From Plicaturopsis crispa FD-325 SS-3 (lineage: Eukaryota; Basidiomycota; Agaricomycetes; Amylocorticiales; Amylocorticiaceae): DNA of 64,000 nucleotides. The stretch spans positions 2,391,697-2,455,696 of the forward strand of contig KN832556.1 in the NCBI GenBank assembly GCA_000827205.1, given 5' to 3'. Position 1 is the stretch's first letter. The number at the start of each line of letters is the position of its first letter. A program made the translations under genes and the position numbers. Positions 1-64,000 of this stretch are shown one piece after another. A model generated the notes under the pieces. It had not been told where the DNA came from. It saw only the letters and a program-made list of their open reading frames with translations, and searched no databases.

Positions 1-3000
1 GTTCGTGGTATCAATGGCAGATTGACGCTGCGCTCGCCACTGTATGCTCTAAACTTCAAGGCCCCTCTGCGTTTCCCTTCCGTTGACGTTTGAACACCGG
101 TATTAACTTGGGCAGCGGGCCTGTAGCTAGTACTGTGCTCGTCAAAACGAGAACGCCTCGCGTTTGCGGTGGTGCGTGGGGCTACCTTGATATCTCAAAG
201 TGTTTCCCATTCCAGTCGAAGACACTACGATCCGTCTCACTGAATATCTAGATGCCGAATACCTTTGAGAAGAGGCACTCAAGAATTTGACTCAGAATGG
301 TTGTGTACCGGAAAGGAGTCGTACACGTCTGCATGCGAATTCAGAGCCAACTACACACGAATTGTTGTCACATAGGTAAGGTAGATTCGAAGCTTTCGTC
401 GCACGCGATGATCCTAATGACATGGGCGCTAGTAATTCCACCCTGGGGCCGGCAAGTTTGACTCTGCAAGATGAAGATGCGGCAGTGATACAGGTGCGCG
501 TTAAGTTTACCTGTGTTCGCCGGTCGAACGGAAAAAGGCTCCGATATCAAGTCGTAGTCTGTGCGCCGAGTCCTGCTGCCTGCGCGGAATGAGGAGAATG
601 TTGCAACCATGGTCTGCAACTTCTTCCATTCCCATGGTATGTGCTCGAACCCACGGCCTGTGAATAAAGGTGTGCGTGTCGAGGGCAGATGGGAGGAAGA
701 AATTCAGACCAAGGTTGAATGACATCCGTCACAACCGGCAGTCTGAGGAGTCGGATGGAGACAAAAAGCTACCGTAAAAAGTACTGATGGCGTCCGATCT
801 GTCCAGACACGATTCCACGACTCGAAGCAATCCGTATAGACGCTATGGTTCGTGGAATGTATGCGGCACAGATGCGCACAGGATGAACCCATGGCAGAAC
901 GCGCAGTCTTCCATTGCGGCCAAGAGAAAAATAATCGAAGTCGGCGTGCGTACTCACCAAGAAATCCCCAAGTTGCGAGCACTCGGGGGACACGGGAGAG
1001 AGCATCCGGGTAACGAGGTTGGGACCGCACGGCTCGCAACGTTGTCGCCGTATGTTGTGGCTGTCCGCCATCGGGAGGTGAAGGTCGCAAGTGGGCGAGG
1101 ATAGCAGGGTAGAAAAAAAATCGCCATTGTCTTCGAAGCTTGGAAGGCCAGCCAGTCTTTAAGTAGGTGAGCCCGGCAGTCGCACAATAATAAACACTCG
1201 AGGCTGATTGCGATTGATGTTCCTGCTTATATTTGATAGTGGAGCGAGCCGAGAGACTAGAGCGATTAGAAACACGAGATTATGAATCGGGGCTACAAAA
1301 TCTTGTTTTCAACCGCAGACACTCCGACAACAAAATCCGTCACATTCCGGAAACGCAATTGATTTAGCATGAGCAACCCGGGGGGAAGGTCCGTTGCTCG
1401 TTGATCGACCGTGCCTACGCGGAATCAGAATATTTATGACCTTGTTGCTCCCCAACACGGCGCTCGACCAGCATCTCCAGTCCTCGAGGATCCTTTATGA
1501 AATCGATGGGGCCTCGCGCAACAGGTCTGTCTCACATATCGAGCCTACGGGGGACATCTGCCTCTACAGGCATACCGGGCAGGTCCGAGCGGAAAATGTA
1601 TCGAGGGTGCACACGAGGGTAAGTGGCCCCCCTTCTGTTCACCCGTCTTGAAACATCACACTGTGCGTTCTTGTCAGACTTTGGGTGCTGTGGACATATT
1701 TTTCATGACCTCGTTGATCTCCATTTGCCCTTGCGTTTAGCGGCACTGTAGCCTGCCATACTCCCGCTACACGCTGTATCAGACGCTTCTACTTTTTGAA
1801 ACCGTAGATCTCCGGATAAAGACTATGCACCCTACGCGGCGGGGGAATTTAACGACACCGTGGAGATGTCAAGGTCAGGGCTCTTTTCAGATTTTCTGTC
1901 TGATTAGTTGCGTTGCTGATATCGTAAACATCCCAGTGTACAGTAGCGCCGAAAGTGCGTGCATGAGGGCGTAGTCGCTGCCCTATTTGAAGAACCGCAC
2001 ACATTCCCTTTTAAAACGGGGCACAAGGTCTTTGGGAGGCAATGCGTTTTGCTGCCGGCTAGGACCTCTTCGCACGCCAGTGTGGTCGACGCCTTGTAAA
2101 ATTTTGATCGTCTGACCCCTTCTACTTTGCAGTAAACAACCATCTCTTCAGGTTTCTCTCCCGCTGTAGCTGATCCCAAACCTCGTCCCTCAAAGGCCCG
2201 CGTTCAACGTTCACCGGCCGGCACAGTGAAGGCACGGTGACAATTTTGATCTCTAACTGTATGAGACCTTAGCGGGTATTGCTCGCGATACGCACGTCGG
2301 CAGACAGCTGAGATCTCGTAGGACTTCAACATTTGCTCCCGCTCGCGAAGCTCGGTACTCTTGGTTATCTCCACGGAGGCGGCGGACCTCGCACGTGGCT
2401 TAGGACATCTATTTTTTATCACCGTGTCTGCATCTTGTCTCTTTCCACGCTCGACGTTTGCTATGTCTGTGTAACTACTACAGCTAGCATCCTATGAAAA
2501 TGTGAATGCATGGTCCGTAACGATCTCCATTGCAGTTTATTCTGTCGTTGACGCTGACCACTGTCGTGTTTATGTAGGCCGAGCCATCCGAGTCGCGGTC
2601 AATTCTGTTGACTCTCGACGACGCCGCAAGGAATTCAACGTGCGTGACGTAGTTGAGGCTCGAAAAGCAAGGGAAAACACTATGGAAATGTTCTAGCGCT
2701 CTCTTGATATTGGTGAGTAATACTGGTCCACGGATTTGCCAGCTGAGTGAGCAACACGTCTGTCAGCCAGCAGCCTTTCGTATGGGTCAGGCTACGTCAG
2801 GCTTGGCATACGGCAGTAAGCAATGTACGACGATCTACGTACGCCGCTTGGTTCGTGCTACAAGTTATCTCCTACCGACACTGTTGACTGTATGGTTAGA
2901 TATGCCTTGCCATTGTCTCAGGACACTGGCCGTAGTGAATTTGGGTTGCGAAAGGGTCGGAGGCATGCTGACATGGCTGAGACTCTCCCGCATGAAAGGA

Positions 3001-3197
3001 GAACAAGACGTTCGTCACCAACTTGATCTAGGAGAATCGTCTCACGACTTGAGACGATTCTCCAGGCTGACCTCGTACGGTAAGTACGCCTTTACTTACT
3101 CATCCACTGGTTTTAGTGTCGTTTCCGATCTTGACTTTTCGTATAAAGCTTGGGACTTACCGCTACCATCCTTCACTCCAACCCCCATCATCCCATC
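1..3197. other. Gene-poor leader region, nothing recognised
   Basis: No open reading frame here resembles a known family, on either strand. The ORFs are short (under about 130 codons), overlap each other on both strands, and do not join into a plausible spliced protein. I see no rRNA, tRNA or clear terminal repeats. The only strong local structure is a perfect hairpin at 3031-3063, listed separately. The stretch may be decayed repeat DNA or simply intergenic. Confidence 0.4.
3031..3063. repeat. Perfect 14-bp inverted repeat (hairpin)
   Basis: GGAGAATCGTCTCA at 3031-3044 is followed by a 5-nt spacer and its exact reverse complement at 3050-3063. It lies about 135 bp upstream of the ABM-monooxygenase start codon, so it could be a cis element or a small repeat footprint. 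No function can be assigned from sequence. Confidence 0.8.
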
Positions 3198-3636
3198 ATG
3201 TCTGCGAGCACCGTTTTCATCGTCACGATCACAGTCGACCCTGCCAACACCGCCGCATACTTGAAAGAGCTCAAGTGGTCGTACGATCATGTCATTGCCG
3301 AGCCCGAATGCCTATCGTTCGAGGTCTTGCAAGATCCCAAGACTCCAGGAGTTATTAAGCTCATCGAGAGTTGGAGCAAAGATCTCGAGTGGATTTTGAC
3401 GGTCAGCCGCCAACTGGGTCATTTTTCTCATCGACGCCATTACGCTCTACAGGTGCAGCTGAAGAAGAAATATTATGAGCCGTACGTGGCGGCGACTGAA
3501 AAAATGTGGATCAAACCGCGTAAGTCCCAGCCGTCGACGCGTTATGCCTGTAGTGGAAGAGGATGCTGATGATATACCCCTCATAGGCGTAATCGAATAT
3601 TTCGAGCCCATCCCCGGGTGGAAACACCCTGCCTGA
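3198..3636 (+). CDS. ABM-domain (antibiotic biosynthesis monooxygenase-like) protein
   Basis: A three-exon model (3198-3401, 3453-3519, 3587-3636) gives a 106-residue protein with consistent frames and GT..AG introns of 51 and 67 bp. The protein begins MSASTVFIVTI and ends with a Pro/Trp-containing tail. Its pattern is that of the dimeric alpha/beta-barrel ABM fold: an N-terminal strand (VFIVTITVD), an amphipathic helix (AAYLKELKW), then CLSFEVLQDP and VIKLIESWSKD strands. Members are cofactor-free oxygenases or haem-degrading and stress-related proteins, so the substrate is unknown. It stands alone with no co-directional neighbour. The start was chosen because upstream in-frame codons do not extend the fold. 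Confidence 0.72.
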
Positions 3637-4268
3637 GGAGTCGTGCATTGGGTGCTGGGGACGTTCTATCGCATGGTCTGCACATGTACATCACGATATA
3701 CTCTTCACCCAAGCCTGAATGCCGTTGGTCCCCTGAAGATTGAACATTACATACCGCTCTTACCAATGTATGCAATTTGATCTGTCGCAAGCTCAAACTT
3801 GAATCATGATACTCAGGTGCCCCAGTCTTGAATGTAACGAATAACATAGGAGTGTTGGCATTTATTTGCCAGAACTCGGCATTCGTTGCAAAATGTTCAA
3901 AGGAGGAACGACCGACTCGGATGCTGGTGTTCAGAGGAGATAGATATCTCATATCTCTGATAAACATTGTTCTTACGAAATTGGCGTGACGCGCCGGACC
4001 GGTGGCAGTGCACGAGCGCTTAGCAAGTACTGGCCTTGGTTGCCTTAGTCTAGTTTTACTTGCCAGGCCAATACCGGTGCTCAGCTTTCGGCGATAAAAA
4101 CACCACGTGCATAGTGATTTGTCAGACTCGCGTCCATTTTTTTGCGCGTCGCGTACGCGTCTCTTTGCTCGTTTCGCGAGGTGTATGATTCGATAATGAC
4201 TTTGTATGTACTGTACTTTAGGCTGGAATATTCGGTGTGATAAGTATCCAACACTCCGTATCGGTGGT
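3637..4268. other. Non-coding stretch, nothing recognised
   Basis: A 231-codon open frame runs on the minus strand through this stretch (3581-4276), but its translation is Arg/Ser-rich, has no domain and overlaps the last exon of the ABM gene, so I do not call it a gene. No RNA gene or repeat is visible. Confidence 0.35.
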
Positions 4269-4800
4269 TCATTCACAAGTCGATGCTAGCACCCGGGGTG
4301 TAATGGGAGCGGCCACCGAGAGATCTCTCCGCGCATGCGATCCGTGTCGCCTCGTTCGAGCAAGATCGGCGTCCTGGTTCGCGTGTTCAAGATGGTGCAG
4401 GAATTCGGGTATGGTCAAGTCAGCGTCGCTGATCGCGGTAAAGCACCTGGTCGAGCTTCTCCGCGTATAGCTCTGCTCGAACTTTCCTTTTCTTCGCAGG
4501 GGTGGACTTGTCTCCCGAGGGCTCCGGCGCATTACGAGGCGAATAGTCTTCCTCTCCGCGCATGCGCTTTAGCGTCTCGCGAGGCGGGCAAAGCGATTCA
4601 ATACGGATCGCGATGCCTATGTTGGAAAAAGGACCTGCGTCCACGGACGGACTCTGCATGGGTCGGTGCAGAGCTCCCGTTGGAGAGAGGGGTGTTCGCA
4701 GTCTTGTTCGGAGAGTCAAAGGTGCTTTGCGTAGGTGCATAGCCAGACATTTCATAGGATGTAAATTCGCCTCTGTATTCACTGCCTGCGCTATACACAT
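4269..4800 (-). pseudogene. Decayed coding remnant, possibly of a repeat-encoded protein
   Basis: On the minus strand one frame reads an Arg/Lys-rich stretch with a PAKKRKVR nuclear-localisation-like motif followed by AEKLDQVL, then hits a stop. The next frame continues with a helical segment (DLTIPEFLHHLE) that is the natural continuation. The shift lies near 4430-4445 and looks like a one-base indel. From memory, this order (basic NLS-like stretch, KLDxVL, then a DFTLxEFLxxxF helix) is common at the N-terminus of multicopy hypothetical proteins in Agaricomycetes. No start codon or downstream body can be assembled, so I treat it as a broken fragment. It could also be a young orphan gene with an unseen intron. 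Confidence 0.35.
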
Positions 4801-5088
4801 TGGATCGGCCAGTAGCCCCTAACTTCGTACCCAAAACAATCGCATTCAGCCAAAAATGGGTGCGAAAAGCCGAATAACGCCGAAATCATACACTTGATGC
4901 TGAGCACCGGTATTTGGTGCGCGACTCAAAGCAGACCATACATAGATCGGAACGACTGTCTTCCGTAGAAATCGTGTGGGCTGGCTAGGGGAGACTAGAC
5001 ACCCGTCTAACCAAGTGAAAAGTAAGTCCTAGTCAACATAAGTGTAGCTTGCCTGTACTGATTCACAGTGAAGAATTACTGACGCGCA

Positions 5089-5879
5089 ATGCATTCGATT
5101 GCTCTGATAACTTTGGCTCTCGCGTTTGGCACGAGCTGTACGTGTTTTCAGCTCTTCCGTCGTGGCGTATGGATTGACTGTCAAATAACATGTTCATTCA
5201 ATTAGGTTCCACCGCACAAGTGTCGCTGTACATACCCGGGTTCGACGAGCAACCACTCAGCGTGAATGTCCTAGGTGTGGGATCTGACGGCCAAACCACA
5301 TACGAAATCCTTCCTGGAACGGCTACCGGTACTTTCGACGAGGTTCCTTTCTTCGGCACCGGTACGCATGTGCATCAATAAGACTACGCGAAGAGTCGTA
5401 GTCGAATGAATACTCACCTTCGTCACGAATATGTAGCGACTCTGGTGGAGGGGGCTACAGCTGCATCGCTGACAATGAACATCCCGGAAGCGACGTTATC
5501 CTTAGGGTTTAACTGCGGAATAGCGAACGGTCTTGCCGTTTGCACGGCGGTTGCGGGGTCCACGACCACGGACGTCGAGACGGAGACGGTGTCCTCTTTT
5601 ATCGTGCAAGGTGGGGCGACTGTATCGGGTTCAGCGTCGAGCACGGGCGCAACTGCGACTGCAACGGCAACGGCATCGGGCGGGTCGACGGCCACGACAG
5701 CGGGCGCCTCCGGTTTTTCTACTACGAAGGGGACGGCCTCGAGTGGAAGTGCATCGCCGACGTCTTCTGGTGCCGCAGCAACTTCCAGTTCCACTAGTGG
5801 GGGGCCAAAATCGTTTGCGTGTTCCCTGGGTGCCACATTCGCGATGGTGGCTGGTTTGATTGGGCTTTTGGCCGCATGA
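5089..5879 (+). CDS. Secreted Ser/Thr-rich, probably GPI-anchored wall protein
   Basis: Three exons (5089-5137, 5206-5361, 5437-5879) encode 215 residues. Residues 1 to about 20 form a signal peptide (MHSIALITLALAFGTS). A conserved-looking N-terminal domain follows (VSLYIPGFDEQ, VLGVGSDGQTTYEI) with two cysteines near residue 100. From about residue 130 the chain is an Ala/Ser/Thr/Gly-rich stalk, a likely O-glycosylation region. It ends in a hydrophobic segment (FAMVAGLIGLLAA) after a small-residue site, the usual GPI-attachment layout. Similar proteins of unknown function are abundant in mushroom-forming fungi. Location at the plasma membrane or wall is inferred from this architecture. It is convergent with ELP6. 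Confidence 0.75.
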
Positions 5880-6267
5880 TGAGGGCCGGGGACGTGGAGT
5901 TATCGTTTTCTCTTTGGGTTTTAGGCGTTTATGGGCTGAAGTTATAGCTTAAAATTTAAATGCACGCTGTCGCTACAGTCTTCACGTTGCGGTGAAATGC
6001 TGGATATGTTGCAAAGCTCGGGATCGCGTGCAAACATCGATTCTCAAATAAAAAAATGCGAACTCACCAGCCGGAGTCGCATGTACTGTGCAGTGGTAGT
6101 GTGCCTATAAGTGCAATATCAATACCTAGACGGTAAAAGGCCTCCGTAGGAAGTTTGAGCCGATTGCCTTGACGCTTGGATCATGATGATACATTCTATG
6201 CATTATACTACAGTACAAGGGACCATAATAATCCGCGCACCTGCTACAAAACTAGATAGACCAACAG
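5880..6267. other. Intergenic region between convergent genes
   Basis: This is the shared 3-prime flank of the wall-protein gene and ELP6. It is AT-richer than the genes and includes short A-runs near 6048 that may serve 3-prime end formation. No gene or repeat is seen. Confidence 0.5.
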
Positions 6268-7172
6268 CTAAAGTACACCTCCACCAGTTCCTCGCTCAAA
6301 GAAAACAGATCCTGAGTCGGTTAGCCGGTATTGTACGGCCAGAGCCCGCGGTATTGTCTTTAGTTCTGGCAAACAAGTAGACGGACCGGCATGTAGTGCC
6401 ACCTATATGAGATGAAAGATGAATATTGGTGCACGAGCGAGAAGTAGTGCACTTACTTCTCCACTAACGGCACCACTGCGCCCGCTAGACAAGGGACGAA
6501 CGTCCATATGATACGTACAAAGTTGCAGTAGATGTCGAAACAAATGGTCCGGTTCGTCGTCCAGCTCAACGAGATGATGTCGGATAATGAGAGAGGCTTT
6601 CGCCTAGAGATTGTCGGCGGTGTAGGAATAGGAAACAAGATGGAAAGGGCCATACCTTCAAGCAAAGTGCACGCAGGGCTCTAGAGAAGCGGGAGACATC
6701 CACGAAAGATCGGCCAGTCCATTCCAAGGCCGCAATATCGTCCAAGATAACAAGAGCATGAGATTCCGAATGCGCGAGCTTGGAAGACACTACGTCATAT
6801 AATGGACGCAGAGGCGACGAGGCTTGTGCTAAGCTAAAGCTTTGCAGCACATCCAACACATCAATGAAGGTGAAGGACTTTGACGGAGGCAAATTTGAGA
6901 GGTTGATATTCTTTTAAAAATAAATATGCTGGTAAGTGTACGATGGGGTGCCGGGAAGTTGCAGAGAGACAACACACCGTTTTTGCAGCGATAGATTTCC
7001 ATCTTGACAAGCCTTCGGAGACAGAAAGAATAATACAGTGGTCGGATGAAGTCGAACTCCTCTTGAGATGATCAGCCACGCTACGATGGAGCAGAAAGTC
7101 TGCTGGGGACGACAACTCGTCGGTGACGAGAAGAAATTGTCCAGGAGACGGCAAATCGTTGGGAGGGAACAT
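6268..7172 (-). CDS. ELP6: Elongator complex subunit 6
   Basis: Four exons on the minus strand (7172-6978, 6910-6656, 6603-6457, 6402-6268), all phase 0, give 243 residues. ELP6 is a RecA-fold subunit of the Elp4-6 ring of Elongator, which is needed for wobble-uridine modification of tRNAs in the cytoplasm. Diagnostic stretches are LLVTDELSSPADFLLHR near the N-terminus, ILSVSEGLSRWKSIA, ALVILDDIAALEW in the middle, a CTYHMDVRPLSSGRSGAVSGE block, and the C-terminal VQYRLTDSGSVFFERGTGG. As expected for the family, no intact Walker A motif is present. The ATG at 7172 gives the usual fungal length. It is divergent from COG3, with 176 bp between start codons. Confidence 0.9.
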
Positions 7173-7348
7173 GGCAAGAGCCAAGGCGCGTAGATTCAGA
7201 CGCGCCGCGGGACAAATGATCTACACTTTCCTGCATACCGCCACGAGCATACCCATAGCTTCGTCTTTTGCCCGCTAACTGCCTGGATCTCTTCTCGTAT
7301 ATGCGGACATAACACGCTGGGTGATATAGCTCCTCGAATAACATAGTC
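7173..7348. promoter_or_regulatory. Bidirectional promoter region ELP6/COG3
   Basis: Only 176 bp separate the start codons of the divergent ELP6 and COG3 genes, so both promoters and 5-prime UTRs must share this segment. No TATA box is evident. Confidence 0.5.
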
Positions 7349-10300
7349 ATGGCTTCGGCACGATCCAACCGTCGTGGTGCACCGAGTGCTCTCAACCCCC
7401 ATCCCAAGCCCGTAATAAGCATGGAGGAATGGGAGGCACGGGCACCTCTAGGCGACATCGAAGTCAGGAGCGTAGAAAATGTTAAATCCGCGACCGAAGA
7501 TGTTCCCCTTCCGCTAAAGGTGCGTATTGAACACATTGAGTGAGCACTCAGCATGTTGAGGAATGTACAGTTCAGCACAGAAGAAGCGGACCCGTCGAGG
7601 CCATCGACGCCGATAATACGCGGGAAACTTCTACCAGGATCTCGCCCTACGACTCCCAGCCTACTCAGACCATCCGCCGCCCATGCTCTCCATCCAAAAC
7701 AACCAGTGCAGACACCGCAGCAGTTCTACGACTGGTTCGCGTTGATAGATCGGTCTGTGGCCCATAGTCAGGAAGCACACTTCCGTGCCCATGTCGCCAG
7801 TGTGTCAGAGCATTTGGATACATGCGATACACTGGTCGCACGAATTGATGAGGTGGACAGCGAGGTAGAAGGAATGCTCGAGGGATGGACAGGTGTGGAG
7901 GAGGGGGGAAAGAACTTGAAAGATGCGTGTGAGAGGCTTCTCGAGGAGCGGGTGAGTTGTCAGTTGCTTGTTCTGGTCAAATAGCATTTTGACACAAGAG
8001 CAGGATAGGCTGCTAGCCCTGACCGAGGATATTGGCGTGCGGCTCGAATATTTCCAAGAGCTGGAGCAAGCGACCCGCATGCTAAATCATCCCGGAGAAT
8101 CTCTCGTGCTCCAGAGCGATTTCCTTTACATGGTGGAGCGGGTGGATATCTGTATTGACTACCTGAGATCCCATGTAAGCTCGACTTGCCTCAACAAGTT
8201 CTATCTCTCATGCTCGTACGACAGCGACACTACAAGGAAGCTGAGGTATATCTCCTCCGGTTCCAGCAGTGCATGACGAGAGCAATGACCTTGATCAGAA
8301 TGTTTTTTGTCGGATCCTTGCGAGCGCTGACCGGAGACGTGTCAAAACGTCTGTCTGAAAAGGTATGCGGGGTCTCTACTGCTAATGCTCCCACATAGCT
8401 CACTACTCGGCTCGACAGGATGTCTCCCCGACGGCCCAAATGCATTTGCTATACACACGATTTCAAAGTGTGTCAGCACAGCTCGCACCGCTACTAGGCG
8501 AACTCGAGCGTCGCGCCCAAGCACACCCCGACGAGCTCTCCGCTCTGTTATCTGAGTGTCACGCGGCGTACTTCAGTGCGCGCAAAAGCTTGTTGGTCAA
8601 CAGACTTGCGGAGGAGATTAAGGGCTTGGATCCATCTAGGACAGAGCTTGTGGAGCTAGTACGTGTTGATTCGATTTCATCCTCAGTGGAGAACTAACGC
8701 GAGTGTTACCAAGACCAGAGCCGGTTGTAGCTACCTCAAACAGCTGTGTACTGACGAGTTCAATCTTTACCGAGCTTTTTTCAACACGGGTGAAGATCAG
8801 CTATAGTATGTATGACAACGTCGGTCGGTACGCGCCGAAATGCTGAAAGTGAACCTTTTCAGTGCCTACCTCGAAAACCTCTGTGACTATCTCTATGACG
8901 ATCTGCGCCCCCGAATATTGCACGAACCACGGCTCACCTCTCTGTGCGAGGTTTGCACGGTTCTTCAGGCTCTGATGGTCCTCGATGTCCCTGTCGTGAA
9001 CGATAGCTCCTCTGACGATGAAAGCACCGACGACGAGCTCGTTGTCGACTTGGAGAGACCACCGAAGAAGGGTCTCGGTCGGCTGCATATAAGCCATCTA
9101 CTCCAAATGGTTCTACAGGATGCTCAAACACGCCTTTTCTTCAAAGCGCAATCGGTGATTCAGTCCGACATTCGGTACTATGCACCCAAGGCTGAGGATC
9201 TGGCGTACCCGGATATACTTGTTGGTCAGTCCTCGTCGTCCTTGACTTTGTGAAAATGCATCCTGAGTTCAGCGCAGCTGCCAGAAAACCGACCACAGGG
9301 TTTGAGATCAAAGAAAAAGAGAGCATCAGCCAGATTTTCCAGCTATCATCACTCGACAAGCAAGATACTTGGTTCCCAACGTTGCGTAAAACGGTTTGGG
9401 TGCTCTCTCAACTCCATGATTTCGTCAAGGTACGTCTACTGCGGAGACTTTCTCTTTTGCTGGAATACAACTAATTTCTTGTCCATGATTGAACAGCCCG
9501 CTATCTTCGAAGATATAGCGCAGGAAGCTGTTAGCCTATGCCGACAATCTCTGGTCACTGCTTCGGAAAATATAAGAATCAGAAACCCGCCTACGAGCAT
9601 TTTGGATGGTCATTTGTTCCTCGTTCGACACCTCCTGATACTGAAGGAAATGACACATAACCTGGACCTTGTCCAGAGGGATGTTGAGCCAAACATTGAT
9701 TTTGGCGGCGTCACTGGTTAGTTCGCATGGATACGTCGCCAAAACTTGGTGCTGATTTGCTACACTGCAGAAACACTGGCATCGATGCTCAAGGGCACCA
9801 CCTTTCTGCTTCCTGATGCGCTTTTCGCGTCCTTGGGAATGCCCAGAGGTGAAGAAAGCATAACGGAGGCTAAGCAGGTGGGCGGCGATGCCATTGTCCC
9901 GTAAAGATATGTTGACACTCTGAATAGGGCATCGACCACGAGCTCAAGCGCGTATGCGAGGATGTCATCTCCCAGTGCTCCGATTCGATAACGACTCCCT
10001 TGCGCACATGGGTTGACCGCATTCAGTCGCAAAACACGATACGAACAGCGCCGCCACCTCCCGGACAGCAACCGCTCCCACTCACCGCGCAGCCGTGGGC
10101 TCAGCAATCGTCAGCGGAAGAGCTCGACAACGTATTCCGCCTCGCTTGCGAGCGCGACCTCCGCTCGAATGTGGCGCGATTGCGACTATACCTCGAAGAC
10201 GGCCGGACGGTGGGCGTACTAATGCTCCATATCCAGGATAGGATCGCGGATGAATATGCCGCATTCAGAGACGTTGTTTCGAATATGTACACGGGAGCGC

Positions 10301-10389
10301 TGAAATCTGTAGTGCTGTCTCCCGGACCGTTGAGAGAGATGTTAGCACGGATCTGCGATGACAATGTTGCTAGCGCTAGTGGATCATAA
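7349..10389 (+). CDS. COG3: Conserved oligomeric Golgi complex subunit 3 (Sec34)
   Basis: An eleven-exon model (7349-7519, 7571-7951, 8004-8174, 8225-8362, 8419-8658, 8714-8805, 8863-9224, 9278-9429, 9497-9716, 9771-9877, 9928-10389) keeps frame throughout and gives 831 residues, normal for fungal COG3. The protein is a lobe A subunit of the COG tether that mediates retrograde vesicle capture at the Golgi. Recognisable blocks are the helical N-terminal region with FYDWFALIDR, then the Sec34 core: YKEAEVYLLRFQQCMTRA, LLGELERRA, LLSECHAAYFSARKSLL, TRAGCSYLKQLCTDEF and LCDYLYDDLRPRILHE. An acidic linker (SSDDESTDDE) follows, then a helical C-terminal half. It is convergent with the 2OG oxygenase gene. 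Confidence 0.92.
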
Positions 10390-10573
10390 TGACATCCTGT
10401 GTTCATGGGGCCGTCGAGGGAGGGTATCTGTTCAGCACTTGATATCGATGGATCTTGAAGCGGGATAGACATAGTGCATACTGATACAAATAATCCAAAC
10501 ATAAGAGTGAACACATAGTACAACAGCGTTAAACGTTAATGGGTGGGCTGATCTTCGAGACGCTCCTAGGGAA

Positions 10574-12111
10574 TCAATACGCACTGCCCTGTGCAGGCAA
10601 TCCCTGAGGGAAAATCTGCGCGAACAGCGTGGGGTAGTGATGCTGCGCAACATCTGGGTGACTCCTACAGATCGTTTGTTTCAGTTGTTGTAGCGGCAGT
10701 ATCATGAAGTTGTGCACTTACTTCACTCGCCCGATAAGATTGACTTGCCCAGAGGGCTCACGGTCAAATTCAGTGAAATTCACCGCTAGTAAAAATGCAC
10801 AGATTAGCATTCAACTGAACTCATTCGCATATTGCTGGGTCGAACTTACAGTCGGTCTGCGCGGCTTCACCGCGACTCTCCTTCAACTTCAGGACCTCGG
10901 GAGGAACTAGATGCAGGCCGTATCCCGTTGACATTCCTTGATTGGAATGGGCAGTGGCCAACACTTACATTGCACAATGCGCTCGGCAAGTCTGACACCA
11001 AGACCGATGTTCTGGAAGAATGGAACGGAGTAACGGTCACCCGAACCCTTCGCCGGGGAGAGCACGCGGTGAGACGTTGCCCGCGCCAAGCCCTGAGTGA
11101 CGAACTCGAGTGCTGAAGTACCGTTAGAGGAATGACATAAATCACAGCGCCGGGGCAGACCTTTTCCTATATTTACAATAAACGTCCCCGGAATGGGCGG
11201 TGCGTCGATCCATTGACCTGACAAATTTTGCACTTGCAGGCCTCTATGCGGCGACGCTTGCAAAAGCTAGATGAACGGTGAGCAACGGTGGGGTGCTGTG
11301 CCGTAGCTAACGCACGAATGTCAAAAACCCAGCATCGTAATGGGGGCCAACACCTTGATCTGATTCCACGTCATCTGGATATCTGACAATCTATCATACA
11401 GATGAGACGGTTCGGTAGACAGTAACGAGGAAGAAACATTTACCTTTGCTCGATGTTGCATCAAGTCATCCGCGTCGTAGAACCCATTCAGTGCATCCTC
11501 TGGCAGGCCAAAAGCCTCTGCCAGCAAGCTGATGAACTTGTAGCTTAGCTCTTGGACTTGTGCGAGATATCTAAGCATCGTATCCTTGAAGCCTGGAAGT
11601 AGCGCTTCGTCGGGCCACTAGAATATGACACAATTTAGGATATGTCCCGTGTAGTTACGATGATGAATGCACACTTGTGATTCTCCCCATAATCTGATTA
11701 TATTGGGGTGTTCAATACCAGGCCAACATACAAGCACAAGGAAACTACTAACCTCAAGTAGTCAGGGTCACCGGGCTTCCACCTGTTAATGTGCGGCGTA
11801 GCGAAATCAAACTGTTCCCTCTGGTCCGTTCGGCCCTTAGTGAGCTCTTTGCCAAGAGCTGAGTACCCGAGAAAGTGTTCGCTGTTCGCCATCCTAATCC
11901 TGTTCTTTTCTTCCGGGGGAAGGGCGAATAGCTTCGGGATATATGCCTCGAGCTCCGAGATATCCTCTGGGGACACTGGAGACTTCGCGAGGTACAAAAA
12001 CCCGACATTAATGAGTGCGTGTCGTAGTTCTGCAATGAATTTCGGCTTTGTATCGGGAGATGTGGTCAGGGAGAAGTCTAGCAAGGGTACACTGGCGAAA
12101 TTAGAGGCCAT
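10574..12111 (-). CDS. 2-oxoglutarate/Fe(II) dioxygenase, isopenicillin-N-synthase-like
   Basis: Nine minus-strand exons (12111-11753, 11693-11675, 11617-11444, 11390-11316, 11266-11161, 11112-10969, 10906-10850, 10785-10722, 10664-10574) give 362 residues. The N-terminal DIOX_N-type domain runs to about residue 120. The catalytic jelly-roll carries the iron ligands HYD and, later, the His of ATSHR, plus the RYS motif that binds the co-substrate carboxylate. The C-terminus (LIGRVKSHPDVAQHHYP) is typical of fungal members. These enzymes oxidise small molecules using 2-oxoglutarate. The substrate here is unknown and no biosynthetic cluster surrounds the gene. Exon 2 is only 19 nt long (see findings). 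Confidence 0.88.
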
Positions 12112-12512
12112 CGTGGATGTTGTGCAGTTCCCCAAGAATGTAGTGCAACCTTTATATATGCAAAAGGGCGTCTGTGTGTCCCCTCGCAGATTGAGGTGGG
12201 ATTTGAGCAGGTACAAGTACAGGAGGCATCGGAGAGTCCAGACACAAGTAACATGGTGGTGGAAGAATGACGCGATACCATCTTCGAATTCGGTTAACAT
12301 ACGCGTACCGACAATTGTGGCGTCCGTATCCGACCTATCCAACCTCGGACTCCGGTAGGCAAGCAATTTGCCTGTAATTTGCCGATTGTGATTCATGTGC
12401 GGACACCGTGAAGTCTGGAGTTCGTATGGACTTGATAACAATCCGGCAGATCACAATCGTTTGCGCACGGGAAAACACTAAAACATGAGGCTCGGAACGA
12501 GTATCAAAATCA

Positions 12513-13303
12513 TCAGGCATGCTCGAGTTTTATCCGTATGTGCGCCGAGCGCCGGCGGCTCTCCACGAACAAGTAGCTCACTGCGGATGTAATGGACCGG
12601 GGTCAGTCTACAGCTGCCAGACTGTAAACAGAGTGTACTGAGCACCCACCGATGATCCTTTCAAGAATGCCACTCTCGACAAGCGAAGAGTCTAGCTCCA
12701 GGCATGGGTGTTTCCGCATCCTCAAAACGCCGAGATACCGTACACATGGATGGTATCGAGCGATGACCTTCTTGTCCTCGTCATCGGCCCGCACAAGCTG
12801 TTCATTCCCAAAGTTAACTCCGTGCGGTAGCACACCAAACTAAATAATTTACCTGTAGGTGCCGGTTATGCGTCTTCCAACGGTATTGCTGGCCAGATGC
12901 ATCAGCAAATGTTCCACCGCTGTGAAAATGATGAGTAAGGCATGTAACGAGAAGAGGGAGCAGTGCGCGATACGGACACGCCTGATGGGTCATACTTCAG
13001 CCACTCGCCCAAAGGCATCCATCCCTCCGTATCATCCGACAACCCCTGGGCGTCGCCGTCCTGGTCTTTCAAGAACCGGACTTTTGTACCGTAGCCCTTT
13101 TTGCGGCGCTCTATCTCGGCAACGCATCGCAGAGCGCGGGTCTCCTGGTCGAGCTTGTTGATCCTGGTGCGTTGCGGTTCCCAACGCGGCGTGCGTATCT
13201 CGTAGTAGTATTTATCACTTGCATCTGCGGCAGTGGTGTTGCGCAAAGAGGTAGTCGTCAAGTCAAGCCAGTGCTTGGGGGGTGGTTTCGGTGGAGGGGG
13301 CAT
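12513..13303 (-). CDS. DUF6593-family protein
   Basis: The minus-strand model starts at the ATG at 13303 (MPPPPKPPPKHW) and reaches the TGA at 12513 through four exons. Features of the DUF6593 (tubby-like beta-barrel) family are YYYEIRTPRWEPQRTRI, EIERRKK, the GEWLKYD block, FADASGQQYRWKTH, the KKVIARYHPC and YLGVLRMRKHP strands, and a C-terminal helix reading IIVSYLFVESRRR once the last intron is removed. If that intron were retained the protein would end about 10 residues after ILERIIGG. The family is expanded in Agaricomycetes and its function is unknown. The gene lies head-on toward the oxygenase gene on the same strand. Confidence 0.75.
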
Positions 13304-14273
13304 GTCGCAATGAGGATCGTGTCAGAGGACTGATTGGCTACTGGCGAAAGAGAGCACGCATGCATTTAAACCAGCGATACCTTGTGAATCGTAGACCCGG
13401 ATATACGCTCTGTGTGAAGAATTCGAAACGGAACGCAGTGAGTACATAGATGGTCCAATGGATATGCGAGCATCCCGAGATTAAGGACGACGTCCCCCAG
13501 TGAGGCAAGGCACGTTTTCCCATGCTATGTCAATACCGAGTCCGCGGTGGGAGAATAACTTGAAAATGCCGGGGTTTGACCAGTGGCCCACAAGGAACAG
13601 GGAGGGAAAAGTCAGCGGATAATTTAGAGATGGTTGGGTGGACGAGCCGGGGGAGTGAGATTTTGACAACCACGCACGAGTACGCCGGAGCACGCACACT
13701 GCGCATGCCACAGATGCCGCTCCATAGCATGCGCAGGGAGAACTATAGTGGCTACCGTACACGCTAAGCAATATTGAAGGAAAGAGAGCTGCATGCAACT
13801 CACTGGGACGAGATGGTACTGTAATGGAGTGAAATCCTCATGACGGGGGTCCGTAATTAAGACTCGCGATGTCTGTTGAAGTCGTCAGTAAAAAGTGCCT
13901 TTGCCAATCAAGTCCTTGTGCACAACGTTGGCACGATGCATTACTGTAGTCTGGTTCATTTGGGTGAGGGCGTGCGCAGCCGAAAGAGTCTGGGCGCGTT
14001 GGAAACATAATGATGTTGTTCCTTCCTGGTCACGTACTGCTATGCAGCTAGTGCGATTGTGCTCCAGTGTTTGCCTACTTGGCGTGCATGCAATAGCAAT
14101 ATATATGAGGATTTTCTTGGAATCAGCAGCAACGACTGGAGGACATGACCGTTCGAGACAAAACATGGCGGGTAGGCAAGGGCGCCTCGGTGCCGACAGG
14201 CCGTCGGGTCGGTTTAGGAACTTCCTTTTTAGAATTAGGGTTGGCACTCCGCCTTAGCCGGTTCATTGCCGGA
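13304..14273. other. Intergenic stretch before the transposon island
   Basis: Open frames of about 100-120 codons exist on both strands (13481-13798 minus, 13885-14257 both strands), but they overlap one another and match nothing I recognise. I see no terminal repeats or RNA genes in this segment. Confidence 0.4.
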
Positions 14274-14398
14274 CAGTGCGAGGACCCCGGCGTATCCTAT
14301 GTTATGTCCGATTCATTTGCGTACATTTCTGGTCCCAAAAATGTGCTCTAGTCCGATCCATATGCGTACATAAATGCCAAAAAATCGACTTGTGTACG

Positions 14399-14406
14399 AT
14401 CCTGAG
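14399..14406. repeat. hAT target-site duplication, left copy
   Basis: ATCCTGAG immediately precedes the left terminal inverted repeat of the hAT element and is repeated exactly after the right one (18991-18998). Eight base pairs is the standard hAT duplication length. Confidence 0.9.
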
Positions 14407-14926
14407 TAGGGCTGCCGGAAGTTGAGCTGAACTCGAGGCGCAGCTTGCTCGCCATTTGAAGTTGCCTTTTTGGGAGCTCGAGCTGCCTTGAGTTCCGCTC
14501 GAGTTACCTCGAGCTACGCTTCTTCACTTTCTTGATTTGGACCACAACACTGCGCGCTCTCGCGTCGCGTTAGGTCGCGTTCCACTGCTTGCATTCAACA
14601 ACGTACTCTGTAGATACTGCTGTATCAACATCCCCTCTTCAATGCTATATTCTTTTCCTGTTCGGTCCCCGCCTGTCGGCCGTCGTGGCGTCGATTCCGC
14701 CCACTCCACATTTTTAACATCGCGTCCGACCTCGCCATCGACCTCTCCGTTGCAACCTCGCCGTCGCCTCTGAAACATCTATTTTCCCTCGCAATTATAC
14801 TTTTGTCTGTGGAGATTTTATATGGAGTAGTAACTCGATGCGCGTCATATAACGAGGACAGGATCGTGGAATTCGGTATAAATGGTGAGCATTTGAACGA
14901 GTCCAAGGAGAGAATCTGTCGCTAAA

Positions 14927-17900
14927 ATGTCCCGGAGCGCAGCTCAGCAGCAGCATCAGCAGCAGCAGCAGCAGCAGCAGCAGCAAGCAGCCGCATACTT
15001 TGCCCCGCCAAACGACTCTCACTACGGACAATTCAGCACTTTCCCGCAAACATCAAACCAATTTGCTTTCCCGCCTCCTGATCAACAACATCAATGGCAG
15101 CAGCCGGTATACCGCATCCCTCCAGGGCCCCCGAACTCATTCGCATTCCAAAACCATTTTGCTGACACCTTCATACCGCCTTCGCCAGCCCATCCGACAC
15201 ACCCCGTCTTACAAGATAGAACTCCGGGAACTGTCAACACATCCTCTGCCCCGACACACGGGACGAAACGGAAGAGGGTGTCGGACACATCCTCACAGCC
15301 TCCGCCGGTACCTGGTGTTGGACCAGCCGCGACTCCTCCCGTTGTGCTGCCACCTGCCGGTTCAATTGTCCACCCGCCGCCCAATGGAAGCGAGTCTAGT
15401 ACCGCTCAAGCAACCGATGTATGGTATAATACTCGGAAACTGACTACGCGCGAACGTCCTGCAACACTTCCGGACTACGAGCCAACATACAAGTCCCAGC
15501 CCGATCCGAACGAGACGCCATTCCTAGGCTGTCGTTTTTGCACGTAAGTTTCTCAGTTAGGATATCTGCCCATCTCACAGAGGATTCATTGCTCTCTAGT
15601 GCTGAAGCAGGGAGCAAATGGCAGACCTGGAAGAACACCCACGGCCAAACCGGATCCATTCGCGGCCACCTGGTCAACGAGCATTGGGACGCGTACCGCG
15701 CTGTGGTTATTACGCAGAAATTGAAGTCCTGGATGACCCTGACTAACGCGTCTGGTCCTGACGTGCACGCGGAAGAGCCACGGAAACGCGAGCCGTTCTC
15801 GCTGAAAGGATTTTACACGAGGCTTATAAATTGGGTCGCTGTCGATAACCAGGTGCGTTCATCTCTGAGAATGCAAATTATATGATCTCATCTCATGCGC
15901 AACTATAGGCCATTAGTGTCGTTGACAGCCCAGAGCTCAGGGAGCTGCTCCTTTTCTTGGGAACAGAACTCGTTGACTCCGATATCCCACATCGCACGAA
16001 ATTGACGGAGCTCATCATCAAGAGATTTGACGAAGAGTATGCATTGATCATCAAGGATATAGAAGTGAGTAATCCGTCTACTTCGGTATGTATGCATTTG
16101 CTTATCTGAGTTTCATAGAATGCCGTCGGTCGGGTCTCATTTACCAGTGACTGCTGGTCTCGTCAGAATCTGTCGGACTTCATGGCTATCACGGCACATT
16201 ATTGTGCCCATGATAGTGACGGCCACCTCGTCCTGCGCTCCCAACTTGTTGCATTTCGCAATGTTGGCCAGTCGCATACGGGAGAAAATCTTGCCCGCGA
16301 AACTATGGCTGTTCTGAAAAAGTTGAATGTCCTCCATCGGGTAAGCAAAGTCAGTCCCCTACATGTTCACAAGCTGATGAAAGTGCTGAACTAGCTCGGC
16401 ATGTTCACGCTCGATAACGCGTCGAACAACAACACCATGATGGAATGGCTCGCCCGACTGCTCAAGGAAGAGGACATCATTTTTGACAAGGACGGCAACC
16501 GTATCAGGTATGCTATTTCTTGGTTCTTGTGGAGCTCGTAATAACATTGCTGCATAGGTGTTTTCCCCATGTTGTCAACATTTCGGTCCAAACAGGCTTG
16601 AAGCATCTCACGGAGGCCGAAATGCCGCCCCCGCACAGCACTACGTTCGACTCTATCCCTGAGGAATTCGACGACGACGACGATACGGGTGACGCATTCC
16701 CCGGTAGTCAATCGACCGCCCCACTCAATGCGGACCCCGAATATCTTGAGGCGCTCAAGAACGACGTTGTGAAAGCGTCGCGGACGCTCGTAACCGACTG
16801 TCGCGCATCGGGGCAGCGACGCGACGCGTTAAAGGCCACGATCCGCGATGGCAACAAAGCGGAAGATTGGTCTGAGATCGAGCTGGACTCGGACTCTGAG
16901 GGCACCCGCTTTCTGCGATGTGTCGCGCTACTGCGCGATGTCGAGACCCGATGGTCATCAACTTTTTTGATGATTGATCGTGTTCTTGAGCTCTATCCGG
17001 TACGTTTGTTGCTCAGGGTATCTCATCTCATCTCGCCTGTACTGATCTCCGTCCCGGACTTCTCCAGGCCGTCGAGCGTTTTCTACGGGCTGACAAGCAA
17101 CGCAAGATCAGCCACCGTCAACTATCCGTTAAAGAGCGCGAGGTTCTCCATGATATCCGACAGTTCTTGCACGCGCCTCATCTAGTTCAGGAACTAGTCT
17201 CGGGGCAGAAAACCCCGACGCTCTCACTTGTCCTGCCAATGTACGAAGAGCTCATTGATGTGCTTCGTGAATTATCCGAGGATTTGCCACGAATTTCGCA
17301 TGCCATCAACGCCTCTATTCTCAAGCTCGAGCAGTACCTTGGAAAGACACGCAGCACACGCATCTATGCACTGGCCATGGGTACGTCGAAGTCATGTTCT
17401 TTCTCAATAGTGTCCTTACTTACTACGAGCCTGATAGTCGTCAACCCCACCGTCAAATTCAAATGGCTCGAAGATCACTGGACTCCGTCGGAACTCGCTA
17501 CTGCGCGTGACTTCACACGAGACGCTGTGAGCTACCGTCGCCTTTTTAGCCCACCGCGTTTATAATGCTCACAACGACCCGCTCTCTTAGATGATAGCCT
17601 TCCAGACTGCTGCGAGGCATGCACATTCGACCACCGAGGCTTCGCGCTCGAGCGCCGGTGCTTCCACTACGCGCTGTGGCCAACGCTCTGTCCGAATCCC
17701 CACTGCATCGAGTGGTGCTCGAGCGCTCAACTCGGGCAGCAAGAACCTGCGAAGCCTTCGCAAGTCGAAGTCGGGCAGCAGCGGGAGCTTTTCCGCGGAT
17801 TCTCCACGACTCTCAGGGTCGTCGACTCGCACTTCGGGCCCAACTTCTGAAGATCGTGAAGCCGAAGAACAGCGAGCAGTAAAACTCGACAAGAAGGCTG

Positions 17901-18758
17901 TGGATGAGGAGCTCGCGCGATATGTTGAAGCGGGCATCATCGACGACGAGGATGAGCTCGACGATTTTGACTTGTTGCGATATTGGCAGGTATATGCAAG
18001 CCTTTGATACGGTCCTATCATTATTGACGTTGATGTTTCAGGCTCATAAGTTCAAGTTCCCGTTGCTATATCGTGTGGCATTGGATGTCATGTAAAGAAC
18101 CGAATGGGACCTTGAGGGACGCGCAAGTGCCGCTAGATGCAAGATAGCAAACTCAGTCGTCGTGAATATAAGTGAACGACTTTATTATGTACCTAGATGC
18201 AAGATAGCAAACTATAGGTACAGTAAGCATTAAGTAGCTTTAGTGTAATAGCAATGGAACATACCTCAGTCGTCGTGAATATAAGTGAACGACTGAGGAA
18301 AAGAAAAGAGACGCGACGCGTCGAAAAGTCCATGAAGTTCCGAGATCCGAATAAACGTCCGAAGGAAGTTCACTTAGGGGCTAAGTCCAAATAAGGAAAT
18401 AGGAAAGGAACGAGAACGCATACTATGGTAAATGTCCATTCACAACATCATGCCTGTCCAGGCATCGGCCGTACCCTGCGAGCGCGTCTTCTCTTCGAGC
18501 AAAGCTACCGACACCGATCAGCGCAACAGTCTCTCACCGGTGATGATGGAAATGCTTCAGATACTGAAATACTCGGCTCGGTCGGACCGCCTCGACTTTG
18601 CTAACGAGTGGTCGGCCAAGGAAGAGGAGTTGTGGGTCCTGGATATCGACCCCTCTGTCTTGCAGGATATAATGTCAAGGCCTGGTCGGATGCACGAACT
18701 TATTGACCTTCTTCGTGAAAGTCACGAAGAGCCGCCGGCTTCAACTCCTGCTTCCTAG
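14927..18758 (+). pseudogene. hAT transposase gene, interrupted near its 3-prime end
   Basis: The spliced product begins with a glutamine run encoded by CAG repeats, followed by a Pro/Ser-rich stretch. A BED-type zinc finger comes next (CRFC, then HLVNEH about 30 residues later). The catalytic core shows SFTSDCWS (first Asp) and TLDNASNNN (second Asp). The last exons carry the hAT dimerisation region with the third acidic residue in PCERVFSSSK. Between the codons for ALDVM and PVQAS a 355-bp insertion (18093-18447) introduces an immediate TAA, so the catalytic Glu and dimerisation motif (ORF to 18758) are cut off. No intron that removes the insert cleanly can be found. The element is probably not autonomous now. 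A second-stage transcript starting at 18432 could make only a 108-residue C-terminal fragment. Confidence 0.85.
18093..18447. mobile_element. 355-bp insertion with 5-bp target duplication inside the hAT transposase
   Basis: TCATG occurs at both edges (18088-18092 and 18448-18452), and joining the flanks restores the reading frame of the transposase. The insert has no ORF. It holds two nested direct repeats: a 21-bp unit at 18133-18153 and 18193-18213, and a 30-bp unit at 18152-18181 and 18265-18294. The second 30-bp copy also sits in an imperfect palindrome (CCTCAGTCGT ... ACGACTGAGG). No clear TIR or TG..CA ends are seen, so the class is unknown. Confidence 0.7.
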
Positions 18759-18990
18759 TTGTACAATGCATAGTATGATGTGTCTACTTAATAGCTTTGA
18801 ACCCCTACGATAATACCTCTGGAGGGTGTCGGCCTGCAATTGACCGTCACCAGTGGTCAGCCATGGCAGTCGCATATGCATTTTCCAAATAAGGTAATCT
18901 AACTCGAGAGAGGTCGGCTCGTTAATAAGCTACCTCGAGTTCCCCTCTCGTCAACTCAAGCCAGCTTCAACTTGACTTCCGGCAGCCCTA

Positions 18991-18998
18991 ATCCTGAG
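18991..18998. repeat. hAT target-site duplication, right copy
   Basis: This is an exact second copy of ATCCTGAG, directly after the right TIR of the hAT element. Confidence 0.9.
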
Positions 18999-19511
18999 CG
19001 CGTACATTCACCAAGCGTCGGTTGCAACGTCCGATCGGATTGGCGTACATGAACGGTCCATTTTTGCCCTTGAAAACCGATATACAGGGAGATTATCAAT
19101 ATAAATTAGCCTATGTGCACGGGCAAAAAAAATTGGCCCAAGACACCCTCAAACGGCCCTCAAACGCCTCGCGCGAGGGGGTCCTCGTGTTTTCACCTTG
19201 TATCCGGATTTCGTACATTTATGGTCCGATTTAGGGTGGTCCGATATTTTAGCGTACATTTCATGCTCAAAAGTGCGCGTACATTTTCGCCAAAATCCAG
19301 CGTTTGCGGATCGGACATACTTTAGTATACGCCGGGGTCCTACAGTGCGGCGTCCTTGTGCAAAAGCCTTCAAATTGTTTCCGTCGACGGTCGCGCACTA
19401 GCACGCAATGCTTTCATCGATGGGCCAAGGCCTTTTTTGCCGTAAAAAATCTGTTTTATATAGCGGGCATCATGCGCGGGTCTTGCTCGTCGTCTTCTTG
19501 ACTTTTTCTCA

Positions 19512-21879
19512 ATGTCGTCGGTCACTAATGCTGGAACGCCTCGCCGCCTGTGGTACAGGACAACTCTCTTCAATGCCTACGTGATTGGCTTGGTTGGTTT
19601 CACTGCTCCTGGCCTTTGGAATGCCATGAATTCTCTGGGCGCTGGGGGTGCAGAGGAACCATTCAGTCTGTTCTATTCTCCATGTAGTCTACCCGTCACT
19701 TATGTCTCCCCCTTCAGTGATCAATGCATCGAACGCACTGGTGTTCGCTTTAATGGCAATATTTTGTTTGCTCGGAAATACGGTCGCAAACAGGATTGGT
19801 CTGGGTATGTCCTCTTCATTAGGCGAATGTTGTCTATGATCTAATGGTCCTTCCTCGCAGCATGGACGCTTGTACTCGGAGCTGTCGGTTACCCGCTATA
19901 TAGTGCGGGCCTGTATACCAACGTAAAGGTACACCATCTCTCCCAGCACATAGCGATCGCACATGTGCTGACTTTTCGTTCTCCATAGTTCGGCACGAAG
20001 TGGTTCGTTCATAACCCTTCGGGTTCGCGTCTATTATATATATTGAGTTTTTTTCTTCAGGTTTGTCTTGGTCGGTGCAGCAATCGACGGCATAAGTGTA
20101 AGCGCTGAAAAAAACGAGGCGACAATTCCAAAAGCTCAAGAATTCATCAATAGGCCGGACTGTTCTGGGCGAGCGAGGGCGCTGTTGCTGTAGGCGTAAG
20201 TTTAGGCTCGTGGCTTTGACTATGCTGTCCCTAAATATGACCACTCTAGTATCCGGAGCCCAGCAAACGCGGACGATATCTCAATATCTGGGTGTTCTTT
20301 CGCACAGCAGGACGTAAGTGCAGAAATCTCGAGCAGTCCGTAAATTTTGACCTCACGTACTATACGCAGCTCTCGTCGGTGGCGCAATTGTTCTTGGTCT
20401 CAACCACAAGACTACAGGAAGGGGCCATGTTGGCACGAGCACATATTTAATCTTTATAGTGAGTCTATCGCTGAAGTCGTGTGTTTTAAAAGACTGAGCA
20501 TAGTCAAGGCTTTGCAATGTCTTAGTGTTCCCATCGCTTTGCTTTTGAGCAAACCGGGGGATGTACAACGTATGTCTTGTACTCCGCGTTTGAGGTCAAA
20601 ATACTGACTTCGCGTAGGCTCGGATGGTTCTAAAGTGACCGTCGCGCCCCGCGTCTCATTCCAGCAAACACTACGCGACCTATATAAAACCCTGAAACGG
20701 CGTGAGGTGCGTCGCGTCGCGAAGCTCCGGGGCCGTTCACATCTGGCACTAACATCACTTCATCCTGCTGAAGGTACTTCTCCTCATGCCGTTCTTCTTT
20801 GCGGCGTACTTCAACAGTGAGTGACCATGTTTCTTCGCCATCGAAATGTTCAGTGCTGATGTAGGAAACAGGTTATTCATCGACATACACTACCCTCTAC
20901 TTTGGTGTCCGAGCGCGTGCATTGATGGGATTCACGGGCAATTTCTCGACTCTCGTTGGGTCGCTAGTGATATCTTACCTCCTGGATTACCGCGGTAAGT
21001 ACCGTTAGGGCGCAGCCTCACACATCTTCTGACAACTGTAAGAAGGTATACCCAGGAAGAACAGGCTGTTTATCGGCTTCGGCGTCGTCGTCGCTTTCCA
21101 GATCTTAGCATGGGTCTATGCAGTGGTCATCATCGCAGGTAAGCAGTTCGCCTTTATCCCCTGGATGACCAAGGACTCAAACATGTCGAATCTGGATAGA
21201 CTATCAAAAGAACACCCCAGTGCTCGACTGGTTGTCGCCGGGTTTCACGAGGTCAGTTTCACCGTTACATCGTCCTCACAATATCCTACTAATCCAGATA
21301 TTAGAGGGTTCTTTGTCATAATTTGGTGGAATATGGCACAACAAATGTCGCAGAACTTCCTGTACTATTTGGTACTGTTATTTTCCTATTTGCACTCCAA
21401 GAGAGTCACTAAATCTTCGATCCAGATGGGCACCTTAACGAATGACATTAACGAGCTCACGCGGCTTACGGGCATCTTGCGCGGAAGTGAGAGTGCCGCG
21501 CAGGCTATCGCCTATGGTATCAACGCGTGAGTGGCACTCAAAACTCTGTCTTTGACTGCAAGATACTGACGTTCTCCATCTTCCTAGCAACGACATTAAT
21601 GCATGGATACCCGTACGCACTGGCCGAGATGCGAAATTAGCATATGCTCATCTAGTACTAATATAGGTCGGTATCAACGTTGCCCTCCTGCTTCTTGCCG
21701 CATATCCAACATGGCTTGTCGTACGTGATGCGCGATTCCAAGATGAGACTACCGTGTCTCGCGACCCAGAAACCGCTGGCAAGGCGGGAGCGTTCGACTC
21801 GGATTCCAAAGCTGATGGGGAAGATGTGGAGACCGCCTCCATTACACCTGCGACATTGTCCCGAATCGCTACCAAGTAA
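19512..21879 (+). CDS. UNC93-like major-facilitator-type membrane protein
   Basis: The first exon starts at 19512 (MSSVTNAGTPRR) and the last ends with ATK before TAA at 21877. About ten exons alternate with short introns. The product is a polytopic membrane protein with roughly eleven hydrophobic segments. Family marks of the UNC93/DUF895 branch are NAYVIGLVGFTAPGLWNAMNS in helix 1, a VGYPLYSAG segment, SAGLFWASEGAV before helix 5 and SKRGRYLNIWVFFRTAG, followed in the second half by TLYFGVRARALMGFTGN and VISYLLDYRGIPRKNR. Fungal members are usually described as uncharacterised transporters, so the substrate is unknown. A charged cytosolic tail ends the protein. It is convergent with CCT6 and lies just outside the transposon island. 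Confidence 0.87.
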
Positions 21880-22108
21880 GTGTAGTTGGGGAACGAAAGA
21901 AGTAATCATAATGCAGGAAGCGGTGTAGGTGGTCGAGAGAAGTTGAATAGACACTCATACATACAATCTAATTCCATAGCGTGCATTTCTCACCTTTTGC
22001 GACACTATAAAACCGCAAATCTGAGCGTTGAATTAACAAACTCGACTTCATTATAATGCCGTACTATTGTCGTACTCCTACAAATCGTCTATTGGAAGGT
22101 TTCGATTA

Positions 22109-24216
22109 CTACTGCCCGTCAGGTTTCAGGGAGCTCCGGCCAGCCCGCAATATCTCGTCCGTCGACAGCAAGTTGACTGCAATGACAGAGCTGACAACCA
22201 GTGCATAAGTAAACCTCCAAAAAACAAAGGGGTCAGAAAAGCGTACCAGGAGTGGAGCATTTGGCGTTTGACTCGGTAGTTGTCCCAGATTCCCTCTACA
22301 GTAGGGTCGAATGGCTCCCCAGACTCCAAGTCAAGACCGACAGTGTTACCCTCCGCCTGTTCATCCTAGAATAGAAGTTCAAATGATTGCACGAAGGGAA
22401 ATGCTGACAGAAACTCACCTGGAGCGCAACGACGACATCCTGGACGTCAAAGCCACCGTTCTGCGCGAGCGTTTTTGGGATGATCAACAAGGCGTCCGCG
22501 AAGGCCTGGACACCCATCTTGACCCGTCCCTTGGCGCTCTTTTTGACCGGCCCGCTCAAGTGGGCTGAGCACGCGACCTCGAAAGCACCTGCGCCAGGAA
22601 TCAACGCGTCGTCTTCGATCGCGTTCTTAACGGCGCGGAGACCGTCGCGGAGGGCATCGTGGATTTGCTGGATCGTGTGGGCATTCGGGCCCTTGATCAA
22701 TAGCGTGACACTTTTCGGCGCCTTGACTTCCTCCAAGAATGTGTACTTCTCTTCGCCAAGTGTGTGCTCGTAGACGAGGCCCGCCCATCCGAGAATGTCT
22801 GGGGTGAGATCATCGAGCGAGTTTTGCGCAACTCCGCCGCAGATAAGTTGAAGTCTGGTGAGCAATTCAGTATAAACCCAACAATAGACTGTTCGTTGTT
22901 GACGCACCGCTCCATGTTGCGACGTTTAGCTCTGCGAAGAGCCAAGATGCCATTCTTGGCGAGCATATCCAAGCTTAGCGGGTCAATTCCTTTCTGGTTG
23001 ATGACGACAAAGTTTTTCCGCTTTTCTTTGCTGTCGACAGCCTGATCGCAGACGAGGTTCTTGAGGTCGATAACCTTCTTGACCCGGAGGTCAACAGCCC
23101 TCCGCTCGGACTCGACGAGCTTTTCGCGCTGCTCAGCGGACGAGTAGAAGAAGCCCGAGTTGACCTCGCTATGAAACGATGACAACATTTAGGCAACGAC
23201 GTAAAGTAAGAGAAAATAGAAACCGGCACGGACGTCTTTTCGTACTCCAAGCTTGCATTCAGCGTGAGGATGAATGCATTTTCAACGCGTTTAGGCATAT
23301 CGGGATGCCTAGCACCGTGGTCCAAGACGAGTCCGCGGACAAGCTGAGTCTCAGATGCCGTCCGGTGCTGCATTTTCATTATCTCGACCATGTGAAGGTC
23401 AATAGGACTTATCCACTGATCTTTCGCATCTGACAGGCTATGTCAGCACAGCAGCCACAACATAATTCCAAGCTGAATGTACCTTTCGGAGGCGGGGGAG
23501 GTCGAATAGTCAAGACGGCATCTACGACATCAGCAGATAGCTGCTTTGCAAGCGACGCGTTAAGCTTTGTTGCCAGAGAAGTGTTTGCGACATTAATCAG
23601 AGTCGCACGATCCAATTTTGCGGGCTGCTTGAAGCCGTCCAAGAACTAGTAGAGGCCCTGTTATTGGAGAGGTGGATAGAACGGAAAATCATGGAAACGC
23701 ACTGCAAGTGCCTCTTTCTTGGCCAAGTCGAACCCTTCGCCGATGACTGTAGGATGCACGCCCTCGGAGATGTACCGATCTGCCTGTTTCAACAGCTCGC
23801 CGACCAGGAGAACGACCGATGTTGTTCCATCTCCAACTTGATCGTCCTGAGCTACGGCTGTCCGCGCGATCATGGCTGCCGTAGGGTTTTGTATCTGCAT
23901 CTCGGACAAAAGTACTTTTCCATCCTTGGTCATTTTGATCTGCCCAGCACCATCCACGAGCATTTTCAGCGTCCCTCTCGGTCCTGAGAGATAGCATTAG
24001 GCGACACCCCACTCATGCAAGTCCACTATAGAAGCACTACTCACCAAGGTTGCCCTTGACCACGTTCGCGAGACCCATCGCGCCATTAGTATTGACCTTG
24101 ATCGAATGAGTTCAGCTTGGATGATCTAACAGTACGGATTATTGACTCGCCTGAAGTGCAGCCGCCCTCCGCACACTCTCAGCCTTCGGATTGATTAGTT
24201 CGATACTTGAAGACAT
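22109..24216 (-). CDS. CCT6: T-complex protein 1 subunit zeta (chaperonin CCT6)
   Basis: The minus-strand gene starts at the ATG at 24216 ([20 protein letters not shown]) and stops at 22109. The subunit is part of the cytosolic hetero-oligomeric TRiC/CCT ring that folds actin, tubulin and other proteins. Group II chaperonin motifs are clear: [16 protein letters not shown] for nucleotide binding, [16 protein letters not shown] for the catalytic Asp loop, the apical-domain [16 protein letters not shown] typical of the zeta subunit, and [15 protein letters not shown] with [13 protein letters not shown] in the second equatorial segment. Several short introns separate these blocks. Its tail meets that of the UNC93-like gene. 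Its head faces the SDR gene across about 630 bp. Confidence 0.93.
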
Positions 24217-24849
24217 TTTTCGAGGAAGAACGGAAAGCAATGGACGCGTATTGCAAGATCGACGCGGTAGTCCCGGACGAAATCAGAGCTTTGCAATTTG
24301 GTCCGTGCATCCGACTATTTGGGACCGAATTTGTCGATAATCTCAGGGCGCGGCGGCGCGCACTGGCACGCATCGCGTGGATTCGCGTCGACGTTGACGC
24401 GGTCTTCATCTTTGCTTGCTAGCCGCTGTACCATCTCCAGCTGGAATGTACATTTGGATGTCGGCAGTTGCATCCTACATTCAAGCTCCATGCATCGGTG
24501 TTGGCTATTTGGAATATCTTCATTTCGCCGTTACTCTTCCAATCTTGAAAAAAGCCTCAGGCCCACCCACGTACAACGTCTGCATGCTCCAAGCCTCCAA
24601 AGCTTCACAACTGTCAACGACTCGAGAGTTCGACTCGATGGGTGACTTGAGTACAGAGGATTGCACAAGCAGATCGCCCGCCTGACCGTCTACGTATCGA
24701 ATCTTCGGTGCCCTGGATCAAACCCTATGCTACCGGCATTGCTATTACCGATAGCAGATTACCCCGTACTTATACCCTGCTTATACCCCGCGTTGTACTC
24801 TCCCGCCCCTTCTTTCGCAACTATTCAAAACTGCTAGCACTCTACTGCC
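24217..24849. promoter_or_regulatory. Intergenic region between divergent CCT6 and SDR genes
   Basis: The region contains no convincing ORF. Two TATA-like CTTATACCC/GCTTATACCCC repeats at about 24769-24788 lie 60-80 bp upstream of the SDR start codon and are plausible core-promoter elements for that gene. Confidence 0.45.
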
Positions 24850-26305
24850 ATGTCCAACAACTCGTACAGCAAGATTGGGTCGAAAGCACCGGGAGCTGAG
24901 GCATTGTACAACAAGACGGTTGCGCGGATTGGCAAGATTCAGTCGCATCTTAGTACCGCACCCCGAGGGAACCGTTTGAAGGGAAAGGTGTGCATCATCA
25001 CGGGCGTTGGGTCGCTCAAGGGCATAGGGTGCGCATACTTTCTCTCGAACTCGGGATCCAGGCTTAACCTTGACTTCGTCAGGCGTGCTACATCGTTGCT
25101 GTATGCACATGAAGGTGAGCGCTCAAGCCAAACTTAAACGAACGGCCAAGTACGAAGGTCCTTTGAAGGCGCCCAGCATCTATATCTCCTTGACTTCTCG
25201 CCTGAGAACCTCCCAAACCTCAAAAGTACGATTGAACAGACATACCCCGACGTGAAGGTATTGCCCGCATGAAGCTTCTAATGTTAGCTTATTGCAGACA
25301 GCAAATGACTGATCCTATGCTACAGGTTACGACAATACAGGCTGACGCCGCTGATGAGAAGGCCATCGAGGGCCTGTGCAAGCAGGCCTTGCGGGAGGAA
25401 GGTCGTTTGGACGTCTTCTTTGCTAATGTATGCACCCATCGTGCACCTGCAGTCAGCTCGCTGACTTCACTAGGCTGGAGTAGCAAGCAAGGAACCATTG
25501 GAGTCCACCTCCGCCGAATCGTTCATGTCATCCATGCGGATAAACGCGTTATCGTGCGTCACCGTCGCGAAATCATCATCACTAACCGTTGAAATAATGC
25601 CCCGCAAATACGCAGCGTCTTTCTGGCCATCAAGCATGCGTCTGCAGCCATGCTTGAGACGAATCCTACAAGGGGGAAGGAGACGAGCGGCGGAAGCATC
25701 ATTGTGACCGCCTCCGTTGCAGGTTTGCGCTCAGGTGCCGGGACCGTTGATTGTAAGTGTTGCTCTGGATCGCGCCAAACGCCACATCCTTACCCCATCT
25801 CTGCAGACAGCGCAAGCAAGGCAGCGTCAGCTTGCATTACTCTTGACGCCTATTCATGATGCTGATTTTTGACCCCCGCAATAGCGTAAACTCGATGGCG
25901 AAGACTGCACCATATCAACTTCAAAAGACTGATATCCGAGTCAACAGTATATGTCCCGGGCTCATCGAAACCGCTATGACGACCGACTCCTTTGCGTACG
26001 CCCGCCAACGCGGGACCGTCAGCAAAATCGGCCAACTCAACCCATTGGGAAGGTTTGGTGTCGCAGAAGGTACACAGGGTGTGTGATGCCGGAGAGTGTT
26101 GTACTTACCGTTCCCCTTTCTACCAGAAATTGCGCAGGCTGCATTATTCCTGGCATCGGGTATGTGGATAACTTTCCTTTGCAATACTTGCTTGGCTGAT
26201 ATGTGTGAAACTGCAGACGATTCAAGCTATGTCAACGGTCAAAATCTCGCTGTCGATGGCGGACTATCAGCCTCGCACCCAGTCGTCCCGGGACGATGGG
26301 CTTGA
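24850..26305 (+). CDS. Short-chain dehydrogenase/reductase (classical SDR)
   Basis: Exons spliced between 24850 and the TGA at 26303 give a protein of roughly 300 residues. The Rossmann cofactor motif is ITGVGSLKGIG (TGxxx..GIG), followed by LDFSPENLP after strand 2. NAG is restored across an intron, the catalytic Ser lies in VTASVAGLRSG, and the active-site YSASK is assembled from two exons. NSICPGLIETAM and DGGLSASHP close the fold. Such enzymes oxidise or reduce alcohols and ketones with NAD(P). The acidic residue after strand 2 suggests NAD(H), but this is inference. The N-terminal 40-residue extension is not obviously a targeting signal. It is convergent with the Cdc1-like gene. Confidence 0.88.
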
Positions 26306-26575
26306 GTCGACACTGGAAGTACAGGCAGGCGGGCCTCTGCTCTTTTTCCTCTCTGGTGCCTTCAGGTCTCCGGCTTCTGCGCAAAAACCCCTTCATTTGG
26401 ACAAGGATGCGTGTATGTACTTACTGTATGGTTGGGTCACCGGTAACAATGCGAGATTCAACCTCCCTCTCTGAACGGTTAACCTGGTCTCCATATTCAA
26501 TATACTTGGTCCGAAAAAAAATCTAGGTAAGGTTGTCCATGCATTACCGACAGAGAAAGGTCCCAAGAGAAATTT

Positions 26576-28785
26576 TTAGTACATGCGCTTCACGATGTAC
26601 GCCCACACTACCAACGCGGGCCAGATCACCGCCGCAAAATCCAGCATCACGCCCCACGCGACACTGCGGCGACGACCAGGCCGCGTCCCCGGCGTGCTCC
26701 ACAGCAGATCCCGCACGCCTTCCAGCCACTCAGCGTCCGGAGCGTGGATCGCCATGCGGCGGCGACGGCCGCGAAACACAAACGACCATCCCCACGACCA
26801 CCGACGGCGCGCCTCGGCTTTCGTGCCCGGCGCAGGCATGAACAACGAAGCGCCCGCGTCGTCCTCGTCGCGGTGGTGGTCCCCGTTCGCCCAGCCATTG
26901 TCGATGTGCGAGTCGCGCCGCATGAGGTACTGCGCCGGGAACATCGCGTCCTCGTCTTCCCCCTCGTGCTCACTCTCGTCCATGTGGGATGAAGCAAAGA
27001 CCGTAGCGGGCGAGAGTAGCTGCGAATGGGTACCGCCCGGGGAGCTGGGATGTGCAGCGCGTAGTGTAGGCGCTCCTAGTGAATTGGGGTTCGCCATGCG
27101 CACTGAGGACGGGAAAGGATTCCGCGGGCTGACCGGCTGCGTGACGGGGGTGACCGGGGTGAACGGTATGAATGGGGACCATGGCGCAGAAGAGGGGATG
27201 GGGCTGCCGGGGTGACTGGGGTTGTATGGCGCATGGTTGAAGTTGTTGGGCGATATGCGATTCGGCGAAAGCGGGATGTGCGGCGGGAGGGATGCAAGCC
27301 GCCGCTGCGCACGTGCGCGGAAGAGGTTGGAGAAAATTAGCGCGACGATGGTAAGGATTATGCACGAAGGATAGACGGATGTGTAGATTCCAAACTGGTT
27401 TGGGAGGAAGCAGGGCGTATCAGCGAACGTCTGCGTGGTGGGATGAAAATCGTCCGGGGAGCTGGACGAAAGTATGGGAGGGGTGACGAGGGACATCAAT
27501 TGGAACCCAGGCCAGCGGATATTTTTAGCGGGTGCGAACGATTTTACGGTGACCTCGCGGACAGGTCGCTCCTGCGCCGATGATCTATGATTTGCGGGTG
27601 GTATTATATGTGTTATGTCGCAGTAATCTCGGTTGTCGGCACTGTGTGGAATCTTTTCAGTCACAATTTCGCGAAAGTGATGCCAGGATTTATACCTGAA
27701 CACAGCGGAAGGGCGAAGAGTCTCCAATAGAAACGCAGTAGTTTGTTTACCGAGAGTATTCTGGTAGCCGTGGCCTACGCCCCGTCGGATGGTCCCTTTC
27801 TCCCGAAGAGGCCCACACGATTTGCTGTCAGGTCGAAATAGTGGTATGTGACTGAGCAGTATTACAGGCTGCGTGTGTTCACCTGCATCACCTGGTAAGC
27901 GAATAGATGTCTATCTCACGCCGGGGTAGGAAATGTACCTGGAGCTAATGACTGGACGAATTCGATAGGCCCATTGCGGAGCGGTGTCCAGTCCTGGTAT
28001 GGAAGCGACTTGGCAGCGCGTTGATAGTCCTCCTCAACGAGTCCAGGAGCATCAAGCAGAAGGAAACTGTGGTTCCTGACAGAAACTTCCTGATTGAAGG
28101 CCCCAAAATGGTTGAAATATCTGCGTCGCGCGCTCTTGGTGAAAGCGGGAGAGGTGCCAAGCCCAACGTCGTTATTTCCTGGGAGATAGTATACAGACAC
28201 GGAGGACCGCTGGGGAAACAGCGTTTTGAACCGTGTTATGTACTGTTCATATCTAATGTAGTTAGTGAAGGACACCATTTCGCGCGCGCCGCATGGTCAA
28301 AGGGATTTGTACTGGGAAGAACTCACTCTTCATCACTCATATGCATTCGCCCCGAAGAGAGCATGTCCCCGAGAAAAATGACTGCATGCGGATTCAATCG
28401 GTTGGCAACGCTCCAGCTCTTCTTGAGACTGAGCTCGTAAACAAACCGGCGCAGTCGACCGATTAAAGATAGGGCGTCATTTGGATAGTGAACCTGAACA
28501 TCTCCGATGAGAAGGACATGGGATGATTTCTGTTTGTCGCGTGCTTCGAGCTGTATTGTGCGGGAGTTCGTCAGAGAGGTCTTGCAATGAATAAACATCT
28601 TGGCGTACGGGTTCCAGGGCCCCGTCTGGCCATCGGCAGCTTCGCAGACTCCAGAAAAATGTGCCAATCTCGCACCAGACGACAATAGTGACCCATGAGA
28701 GACGTAGCCCGTTGAGCAGTATTTTCGGAGTACAGACTCGGGGCGACCGACGGTCTATGCTTCGGCGTTCCCTGAGCCCAGCCAT
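26576..28785 (-). CDS. Cdc1/MPPE1-like membrane metallophosphoesterase
   Basis: The minus-strand gene starts at the ATG at 28785 (MAGLRERRS) and runs to the stop at 26576 with several introns. An N-terminal membrane helix (WVTIVVWCEIGTFFWSL) leads to the calcineurin-type domain: VLLIGDVQV, AVIFLGDML, YYLPGNNDVGLG, a VILLSHIPLF block and SADNRDYC. A second helix (CIILTIVALIFSNLF), a long Ser/Pro-rich cytosolic loop and a final helix (AVIWPALVVWAYIV) follow. Known relatives (yeast Cdc1/Ted1, animal MPPE1) act in the ER/Golgi on GPI-anchor ethanolamine phosphate, so a similar role is likely. The last exon is unusually long and low in complexity. In the fourth motif other members, as I recall, have GDDHDYC, whereas here it reads ADNRDYC. 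Confidence 0.82.
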
Positions 28786-29156
28786 TCTGCGAGGTCAGTG
28801 CCTCTGTAGCACAGCCGTGGCTAATTGTAGCACCTAGGTCTAGAGCTAGGTGGGGAGTGTGCTAATAGCACTACAGACGAATGACGAGGGAAAGGAAAGT
28901 TATGGGCAGCGTCCGACGTGGATTGTTCGGACGCGACAAGCCTCGTTCGGAGGTTGTTGAAGTCGCCGATCTCTCCGTGACTTACGGTGATCCAATTATT
29001 CGACATCCGTACTAAGTCCGTAAGTAATGAGGGTATCACTGATAAAATTCGGACAGTACTAGTGGCTGGCAGTGTCAGATATACAATGTAGTAGCAGGCA
29101 AGGTAAAGTGAGGGGGTGGTACAATGGATCCAATGAGGGTTGGTACAAAGAGACAA
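28786..29156. other. Intergenic region between two minus-strand genes
   Basis: This is the upstream region of the Cdc1-like gene and the 3-prime flank of the BSD gene. No gene or repeat is seen. Confidence 0.5.
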
Positions 29157-30773
29157 TTACTCCCAGTCGCTTTCCGCTGAATCCTCGTCCGCTTCATTCG
29201 TCTCCTTCGTCGCGTGAGGCTTGTCTCCGCTGGTGCTGACGTTCCCGCTCGACACAAGGTCGTAGCTCTCCTCGCTACTTTCCCGTGGACTTGTCGTAGC
29301 AGGGGTCACCGGCGCAGATAGCCTGTCCACATCGGGGGAAACGTCTGCGACCTTTCTCAGCGTAGCCTGCGATGCAGATGGAGCAACAGAAGGCGCTTGG
29401 GTGGACGGCAGGGGCTTGGAGCTAGTGGCCGTCTCCTCTTCGTCGTCTTCCCATGTAAAGTCTTCGTCATTATCGATCGTTTCTGTAAAGTACGACGTGA
29501 GCATATGCATCGAACAATTTGCATCGAGACGTACGCTGGATCAACGCTTTGCGTTTCGCCTCCTCGACTTCGATTTGGTGTACCCGGAAGAAATACCGGG
29601 ACCAGAAAACGGACTCGGTCATTTCTGACGGTACTGTAGGACAGATCGGTTAGAAATAGGGAACGTCGAGAAGGGGAGAGACACCAACCAAGAACATCAT
29701 GCGTTGTCTTCAAAGCCTCTCCGTCAACATCATCCGCAAGCACAGCCGTAATGTTCGCCGTCCATTCCGCGCCCTCCAACCCGCCGTCCTTCGGCGTTAT
29801 CTCAGCCTCGACCCAGCTTCTATACAAGGCGCGCACGGTATCGTGTGCCTCCGGATCTGCCTTCAGGATCGCCGGATCGTGTTTAAGCTGCTTAAGCAGA
29901 GACTCTGCGCGCGTCGCCACCGCCCGCTGCGCAGAGTCCCCAGACGGCCGCCCCGACTCCGTACTCTGCCCCTCCCTCTCCTTCCCCTTCCCCTTCGCCG
30001 AAACCACCACCGGATTCGGCAGCATCCACATATCGCTCCCGTCCCACACGACACCGCTCCCGCCCGCGCCGTCGAGCTCCTCCGGCGGGACGACCTTGAC
30101 GGCGTCCTTGAGCGCCTCCTGCGCCTCCTTGACGACCTCGCGCAGGAGGCCCTCGGACTGGTGCAGGTACTCCTCCGCCTGCGCGCGCGTCACGCCCTGC
30201 ACGCGCTGGAACTCCGCGCCGAGCGTCGCGCGCAGCTGCGCGAGGTCGGTGTTCTTGAGCGTGTCCGGGAGGTTGGCCTGGACGGACGAGACGATGTTGG
30301 GCGGGAGGGACGCTTGGAGGCGCGAGAAGAGGGTTTGGATGCCGGTTGTTGGGGCGTCTGAGGAGGTGGGCGTGGGTGCTGCATCATCGGTTTGTGAGGA
30401 GGAGCCTGGCGTGGGGGTCGTTTCCTCGCTTGGAGGTGCATCCTTCTCCGAGTCGGTGCTCGGTGCAGCAGGAGCCTCCGCGGTCAACTTGCTGAGCTCC
30501 TTCTGAGCCTGCTGCACGACGTCGCCCAGATCTTTCCGCGCCGCTTCGAGGGCCGTTTGGCTCTATTGAAGATTCGGTAAGTCAGTAGACGACTTGAGTA
30601 GACATACACTGCGTGCGCACCTGTTTCCTGAAACCTCCCCAGAAACGGCCAAGTTGGCCGATGACCTGGGTGACCTCTTCGTTGAGACTCGGTTCGGGGT
30701 GGTCAGACTGGGCTGGGGGCGTGTTAGTGCCGCCCGCGCCCCCGGTAATGTCGTATGTGTCGAAGAAATTCAT
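29157..30773 (-). CDS. BSD-domain protein (BSDC1/Dos2-like)
   Basis: The minus-strand gene starts at 30773 (MNFFDTYDITGG) and stops at 29157. The N-terminal half is helical and Glu/Gln-rich, with an amphipathic start (VTQVIGQLGRFWGGFRKQ) and a predicted coiled coil around AEEYLHQSEGLLREVVKEA, typical of the family. A linker rich in Pro, Thr and Ser follows. The BSD domain near the C-terminus has the hallmark Phe-Trp and Tyr-Phe pairs (ESVFWSRYFFRVHQIE). The tail is acidic and ends in DWE. BSD domains occur in TFIIH p62 and synapse-associated proteins. The exact role of this fungal branch is not established, although fission-yeast Dos2 is linked to heterochromatin. Confidence 0.82.
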
Positions 30774-31023
30774 GGCAGACGTTTTGTGCTGAAGCGACGA
30801 TGGTAACGACGCGCGCACAGTGAGAGTACAGGTACAGACGATTTCAGCCTCAGGGGCCAAATATACGAAGATTATCTTGCCTCCGCAACTCAGAGTCAAA
30901 CGTGTTCACAACAAAACATACGAATTGGAACAAGAAATATTCATTGGTACGGGGCTATGATATAGGTAAATGGTAATCCACGGAAAGTTAGTACAGAAAA
31001 CGAGGAGAAAACACATCCATCCC

Positions 31024-32505
31024 TCAAGCCGTTGCAGCAATCGGCGTAGGCATCGCCGCAGCAATCGGCACGACATCCTCCAGCGCCGATCCAACTGCAT
31101 CACCGCTCTTCAGCCCGAGCTGCAGCTTGTGCGCCCTGCACTCAATCAGGAAGTCCGTGAACATCTGTACTCGTGGTCAGTGACTGATTCGATTGTCCTC
31201 AAGTACGAAACAAAACGTACCTCGATGGTGTCGAGCGGCCCGCCAGCGCTTTCAGGGTGGAACTGGACGCCCCATACTTTCTTTCCAGAGTCGGCAGTGG
31301 ACTTGATGCCCTCTACGGAAGAGTCGTTGCAGTTGATGAAGAACGGTTCCCAGCCTTGTGGGAACGGGTCCTGCAGCTTCAAAGCGTACTGGTGGTTTTG
31401 ACTACACCGCTCGTAAGTAACCGAACACAGTGTGTCAGAGGATGTGTACGAACCTGGTAACATACACGCGCCCCGCCTTGATAGACCCCGCAGACGCCAA
31501 CGCCAGCACGGGCTGATTGTGCCCGCGGTTTCCAAACCGCATGCGGTACGCATCCAGCCCCGCCGCCATGCCGATGATCTGGTGGCCCATGCATATCCCA
31601 AAGACGGGCTTGTCCCACTCCGCTAGGGTTCGGCGCAGCTTCAGTGCCGCATCCATACAGTGCGCGGGATCACCTGGCCCGTTGGACAGGAAGAGCCCGT
31701 CGTACTGGTCCCGGATCGTGTTGAAATCGAAGTTCCATGGTAGTACGGTAACTGCTGCACCACGGCGGACGAGTGCGCGAAGGATGTTCGCCTTGGCGCC
31801 GAAGTCGATGACGGCGATTTTGACGTCGCCAGTGGGGTTGAGGTCGTAAGGAGCGGTGGTGGACACCTGATCGACGAGGTTCTCCGTCGTGGGGTCCCAG
31901 TACTCCTGCTCTCCCGGCGCGGGGAGGGAGGCATCAGCGCCTATGGCAAGCCGTCCGAGGGTGGTACCCTGATCCCGGAGGAGGCGGGTGACGGCGCGGG
32001 TATCGATGCCGGTGATAGCAGGGATATTATGCCGCGTGCACCACGACGAGAGCGACTCGACGGCGCTATGGTGTGAATAGCGTTCTGCGACATCGCCCAC
32101 CACAACTGCTGAGCATTGAATGCCCTGGGATTCGAGGAGGACACCCACGTCTTGCGAGTCCACTGCGGTTTTGTTCAAGGGAACACCGTAGTTGCCAATG
32201 AGAGGCGTAGTGAAGACGAGAATTTGACCACGGTAGGAGGGGTCGGTCATGGACTCTGTGTCTAAAGAATCGCGTAACGGTTAAGCTCGGACGGCATATC
32301 GCCTGTAAAAAATCCACTGACATGAAGTGATCGACGTCGAAAAGACAGTCTCTCCGAAGATGCTCTTGGGTGCACCGAAGGACCGACCAGCAAAGGACTG
32401 GCCGGATTTGAGATGCAAAACTGCAGGAGTTGTGAAAGCGGTGGATGCATGTGTAGCTAGACCTCGCGAGAGGCGAGGAATAGAGAAGAATTGGCGAGAC
32501 AACAT
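31024..32505 (-). CDS. CPA1: Arginine-specific carbamoyl-phosphate synthase, small (glutaminase) subunit
   Basis: The gene runs on the minus strand from the ATG at 32505 to the stop at 31024, with introns at the family positions. It releases ammonia from glutamine for carbamoyl phosphate used in arginine synthesis. A Ser/Arg-rich N-terminus (MLSRQFFSIPRLSRGL) looks like a mitochondrial presequence. The N-terminal CPS domain has GETVFSTSITSYTESMTDP, spliced across intron 1, and VFTTPLIGNYGVP. The class I glutaminase domain shows LSNGPGDP, the nucleophile Cys in FGICMGHQ, and the His-Glu pair in GVQFHPE. A short Ala-rich tail follows. An upstream ORF of the arginine attenuator type precedes it (32522-32587), so translational control by arginine is likely. 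Confidence 0.94.
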
Positions 32506-32521
32506 GGTGTGTTTTGATAAC

Positions 32522-32587
32522 CTAGAGACTAAGGAGAGAAAAGACAAGGTCGCTGAGATAGTCGTCGCGAGTGTTCAGAGTGTACAT
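32522..32587 (-). promoter_or_regulatory. Upstream ORF resembling the arginine attenuator peptide (AAP)
   Basis: In the 5-prime leader of CPA1, an ATG at 32587 opens a 21-codon frame that ends with TAG at 32522-32524, only 16 nt before the CPA1 start codon. The peptide contains DYLSD, the core of the fungal arginine attenuator peptide, preceded by Thr-Arg-Asp and followed by hydrophobic Leu-Val-Phe. In Neurospora arg-2 and yeast CPA1 this nascent peptide stalls the ribosome at its stop codon when arginine is abundant. The Trp usually found shortly after the core is Phe here. Position, length, gene and core motif all agree, so the assignment is strong. Arginine-dependent stalling itself is inferred. 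Confidence 0.82.
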
Positions 32588-33209
32588 GAACTGAGCGTAA
32601 GACTCAGAGGAATGGAGATGGTCAACGAGAGGTAAAAAAACTGGCCGCGTTTTTTACTTGGTGCCTGTTCTCAAGCTCACGTGGCTCGAACTCTGACTCG
32701 CGTCAGTTTCGCGTCTTCCGACGTTTGACTTGCAGTTTGCGCGTCCTTGCGCTACATACGTACGGGATACAAGGAAATATCTAGGAAGTCACTTTGAAGA
32801 GTTCTGGGGAATGTCTGGATATCATTGGTCCGACGACGGCCAACGCTGGCGCGCTCATGACCGCCGCCGTGCATTCAGCGGTACGATCGCGATCGCCGCA
32901 GGTAGTGATCGTGCAGTGCACTGTTGGGAGCACAGCGGCCTACTGCAACAGGAGAGGTCCACAGACAGACAGACACGCAGCGTGGGTGCGACGCGATGTT
33001 TTACGTGGGCCACCTCGTCAAGCTCAGGTCCCGTGGGCCGACCGCATATGTGCAGACGACAACTGATCATGCATTATGGCTACATTACACATCCGTGAAA
33101 CACAACAATCGTCTGTAAATTTGACACGGTCAATACGAATGGAAAATGGATTGCAATGAGCCGCAAGACTTACACTCGTGCACGCGAAGAGCTAACCGCG
33201 AGGGCCGCC
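32588..33209. other. Intergenic region upstream of CPA1
   Basis: About 620 bp between the CPA1 leader and the end of the FIT2-like gene. No ORF on either strand resembles a protein. A palindromic CGATCGCGATCG lies at about 32884. Confidence 0.45.
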
Positions 33210-34103
33210 TTAGGTTTGATGGACTTTCACAGGCGCTGACGCTGGCACTGACGGCTTCAGAATCGGTATTTGCGTGATTGCGAAACCAACAAGACCAAAA
33301 ACTGCGGGGAATGTACCATTAGACACGGTAACATTACGTCGTTCAAAGCGAGACTTACGGTACCCTGTAATCTTCTCTGAGGGCGTGTGGAAGTACACAC
33401 TTGTAGTGTAAGTCGCGAGCAGCCAGACTGCAATCAATATAGCATTGAATCCGACGGCGTATTTATGCCATGACGGCCAGCGTTGCGCGCGGAACGACAC
33501 GCTGAGTTGATCGGCGAGGAAGAGGATAGACATCGTGAGGAGAAAGATATGTCCCGAGACGTCGTGTCCGCGCCGCAGCCTGGGTCTACCGCCGTTCCAT
33601 TCGCCGTTGGGAATGAGCATCTCGAGAGGGGCCGTGAAGAGACTGGGATGTGTCGAGGGAGAGACGTGACTCTTCGTGAAGCAGTATTCGTTCGGTAGGG
33701 TGAGGACCTCTCCCGAAGGCAGCGGAAGAACACATTCCCCTCCAGAGGCAGCTATCAGCCGCTCCAAGACAGCTGGCCCGAAAAACCAGCTCGTGAAGAC
33801 GAGCCATACTGCCGTCTCCGCCGCCCACTGCACGACCCGTCTCTTCGTCCGCGCGTGCGGTGCGCTGGTCCACCACAGAGCCAGGAACGCAGCAGACGTC
33901 CACGCCCATGCGCGCTTTATGAATACGACGTTGAGAAGGTTGGATTTGCTGGCGAAGTAGTCGGAATGCTGCAGTGGGTGCGGAAGGTGGGTTAGGAGGG
34001 GGTTTGAAGTGTCGAGATACGTGTCGTATACGACTGAGTACACCGTTCCGAAGGCTATGACGCCTGTAACTGTAGCTAACGCTAGCAGTCGTGCATTTGA
34101 CAT
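33210..34103 (-). CDS. FIT2/Scs3-like fat storage-inducing transmembrane protein
   Basis: Two minus-strand exons (34103-33359, 33301-33210) encode 278 residues. The protein is an ER membrane protein with about six hydrophobic helices. Family hallmarks are the first catalytic His in RRGHDVSGHIFLL, the second in YFHTPSEKITGY, and LFGLVGFAIT once the 57-bp intron is removed. FIT proteins are lipid diphosphate phosphatase-like enzymes that maintain ER lipids and lipid-droplet budding (yeast Scs3 and Yft2). A luminal loop with two Cys (ECVLP, EYCFTK) is present. Retaining the intron would add 19 residues in frame but break the conserved C-terminal helix, so splicing is preferred. It is divergent from the mannosidase gene. 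Confidence 0.87.
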   Translation of the reverse strand: MSNARLLALATVTGVIAFGTVYSVVYDTYLDTSNPLLTHLPHPLQHSDYFASKSNLLNVVFIKRAWAWTSAAFLALWWTSAPHARTKRRVVQWAAETAVWLVFTSWFFGPAVLERLIAASGGECVLPLPSGEVLTLPNEYCFTKSHVSPSTHPSLFTAPLEMLIPNGEWNGGRPRLRRGHDVSGHIFLLTMSILFLADQLSVSFRAQRWPSWHKYAVGFNAILIAVWLLATYTTSVYFHTPSEKITGYRKSRFERRNVTVSNGTFPAVFGLVGFAITQIPILKPSVPASAPVKVHQT

Positions 34104-34231
34104 CTATGCGGTCGTTTGTAGGAGATACCAAGGAAGAATAAGAAATACTATGTAGTTGCAGGCAGAAATCAAGAGGCAAACGCGGCCTTGCAAGGTGACG
34201 TCGATCCTATCAACCCACGTGGCTGTATAAC
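34104..34231. promoter_or_regulatory. Short divergent promoter FIT2-like/alpha-mannosidase
   Basis: As few as 128 bp separate the start codon of the FIT2-like gene from the first ATG of the mannosidase frame. If the mannosidase starts at the alternative ATG at 34394 the gap is 290 bp. Confidence 0.4.
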
Positions 34232-37200
34232 ATGCTCAGGAGTCTTCCCCACACAGTCACGACGCTCATCAAATTCGCCAGTGAACTTGAACTCGACCAC
34301 AACATCCTCGTACACCGCGAGGTCCAAGAATTCAGAGGTAAACCGCTACCTGAACTTGACAATACTCAGCCGATTCACCGTGCAGACCCAGCGATGTGCA
34401 GCCATCACCACGGCCGTGCACTTGCGCAGCAGGGCGCGGAATCATCGTATCCCGAGTTGAACTACGGCTCCGGGGCCAAGTGGATCAAGCACTTGACGCA
34501 GGCTAGGCTTGGGACGTTCAGCGGGGGCCATTTCGCAGATGTCAACTTGTCGTCCATCCTATTCACGCACCGAGTCGATAACGCCGAACTTGTCAAGTTG
34601 CAAGTGTGGTCAGCACCGGGACTGTCGAAGCCGAGCGTGAGTTCCATGTCGCGCACGTGCGAATGAGACTGATATTGTGGTGTACAGTTTGCCGAGGCTA
34701 TGAAGCAGAAGTTCAAACCCGCAAAGAAAGGCGACTCGTTTGGCCCTTCGTGTAAGTCTGCGCTCGTAGTTACTTGACATGGATATCCCGCTCACCGTAT
34801 GACAGGGGTGGGTAACTTATCTCAAGCAACGATGCTTATTTAGCGCTAATAATTGGCAATAGACAAACCACTGGTGGAAAGTTTCCTTGACCATTCCTGG
34901 TTACTGGGCGCAATATGACCGAGTCCAATGTAAGTTGTCCAGCGTAGATAACGTAGATATTGTACGCTCACTAATAATCACCTTAGTCGAGTTTGACCCC
35001 GGATGTGAAGCCATGATATACAGCAAGGATGGCACGCCATTGCAAGGTACCGTCGGGCCTTCGTATGCCATATCCGTTTACTGAATAACCCTATACAGGT
35101 ATTACTGGAGGTTACGGAGGCGATAGACGCGTAGAATACATTATTCCACCCGAAGGCCGCCAGCAAGGCGTCCACGAATTTGTCATCGAGTCGAGCTGCA
35201 ACGGGATGTTCGGTGTGCCCTGGAATGGCGACACCATTGCACCCCCGGACGTACGTCATTGCTGCTGAACGCTTTTAAAAGTAGTACTAAGTCTTTCCCA
35301 TAGATGAACCGGTACTTCACCCTCGACTCTGCAGACCTCGTTGTACCGAACCAGGACGCATGGGGTCTCCTGTGGGATTTCACCACGTTGCGTGAAATCG
35401 TTGATTCCCTCCCCGGAAACACGTCGCTGCAAAACAAAGCGCTCGTGGTCGCGAATGAAATAATGAACGTCTTCCGCAAGGGTGACCCTTCTGACGTCCG
35501 TCGCGCGCGGAAGCTCGCAGAGCAGGTGTTTGGCGAAGGATGGGAGGCCAAAGGCGCCGACATCTACAAGGAGGGAGTGAAGAAGCCCCAGATCTGGGGC
35601 ATAGGATATTGCCACATAGACACTGGCTGGTATGTGTCCGATGCTCCTAGTCTTCAAATGTCATTTTTGACGCGTTTACAGGCTGTGGCCATATTCTGTC
35701 ACGCAGCAAAAGGTCGCGCGGTCCTGGTCTACTCAAGTAGATCTCATGGAGCGCTATCCTGAGCACAGATTCACTTGCAGTCAAGCGCAACAATTCAAAT
35801 GGCTTGAACAGGTCCTTCAATCCTCTCCTGTTTTTTTAAAGTCTAATATCGTCTTCCTGTTCAGCTCTACCCGCCTCTTTTCGAGCGTGTCAAGGCTAAA
35901 GTGCTTTCGGGACAATTCCAACTCGTTGGCGGTGCGTGGGTGGAGAACGATGGCAATATGCCCTCCGGCGAGGCCCTCGTTCGTCAGCACCTCCTTGGGC
36001 AACGGTATTTCGAGGTGAGCGGCGCGAACGCATGACATCGTGGCTGTCAGGATTAACGCATTACCCGCATTTCAGTCGCGCTTTGGAATTCGATGCGACA
36101 CGGCTTGGTTGCCGGACTCGTTTGGGCTAAGTGGCTCTTTGCCCCAGCTTATTCGGGGAGCAGAGATGCCAAACTTCTTCACGCAGAAGTTATCCTGGTA
36201 CGCAGTTGGCATCGCATTTATGAAGAAATATACTCAATGGCATGATATTTAGGAACAACATGTACGCGTTCTCGGTTGCTCTGCAACGAACAAATCTGAA
36301 CTATACTCCAGAAACACGTTCCCTCACTCGACTTTCAACTGGGTTGGCATTGACGGCAGTCAAGTATTGTGCCATATGACACCGGTAATCACATTTTCTA
36401 GTACCCATGCATAGACATCGGACTGACGAAAACAGGTCGACACTTACACAGCGCAAGCGACCGTCGGTGATGTCAACAAGGGTCTCACAAACCACAAGGT
36501 ATCTTCTGGTAAACTGCTGTTCGAAATCACTCACACTTACACGGTTACTATAGAATATCGAGTCCTCCGATACGGCGCTACTCGTTTTCGGCAATGGCGA
36601 TGGTGGAGGCGGACCGCTAGCAAAGATGCTTGAGAATGTATGCGTCTACTTGGTGTCGACCAACACTTGACTCACATTTCCTAAAGCTTCGCCGCATCCG
36701 TGCTGTATCAAACGAGCACCGTGAACTGCCTCCCGTAGACATGGGGCATTCAGTTGAGGATTTCTTCGAGAACGTCGCGAAGACCTCCGACAACGGCAAG
36801 ACTTTGCCGAACTGGTGCGCGTTGATTTTTCCTCTCTTTGCCTCAAGTCTGACTTGTATGCGTTCTTGTAGGCACGGCGAGTTGTATCTCGAAGTAGGTC
36901 GTATCGGTGTTATTCAGTTTATGATGCGATTAAGCACTTCATATAGTTCCACCGTGGCACGTATACATCGCACGGTAAGGGATACGAGTTTTCCCTTCAT
37001 ATACCTATGCTGATTCAGATTATATGCTTCAGGGTCCATAAAGAAGGGCAATCGCAAGAGCGAGATTCTGCTGAGAGACGCAGAGCATGTTGCAACACTG
37101 GCATCTCTCTACAAGCTGCGCAAGGCCAACTACGCATACCCCCAGCTGAGAATAAATGACTCGTGGGAGAAAGTGCTATTGAATCAATGTACGTCTTTCA

Positions 37201-39384
37201 GCGATGAAATAGTCCGCAGGCAGAGCTGACCCGCCATTTTTGTAGTTCACGATGGTGAGCGTTTAGTATGATAGATTGCCCGCAGTACTGATAGTAGACA
37301 TCGCCGGTTTCAAAGTCCTTCCTGGGTCCGCTATGTAAGCCTCATTCATCGTCATGATAGAATCTCTTATTCAGTCCCCCACAGTGGCATGGTGTACGAC
37401 GATGCAGAAAAATTGTATGCGGAAGTTCAGAAGGAAGGGAAATCGATTATCGAGGAAGCATTCGACGTGTTGTTCCCCAAATCGGTGCCTATCACTGTCA
37501 CTACGCCCTCCAAATCGCTGTCGGGGGCGGGTAGGATCGTTGCATTCAACACAACGTTCTTCCCTCGCCGCGACATCGTTCAAGTTCCTCTCAAGGCTGC
37601 TGGCCGCGAGCTCAAGTCGAAAGTTGTTCAGACGTCGAAGGACGGTGCGGTGGGGTATGCTCTCATGGACTGTACCCAGAATACTAGTCTCGCCATCTCC
37701 CGCGGCCTTTATGCGGACTGTATGCCTGCGTCAGGCATGTACAACTTCTCTGAAAGCTTCTTCTCGCGCTCACACAACTATTGGATTAGTGCATACGAAC
37801 GGGGCCGATCACTTCGTCCTGAAAAACTCTAGCGTCCAACTCACTATCTCCAAGGGCCGCATCACAAGTTTACTTGACGTTCAACTTGGGTAAGTGGGAT
37901 CGGCGAGGCTTCGATACCTTACAATCTGCTTATTGCCGACATCTTGCAGCCGTGAACTGATCCAAAAAGGGAAGACGGGAGGTCTGGTAATCTTCGAAGA
38001 CCGTCCAAACTATTGGGACGCATGGGGTATGTCGTATAAGCACGTCTTTTTTCAGGGAACTGACGTATTCCCCATAGACGTCGAAATCCACCACCTCGAA
38101 ACGGCAACACCACTGGAATTTACGAACATCTCTGTCGTCGCAGAGGGTCCCCTTCGTGCGTCTGTGCAGACCCAAGTCAAGCTGGGCAAGAGCACGATCA
38201 ATGTTACGGTAAACATCTCTCCTCTTACCGACGTTCGGTCAGTGGCTGATTGGTTGAGCGTAGATCTCATTGGATGCTATCGCCGGTGAGCTGGTTGCTT
38301 GTGCTGACAGCAAGCAAATAACTGATCGATTTCTCTAGCCTCATTGAAGGCCAATTCTAGGTCCTTGTTCGTCTTCGATGCAGATGTAGATTGGCATGAG
38401 AGACACGAATTCCTCAAATGTAAGCATCGTGAACAATTAAAGTTGCACTCACTAAAGCAAGCACCACATAGTCGAACTGCCTTTGAACATCCATAATGAC
38501 AACGCAACGTATGAGGCGCAATTCGGGCACGTGCAGAGACCAACACACAAGAACACGACTTGGGATGCCGCTAAGTTTGAGGTTTGCGGACACAAGGTTC
38601 GTTCCTTTCAACGTGAAATAACTGCTGCATTCATCCTCTCTGCAGTATGCGGATCTAAGCGAGTTTGGTTACGGCGTGGCATACTTGTCCGAATCAAAGT
38701 ATGGATTCTCGTGTGAAGGCAACGTTCTTCGAATTTCTTTGTTGCGGGCTGCCACTGCGCCTGATGCGGAACAAGATCAAGGTAAGCATAACCAACGCTG
38801 ATCGTGCGTAACGGCAAGCCTGACGCAAATATTTTACTAGGGAAGCACAACTTCTCGTGGGCTGTTTTGCCTCATCAAGGCCATTTCTTGGAATCAGACG
38901 TTCCGGTTGCGGCGTACCTCTTCAACTCGCCCATCCACGGTACGTTCATATCATGATTGCGTTCCCCTACCGCTGACATGTATTTTTCCACGCAGTACGC
39001 TATCTCCCCGGCAATGACATCGAGGCGACGCTTGCCTCGCTGAAAACGCCATTTATAATCGAGGGCGCTCCCAACGTCTTCTTGGAAACCATCAAACGCG
39101 GCGAGGACGACTTCGAGGCCAAAGGAATATCGACCACGACAGTTGTTTTGCGCCTGTATGAAGCGTTTGGAGGTCACGGCCAGGCCAAACTCAAGATCGC
39201 CAGCCACATTCCCGTATCCAAGGCTTTCGTCACGAACTTACTCGAGGACGAAGGGGACGAGCTGAATATCATGCGCGTTGACGATACTGAGCAGACGGCC
39301 GCAGAACTGAAACTTGACTTCCGTGGATTCGAGGTCAAAACTGTCAAACTCGTAATCGGGTCAGATGTCGCGGCGCAGGAGTAA
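34232..39384 (+). CDS. AMS1: GH38 alpha-mannosidase (vacuolar/cytosolic Ams1 type)
   Basis: A long gene with more than fifteen small introns encodes a protein of about 1,050-1,100 residues. It hydrolyses alpha-mannosides from free oligosaccharides and glycoproteins. The N-terminal region has the Ams1-type blocks SYPELNYGSGAKWIK and GTFSGGHFADVNL. The catalytic domain has the zinc ligands in GYCHIDTGWLWPY (His and Asp) and the nucleophile Asp in WLPDSFGLSG. NQFHDVLPGSAI and the late beta-sandwich (VDWHERHEFLKFELPL, ESKYGFSCEGNVLRISLLR) follow. The start is uncertain: the ATG at 34232 is first in frame, but the conserved part begins only at codon about 75, and the ATG at 34394 is the next good candidate. 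The end (VAAQE, TAA at 39382) is firm. Confidence 0.9.
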
Positions 39385-39881
39385 GTGTTGATTCGTTTCG
39401 TGTCTCCTTTGCAAGGCTTATATCGTATTGCAAGGGCTCCCAGGCGTGAAAGTTGGGTTTCTATTGACAAGAGCCGTCTTTTCTCCTGAATGATTGCACA
39501 CGCTATTCTGGGCCATCGCCCGTGTCTCCTTCTACGGATGTCTTCTGTTGTATGTATAGTATGGAAAGTGTTTCTGTTGTCTTCCAACGTTTCGATAAGG
39601 TTCCCATTCAGCCTCTCTGCTAACAAGTTAGGAAATGCGTAACAGCCACGACCTCAACTTCAAGCATACTCTCCGGCTTGGCTTCAGCTGTCAGCGAGAG
39701 CCCAGAGAATTTATCAACATGTCACCCAAGGTAAGCAGGTACGAATCAGAATCGCGGTCCCTATATGGAGCAGTAGCCGCCGAAGGCGTCTGGCCTTCCA
39801 TCATCTTCAGGGCAACATATACAAGTACGCAGTATAGACCATAGTTACTCCCTACGGCGTTAAACAGCAAGGACACCCACC
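39385..39881. other. Intergenic region upstream of the first ALDH gene
   Basis: About 500 bp with no recognisable coding segment. The 69-codon ORF at 39635 has no supporting features. Confidence 0.45.
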
Positions 39882-41853
39882 ATGACAAGTTTGCTGCACA
39901 CCCCTACGCACGATCTTCCCATTGTAAGTGTCATTGTTTACATCGATCGGGAGTGACTGAGGGACTGAAGTTTGATCCCCTCCCCATACCACAGATACGC
40001 GATACATTGAAGCAGAGCTTCAGGTCTGGTATTACGCGCCCACTAGCATGGAGAAGGCATCAACTTCGCCAGTTGGCACGGTTGCTTCAGGAGAATTCAA
40101 CGCTCTTCGAGGATGCCCTTCTCAAAGACCTCGGAAAGCCTAGACAGGAGTCCTTGTACGCCGAAATCGGGGCAACCATCGAACGTACCCTCCTCAGCGC
40201 GGAGCGTTTGGAAGGATGGGCAAAGCCGGATGTTCCCGATCTCGTGCCAGAATGGCAAAAACCTTGGAATCCAACCGTCTTCAAGGTTCCGAAAGGCACT
40301 GTGCTTATTCTAGCGTGAGTGGACTACGATCTCGTTAATCTATGAGTACTCGAGTAATTGAAAGCCATCTGTTCGTTTAGACCATGGAACTATCCCCTCA
40401 TTCTTTCTCTCCAACCATTCATAGGAGCCATCGCAGCTGGCTGTACAGCGATAGTGAAGCCCTCAGAGCTCGCACCAGCCTACGCCCAGCTACTCGCAGA
40501 ACTTTTTCCGAAATATATGGATAACTCAGCATTCAAGGTGGTGAACGGTGGCGTTCCAGAAACGACAAAACTTCTCGAATTGCAGTGGGACCACATATTC
40601 TACACGGGAAACAGCAGGGTAGCTCGCATCATCGCTGCAGCCGCAGCTAAGCACCTCACTCCGACCACTCTGGAACTTGGCGGAAAGAGTCCTATCATTA
40701 TTGACCCTGCTTACGAGGATATTGAACTGGCCGCAAAGCGGATAATGTGGGGAAAGACCAACAATGCTGGACAGGTGCGAATCGCCCAACTTCTCAGACC
40801 ATGCCGCTGATTGAATCAACAGCTCTGCGTATCTCCGGACTACGTTCTTGTCCCCCGAAGCAAACAGGATCAATTGACTGCTGCACTGAAAGCTAGCTGT
40901 CAATCGTTTTTCCCTGAAGGTGCACTTCAATCGGCTTCATACGGGAATATAATCAACGCAGGCCATCACGCGCGGCTCACTTCGATGCTGAGTAGAACGA
41001 AGGGAAAAGTCGCCTTTGGTGGTGGAGTGATCGGCACTACTAGATTCGAGCCCACAGTCGTTCAAGATGTCCCCGGCGACGACTCGGTGATGGAAGAGTA
41101 GGTCCCTTTGGTGCACCATGCCCTTCATAACCGGGTTGTTGATGGGAAATCATTGTCAGGGAGATCTTTGGTCCTATACTTCCTCTCGTCCCTTTTGACA
41201 GCATTGACGAGGCAATTGAGTTCGTGAACGCGAGGTACGTAGACTTCGAAAATTCTCCCGAAGTCATACTCATCGTGACTGCTGGCAGGCCGCATCCGCT
41301 TACCCTTTACACTTTCACGGACGACGCCGTTGTGAAGCAAAAAGGTATGTCGCTATCGATGCGCTTAGGTGGACTTACCATGAGCACTTACAATTCCACT
41401 AGTCTTCGACGAGACCGCTAGCGGTAGTATTGTTTTCAACGATACATTTATCCAGCTCGCTGGTAAGTTCTCATCCATTGACTATATCCATGTCTTAATC
41501 TAGCTGCACATTGATACAGTCCACGATATTCCGTTGGCGGGAACTGGGGAGTCAGGACGTGCGTCGTGACTTTGTGTCATATAATTCTACCGTACTGAGC
41601 GCTACCTAACGTGCAGATGGCATGCAAGTATTGAAGTACACCTATGATACCTTCACGCACCAACGTGCATCAATCGACGTGCCGCGACAGTAAGCATTTT
41701 ACATTGATCTCAGCTTCGCCATCCCTGATACATTCATTTAATTCCAGAGTCGAGCCGTTCCTACAGATGCGGTACCCTCCTTACGACGAGAGCTCGGAGT
41801 ACTTCCAGATGATGACAGGCTCCGCTAGGCTCAAGATTCCGGACAGTGACTAG
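39882..41853 (+). CDS. Aldehyde dehydrogenase, ALDH3-like (paralogue 1)
   Basis: The start is at MTSLLHTPTHDLP, followed at once by an intron, and the spliced frame ends at the TAG at 41851. The N-terminal helical region reads TRPLAWRRHQLRQLARLLQEN. PWNYPLILSLQPFIGAIAAGCTAIVKPSE marks the NAD-binding fold, TLELGGKSP carries the general-base Glu, and the nucleophile Cys is restored across an intron in NNAGQ-LCVSPDYVL. EIFGPILPLVPFD completes the fold. ALDH3-type enzymes oxidise medium- and long-chain fatty or aromatic aldehydes. The C-terminus ends PPYDESSEYF...DSD with no obvious hydrophobic anchor. It is one of three close paralogues in 9 kb. The other two lie on the opposite strand beyond HEM2. 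Confidence 0.9.
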
Positions 41854-42001
41854 GGTTGTCATCCGAGCACGGTAACTGATACTTATCACACTTGTGCTGG
41901 CGCTCATATATGAGAAGTGGGATTGACATTTAAACATATTAACGAGTACAACCATACATACACCGGCGCCCCTTAGCAAATACAGCACCAACCTCGAGCG
42001 C

Positions 42002-43201
<1,200 letters not shown>

Positions 43202-43834
43202 GTCGAAAGTGAGGAGTGAGTCGACAGCGAGCAAGAGTACGTGGGGCTATTTTATGTGCCTATGCCGTAGTACACGCTGTTCACGGTGTATTTCCAGGCT
43301 TTTGAGAGCGGTCGACGTGGAGGAATGCAGCGAAGGACATTCGTACACGAGATTTCAATTTGCGGTCCATCGTGCGTTTACGGCCGCGGACCTCAAAATT
43401 CTCAACTCGGAGGCAAATCTTTATATAGCCGGTTTCTTCCCATCCGCCGCGGTTGTACTTCCCGAGCGTCGTCGACCAACCACGGAATGGTTGTTGGTCT
43501 GACTCGGAAAGCTTTGCCACTATCAAAATATACAGGCCACTGGCGTACGCAGGGCTTCCGAAACACGGGAGAAACATACCCAACTCACGACCGGGAAAAG
43601 TAATCCGATGCGTCCATACGGCCGCTATTCATGAATGCCGTCTGGGACTCTACGAAGTAGGTATAGCAGTCCGATTTCCCAAGCTTTTACAGCTGCAGGT
43701 ATGCTAATGCTGTAAGTATGTTTTCGAGGCTAATCCAGCCCGCCCAATATGATGATGGCCTCGACGCACCTTCCACAATATCGCGCAGACGATGTCGCAA
43801 CTCTGGCGCAGGCGGCTGAGCTGAGCTCAAGTTA
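43202..43834. other. Intergenic region, nothing recognised
   Basis: About 630 bp that should contain the HEM2 promoter. The 100-130-codon frames on both strands overlap each other and have no domain features. No repeats stand out. Confidence 0.45.
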
Positions 43835-45797
43835 TCAATGACTCTTTGGCGGTGGGATATCTGTCCCGACAGCCATAGTCATGATCTTGAAACCGTCCGA
43901 CTGTTCGTTGTACGGGGCATAACGGATTTCTAGTGATGGCTCTACACTGAGACCACCGATATGAGAACCAGGAAGGAGTGAAAAATGTAACCAATCCTCC
44001 ACTCACTCTTGGGGCAAATCGAGAGAAGCACGCAAGTGCGTGAAAGCATCGTAGGTGTACTTCATGACTTGCACGCCGTCTGCAAATTTGGATTTTTAGC
44101 GAGGTGGTCGGAAACAACATAAGCGGTCAACGTACGCCCCGATTCGCCGATGCCAGAGAAAGGCAGTGCGGACACTTCGGAAGTAGCAACGTTAGCGTGT
44201 TGAACAAATCATCTAAGGAGAAAATGGGAAGCAAGAATGTACCTCCAAGTTGGCCGACAGTGTCGTTGAAAACAATACTGCCACTAATGATTTCCTCGAG
44301 GACTATATTGCGCGGGGAGCGTGAGTCGGCCACGTCAAGACGTGACCGTAGAGCCAGGACCCACGCTTCTGTTTCAAGATCTGGTCATCGGTGAAAGGAT
44401 ACACCACAAGAGGATGAGGCCTTCGACATACGGCGAGTCAAATGTTATGCTATGAGCAATGGTATGGGCACACACCTGCTGTTGACGAATCTTATTGCGT
44501 CTTCAATACTGTCGACTGGAATGATAGGCAATATTGGCCCGAAGATCTCCCTGTTTCCGAAATCAGTTCGAACTTGACTCGTGAAGCGCAAGGCGTACTC
44601 TTCCATCAGTGAGTCACCGCTGCGCACGTCCTTTACAACAGTAGGCTCGAAACCGACGGACCCAGTAACGGCCCCTCCGAGGACGACGGTCCCTTTTGTT
44701 CTGTCCAGGAGGGACTTGAGCCTAGCGTGATGGATCGGGTTCACGATACGACCGTATGACGCAGACCCAAGTGCGCCGTCTGGGAAGAATGAATCATAAT
44801 TGGTTTTCAATGCAGCGACAAATTCGTCTTGTTTGCTCCGAGAAATCAACACGTAGTCGGGCGCTACACAAATCTGAGCAGCCACGGTCAGTTACCGTAT
44901 GGCCAGAGATATTTGAGCGACCTTCACCTGGCCGGCGTTATTCACTTTGCCCCAGAGGATTCTCTTTGCTGCGATGTGCATGTTATATGCAGGATCGATT
45001 ATGACGGGACTCTTGCCACCAAGCTCCAAGGTAGTGGGTGTGAGGTCCTTCGCAGCAGCAGCAGCGACGATTCGAGCGACCCTGCCGTTTCCCGTGTAAA
45101 ATATATGATCCCACTGCATTTCGAGCAGTCTCGTAGTCTCGGGTACCCCGCCATTGACTATCGCGAAGGCGAAAGTATCGAGGTATTTCGGAAAAAGTTC
45201 TGCAAGAAGTTGCGCGCTGGCTGGGGCGACTTCGGAGGGTTTGACTACGGCGGTGCAGCCGGCGGCAATGGCTCCTATAAGGGCTTGAAGGGACAGGATA
45301 ATTGGGTAGTTCCATGGCCTTCCTTATCGTTAGCCGAAGTCGAACTTGATCAAAACTTAAGAGACAATATGAATCACTCACGCGATTATCAGTACAGTTC
45401 CCTTCGAGGCCTTGTAAATCTTCGGGCGCCACTCCTTCTGCCAGTCCGGTACTTCTGGCGTTTCCGGTTCTGCCCATTCTTCTAGCCTCTCTGCGCTGAG
45501 TACGCTGCGCTCGATGATAGGTCCGATCTCTATGAATAACGTTTCCTGCTTCGGCCTTCCCAGGTCTTGCATCGTAGCGTCAACAAGTACGTCAATGTTT
45601 TCTTGGACCAAGCGCGCAAGCTGGTGTAGCTGGTTCTTTCTCCATGCCAAAGGCCGCGTCTTACCGCTGCTGAAAGTTCGCTTGACTGTTTCTTGGATCT
45701 GCGAGACCGAAACGTTCGTTTAGGGTATAACTCGGAGCGAAGGACTATTCCCCACCCCAGGAATCTGGCCGATAGGTGTGCAGAGGAGATTCTCCAT
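43835..45797 (-). CDS. Aldehyde dehydrogenase, ALDH3-like (paralogue 2)
   Basis: The minus-strand gene starts at the ATG at 45797 (MENLLCTPIGQIP, first exon ending in Gly) and stops at 43835. The same blocks as in paralogue 1 are present: TRPLAWRKNQLHQLARLVQEN, an NAD-fold block with PSEVAPASAQLLAELFPKYL, TLELGGKSPVIIDPAY, the catalytic Cys in NNAGQ-ICVAPDYVL and EIFGPILPIIPVD. Introns fall at equivalent positions, including the one directly before the Cys codon, which supports origin by duplication. The C-terminal part is more diverged from paralogue 1 than the core. Several short exons near 43990-44440 were joined by homology to paralogue 1 and are less certain. Confidence 0.86.
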
Positions 45798-46594
45798 CGT
45801 GGGTGAAGATATTGGAGGGAGACGAGTCGCCCAAGGGGAGCTCCGTGGTGGTGTATTTGATGCGCTGTATATTATCGCCATTCCTTGCGTGAATTAGATT
45901 TTGGTAATCCATCAAAGGCAAAGAGCTATCGAAATTAGGTGTCGACACTCATATAGTCTAGTGACGCAGGCGTACTGCATGTCAGTTAACCATACCGAGA
46001 AGTTGCGAGTAGTGTGGGGACGCACTTACATGCCTTGGTATGTACTAGGCGAAAGAACTGCGGCACTTAGTCGGCGTCTAGAAAGGCTGGCAGGACTCGT
46101 GGACTCGATGTCTAGCATAAGATACATATCTTCTGATCACGCCGTGGCGCACCTCAACAACGAGTTGGCTAGATATGATGGGAAGTGGACGCCTACAGAG
46201 ATCGTATGTAACGATGTGTAAGAGCGCTGTAATGCGGAGACGCAGTGGAGGACACACCTTATCTAGCTTGGCACAACGCTGTGAAGATCGAGCCCTGTAG
46301 CACTAGATATCAACGACCATGTCCCGCACTCAGGCCGTCGATGTCAGAGACCGAGAAAGCCAATCCTTAGTCGATGCAAAGAGGCAAGCGTTGGCACGAC
46401 TTCCATCACAGAAGAGAAGTCTACATTTATGAAATCAACGACGACACAGTAATACATTAACTACAACAATGCGCTGCGGACGCCCACATATTATTGTGAG
46501 CACCGGAAAGCCAAAAAGAATGCACCCGTGACTCACCCTATTCATTTCTACTCGTTTTCAGTCCGTGGAGAGCAGCATTCGAGTGATTGCTTCA
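45798..46594. other. Intergenic region between ALDH paralogues 2 and 3
   Basis: About 800 bp. A 106-codon plus-strand ORF at 45901-46221 has some helix-forming character (LSRRLERLAGLVD) but no known match and no intron structure, so I do not call it a gene. No repeats seen. Confidence 0.4.
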
Positions 46595-48538
46595 TCACTC
46601 ATCGTCCGGAATGACCGTACGAACAGCTGCAGTCATCCCCTTGAACCGGTCGGACTGTTCGTCGTAAGGAGGATAGCGCATCTCCAAAACTGCCTCCGCC
46701 CTAGTAGTGAATGTGTGGGTAAGGAAATATGCGTAATGATTAGAAGACATGTGCTTACTCTCTCGGCACATCGATAGATCCGCGGAGATGCGTGAAACCG
46801 TCAAACGAGTGCTTCATGGTCTGCAGACCGTCTGTAGATAACAACGAAATGCATGAGCATATATACATAGAGCGAAGCAATCGTAGGAAAGCAGCACGCA
46901 CGTCCAGATGCACCCAATCCGGCGAACGGGATTTCGTTCACTAGAAGCGGTCAAGCAGTGAGAACATGGCACTGCAAAAAGAATGGACGCCCTTACCAGC
47001 AAGTTGAATGAAGTTGTCATTGAAGACGATACTTCCACTGGCAGTTTGTTCGATAACTGGAAGCCTACGGTGAGTTTTTTTAGGATAGTTTGTGGGCACT
47101 GTTACTCACAGCGTTTCTTCAAAGCGGCATCCTCTGTGAAGGGATACAAGACTAGCGCATGGGGCCTAGATACACAGCTGTTCAGGGAAAATTGACCTGA
47201 ACAATGTTCGAATGGTTCACTTACCTGGCGTTGACAAATCTGATCGCTTCGTCAATATCTTCGACGGGTACGATGGCGAGGATGGGGCCGAATATCTCGC
47301 TAAAAAGGTCATGTCAGAACGGATACATGAGACCGAACAATTTTTGAGGCGCACTCTTCCATCAAGGCATCTTCACCAGTGACGTTTGTGACGACCGTTG
47401 GCTCGAATCCATGAGGGGCAACGACAGTGCCGCCAAACGCAACCGTGCCGCTAGTCCTCTCGAGCAGTGACGTGAGCCTGCTATGGTGCCCGGAATTCAG
47501 GATGCGTCCGTATGACGTCGAATTGAGTGCGCCGTCGGGATAAAACGCCTTGTAGTGAGCTTTCAGTGCCTCCACAAACTCATCCTGTTGATCGCGCCGG
47601 ATAAGCACATAATCCGGGGATACGCATAACTAGAGTGCAAGAAAGTTAGAGACGACGAGTGATAGATGAATGAACGGCTAACCTGTCCGGCGTTGTTGAT
47701 TTTCCCCCACAGGATACGCTTGGCTGCGAGGTTGAGATCGTACGCGGGGTCGATTATGACAGGATTTTTCCCGCCGAGTTCCAACGAGACCGGGGTGAGG
47801 TATTTCGCAGCAGCAACGGAGACAATCTGCGCAACTTTGCCGCCACCGGTGTAGAAGATGTGGTCCCACTGGAGTTCGAGCAGTCTCGATGTCTCCGGGA
47901 CGCCTCCATTGACGATGCGGAACGCGGATGCGTCGAGATACTTCGGGAGGAGCTCTGCGATGAGCTTCGCGTAGGAGGGCGCGTACTCCGATGGTTTGAT
48001 CACAGCCGTGCAGCCTGCCGCAATAGCTCCGATGAGCGCGTGAAGAGACAGGAAAATCGGATAATTCCACGGTCTAAATTCATGGTTAGCTAGAAGACTG
48101 GAGAGCACGCTCAGACTTGCACGTACGCTATAATGAGAACGATGCCCTTCGGATGCTTGTAAACCACAGGCCGCCAGGGCTTCTGCCAGTCTGGTACTTC
48201 CGGCACGTCTGGTTGGGCCCACTCCTCGACGCTACTCGCACTGAGGACACTGCGCTGGACGATCAGGCCGACCTCAGCGAAAAAGGTTTCCTGCTTGGGT
48301 TTTCCGAGATCCTTGAGCTCGGTTTCGGCGAGTGCGTCGGCGTTCTCTTGGACGAGACGAGCTAGCTGGAGAAGCTGGTGCTTTCGCCACGACAAGGGGC
48401 GCGTTTTACCGGAGTTGAAGGTGTCCTTCAAAGCATCGTGGACCTGTTGTCGACGTGAGATAAAAGCGCGTATTCTGGCAAATCTATGGCACGTACGGCA
48501 GTGCATTCGCTGGCAGGGGTGTGCAGGGTGTGAGTCAT
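46595..48538 (-). CDS. Aldehyde dehydrogenase, ALDH3-like (paralogue 3)
   Basis: The minus-strand gene starts at the ATG at 48538 (MTHTLHTPASECTA), resembling the start of paralogue 1, and stops at 46595. Core motifs are TRPLSWRKHQLLQLARLVQEN, PWNYPIFLSLHALIGAIAAGCTAVIKPSE, SLELGGKNPVIIDP with the Glu, NNAGQ-LCVSPDYVL with the Cys, and GFEPTVVTNV. The C-terminal segment EMRYPPYDEQSDRFKGM parallels paralogue 1. It lies head-to-tail with paralogue 2, about 800 bp apart, which suggests tandem duplication. The exons between 46830 and 47310 are short and their joints were not all checked. Confidence 0.88.
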
Positions 48539-50180
48539 TTTGCTCGTTTTCTGAAATCGCTGGAGGGATGCAGAATATTGCGCAGCGGCACCTGCATATA
48601 TAGCGCCTCGGGGTCAATTGTCCGCGCGAGTTTCCGCCCAGGCCGGCCGTCGCTGCGACTTGGATACGGTGCAGGTAGCGCAGTTGACAGGACGCCGATC
48701 ACGATTCGGGGTATGGATCCAGCCAGTATTGAGATGACGGGCCGTCTGCATGAGAATGATTTGCAAGAATACCCAAAACGAGTGTCGACGGTTTCAGCGG
48801 GCGCCACTATTTGCAGGCTGGATGGTTGCTAGTACTGTAATGGATTAGTGATCGACGAGGCGTTTGCAGGCTGAAGCGCGGCGATAACGACATCATTCTG
48901 AACGATGCCCGAGGGTCTCTGATGACGGGGGCTTACGGAGCACCGCTATCCACGCAAGACGATGCTAGAGAAAAACGAGAGATAAGTCAAGTACCCTTGG
49001 CGGCGCCATGACATAACAGCTGCACGAACGTACCGACGTAGATGCAGAACATCTCGTTTGGTCTACCCGTTGAAAGCAGCTCACGAACATGCAAGACCTG
49101 CACATCACACGCGCAAAGATGGAATCGTTCAGGCTGTCATGTTCGTAGATTGCGACAGTCAACGCAAAACATAACCTAGGTGGCACGCCGGAACTGTCGG
49201 AGCGCCCAAGATTATGCACTGAGAACTTGATGGTGCTCAGTTCGGAGAACAACCGGTGAGGACAGCATCATGTTTTGCATGAGAGCAATGCTCCAGAGCA
49301 GCATCTCAGGAATAGCCGCGGGAAGCGCTCTAGGCAGTAGAGAACGACTAGAGAACGCAACGAGGGGTTTGATGCGCGCCTAGCGAGCGCCGTCCGTGCT
49401 CTGGAGCAATGAGCAGAGTCGTTCTCCTGTATAGAGCTTAGCAATGGAAGTCGGCGTGAAGCAGGGATAACGAGAAACATAATTCTGTTTCCTTTTGGCA
49501 AGGAGCCCATGTTCTCTTTCCTTGTAATTTGTCTCGTCATGGACTGGCCATGTAGACAGCCGTGTGTTTCCCAGGTGTTTCCCGGGGCCAAGTCTTTGAA
49601 TGCGATCTGTATTTTCAAGATGGGCTTTCCATGCTATAACGAGGAAACATTTGCACGGAGGGGAGGCCAATCCCGGTCCAGCGATGCGTTGGAGAAAAAG
49701 CAGAGTCGATTGTCGTACTGTACATGTACATGGTTGAACCTTGAAGGCAAGATCGTCGAGCGCGTCGAGTCCGGATCCCGCGAAGCCATTCCCATGATCG
49801 CCTTCGTTCCTTGGTTCTCGACTCGACTCTGCTTCAGCCATTTCTCTCAAAGTTCAGTACGATTTCAAGGACGTTATGGGTCTCGAAACAGGATTCGGTT
49901 GGCAGAAACTCGAGGGTCCTCTCGTCGTCGCAATTGAATTTCTCTGGACGCACGACCATCAATTCAAGCAGCAAGATTAGAGCGTGACCCCTACCGCCCC
50001 AAAGTCGTCATTACGCTCCTACGGTCTCTGGGATGAAGGTTGAGACTAATTCTGCCAGCACAAAAATTGACGTTGTCTCGACGTCATGAACACAGCATGT
50101 GCGATAACTTTCCCCTGCTTTTGCGCCTCATAAAAAGAGACGCGCAAATGTTCCGCACGCCTAACGCCCACTGCGCATCC
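48539..50180. other. 1.6-kb intergenic stretch, nothing recognised
   Basis: Several 90-150-codon ORFs overlap on both strands and none shows a domain, signal peptide or plausible splicing. A short inverted repeat, CTCCAGAGCA at about 49291 and TGCTCTGGAG at about 49397, frames a 100-bp segment. The promoter of ALDH paralogue 3 must lie in the first part. Confidence 0.4.
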
Positions 50181-50893
50181 ATGCTTTCCCTCACCAACGC
50201 AATCACAGTTTTGTCCTTGGTTTTGGGCTCTCATGCTCGGACGACTCGGACGGGCAGTCGTCGCGGCGGCCTTGCTCGAGGCATTATAGCTGCCATCATT
50301 GTCCGTGAGTTTTTACGCCGCAAATTCGCGAACATCATAACTGACAGATCTTTGGCATCCTCAAAGCCATCATCGTCGGCCTTGCACTCTGTCTTTGCTG
50401 CATTTTCGCCTTCAGGCGGCGCCGCGCGCGACAGAACATGCAGCCTCAGGCCAACGCAGGGCCCATGGCGTTCCTCCACCCTGGACAAACCCAGCCCGCT
50501 TCGCAATACCCGAACTCAAACCCGGTCACGTCACATGCACCGGGACAGAGTGGCGGTGCTCAAGCTGAGCCTTACGGAGCTCCCAGCTATCCTCCACCCC
50601 ATAATGCTCAGCCGCCCCCTCCCGGATACAAGACCGATGTTCCAGGGAGTGCGTACCCTGATCAAGCAGGTGCCGGCTCTTTCGCACCGGTAGGTTCTTA
50701 CTTTGTCTTTACCTTGCCAGCGTGTGTCTGATAGGTCGGGTTTCATTGTAGCCCCCCGGGCCTCCTCCCAGTGCTCATCACCCCGTGCGCAGTACCATGC
50801 TTGTTACGTTTAAACGCACGTGCTCATTTTTCTTCTCTCATGCAGCCGGAGACCGGACATTTTGTTGGTGGATTCCGCGACAACAATGTCTGA
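50181..50893 (+). CDS. Small single-pass membrane protein with Pro-rich cytosolic tail
   Basis: The model begins at the ATG at 50181 with a signal peptide (MLSLTNAITVLSLVLGSHA), then a short Arg/Gly-rich ectodomain. A single membrane helix is formed by joining AAII to IFGILKAIIVGLALCLCCIFAF, with cysteines at its cytosolic edge that could be palmitoylated, followed by the stop-transfer run RRRRAR. The tail is rich in Pro, Gln, Gly and Tyr (PPPGYKTD, PPGPPPSAHHP) and ends GHFVGGFRDNNV before TGA at 50891. Such short proteins with PPxY-like tails are common in Agaricomycetes and their function is unknown. Two donor sites (GTCCGT, GTGCGC) are weak, so exon edges could shift. Confidence 0.6.
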
Positions 50894-51332
50894 TGAAGCG
50901 GTCGCATAGCATGCGTTCTTTCTTCCGGTCTATCCTACCTGTAACGCCGTCACTATCTACGGATCTACTACTTTCTTGAATTTCCTGTCTCGCGCGATTG
51001 CAAATGAGTGCATGCATACCGGAATGGCATCATTACCCTCGCACTCTAATCCTCCTGCCTACTGATCATTCTTCGCAGATTTGATTCGACCGAATCCGCC
51101 ACTTTGCAGCTCTAGCATCCAGGTATGGTGGTCACCCGCTCTCCGGTATGGACATACACTGATGCCGACATTTACTAGCCGCGTTCCTAATTCCAATCGA
51201 CGACGCGGCAAGAGACTTTGCCTCGCTCCAACCACTATGTTGGATCGACAATCATGTTTGCCGCTTGCACGTCGGCTATGACTACGTCGGCATGCACATT
51301 CTACTTATCGGCTGATGCCACAGGTCGGCGCG
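50894..51332. other. Intergenic region, nothing recognised
   Basis: About 440 bp between convergently oriented genes. No coding or repeat signal seen. Confidence 0.45.
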
Positions 51333-52160
51333 CTATGCTGAGCGGCCTCGTAAATGACGTCTCCCCCGCCTGCGGATCCTAATCTTTCTAGGTTCCTCAT
51401 TAGGACTCTCACAGGTCGACCACTGGTTCTGGATATTGATCATCGGAGGTCGCACTCCCTCCACATCTGTCATCCCGACCGCGGTATCCTCTGTGTCTCT
51501 CGGAAGCTGGGGCATCTCGTCTACCGCCAAACCACGGATCTCGCGTTGCGTAGCAAGGTAGGCTGCGGCCTGTCGCTCCAGTCGTTCCCGGTTCGCCCTA
51601 GCCTCTATGACGGACCTGTGCAGCGCCTCCAGACACCTATTGGCCTCGAATATGGCGGGCGCAATTCGCTCGTCGCGTTCCATCCTGTCGCGCTCCACGG
51701 CGTCGTCGTCGTATGACCGGTCCAGGCCGCGCTCACTCTCGAACTCGAGCCACAGCAACGCGTCGAATCGGAGAGCAAATTCGTCGACCAAATTCTGTCG
51801 CTCCGGCATCAGGATGTTCTGAACCAACCAGACGCGCTCCGCATCCCGCTCGTCGCGCCCCGGCGTGGTTTCGGCAGGTCCGATCAAGCCAAGTGCCTCG
51901 TGTCGCTTCTGGACGATGATGTTGTCGACTCCTTCGAGGCTGCGCAGGAACCTGCTCACGAGCTGACGGCAGCATCCCTGGATATCGATCGTGTTGTATA
52001 GGCCGTGGGGATTTATGGGAGTGGCGTCAAGCACGGTGGAACGCGTCGGATCGACCTGGGCGAGGTGGTGTTGAGCAATGCCGGGTAGCTCGTGCCAGGA
52101 TTTTGCCGTGTAGGTGTACGGGCGTATCGTGTGGCAAGGCGATTTGAATGTGGTATACAT
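51333..52160 (-). CDS. Unrecognised single-exon protein, 275 residues
   Basis: I do not recognise this protein. The open frame extends upstream to 52415, but the ATG at 52160 (MYTTFKSPCHTIRPY) is preferred because a TATATAAG box lies about 55 bp upstream (52220-52213) and the extension looks like leader sequence. The first 100 residues are mixed, with KSWHELPGIAQHHLAQVD. The rest is strongly charged and mostly helical (DRMERDERIAPAIFEANRCLEALHRSVIEARANRERLERQAA), probably a coiled coil, and the C-terminus is basic (KIRIRRRGRRHLRGR). The absence of introns is unusual in this window. It is divergent from DAP1, with 265 bp between starts. Confidence 0.55.
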   Translation of the reverse strand: MYTTFKSPCHTIRPYTYTAKSWHELPGIAQHHLAQVDPTRSTVLDATPINPHGLYNTIDIQGCCRQLVSRFLRSLEGVDNIIVQKRHEALGLIGPAETTPGRDERDAERVWLVQNILMPERQNLVDEFALRFDALLWLEFESERGLDRSYDDDAVERDRMERDERIAPAIFEANRCLEALHRSVIEARANRERLERQAAAYLATQREIRGLAVDEMPQLPRDTEDTAVGMTDVEGVRPPMINIQNQWSTCESPNEEPRKIRIRRRGRRHLRGRSA

Positions 52161-52212
52161 GGAGAGCGTTGGGAGAGGTTGGGAGTCATAATGTCCAAAC
52201 AGAACGAGTGTA

Positions 52213-52220
52213 CTTATATA
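52213..52220 (-). promoter_or_regulatory. TATA box of the single-exon gene
   Basis: TATATAAG read on the minus strand, about 55 bp before the ATG at 52160. It is the clearest TATA element in the window and supports the shorter start. Confidence 0.5.
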
Positions 52221-52425
52221 CAGCGGTCGATATACTACATTTCTTTCGTCGTTTGACACCCTGTGATATGTGCTACCGCCTGTCGTGATATGACCGTCTC
52301 TGAGTCTTTGTGCAGTCTTTGTTTCGAGTATTTCTGAATGGTGTGTGTACATCGGCAGACACGCGGCTACTTGACTTCCCACTTGTCCAAGTGACGCACG
52401 AATCGTAGGCGGCAATAGCCGAGCA

Positions 52426-53051
52426 ATGCTTTCGCTGCTGATTTACGGTGTCCTGCTCGCAATTCCCCTTGCTATATTGTCTCGTCGCTTGCTTTCTTCA
52501 AAGCCCACGCCCAGCGCTCGTCCCGACCCACCCAAAGCATCTTCGTCCGAAGAAAAGCCCCAGAAATCGATAATGCAGGCGCCTAGAACCGACCTCGCGC
52601 CGCCCAAGGATGATCCATTCACGCTCGAGCAGTTGAAGCAGTATGACGGCTCGAACGCATCCAAACCAATCTACGTTGCGATCAAAGGCAAGCCTCACAT
52701 TGTAATGCTCGTTCATGCATGGCTTCGTACTGAGTTGTGACTGGTACAGGGACTGTATTCGACGTGTCCCACAAGCACGACGTGTATGGGCAGGGGAAGT
52801 CCTACAACGTCTTTGCGGGGAAGGATGGCTCTAAGGGACTGGGGATGTCGAGTCTGAAGCTGGAGGACGCTGTCCCCGACTACAGTGGATTGGACGAGAA
52901 AGACTTGAAGGTTCTGAACGACTGGCACGCTTTCTTCTCGTGAGCCTATCTCTCTTACCTTTCCCGTGTGCCTTCTCAGCGGCTTCACAGAAAACGCTAC
53001 AACGTAGTCGGGAAAGTCGTCGATCTCCCTACGGCTGTTGCGAACCTATGA
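52426..53051 (+). CDS. DAP1: Dap1/PGRMC-like cytochrome b5-fold haem protein
   Basis: Three exons (52426-52687, 52750-52939, 52991-53051) give 170 residues. An N-terminal membrane anchor (MLSLLIYGVLLAIPLAILSRRLL) leads to a Pro/Ser-rich linker. The cytochrome b5-like domain has FTLEQLKQYDG, PIYVAIKGTVFDVS, KSYNVFAGKDGSKGLG with the family Tyr that coordinates haem, and a C-terminal KRYNVVGKVVD. Dap1 proteins bind haem and support cytochrome P450 enzymes of sterol synthesis at the ER. The first intron has a GC donor (GCAAGC) in this model. Every GT alternative breaks the frame into TVFDVS. It is convergent with the G alpha gene. Confidence 0.9.
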
Positions 53052-53587
53052 ATAACAGGTTGTACATATATCCTGCATGCCATATCCTGCATGCCCTATC
53101 TCCAGTCCGTATCTCGTCTTTGAGCAGTTCTCCTATGGGCCCGCTAGTTGCTCGACATCATTGTTTGTACTTACACGAATACACCGCTTTCCATCCTCAC
53201 AAACTGCTGACGAAATGAGCGTGTTCCGAAGTTGTTAGGTATTGTGCGTAACGTAATTGGAGTTGGTCCTGCGTGACAATGGCATCCGCACTGCGTGGAC
53301 GGCGAGAACGACAGGTTATAAACTGACGCCATCGAAGTCGATCACATTAGGTACATGAATCCAAAAAATATGAGGAATAGAAAACGGATAGAAATGCGGC
53401 CATAAGTGGGGTATGATAAGCTTGAACATCTCCCCAGGTGGAGCAAATAAAGAGGCGATGAACAGAATGGCAGTAGGAAATGATATAAAGCATGTGGAAG
53501 GCCGGATGCACGAACGGTAGATGGCGTAGAAGTGAGAGACAACGGACGGAGCAGCATGGCCATGAGTCATGTACAGCAGCGCACAGG
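53052..53587. other. Intergenic region between convergent DAP1 and G alpha genes
   Basis: About 535 bp. Two adjacent copies of ATATCCTGCATGCC at about 53067-53094 form a short direct repeat. No gene seen. Confidence 0.45.
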
Positions 53588-55005
53588 CTAGAGAAGACCG
53601 CACTCGCGCAGGTGCAATTGCAGGAGGATATCCTGGATAGCGCTCAACACGACTGTAGATTGACGTTAGCAATGCTTCGAGGCAAGAAGTGGAGGTCCTT
53701 ACATTTGATCTGCTGCGTATCCGTGGCACACGTGTAGTGCGCGTATATTTGCTTGGTCGCAGCGCTTTGGTTGAGCGAGACGAACCTGTGCAGCAAGTAA
53801 TCGCAGGCAGCATCGTAGTTATCTCCGCCTTGATAATCTGGGAAGTAATCCCCGAGTGGTGAGCGGGGCAACTTCTCGGCGAAAAGATCGATCTTGTTGA
53901 GGAAAAGAATCTATGATTCGATGGGTGAGTGATGCAAATGTACACTGGGAAGGAATATTACGAACGATTGAGGTCTTGACAAACCACCGCGAGTTGCAGA
54001 TCGAGTCAAACAACGTCAGCGCTTCTTGCATTCGGTTCTAAAAACAGGTGAGAGGTCTGCGCAGGAACGGGGTCAAATGAGCCACTTACGACGCTTTCAT
54101 CCTCGTACAACATCTGGTCATACTCGCTCAAACTGACTAGGAACACCAGTGCTGTGACATTCTCGAAGCAGTGTATCCATTTTTTCCGCTCGCTCCGCTG
54201 GCCACCGACATCGAACAGCTTGTATGTGAGCTCCCCGACCTTGAAGGTTGTCTCGGTGATACCCGTAGTCTTCACACGAGAACGGAGGATATCCTGGTCG
54301 GTCGGAAGGTAGCCGGGGGATGCCATCCGGTCCATAGAGTTGAAGTAGTAGACGGCACTGTCGTTCAGCTGGAACTCCCGGGACCGGCGGACGGCCTCTT
54401 TGACGCCCGGGTCGCGCCAGAGTCCTCGAACAGCATCAACGACATCTCGAGGAAGAATCTCCGCTTCTATTTGCATAGGGAGGGATAGAACAGCAGCACG
54501 GCGTGCATCATTCTGGGGAGAGAGCGAGATGTCGAGTTGGGGCATAGCCTCGAGGATGGCGCTACGGTGAACGTTCATTATGCAAGTTGGGACGACGAAG
54601 AGGTAAGACATACCGCATAGACTGAATAGTGTTCGAGAAGATGATTTCTTTGTACGAGTCTCGCTCTTGGTCGTTGTACCCGCCATGGTGAATGAGCTTC
54701 ATTTGCTTCAGAACCGTCGACTATAGATGGCGTCGAACATCAGGAGGTTGCATCTAAGTTAGCGTTGGCAACACGCACCTTTCCAGACTCTCCAGCTCCG
54801 AGTAGAAGCATCTTGATTTCGTTTTTGGCCATCATACGGTCCCGCTTGAGCTGGTTCTCGATCTCATCGTTGCCTACACAAACGATTCGTCAGCAACTGA
54901 AGACGACGAGCGCCAACGACGGTTCGATGCCAGGCAACTACGAGAAGTCCTATACGCACGAGCTTTCGCATCGCTGTCGATCTCTGAGGACTGAACACAA
55001 CCCAT
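53588..55005 (-). CDS. Heterotrimeric G-protein alpha subunit, Gi-like
   Basis: The minus-strand gene runs from the ATG at 55005 to the stop at 53588 and encodes about 350 residues. The N-terminus MGCVQSSE has Gly2 and Cys3 for myristoylation and palmitoylation. GTPase motifs are all present: GAGESGKST (P-loop), the switch I Arg-Thr pair in [21 protein letters not shown] (switch II), FLNKIDLF and TCATDT. The C-terminus ends LRECGLL, with a Cys at position -4 as in Gi-class subunits (Neurospora GNA-1, yeast Gpa1-like). It acts at the plasma membrane downstream of seven-helix receptors, in fungi typically nutrient or pheromone sensing. Which basidiomycete subgroup it belongs to cannot be settled by eye. 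Confidence 0.94.
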
Positions 55006-56028
55006 TTCTGTGCAGTGGCGGCGGCGCTGGTGACGAGGCTGGCAGGTGAATAAGAGGGAGAAGGAGAAAGAGGGAAGAAAAGAGCGCAAGGATGAGAAAG
55101 CCTGCCGCTAGACTACGCAAGGGGACTCGCAGACGATAAGTCCAGAGAGGAGAAGGAAATAAGACAAGAACAAGGACGTTGTGTGTTCTGGTTCGTCGTT
55201 GTCTTTGCCGACGACTTGATGAGGAAGCACCGTGCTTATGTCAGCGTCGCCGGATATGTTTTTACCCTTTCATTTTACAACCGGAAATGATACACGTCTG
55301 GTCCCGATTCCACGACATGCGGCCCCCGCCTCAACCCAACAACATCGTTAGCGCCGCGAGCGCGCCCACTGCCCCGACTCTGCAGTCTCGCAGGCTGGTC
55401 TCAGCCTCGTTTCCAAATCCTCAGAGTGGGCATTACCGCCGGAGTGACGGCAAAAAACTCGTGGGAATTCTGGTTGGACCGTTTTTTGTTAAGTACGCAG
55501 TTCCAGTGGCAATTAACCATAAAGAACTCAAAACACTGGATGAACCAGGAGTATGCCAGGGGTGCATAGCATTGCACAACAATTCAGTGCTCTGTCCTAG
55601 CTGCAGGAAGAAAACTCAGACCGGTGGCTTGCACAGAATGACGTTACATGGTTTTTCGAGTGTCAGGGCCGGATGACGGAAGCAGGCAAGGATGGAAGCT
55701 AGTCGTGCGGCGAGGCTTATTTGGGGCTAAAGCAGGTGGTCCTGACGTTCAGAGAGAACAAGGGTGTGTTGATAGACAAGGAACTAGGTAGATATATGAG
55801 CTGTACTTGTACGAACAGAACGAGCATGCAGGCCAGACTAGTGTTCATCCCAACTGCGGCATCCAGCCCCTTGCCCTGCGTACACACGCAGGAGCGCCAC
55901 TCAGCATCACCTGGGACCTCATCTGCAGTACTGCACGCTTTCACACCGCCCCCTTGCGCAGCCACCTTGCGTGTCGATAGCAGCATGCCACCGCGCTACC
56001 CAATTCACGCCACCGACCCAGCAGCTCT
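55006..56028. other. Start of repeat-rich region, no recognised gene
   Basis: The ORF at 55179-55676 has two CxxC pairs near its end (CQGC, CPSC) but no known domain and no consistent start. It may be a repeat remnant. The sequence becomes C-rich and low in complexity from about 55,860. Confidence 0.4.
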
Positions 56029-56470
56029 GTAGCAGCACCGTGCGCGGTCACGCCACCTCTGTGCGCATCCACAGCAGCACGCCACTGTTCTGCCCGCTCG
56101 CGTCGCCACCTATCCCTCCATAGCAGCACCGTACACGTCCGCACGGGCACCTTACGCATTGGCAGCACGCCGTTGCACCACCCGCTTGCATTGCTGCCCA
56201 TCCCCTCCGTAGCAGCACCGCACGCGGTTACGCCGCCTCTTTGTGCATCCACAGCAGCATCCCGCTGGCTGCCCGCTCACGCCACCGCCCATCTCTGTAG
56301 CGGTGCCGTACTCGTCCGCACTGGCACCTTGCGCATCGGCAGCACACTGCTGCGCCACCCGCTTGCGTCGCTGCCCATCCCGTAGCAGTGCCGTATACGT
56401 CCGCTCAGCCACCTTGCCCATTGACAGCACACCGTTGTGCCACCCGCTTGTGCCACCACCCGGCACCACA
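56029..56470. repeat. Degenerate minisatellite, about 180-bp period
   Basis: GTAGCAGCACCG-type unit starts occur at 56029, 56209 and 56382 (the last as GTAGCAGTGCCG), giving periods of 180 and 173 bp. The units share CGCATCCACAGCAGCA, GTCCGCACNGGCACCTT and CACCCGCTTGC blocks. Each unit contains a half-unit of about 90 bp. The region reads as His/Pro/Ala/Ser-rich in several frames, so the ORFs over it are by-products of the repeat. Confidence 0.75.
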
Positions 56471-56739
56471 TAGCAGTGACCCGCGGCCACGTCGCCTCCT
56501 TGCAAGTTCTACATATGAGCCCGGCCCCTCAAGACATGCGCTGCCACATACGCACGCACAGCGCTCTGGTGACGAACATCCGTTTGGGGTTGGCACTAGG
56601 GTGTTTCAACCAGGTGAGTTTCAGTGCACATTTTTATTTGCTCTTGTCATTTCCCGCTCCACTGCGTATGCCACCTCCGTCGGGTCTCGCCAAGGCCCTG
56701 TGTGAGTGTGGCTGAAATAGTTGAAGTGGGAACAGGGAG

Positions 56740-57801
56740 CCCAATATGCCACTCTGTACTCACGTCTTACATTTTCTCTTAGGCTATGCATCTATCTATT
56801 GCCAATGCCGTGCCCCTCGATCCCTCCCAAGACCAGTGCTGTCCACCCACCTATCCCCATGCCCACTATCTCTTAATCACCCACGTACATCTTTTCGTCT
56901 TTCATACCATGTTGATTATGTGTATGTCATCTATGTCCTCCCCTTTTTATTTTTCTTTGTTCTTGTTATGCCCTGTGCATGCCCCCCCTCCCCCCCAGTG
57001 CACCCCTCCTTGACCAACCCCTGGGCCAATCCCCGAGGGTCTTCGTGTCCGGTTATATGGGGGCAAGTGGAGGGTGTATGCTTTTTACAGGAGCCATGCC
57101 AGTTTCGTTTTTCGGACTTTTTAGTGTTTGGCAGCTTTTTATATAGGGAATCCATGATGGTTCGTTTTTTCGGACCTTTTAGTGACCCTCCATGTGAGCC
57201 TCGAGGCACGGTGAAGCCAGCTGTACACAGGATCGAGAAAAAATCCATAATCATATGACTTAGCAGTGAATCTGTAAAAGCAGCCTGAATCTGTAGCAGT
57301 AGGATTTCAAAATAGGCATTACAATGCAGACAGTAACTTACTGTACAGTATATTAATGGTAAAATTGTAATGTTCCGAGGCATTAACTAGTGCATAAGAT
57401 TATAATGTTTCTACAAGTACTGGTGAAGATGCCACACGCCGCGAATGGCAAATAGCGACAAGCGTTGCGACAACGAGTGTGATGCTTGTCGCTTGTCATT
57501 GTCCGCTACATTGCCGTCGTGCGCCTAATAGACTGGAGTCACAAAGGAGAAAGAGGAGACCAGGTAAGTGCACCGTCCCATCTTCCCCGCGCACCTTCCC
57601 ATCTCCACTGCAGCAGCTCACCTCCCGCGCATGCTGTCCCACATCTAAGCTGACCCACCTCAACCCCTCTCTGACACTCACGTGACTTATCAAGGGCCGG
57701 AGTAAATCAACATGTAGAGAGTAGCGACACGCCGATTATTAGAGGAATTAAAAATTATATTCATGCCTACACTATAAAACTCCCTCAACCGTTGCAACCG
57801 C
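56740..57801. other. Spacer upstream of the MULE-like pseudogene
   Basis: No gene is recognised. Two diverged direct copies of a block ending CGGAC(C/T)TTTTAGTG lie at about 57090-57125 and 57150-57184. A 12-bp palindrome (TACTGTACAGTA) occurs at about 57340 and a 9-bp inverted repeat GCGACAAGC/GCTTGTCGC at about 57455-57495. Element ends for the MULE could lie here, but I could not pair any TIR with the right side. Confidence 0.35.
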
Positions 57802-60066
57802 ATGGAAAATACAGCCACTGGATCTACAGGGAGGTGCTCAAAATCAAAATGCAATCAGGTGTTGCCCGAAGGATACAAGTACAAGACTTGTGAGCACTGT
57901 TGGGAGGTAGATAGGGTGGGCACTCAGGCCCGTCGCAACAAGCGGAAACACGAAGCAGAGGATGCGGCGGACTCTGGCAGGAGTGCCCCCTCATACATTA
58001 GCCTGCTAAGCATGCAAGGACCCGTCAGTCCGGGAGCTGAGGGAGGGCATAACGGAATGACTACCGTACCTGGACGCGACGAAGGTAGGGACGGAGGTAG
58101 GAACTCTGGATTGGAGGAACAACAAGGAAAGGTAAGTTTTGATACAGTACACCTTTTCTACATGAGAGTACTAACCAGAGAGGGAACGGGACGGCAGGGA
58201 CCGATAGTCTACTCAGATGCTCAGCACCTATTCACGGCACTTCAAAGCTGCTTCAAAGCTCAAAATGTCTTCTTCCACGGAAGGTTTGTCATGCCTGTGG
58301 ATCCGTTAGTGACGGAGAAAGAGCACGTGCAGATGATGGCTCATGAGGTGTGGAAAGTGACGGGATATCGCTTCAGATATGGTAATTAATTTACAACGAG
58401 TGGTCAGAATAGAACTGAAAGTACGGGCAGGGTTTGCGATCACGCACAATTGAAGGAAGGACATAAAACGAGAATGTGGTGCTGCCAAGACAAGGGCAGG
58501 AAGCAGCAGGCAAGACCCTCACAGAGGCCCGAGGCGAAGCACCGCGATAACTTAGGGATGAAGCGGTATAACTGTCGCAGCCGTCTCCATATATCATGTC
58601 GCAAAGAGAAAGACATGGACTCATGTATCATCACCCTCCATATCGAGCATCACACCACGCACAATCCATACTACGATGTCACGATGCCTGCCGAGGCATC
58701 GCAGATGATACGAGAGGGGCTGGAGTGGAGCACACCAAACTCCCTCGTCCCAAAAATTTGAGCGCTGTACCCGGTGGTCATGCCAAACCAGATCCACAAG
58801 GCATGGACTGCAATGAGCGAGATCTTGTAGAAACACGACCAGATACAGCTGCCGTCCGCAAGGATATTGCTCGGCGAGTTCCTAGACAAGGTGGACCTCT
58901 TCGAACCAGATGTTGTGGAGGGGATCGAGCAGCTCTGCTGGGGAATGAAGAAAATCGCAGGCCCCTTGAGTGGGAAGATTGTCGAAGTCAGACTGAAGGC
59001 AACCTGTAAGCGCGTCGAACCAATATTACGGGGGAGAAGTCAGCACTAACGGAAAACGATAGATGGGACAAACGCAAAGCACCTCAGACTTTATACGGTG
59101 CTGGGGGAGTACGATAACGCCGGGTTTCCGCTGTCATATTGCCTTCTGTCAACTGCTTCGTCAATTGAAATCAGAAAGCGTGCGACAGAGCTTAAAAATT
59201 GGGCGCAGTGCCTGCGCAGCGCGTACAAAGTCGTGCCACGTTTCGTCCACACCGATAAAGATATGGCATAGGTGGCATTGACGACGAGGTCGAGGGGGCA
59301 GCCCGGTGTCTGGATGGAAGCAAAGCACCAACTTTGCTGGTGGCATGCTTGGAAAAGCTTGCGAGAGCGCTGGCGAAAAACAAGCTCTCAACGACACCAT
59401 ACGATGCGGAGCGCGCCATGAAAGAATTCTGCTTCATTGACTCCATGTTTGTCCCCCCTGGCTGCAGTGACACCGATGAGTACGAAGGCGGGAACCTGGA
59501 AAACTACTCGATTCCCGAGCCCTTACCAGTACCCAATCACGGACCACCCACCTTGTCACCTACAGCTGCACCGCCGCCCGCAGGAACCATCCAATGGCCA
59601 TGCACACCGTCCGCACCATTCGCATCTCTGCCAGCTGAAAGCCAACTGAGGCCAAATAGCCTTTGTATTTGTATTCTGGTTCCAACAGTCCCACCCACGA
59701 TCGGTCCCCCTGCTCCCGACGCATGCGGCGAGTCAGGGTCTGGCACCACCGCTAATATCATGCCAATTGTGCCCTTGACGCAGGGGACGGGCTTGAAGTT
59801 GAGGATCCCGGCTAGACCATCTGCAATCAAATCTGAGCCGCCGGCCACAGCGACTGATCATCTAGAAAGATCAAGGCGTACCTTTTGTCCACCCGAATTG
59901 CGGTCGCATATCATTGACATCTTCGAGCGGCATTTTTCATTTTTGTGCTCATCCACTCATCCCCGGGTACTCGCATCCAAGCCCCGCAGGCATACGTGAA
60001 TGGGCTGTGAGGATGATGTATGAGTTCTGTGTGAAGAACGATCTACATAAGCAGCCATTGATGTGA
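57802..60066 (+). pseudogene. Broken MULE-like transposase gene
   Basis: The start MENTATGSTGRCSKSKC carries a Cys cluster (CSKSKC, CEHC) and a basic stretch. A second Cys/His module follows (MWCCQDKGRK, KHRDNLGMKRYNC). The MULE transposase core is recognisable: KATYGTNAKHL after splicing, EYDNAGFPLSYCLLST, FVHTDKDMA and KHQLCWWH. It then shifts frame into TTPYDAERAMKEFCFIDSMF and again into AHPLIPGYSHPSPAGIREWAV before a stop at 60066. In-frame stops lie at 58759, 58828 and 59269, and frameshifts near 59370 and 59940. The usual first catalytic Asp position reads Lys. The domain seems 3-prime truncated. This family is multicopy in Agaricomycetes, from memory of similar proteins. Confidence 0.72.
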
Positions 60067-60540
60067 GATAATTGCAAAGGAACGCGGACTTTCCCAATAA
60101 TTGACAATGCAAAGGAACACGGGGATCCGATCTACAGCCAAACCGGATCTGATTAGTCAGCGCGGCTAGCTTTCGGACTCGGAATTTTTCAAAACCATCC
60201 TTTGGGCGCTTTTTTGGCTTCCCAAAACAGCTCTATAGCCCCTAGCCCTGCTGGACATTTGTCCGCGCTCCCTCGGGCATATCTCGGACATCCGCTTTCA
60301 TACCATTAGCCCCTAGCATTGACTTGGAACATTTTGCCTCTCCTCGGGCTGACCTCGGGCACTGATTTTGGGCTTTAACCCCTATTTGCCTTGGAAGCAA
60401 TTTTTGTTGTTCGCGCCGTCTAGCGCATTGTCAATCTTGATCATGTTAATTTTCCTTCACTCAATTGGGTGGACGCGTAACTCAAATGTGTTAAAAAATA
60501 TTTATTCTATCTACTACAAAAATGTATCACATGGACCCGA
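60067..60540. other. AT-richer spacer after the MULE-like pseudogene
   Basis: No gene seen. A short direct repeat GCAAAGGAAC(G/A)CGG occurs at about 60074 and 60110. CCTCGGGC motifs recur at 60273, 60342 and 60352. Confidence 0.4.
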
Positions 60541-61200
60541 TAAACGGTGGCCGTGCGAACACAATGGCGGAATAGCGAAGGGACTGAGGCAGCGAGAGAG
60601 GCGGCGGCGGCGGCGTCCGAGCCTGGCGGAAGCGCTGGCGCAGGAATACAGGATTGGAGGGGGGGCGAGACGGACGGCGGTGGTGACGGGGACGTCATAT
60701 GCGGACACCGTGGGTAGTGGAGGGCGGTATTGGCAGCGCGCACGACACGAAGCGCCTCGACGCGCTTGTCAGCAATGCCGCAGGCAGTCCTCGGGATGGG
60801 CATCGCGCGCTAGGGTGGACATCGGCTGGCTAGCGCGGAACGTGCACGCGGGGTGCGCTACCGCGCACACTGGTGGCCGGCAGCGGCAGCACGCGCTCGC
60901 GTAGATTGCGCGCAGTGGGCTGGCTGGCTGGCTCAACCGGAATGCTAGCGTATGCTAGCGCGCGGGGCACGCGCTGGCTCGTGGGGGCCGTCTCTTTGCT
61001 AGCGTGCACGGCAGCGCGGGGGCCTGTGCGCTGGGTGCGCCAGTGCGGACGTGGGGCTAGCGTGGGCGATGCGCTGGCAGGAGAGTGGCGTAAAGCGAGA
61101 TGGGAGCGGGACGGTGGGGAGCGGAGAGCAGTGGGGAGCGGGGAACGGGACGGTGGGGCGAGGGGAGTGAGATGGTGAGGCAAGGGGAGCGGGACGCACT
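60541..61200. repeat. G-rich tract with recurrent GCTAGCG and G-run motifs
   Basis: GC content rises sharply here. GCTAGCG occurs five times (about 60829, 60943, 60954, 60998, 61053). From 61099 to 61200 variants of GGGAGCGGGACGGTGGGG repeat irregularly, providing many G-runs on the plus strand. Open frames cover both strands because stops are rare in such sequence. None looks like a protein. Confidence 0.6.
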
Positions 61201-61555
61201 GGGCACATGGTGTCGAGACCGGGGCATGACCCTTCCTTCGCCCTGCTGTTCTGCTCCCTCTGCTCCCTTCTGTGTCGCGTCCATCCCGTCGTTTCCATCG
61301 GTCCGCGTGTTTGGTGTGCTGCCAGAGGGCATGGAGGGCGAATGCGGGAGCGGGAACGCGTAGGGTTCGCGGTTTTGCGGTCCGTGATGGGGCTGGAAAG
61401 AACGAGTTGTTAGCACGAATGTAACGGTAGAAAAAGGAGAAAACAGCTCACCTGAGCATTGCAGAAGGAACGGCACACCCCCTGCATAGATGCAGAGGAT
61501 GAGGCGTCGCTGCAGCGCGCGGCGACGTGGGCGACAGTAACGACGAAAAGGAGCA

Positions 61556-61580
61556 CGACGACGACGACGACGATTTGCGG
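61556..61580. repeat. GAC trinucleotide microsatellite
   Basis: A run of about seven ACG/GAC triplets sits in otherwise non-coding DNA next to the inverted-repeat element. Confidence 0.7.
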
Positions 61581-61840
61581 AATTCAAACTCCGGCGGCGT
61601 CGTCCGAACGCTGCGAAACCAGTGTCGAATCCTTTCCTCGCAGCACACAGGGTGTCTATTTGGTTGGAAAAAAATATATTCGTACTCGTATACATCCGTA
61701 CATAGTGTATAAAAAGTTTCAATTTTTTTGAACCAACCAATACGAGCCAGTAAATCAAAAGGCGCGAGATGTACCCATTCAGCGCGTTTTTGGGCATGGT
61801 TTCGTGTCGCGTTCTCCTCCGGTGCGATTTTTTATTTCGG

Positions 61841-62095
61841 AAAAATCATATTCGTATTCTAGGGATCCCATTATATAGTGTACTAATTTACTGCAAAGAT
61901 CCAAGGAGTGTAGCCAATGCAGGAGCCAGAATCGCGCTTCAAAGCACGAAGATCGAGCATTCCAGATTCTCGGAATGCTCGATCTTTGTGCTTTCCAGCA
62001 CAGTTCTGGCTCCTGTACTGGCCACACTCCCCGGATTAATACGGCGCGTGGGGGGACCATGGAATCAGGTCCCCTGAGTATGAATATAATTTTTT
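61841..62095. mobile_element. Long inverted-repeat (foldback/MITE-like) element
   Basis: Arms of 59 nt (61905-61963 and 61972-62030) match at 50 positions around an 8-nt loop, and the innermost 15 bp pair perfectly (AAGATCGAGCATTCC). Weaker complementarity extends outward to an AATCATATTCGTATTCT end on the left and its diverged mirror at about 62075-62090. A related end, ATATTCGTACTCGTATAC, lies at 61675, and another A-rich complementary pair (TTTCAATTTTTTT at 61709 against AAAAAAATTGAAA at 62217) brackets the whole. There is no coding capacity. Confidence 0.72.
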
Positions 62096-62720
62096 TGCAG
62101 CGAAAAATAAGGAGGGACGAGAGCGCGATGCAAATTCGTTGTGAATCCGAGATGGATTTGCGATGATTTGCGATATTTTTTGATTGTTTCGCACCGCGCA
62201 CATTCCACACTCAACAAAAAAAATTGAAACTTTCTAGAGAGCATTTATAAGCATACTCGCGTACAATTCTGATTTTTACACATTAAAAAACGCTCCACTG
62301 AGCGTTGAGGAAAGCGATTCGGCGTTTTCAGAAACAGCGCCACAGCGCGGCGAAGCCTGAAAAACGTTCCCACGGTTGGTTTTTCGTTGTTCGCTGTCTC
62401 TTCGCGTTCAACGCTGTCTCGTACCACCGCCTCGACTGCCACCTCGATTACCCCAGCTGTCTTCCTGATCAACACGACCCTGCCGCTCGCCCTCGCGCCT
62501 CGCGCCTTGCTTCCTGCACCAAGACCCCTACCGTCCTCGGAACCACCGTGCCCAATTGCCACGTCAACGGTCGTTGGTCTTACCTCGCCCCCGCACCCTT
62601 GCACCAGCAGCAGGGCTTAGTAGTCATGAGCAGACGTGTCCGGAGGCCAATGGTACGTCGCACATTTTTTTCTCCCTCCCCCCCTTTCTATTTGTTCCCT
62701 CATGCCCGAAGCCGCGCCGT

Positions 62721-62841
62721 AGTATGTGAGCTCGGACCTTGGGCACCAGAACGCGCACGGCTTCGGGTTTTTATACATATATTCTCGCTTTGTTTCCTTT
62801 GCGGTGCCCTAGTATGTGAGCTCGACCCTGGGCAGCAGAAC
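62721..62841. repeat. Two-copy direct repeat, 90-bp spacing
   Basis: AGTATGTGAGCTCGGACCTT at 62721 and a slightly diverged copy at 62811 continue through GGGCA(C/G)CAGAAC. The region from 62,400 to 63,480 is C-rich and of low complexity, with no recognisable gene. Confidence 0.65.
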
Positions 62842-63481
62842 GGGTGCCGCGGTAGGCCCCACTTCACGTTGTGTATCTGCTAACAGCCAACGTCCTTTTT
62901 TTAGGTCGTGTCGATGCACACTCAGAGCAGTCCCCCTGCCGCAAGCGCCAGCCTCCTCCTGTGTTCCCCTTGGACCCCCATTTCAGTAACATCCCGCATC
63001 GCAGGCCTGCTGGCCGTGTGTGCGGGCTTGTCCGCGCCCCTTGGCTCGCCAACCAGCGCACTGCTGTTTCATCACACCCCGGCGTCTACAACCGCGTAGG
63101 CCGCATTGCGCCTGCCACATCTCGGGGCAATGCGTACACACCTTCCAGCACCAGGACGTCGGCAGAGCCATGGGAGGCCCTATGTCTGCCCGCGCTTGGC
63201 AGGAGCTCAACACCCACACCCATTGCCGCCTTCGACAACCACTAGCAGTGGGACGACGACGGCACCCGGCTGCCTCCACCACCATACCCAGTGCCTCGCG
63301 GTGGTGGCGTCGCACATCAGCGCAACGGCGGCGGTGCCCTGCTACATCCATCGCCATACACGTCACCTCACGGCAACAACATCACACAGTAGCGCCACCA
63401 CGGTGGCATCTGCTGGATCCACCACCATCACCAGCACCTCCTGAGTGCGCGCCACGAGGAGGACGACAGCGGCGGGCCGCA

Positions 63482-63506
63482 GAGGAGCATGCCTGTTTGA
63501 GTGTCA
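63482..63506 (+). rRNA. 5.8S rRNA, 3-prime end only
   Basis: GAGGAGCATGCCTGTTTGAG followed by TGTCAT is the conserved 3-prime end of fungal 5.8S rRNA. The sequence just upstream (GCGGGCCGCA) is not 5.8S, so about 85% of the gene, ITS1 and 18S are missing. Confidence 0.88.
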
Positions 63507-63700
63507 TTAAATTATCAAACCCTCCGTCTTTGTTGACGGGGTGGCTTTGGACTTGGAGGCTGCTGGCGCGAGTCGGCTCCTCTCTAAATGCATTAGCGGA
63601 ATGTCTTTTTCGTGGTCGGTGTGATAATTATCTACGCCGTTCAAGCCGCGAAGCAAGCGTTTGGCTTCTAACCGTCCCTTGCGGACAACATACATCAATT
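63507..63700 (+). other. Internal transcribed spacer 2 (ITS2)
   Basis: The spacer between the 5.8S tail and 28S is about 194 bp. Familiar agaricomycete blocks are visible: GGACTTGGAGGCTG, CGGCTCCTCTCTAAATGCAT, GGTGTGATAATTATCTACGC and GCGTTTGGCTTCTAACCGTC. The style resembles ITS2 of polyporoid or related wood-decay fungi, but I do not assign an order. Confidence 0.88.
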
Positions 63701-63734
63701 TTGACCTCAAATCAGGTAGGATTACCCGCTGAAC

Positions 63735-63767
<33 letters not shown>

Positions 63768-64000
63768 AACAAGGATTCCCCTAGTAGCTGCGAGTGAAGC
63801 GGGAAAAGCTCAAATTTAAAATCTGGCGGTCCTTGCGGCCGTCCGAGTTGTAATCTGGAGAAGCGCTATCCGCGCCGGACCGTGTACAAGTCTCTTGGAA
63901 AAGAGCATCATAGAGGGTGAGAATCCCGTCTTTGACACGGACTACCGGGGCTTTTGTGATGTGCTTTCTACGAGTCGAGTTGTTGGGAATGCAGCTCAAA
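63701..64000 (+). rRNA. 28S rRNA, 5-prime part (runs off the window)
   Basis: TTGACCTCAAATCAGGTAGG starts the large-subunit rRNA, followed by ACCCGCTGAACTTAAGC, ATCAATAAGCGGAGGA and the D1 region to the window edge. A few positions differ from the usual fungal sequence: GGATTACCC, TAGTAGCTGCG, and GTTGTTGGGAATGC, which has one T fewer than usual. The last could be a base-calling error or a sign of a degenerate copy. Confidence 0.95.

Follow-up and report, generated by a model that had tools for sequence, protein, structure and literature searches.

A Probable Arginine Attenuator uORF, with Phenylalanine in Place of Trp19, in the CPA1 Leader of Plicaturopsis crispa

Introduction

The arginine attenuator peptide (AAP) is among the few known eukaryotic nascent peptides that respond to a free amino acid by halting the ribosome. 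In the basidiomycete Plicaturopsis crispa FD-325 SS-3, a short ORF with an AAP-like core stands directly before CPA1, the gene for the small subunit of CPS, and carries Phe where the Neurospora crassa peptide (NcAAP) carries Trp19. This arrangement raises two questions: whether the ORF belongs to the AAP kind at all, and, if it does, whether a peptide of this form would still respond to arginine. Both were addressed by computational analysis of a 64,000-nucleotide stretch of contig KN832556.1 (hereafter, the window), with comparisons extended to further stretches of the same contig and to the 33.2-Mb genome.

Location and Reading of the uORF

On the minus strand of the window, positions 32587–32522 form an ATG-initiated ORF of 21 codons plus TAG that encodes the peptide MYTLNTRDDYLSDLVFSLLSL; the same interval read on the plus strand is LETKERKDKVAEIVVASVQSVH. 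The stop codon (32524–32522) is separated from the CPA1 ATG at 32505 by a spacer of 16 nt (32521–32506), and this reading agrees with the earlier note on this DNA, which, naming no strand, had described a 21-codon ORF containing DYLSD that ends 16 nt before the CPA1 start. Two ATGs are present within the 300 nt preceding the CPA1 ATG, namely that of the uORF, which is the closest ATG upstream of the intact gene, and one at 32757, which is followed directly by TAG. An in-frame N-terminal extension of the uORF was considered and rejected, as the upstream frame is open as far as a TAA and holds no additional ATG. The plus-strand reading of the interval lies within a 91-amino-acid ORF (32360–32635) that has no Pfam match at E ≤ 0.01, and was taken as antisense noise.

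The CPA1 Gene and Its Genomic Setting

A manually constructed gene model, based on splice signals and homology, describes an intact CPA1 of 437 amino acids on the minus strand, with four exons (exon 1, 32322–32505; exon 2, 31454–32261; exon 3, 31221–31401; exon 4 with the stop codon, 31024–31164) and introns of 60, 52, and 56 nt. The predicted protein scores 385 bits against TIGR01368, the model for the small subunit of glutamine-hydrolysing CPS (cut-off, 307), and inspection by eye indicates that it retains the motifs FGICMGHQ and QFHPES, which contain the catalytic Cys, His, and Glu. Its N-terminus, MLSRQFFSIPRLSRGLATHAST, encoded in exon 1, resembles a mitochondrial presequence by eye.

When the CPA1 protein was used as a query against its own genome, the matches were CPA1 itself and two stretches on contig C16, the site of a CAD-like gene in which small-chain and large-chain matches lie near each other. 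A second place with a match to the CPSase large chain was identified on contig C1, separate from the CAD-like gene. The presence of both loci makes it likely, judging from these similarities, that the genome encodes a dedicated arginine-pathway synthase, and the large-chain place on C1 would fit a dedicated CPA2. CPA1 was also compared with viral and genome contigs, which yielded 1 and 5 loci, respectively, at 34–41% identity, the latter five being titled bacterial or archaeal.

Several other features of the window were noted in passing. The next same-strand ORF upstream of CPA1 (33210–34103, minus strand) encodes a FIT (fat storage-inducing transmembrane) protein (PF10261, E = 1.4e-38). A partial gene for a G-protein alpha subunit (PF00503, E = 1.2e-58) lies at 54006–54686 on the minus strand, and a diverged tandem repeat with a period of 177, overlapping one with a period of 85 bases, occupies 56025–56450. 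The start of a 28S rRNA gene (Rfam RF02543) is located at 63702–64000 on the plus strand, preceded, from about 63487, by an ITS2-like stretch and a short 5.8S tail recognized by eye; the remainder of the 5.8S is absent there, and thus the rDNA unit at the end of the contig is broken or junctional. The DUF6533 family, typical of Agaricomycetes, has 47 matches in the genome and none in 14 control genomes, all of them prokaryotic, which, like the 28S sequence, would suit an agaricomycete.

Alignment with the Neurospora Peptide

The NcAAP sequence used as reference agrees at all 24 residues with PDB entry 2xl1, which bears the name arginine attenuator peptide. In an ungapped alignment anchored at the stop codon, the uORF peptide is identical to NcAAP at T9, D12, Y13, L14, S15, D16, and L22, and the distance from the core to the stop is eight residues in both peptides. 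The DYLSD core (NcAAP positions 12–16) is encoded at 32549–32563 and the Thr corresponding to Thr9 at 32570–32572, both on the minus strand. The stop-anchored BLOSUM62 score is 32 over 16 residues, and among 17 ungapped offsets the in-register one is the best, with a score of 27 over all 21 residues; the next best offset scores 3. The N-terminal part of the peptide is unrelated to that of NcAAP, as the earlier note had held in calling it the peptide's own.

Substitutions at Position 19 and Elsewhere

The peptide differs from NcAAP in length, with 21 rather than 24 residues, and in having Arg, Asp, Leu, and Phe in place of Ser10, Gln11, His17, and Trp19. The last of these is encoded by TTT at 32540–32542 on the minus strand, which differs from the Trp codon TGG by two changes, so that a single sequencing error would not explain the Phe. 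It had been noted earlier that Phe replaces Trp in the residue after the core; the exchange itself stands, and Phe does occupy the place of Trp19, but it is the third residue after DYLSD, the adjacent one being Leu.

Trp19 is highly conserved and reportedly required in NcAAP. In an alanine scan of that peptide, Asp12, Tyr13, and Trp19 reportedly were among the required residues, and the exchange of Trp19 for Ala is said to kill the peptide, whereas we know of no test of Phe at this position. Since the required Trp19 is replaced here, our confidence in an arginine response is moderate rather than high, arginine-dependent stalling being less certain than for the Neurospora and yeast peptides, and the ORF is called an AAP variant rather than a plain member of the group. 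From its sequence, the Phe19 peptide may work with another aromatic residue, may work weakly, or may be decaying.

The alternative that survives best among those considered is that the uORF descends from an AAP and has lost Trp19 and His17, and with them arginine sensing, so that ordinary translation of the uORF would slow CPA1 constitutively and no more than mildly. The exchange of His17 for Leu together with that of Trp19, which is needed in NcAAP, speaks for such decay. However, the five core residues, Thr9, the frame, the start, and the stop are all intact, which is unlike the outcome of long neglect, and Phe is a conservative aromatic exchange; decay is therefore regarded as rather unlikely. 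A variant that works like an AAP, and not a plain member, is the most likely reading of the uORF. The more specific proposal that it represents a natural attenuator lacking Trp19, that is, a lineage of AAPs in which Phe, at a tunnel position thought to need Trp, serves in arginine sensing, is put forward tentatively, as a possibility that we would not favor over its negation. If it were true, either an aromatic ring rather than tryptophan as such would be required, or Leu17 and the acidic Asp11 would compensate.

Presence of the uORF in the Mature mRNA

The uORF would be absent from the mature mRNA if transcription started downstream of 32587 or if a leader intron removed it. Donor-like sites are found at 32763, 32759, and 32680 within the 300 nt before CPA1, and the one at 32680 (GTGAGC) could in principle be paired with acceptor-like YAG sequences at 32553, 32529, and 32522. 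However, introns spliced in this way would measure 128, 152, or 159 nt, against 60, 52, and 56 nt in CPA1, and no CTNAY branch-like site occurs between 32601 and the CPA1 ATG, whereas one can be seen by eye within the final 30 nt of each of the three CPA1 introns (52–60 nt). A 90-nt intron spanning 32680–32591 would leave the uORF whole. Removal by a leader intron is thus unlikely. A transcription start downstream of 32587 would imply a leader shorter than 82 nt and would leave the likeness to AAP unexplained. Taken together, absence of the uORF from the mature mRNA is considered very improbable.

Controls for Chance Likeness

The expected frequency of such a likeness was estimated from real and simulated ORFs. 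When all ATG ORFs of 16–40 amino acids in 264 kb of the same contig (the whole window and 20 further 10-kb stretches) were ranked by stop-anchored score against NcAAP, the uORF ranked first of 2764; the next ORF scored 22, and the mean was −14.9 (sd, 7.9). In a simulation of 120,000 leaders of 300 nt generated by a first-order Markov model, one half of them with the composition of the leader and the other half with that of the window, none of the 96,932 uORFs of matching size scored at least 32 (the best scored 30), and none contained DYLSD. When 510,556 codons in all six frames were examined, this motif was found once, in the uORF itself, and a search of the 33.2-Mb genome with the 21-residue peptide yielded a single match at E ≤ 10, with no second AAP-like peptide.

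The five core residues supply 27 of the 32 score units, and the remaining match is thin (5 of 32). In a looser comparison with 368,435 unanchored 11-mers, the uORF peptide scored 30 and was exceeded by one unrelated peptide, at 31. Queries with the uORF peptide gave no match in PDB by phmmer and none in a Pfam scan. Although these three observations speak for a chance ORF of coincidental likeness, this explanation is untenable once the anchoring is considered jointly with the motif and the gene, with no simulated uORF as good, the first rank among real ORFs, and the sole DYLSD standing before CPA1, and we assign it only a negligible probability. The sequence comparisons thus indicate that the ORF is an uORF of the AAP type, with chance likeness effectively excluded. 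The claim of the earlier note that the gene, place, size, and core motif are those of an arginine attenuator uORF is borne out by the alignment, the ranking, the simulation, and the TIGR01368 match.

Proposed Mechanism

We consider that the ORF is probably the arginine attenuator uORF of CPA1 in this fungus. The steps proposed below, from retention in the mRNA and translation to the sensing of arginine, stalling, and mRNA decay, are modeled on Neurospora and yeast. By the general rule of a purine at −3, which is not a species-specific measurement, the uORF start (UUC AUG U, T at −3) is weak and that of CPA1 (ACC AUG U, A at −3) is stronger, so that ribosomes could leak past the uORF. Part of the scanning ribosomes reaching the weak AUG would initiate there and produce the 21-residue peptide, while the remainder would continue to the CPA1 AUG, which lies 82 nt further on. 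At high arginine, the nascent peptide, still within the exit tunnel, would bring the ribosome to a halt at TAG, the stop codon of the uORF (32522–32524, minus strand), the part active in stalling being mainly T-x-x-DYLSD and the aromatic residue at position 19. The stalled ribosome would keep others from leaking past to CPA1 and may make the mRNA a target of nonsense-mediated decay. With arginine in short supply, termination at the uORF would be fast and CPA1 would be made.

Folding of the leader RNA is not unusual (z = −0.53), and no Rfam match at E ≤ 1 was detected in 30900–33300. An RNA sensor in the leader was rejected on these grounds, and the peptide is therefore the likeliest sensor. 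A TGACTC sequence at 32694–32699 was considered as a Gcn4-type site and set aside as uninformative, since this hexamer occurs 29 times in the window, fewer than the 38 expected.

Comparison with Known Attenuators

The arrangement resembles that of Neurospora crassa arg-2, in which the AAP uORF likewise precedes the gene for the CPS small subunit; the arg-2 product is mitochondrial, and the target described here has a mitochondrial-looking N-terminus. In Saccharomyces cerevisiae, the uORF stands before the same gene, and the two peptides share a T-x-x-D-Y-[LI] core, with Ile in yeast and Leu here. The yeast peptide has Trp at the place of the present Phe, and yeast Cpa1 is cytosolic, in contrast to the presequence-like N-terminus of the P. 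crispa protein. The yeast core reads T-C-Q-[D]-Y-I in the D13N primer printed in PMC7969011, so that a Thr precedes the core there too, and the same source describes a weak start context for the yeast uORF, as found here. It also reports that high arginine prolongs the dwelling of ribosomes in the uORF and reduces translation of the main ORF, and that changing the core Asp (D13) to Asn abolishes arginine regulation (PMC7969011); the equivalent Asp is retained in the uORF peptide.

In PMC7049704, the AAP uORF is described as conserved among CPA1 orthologues, and Hood 2007 is cited there for AAP repression in a Neurospora cell-free system. The same paper reports that the CPA1 homologue of Cryptococcus neoformans and C. 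deneoformans, basidiomycetes like P. crispa, has an AAP uORF that is strongly occupied by ribosomes, that the main ORF is repressed, and that CND01050 mRNA is 5-fold higher in a upf1 mutant (PMC7049704). The AAP kind and its presence in Basidiomycota are thus already in print, and the kind is not new as such. The earlier suggestion of a divergent basidiomycete form is consequently upheld in part: the divergence at Phe19 and Leu17 is real, but a basidiomycete AAP had itself been reported (PMC7049704). A literature search on the core letters and residue 19 returned no text on Phe19 within its coverage, outside which key comparative papers lie, and the Phe19 form is accordingly claimed only as a variant not traced in the literature searched.

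Significance

The uORF of P. crispa would extend the anatomy of this switch to another filamentous fungus and leaves the known mechanism unchanged. As a naturally occurring exchange at a residue regarded as essential, Phe19 would offer a ready-made test of what the ribosomal tunnel and arginine recognize in the peptide.
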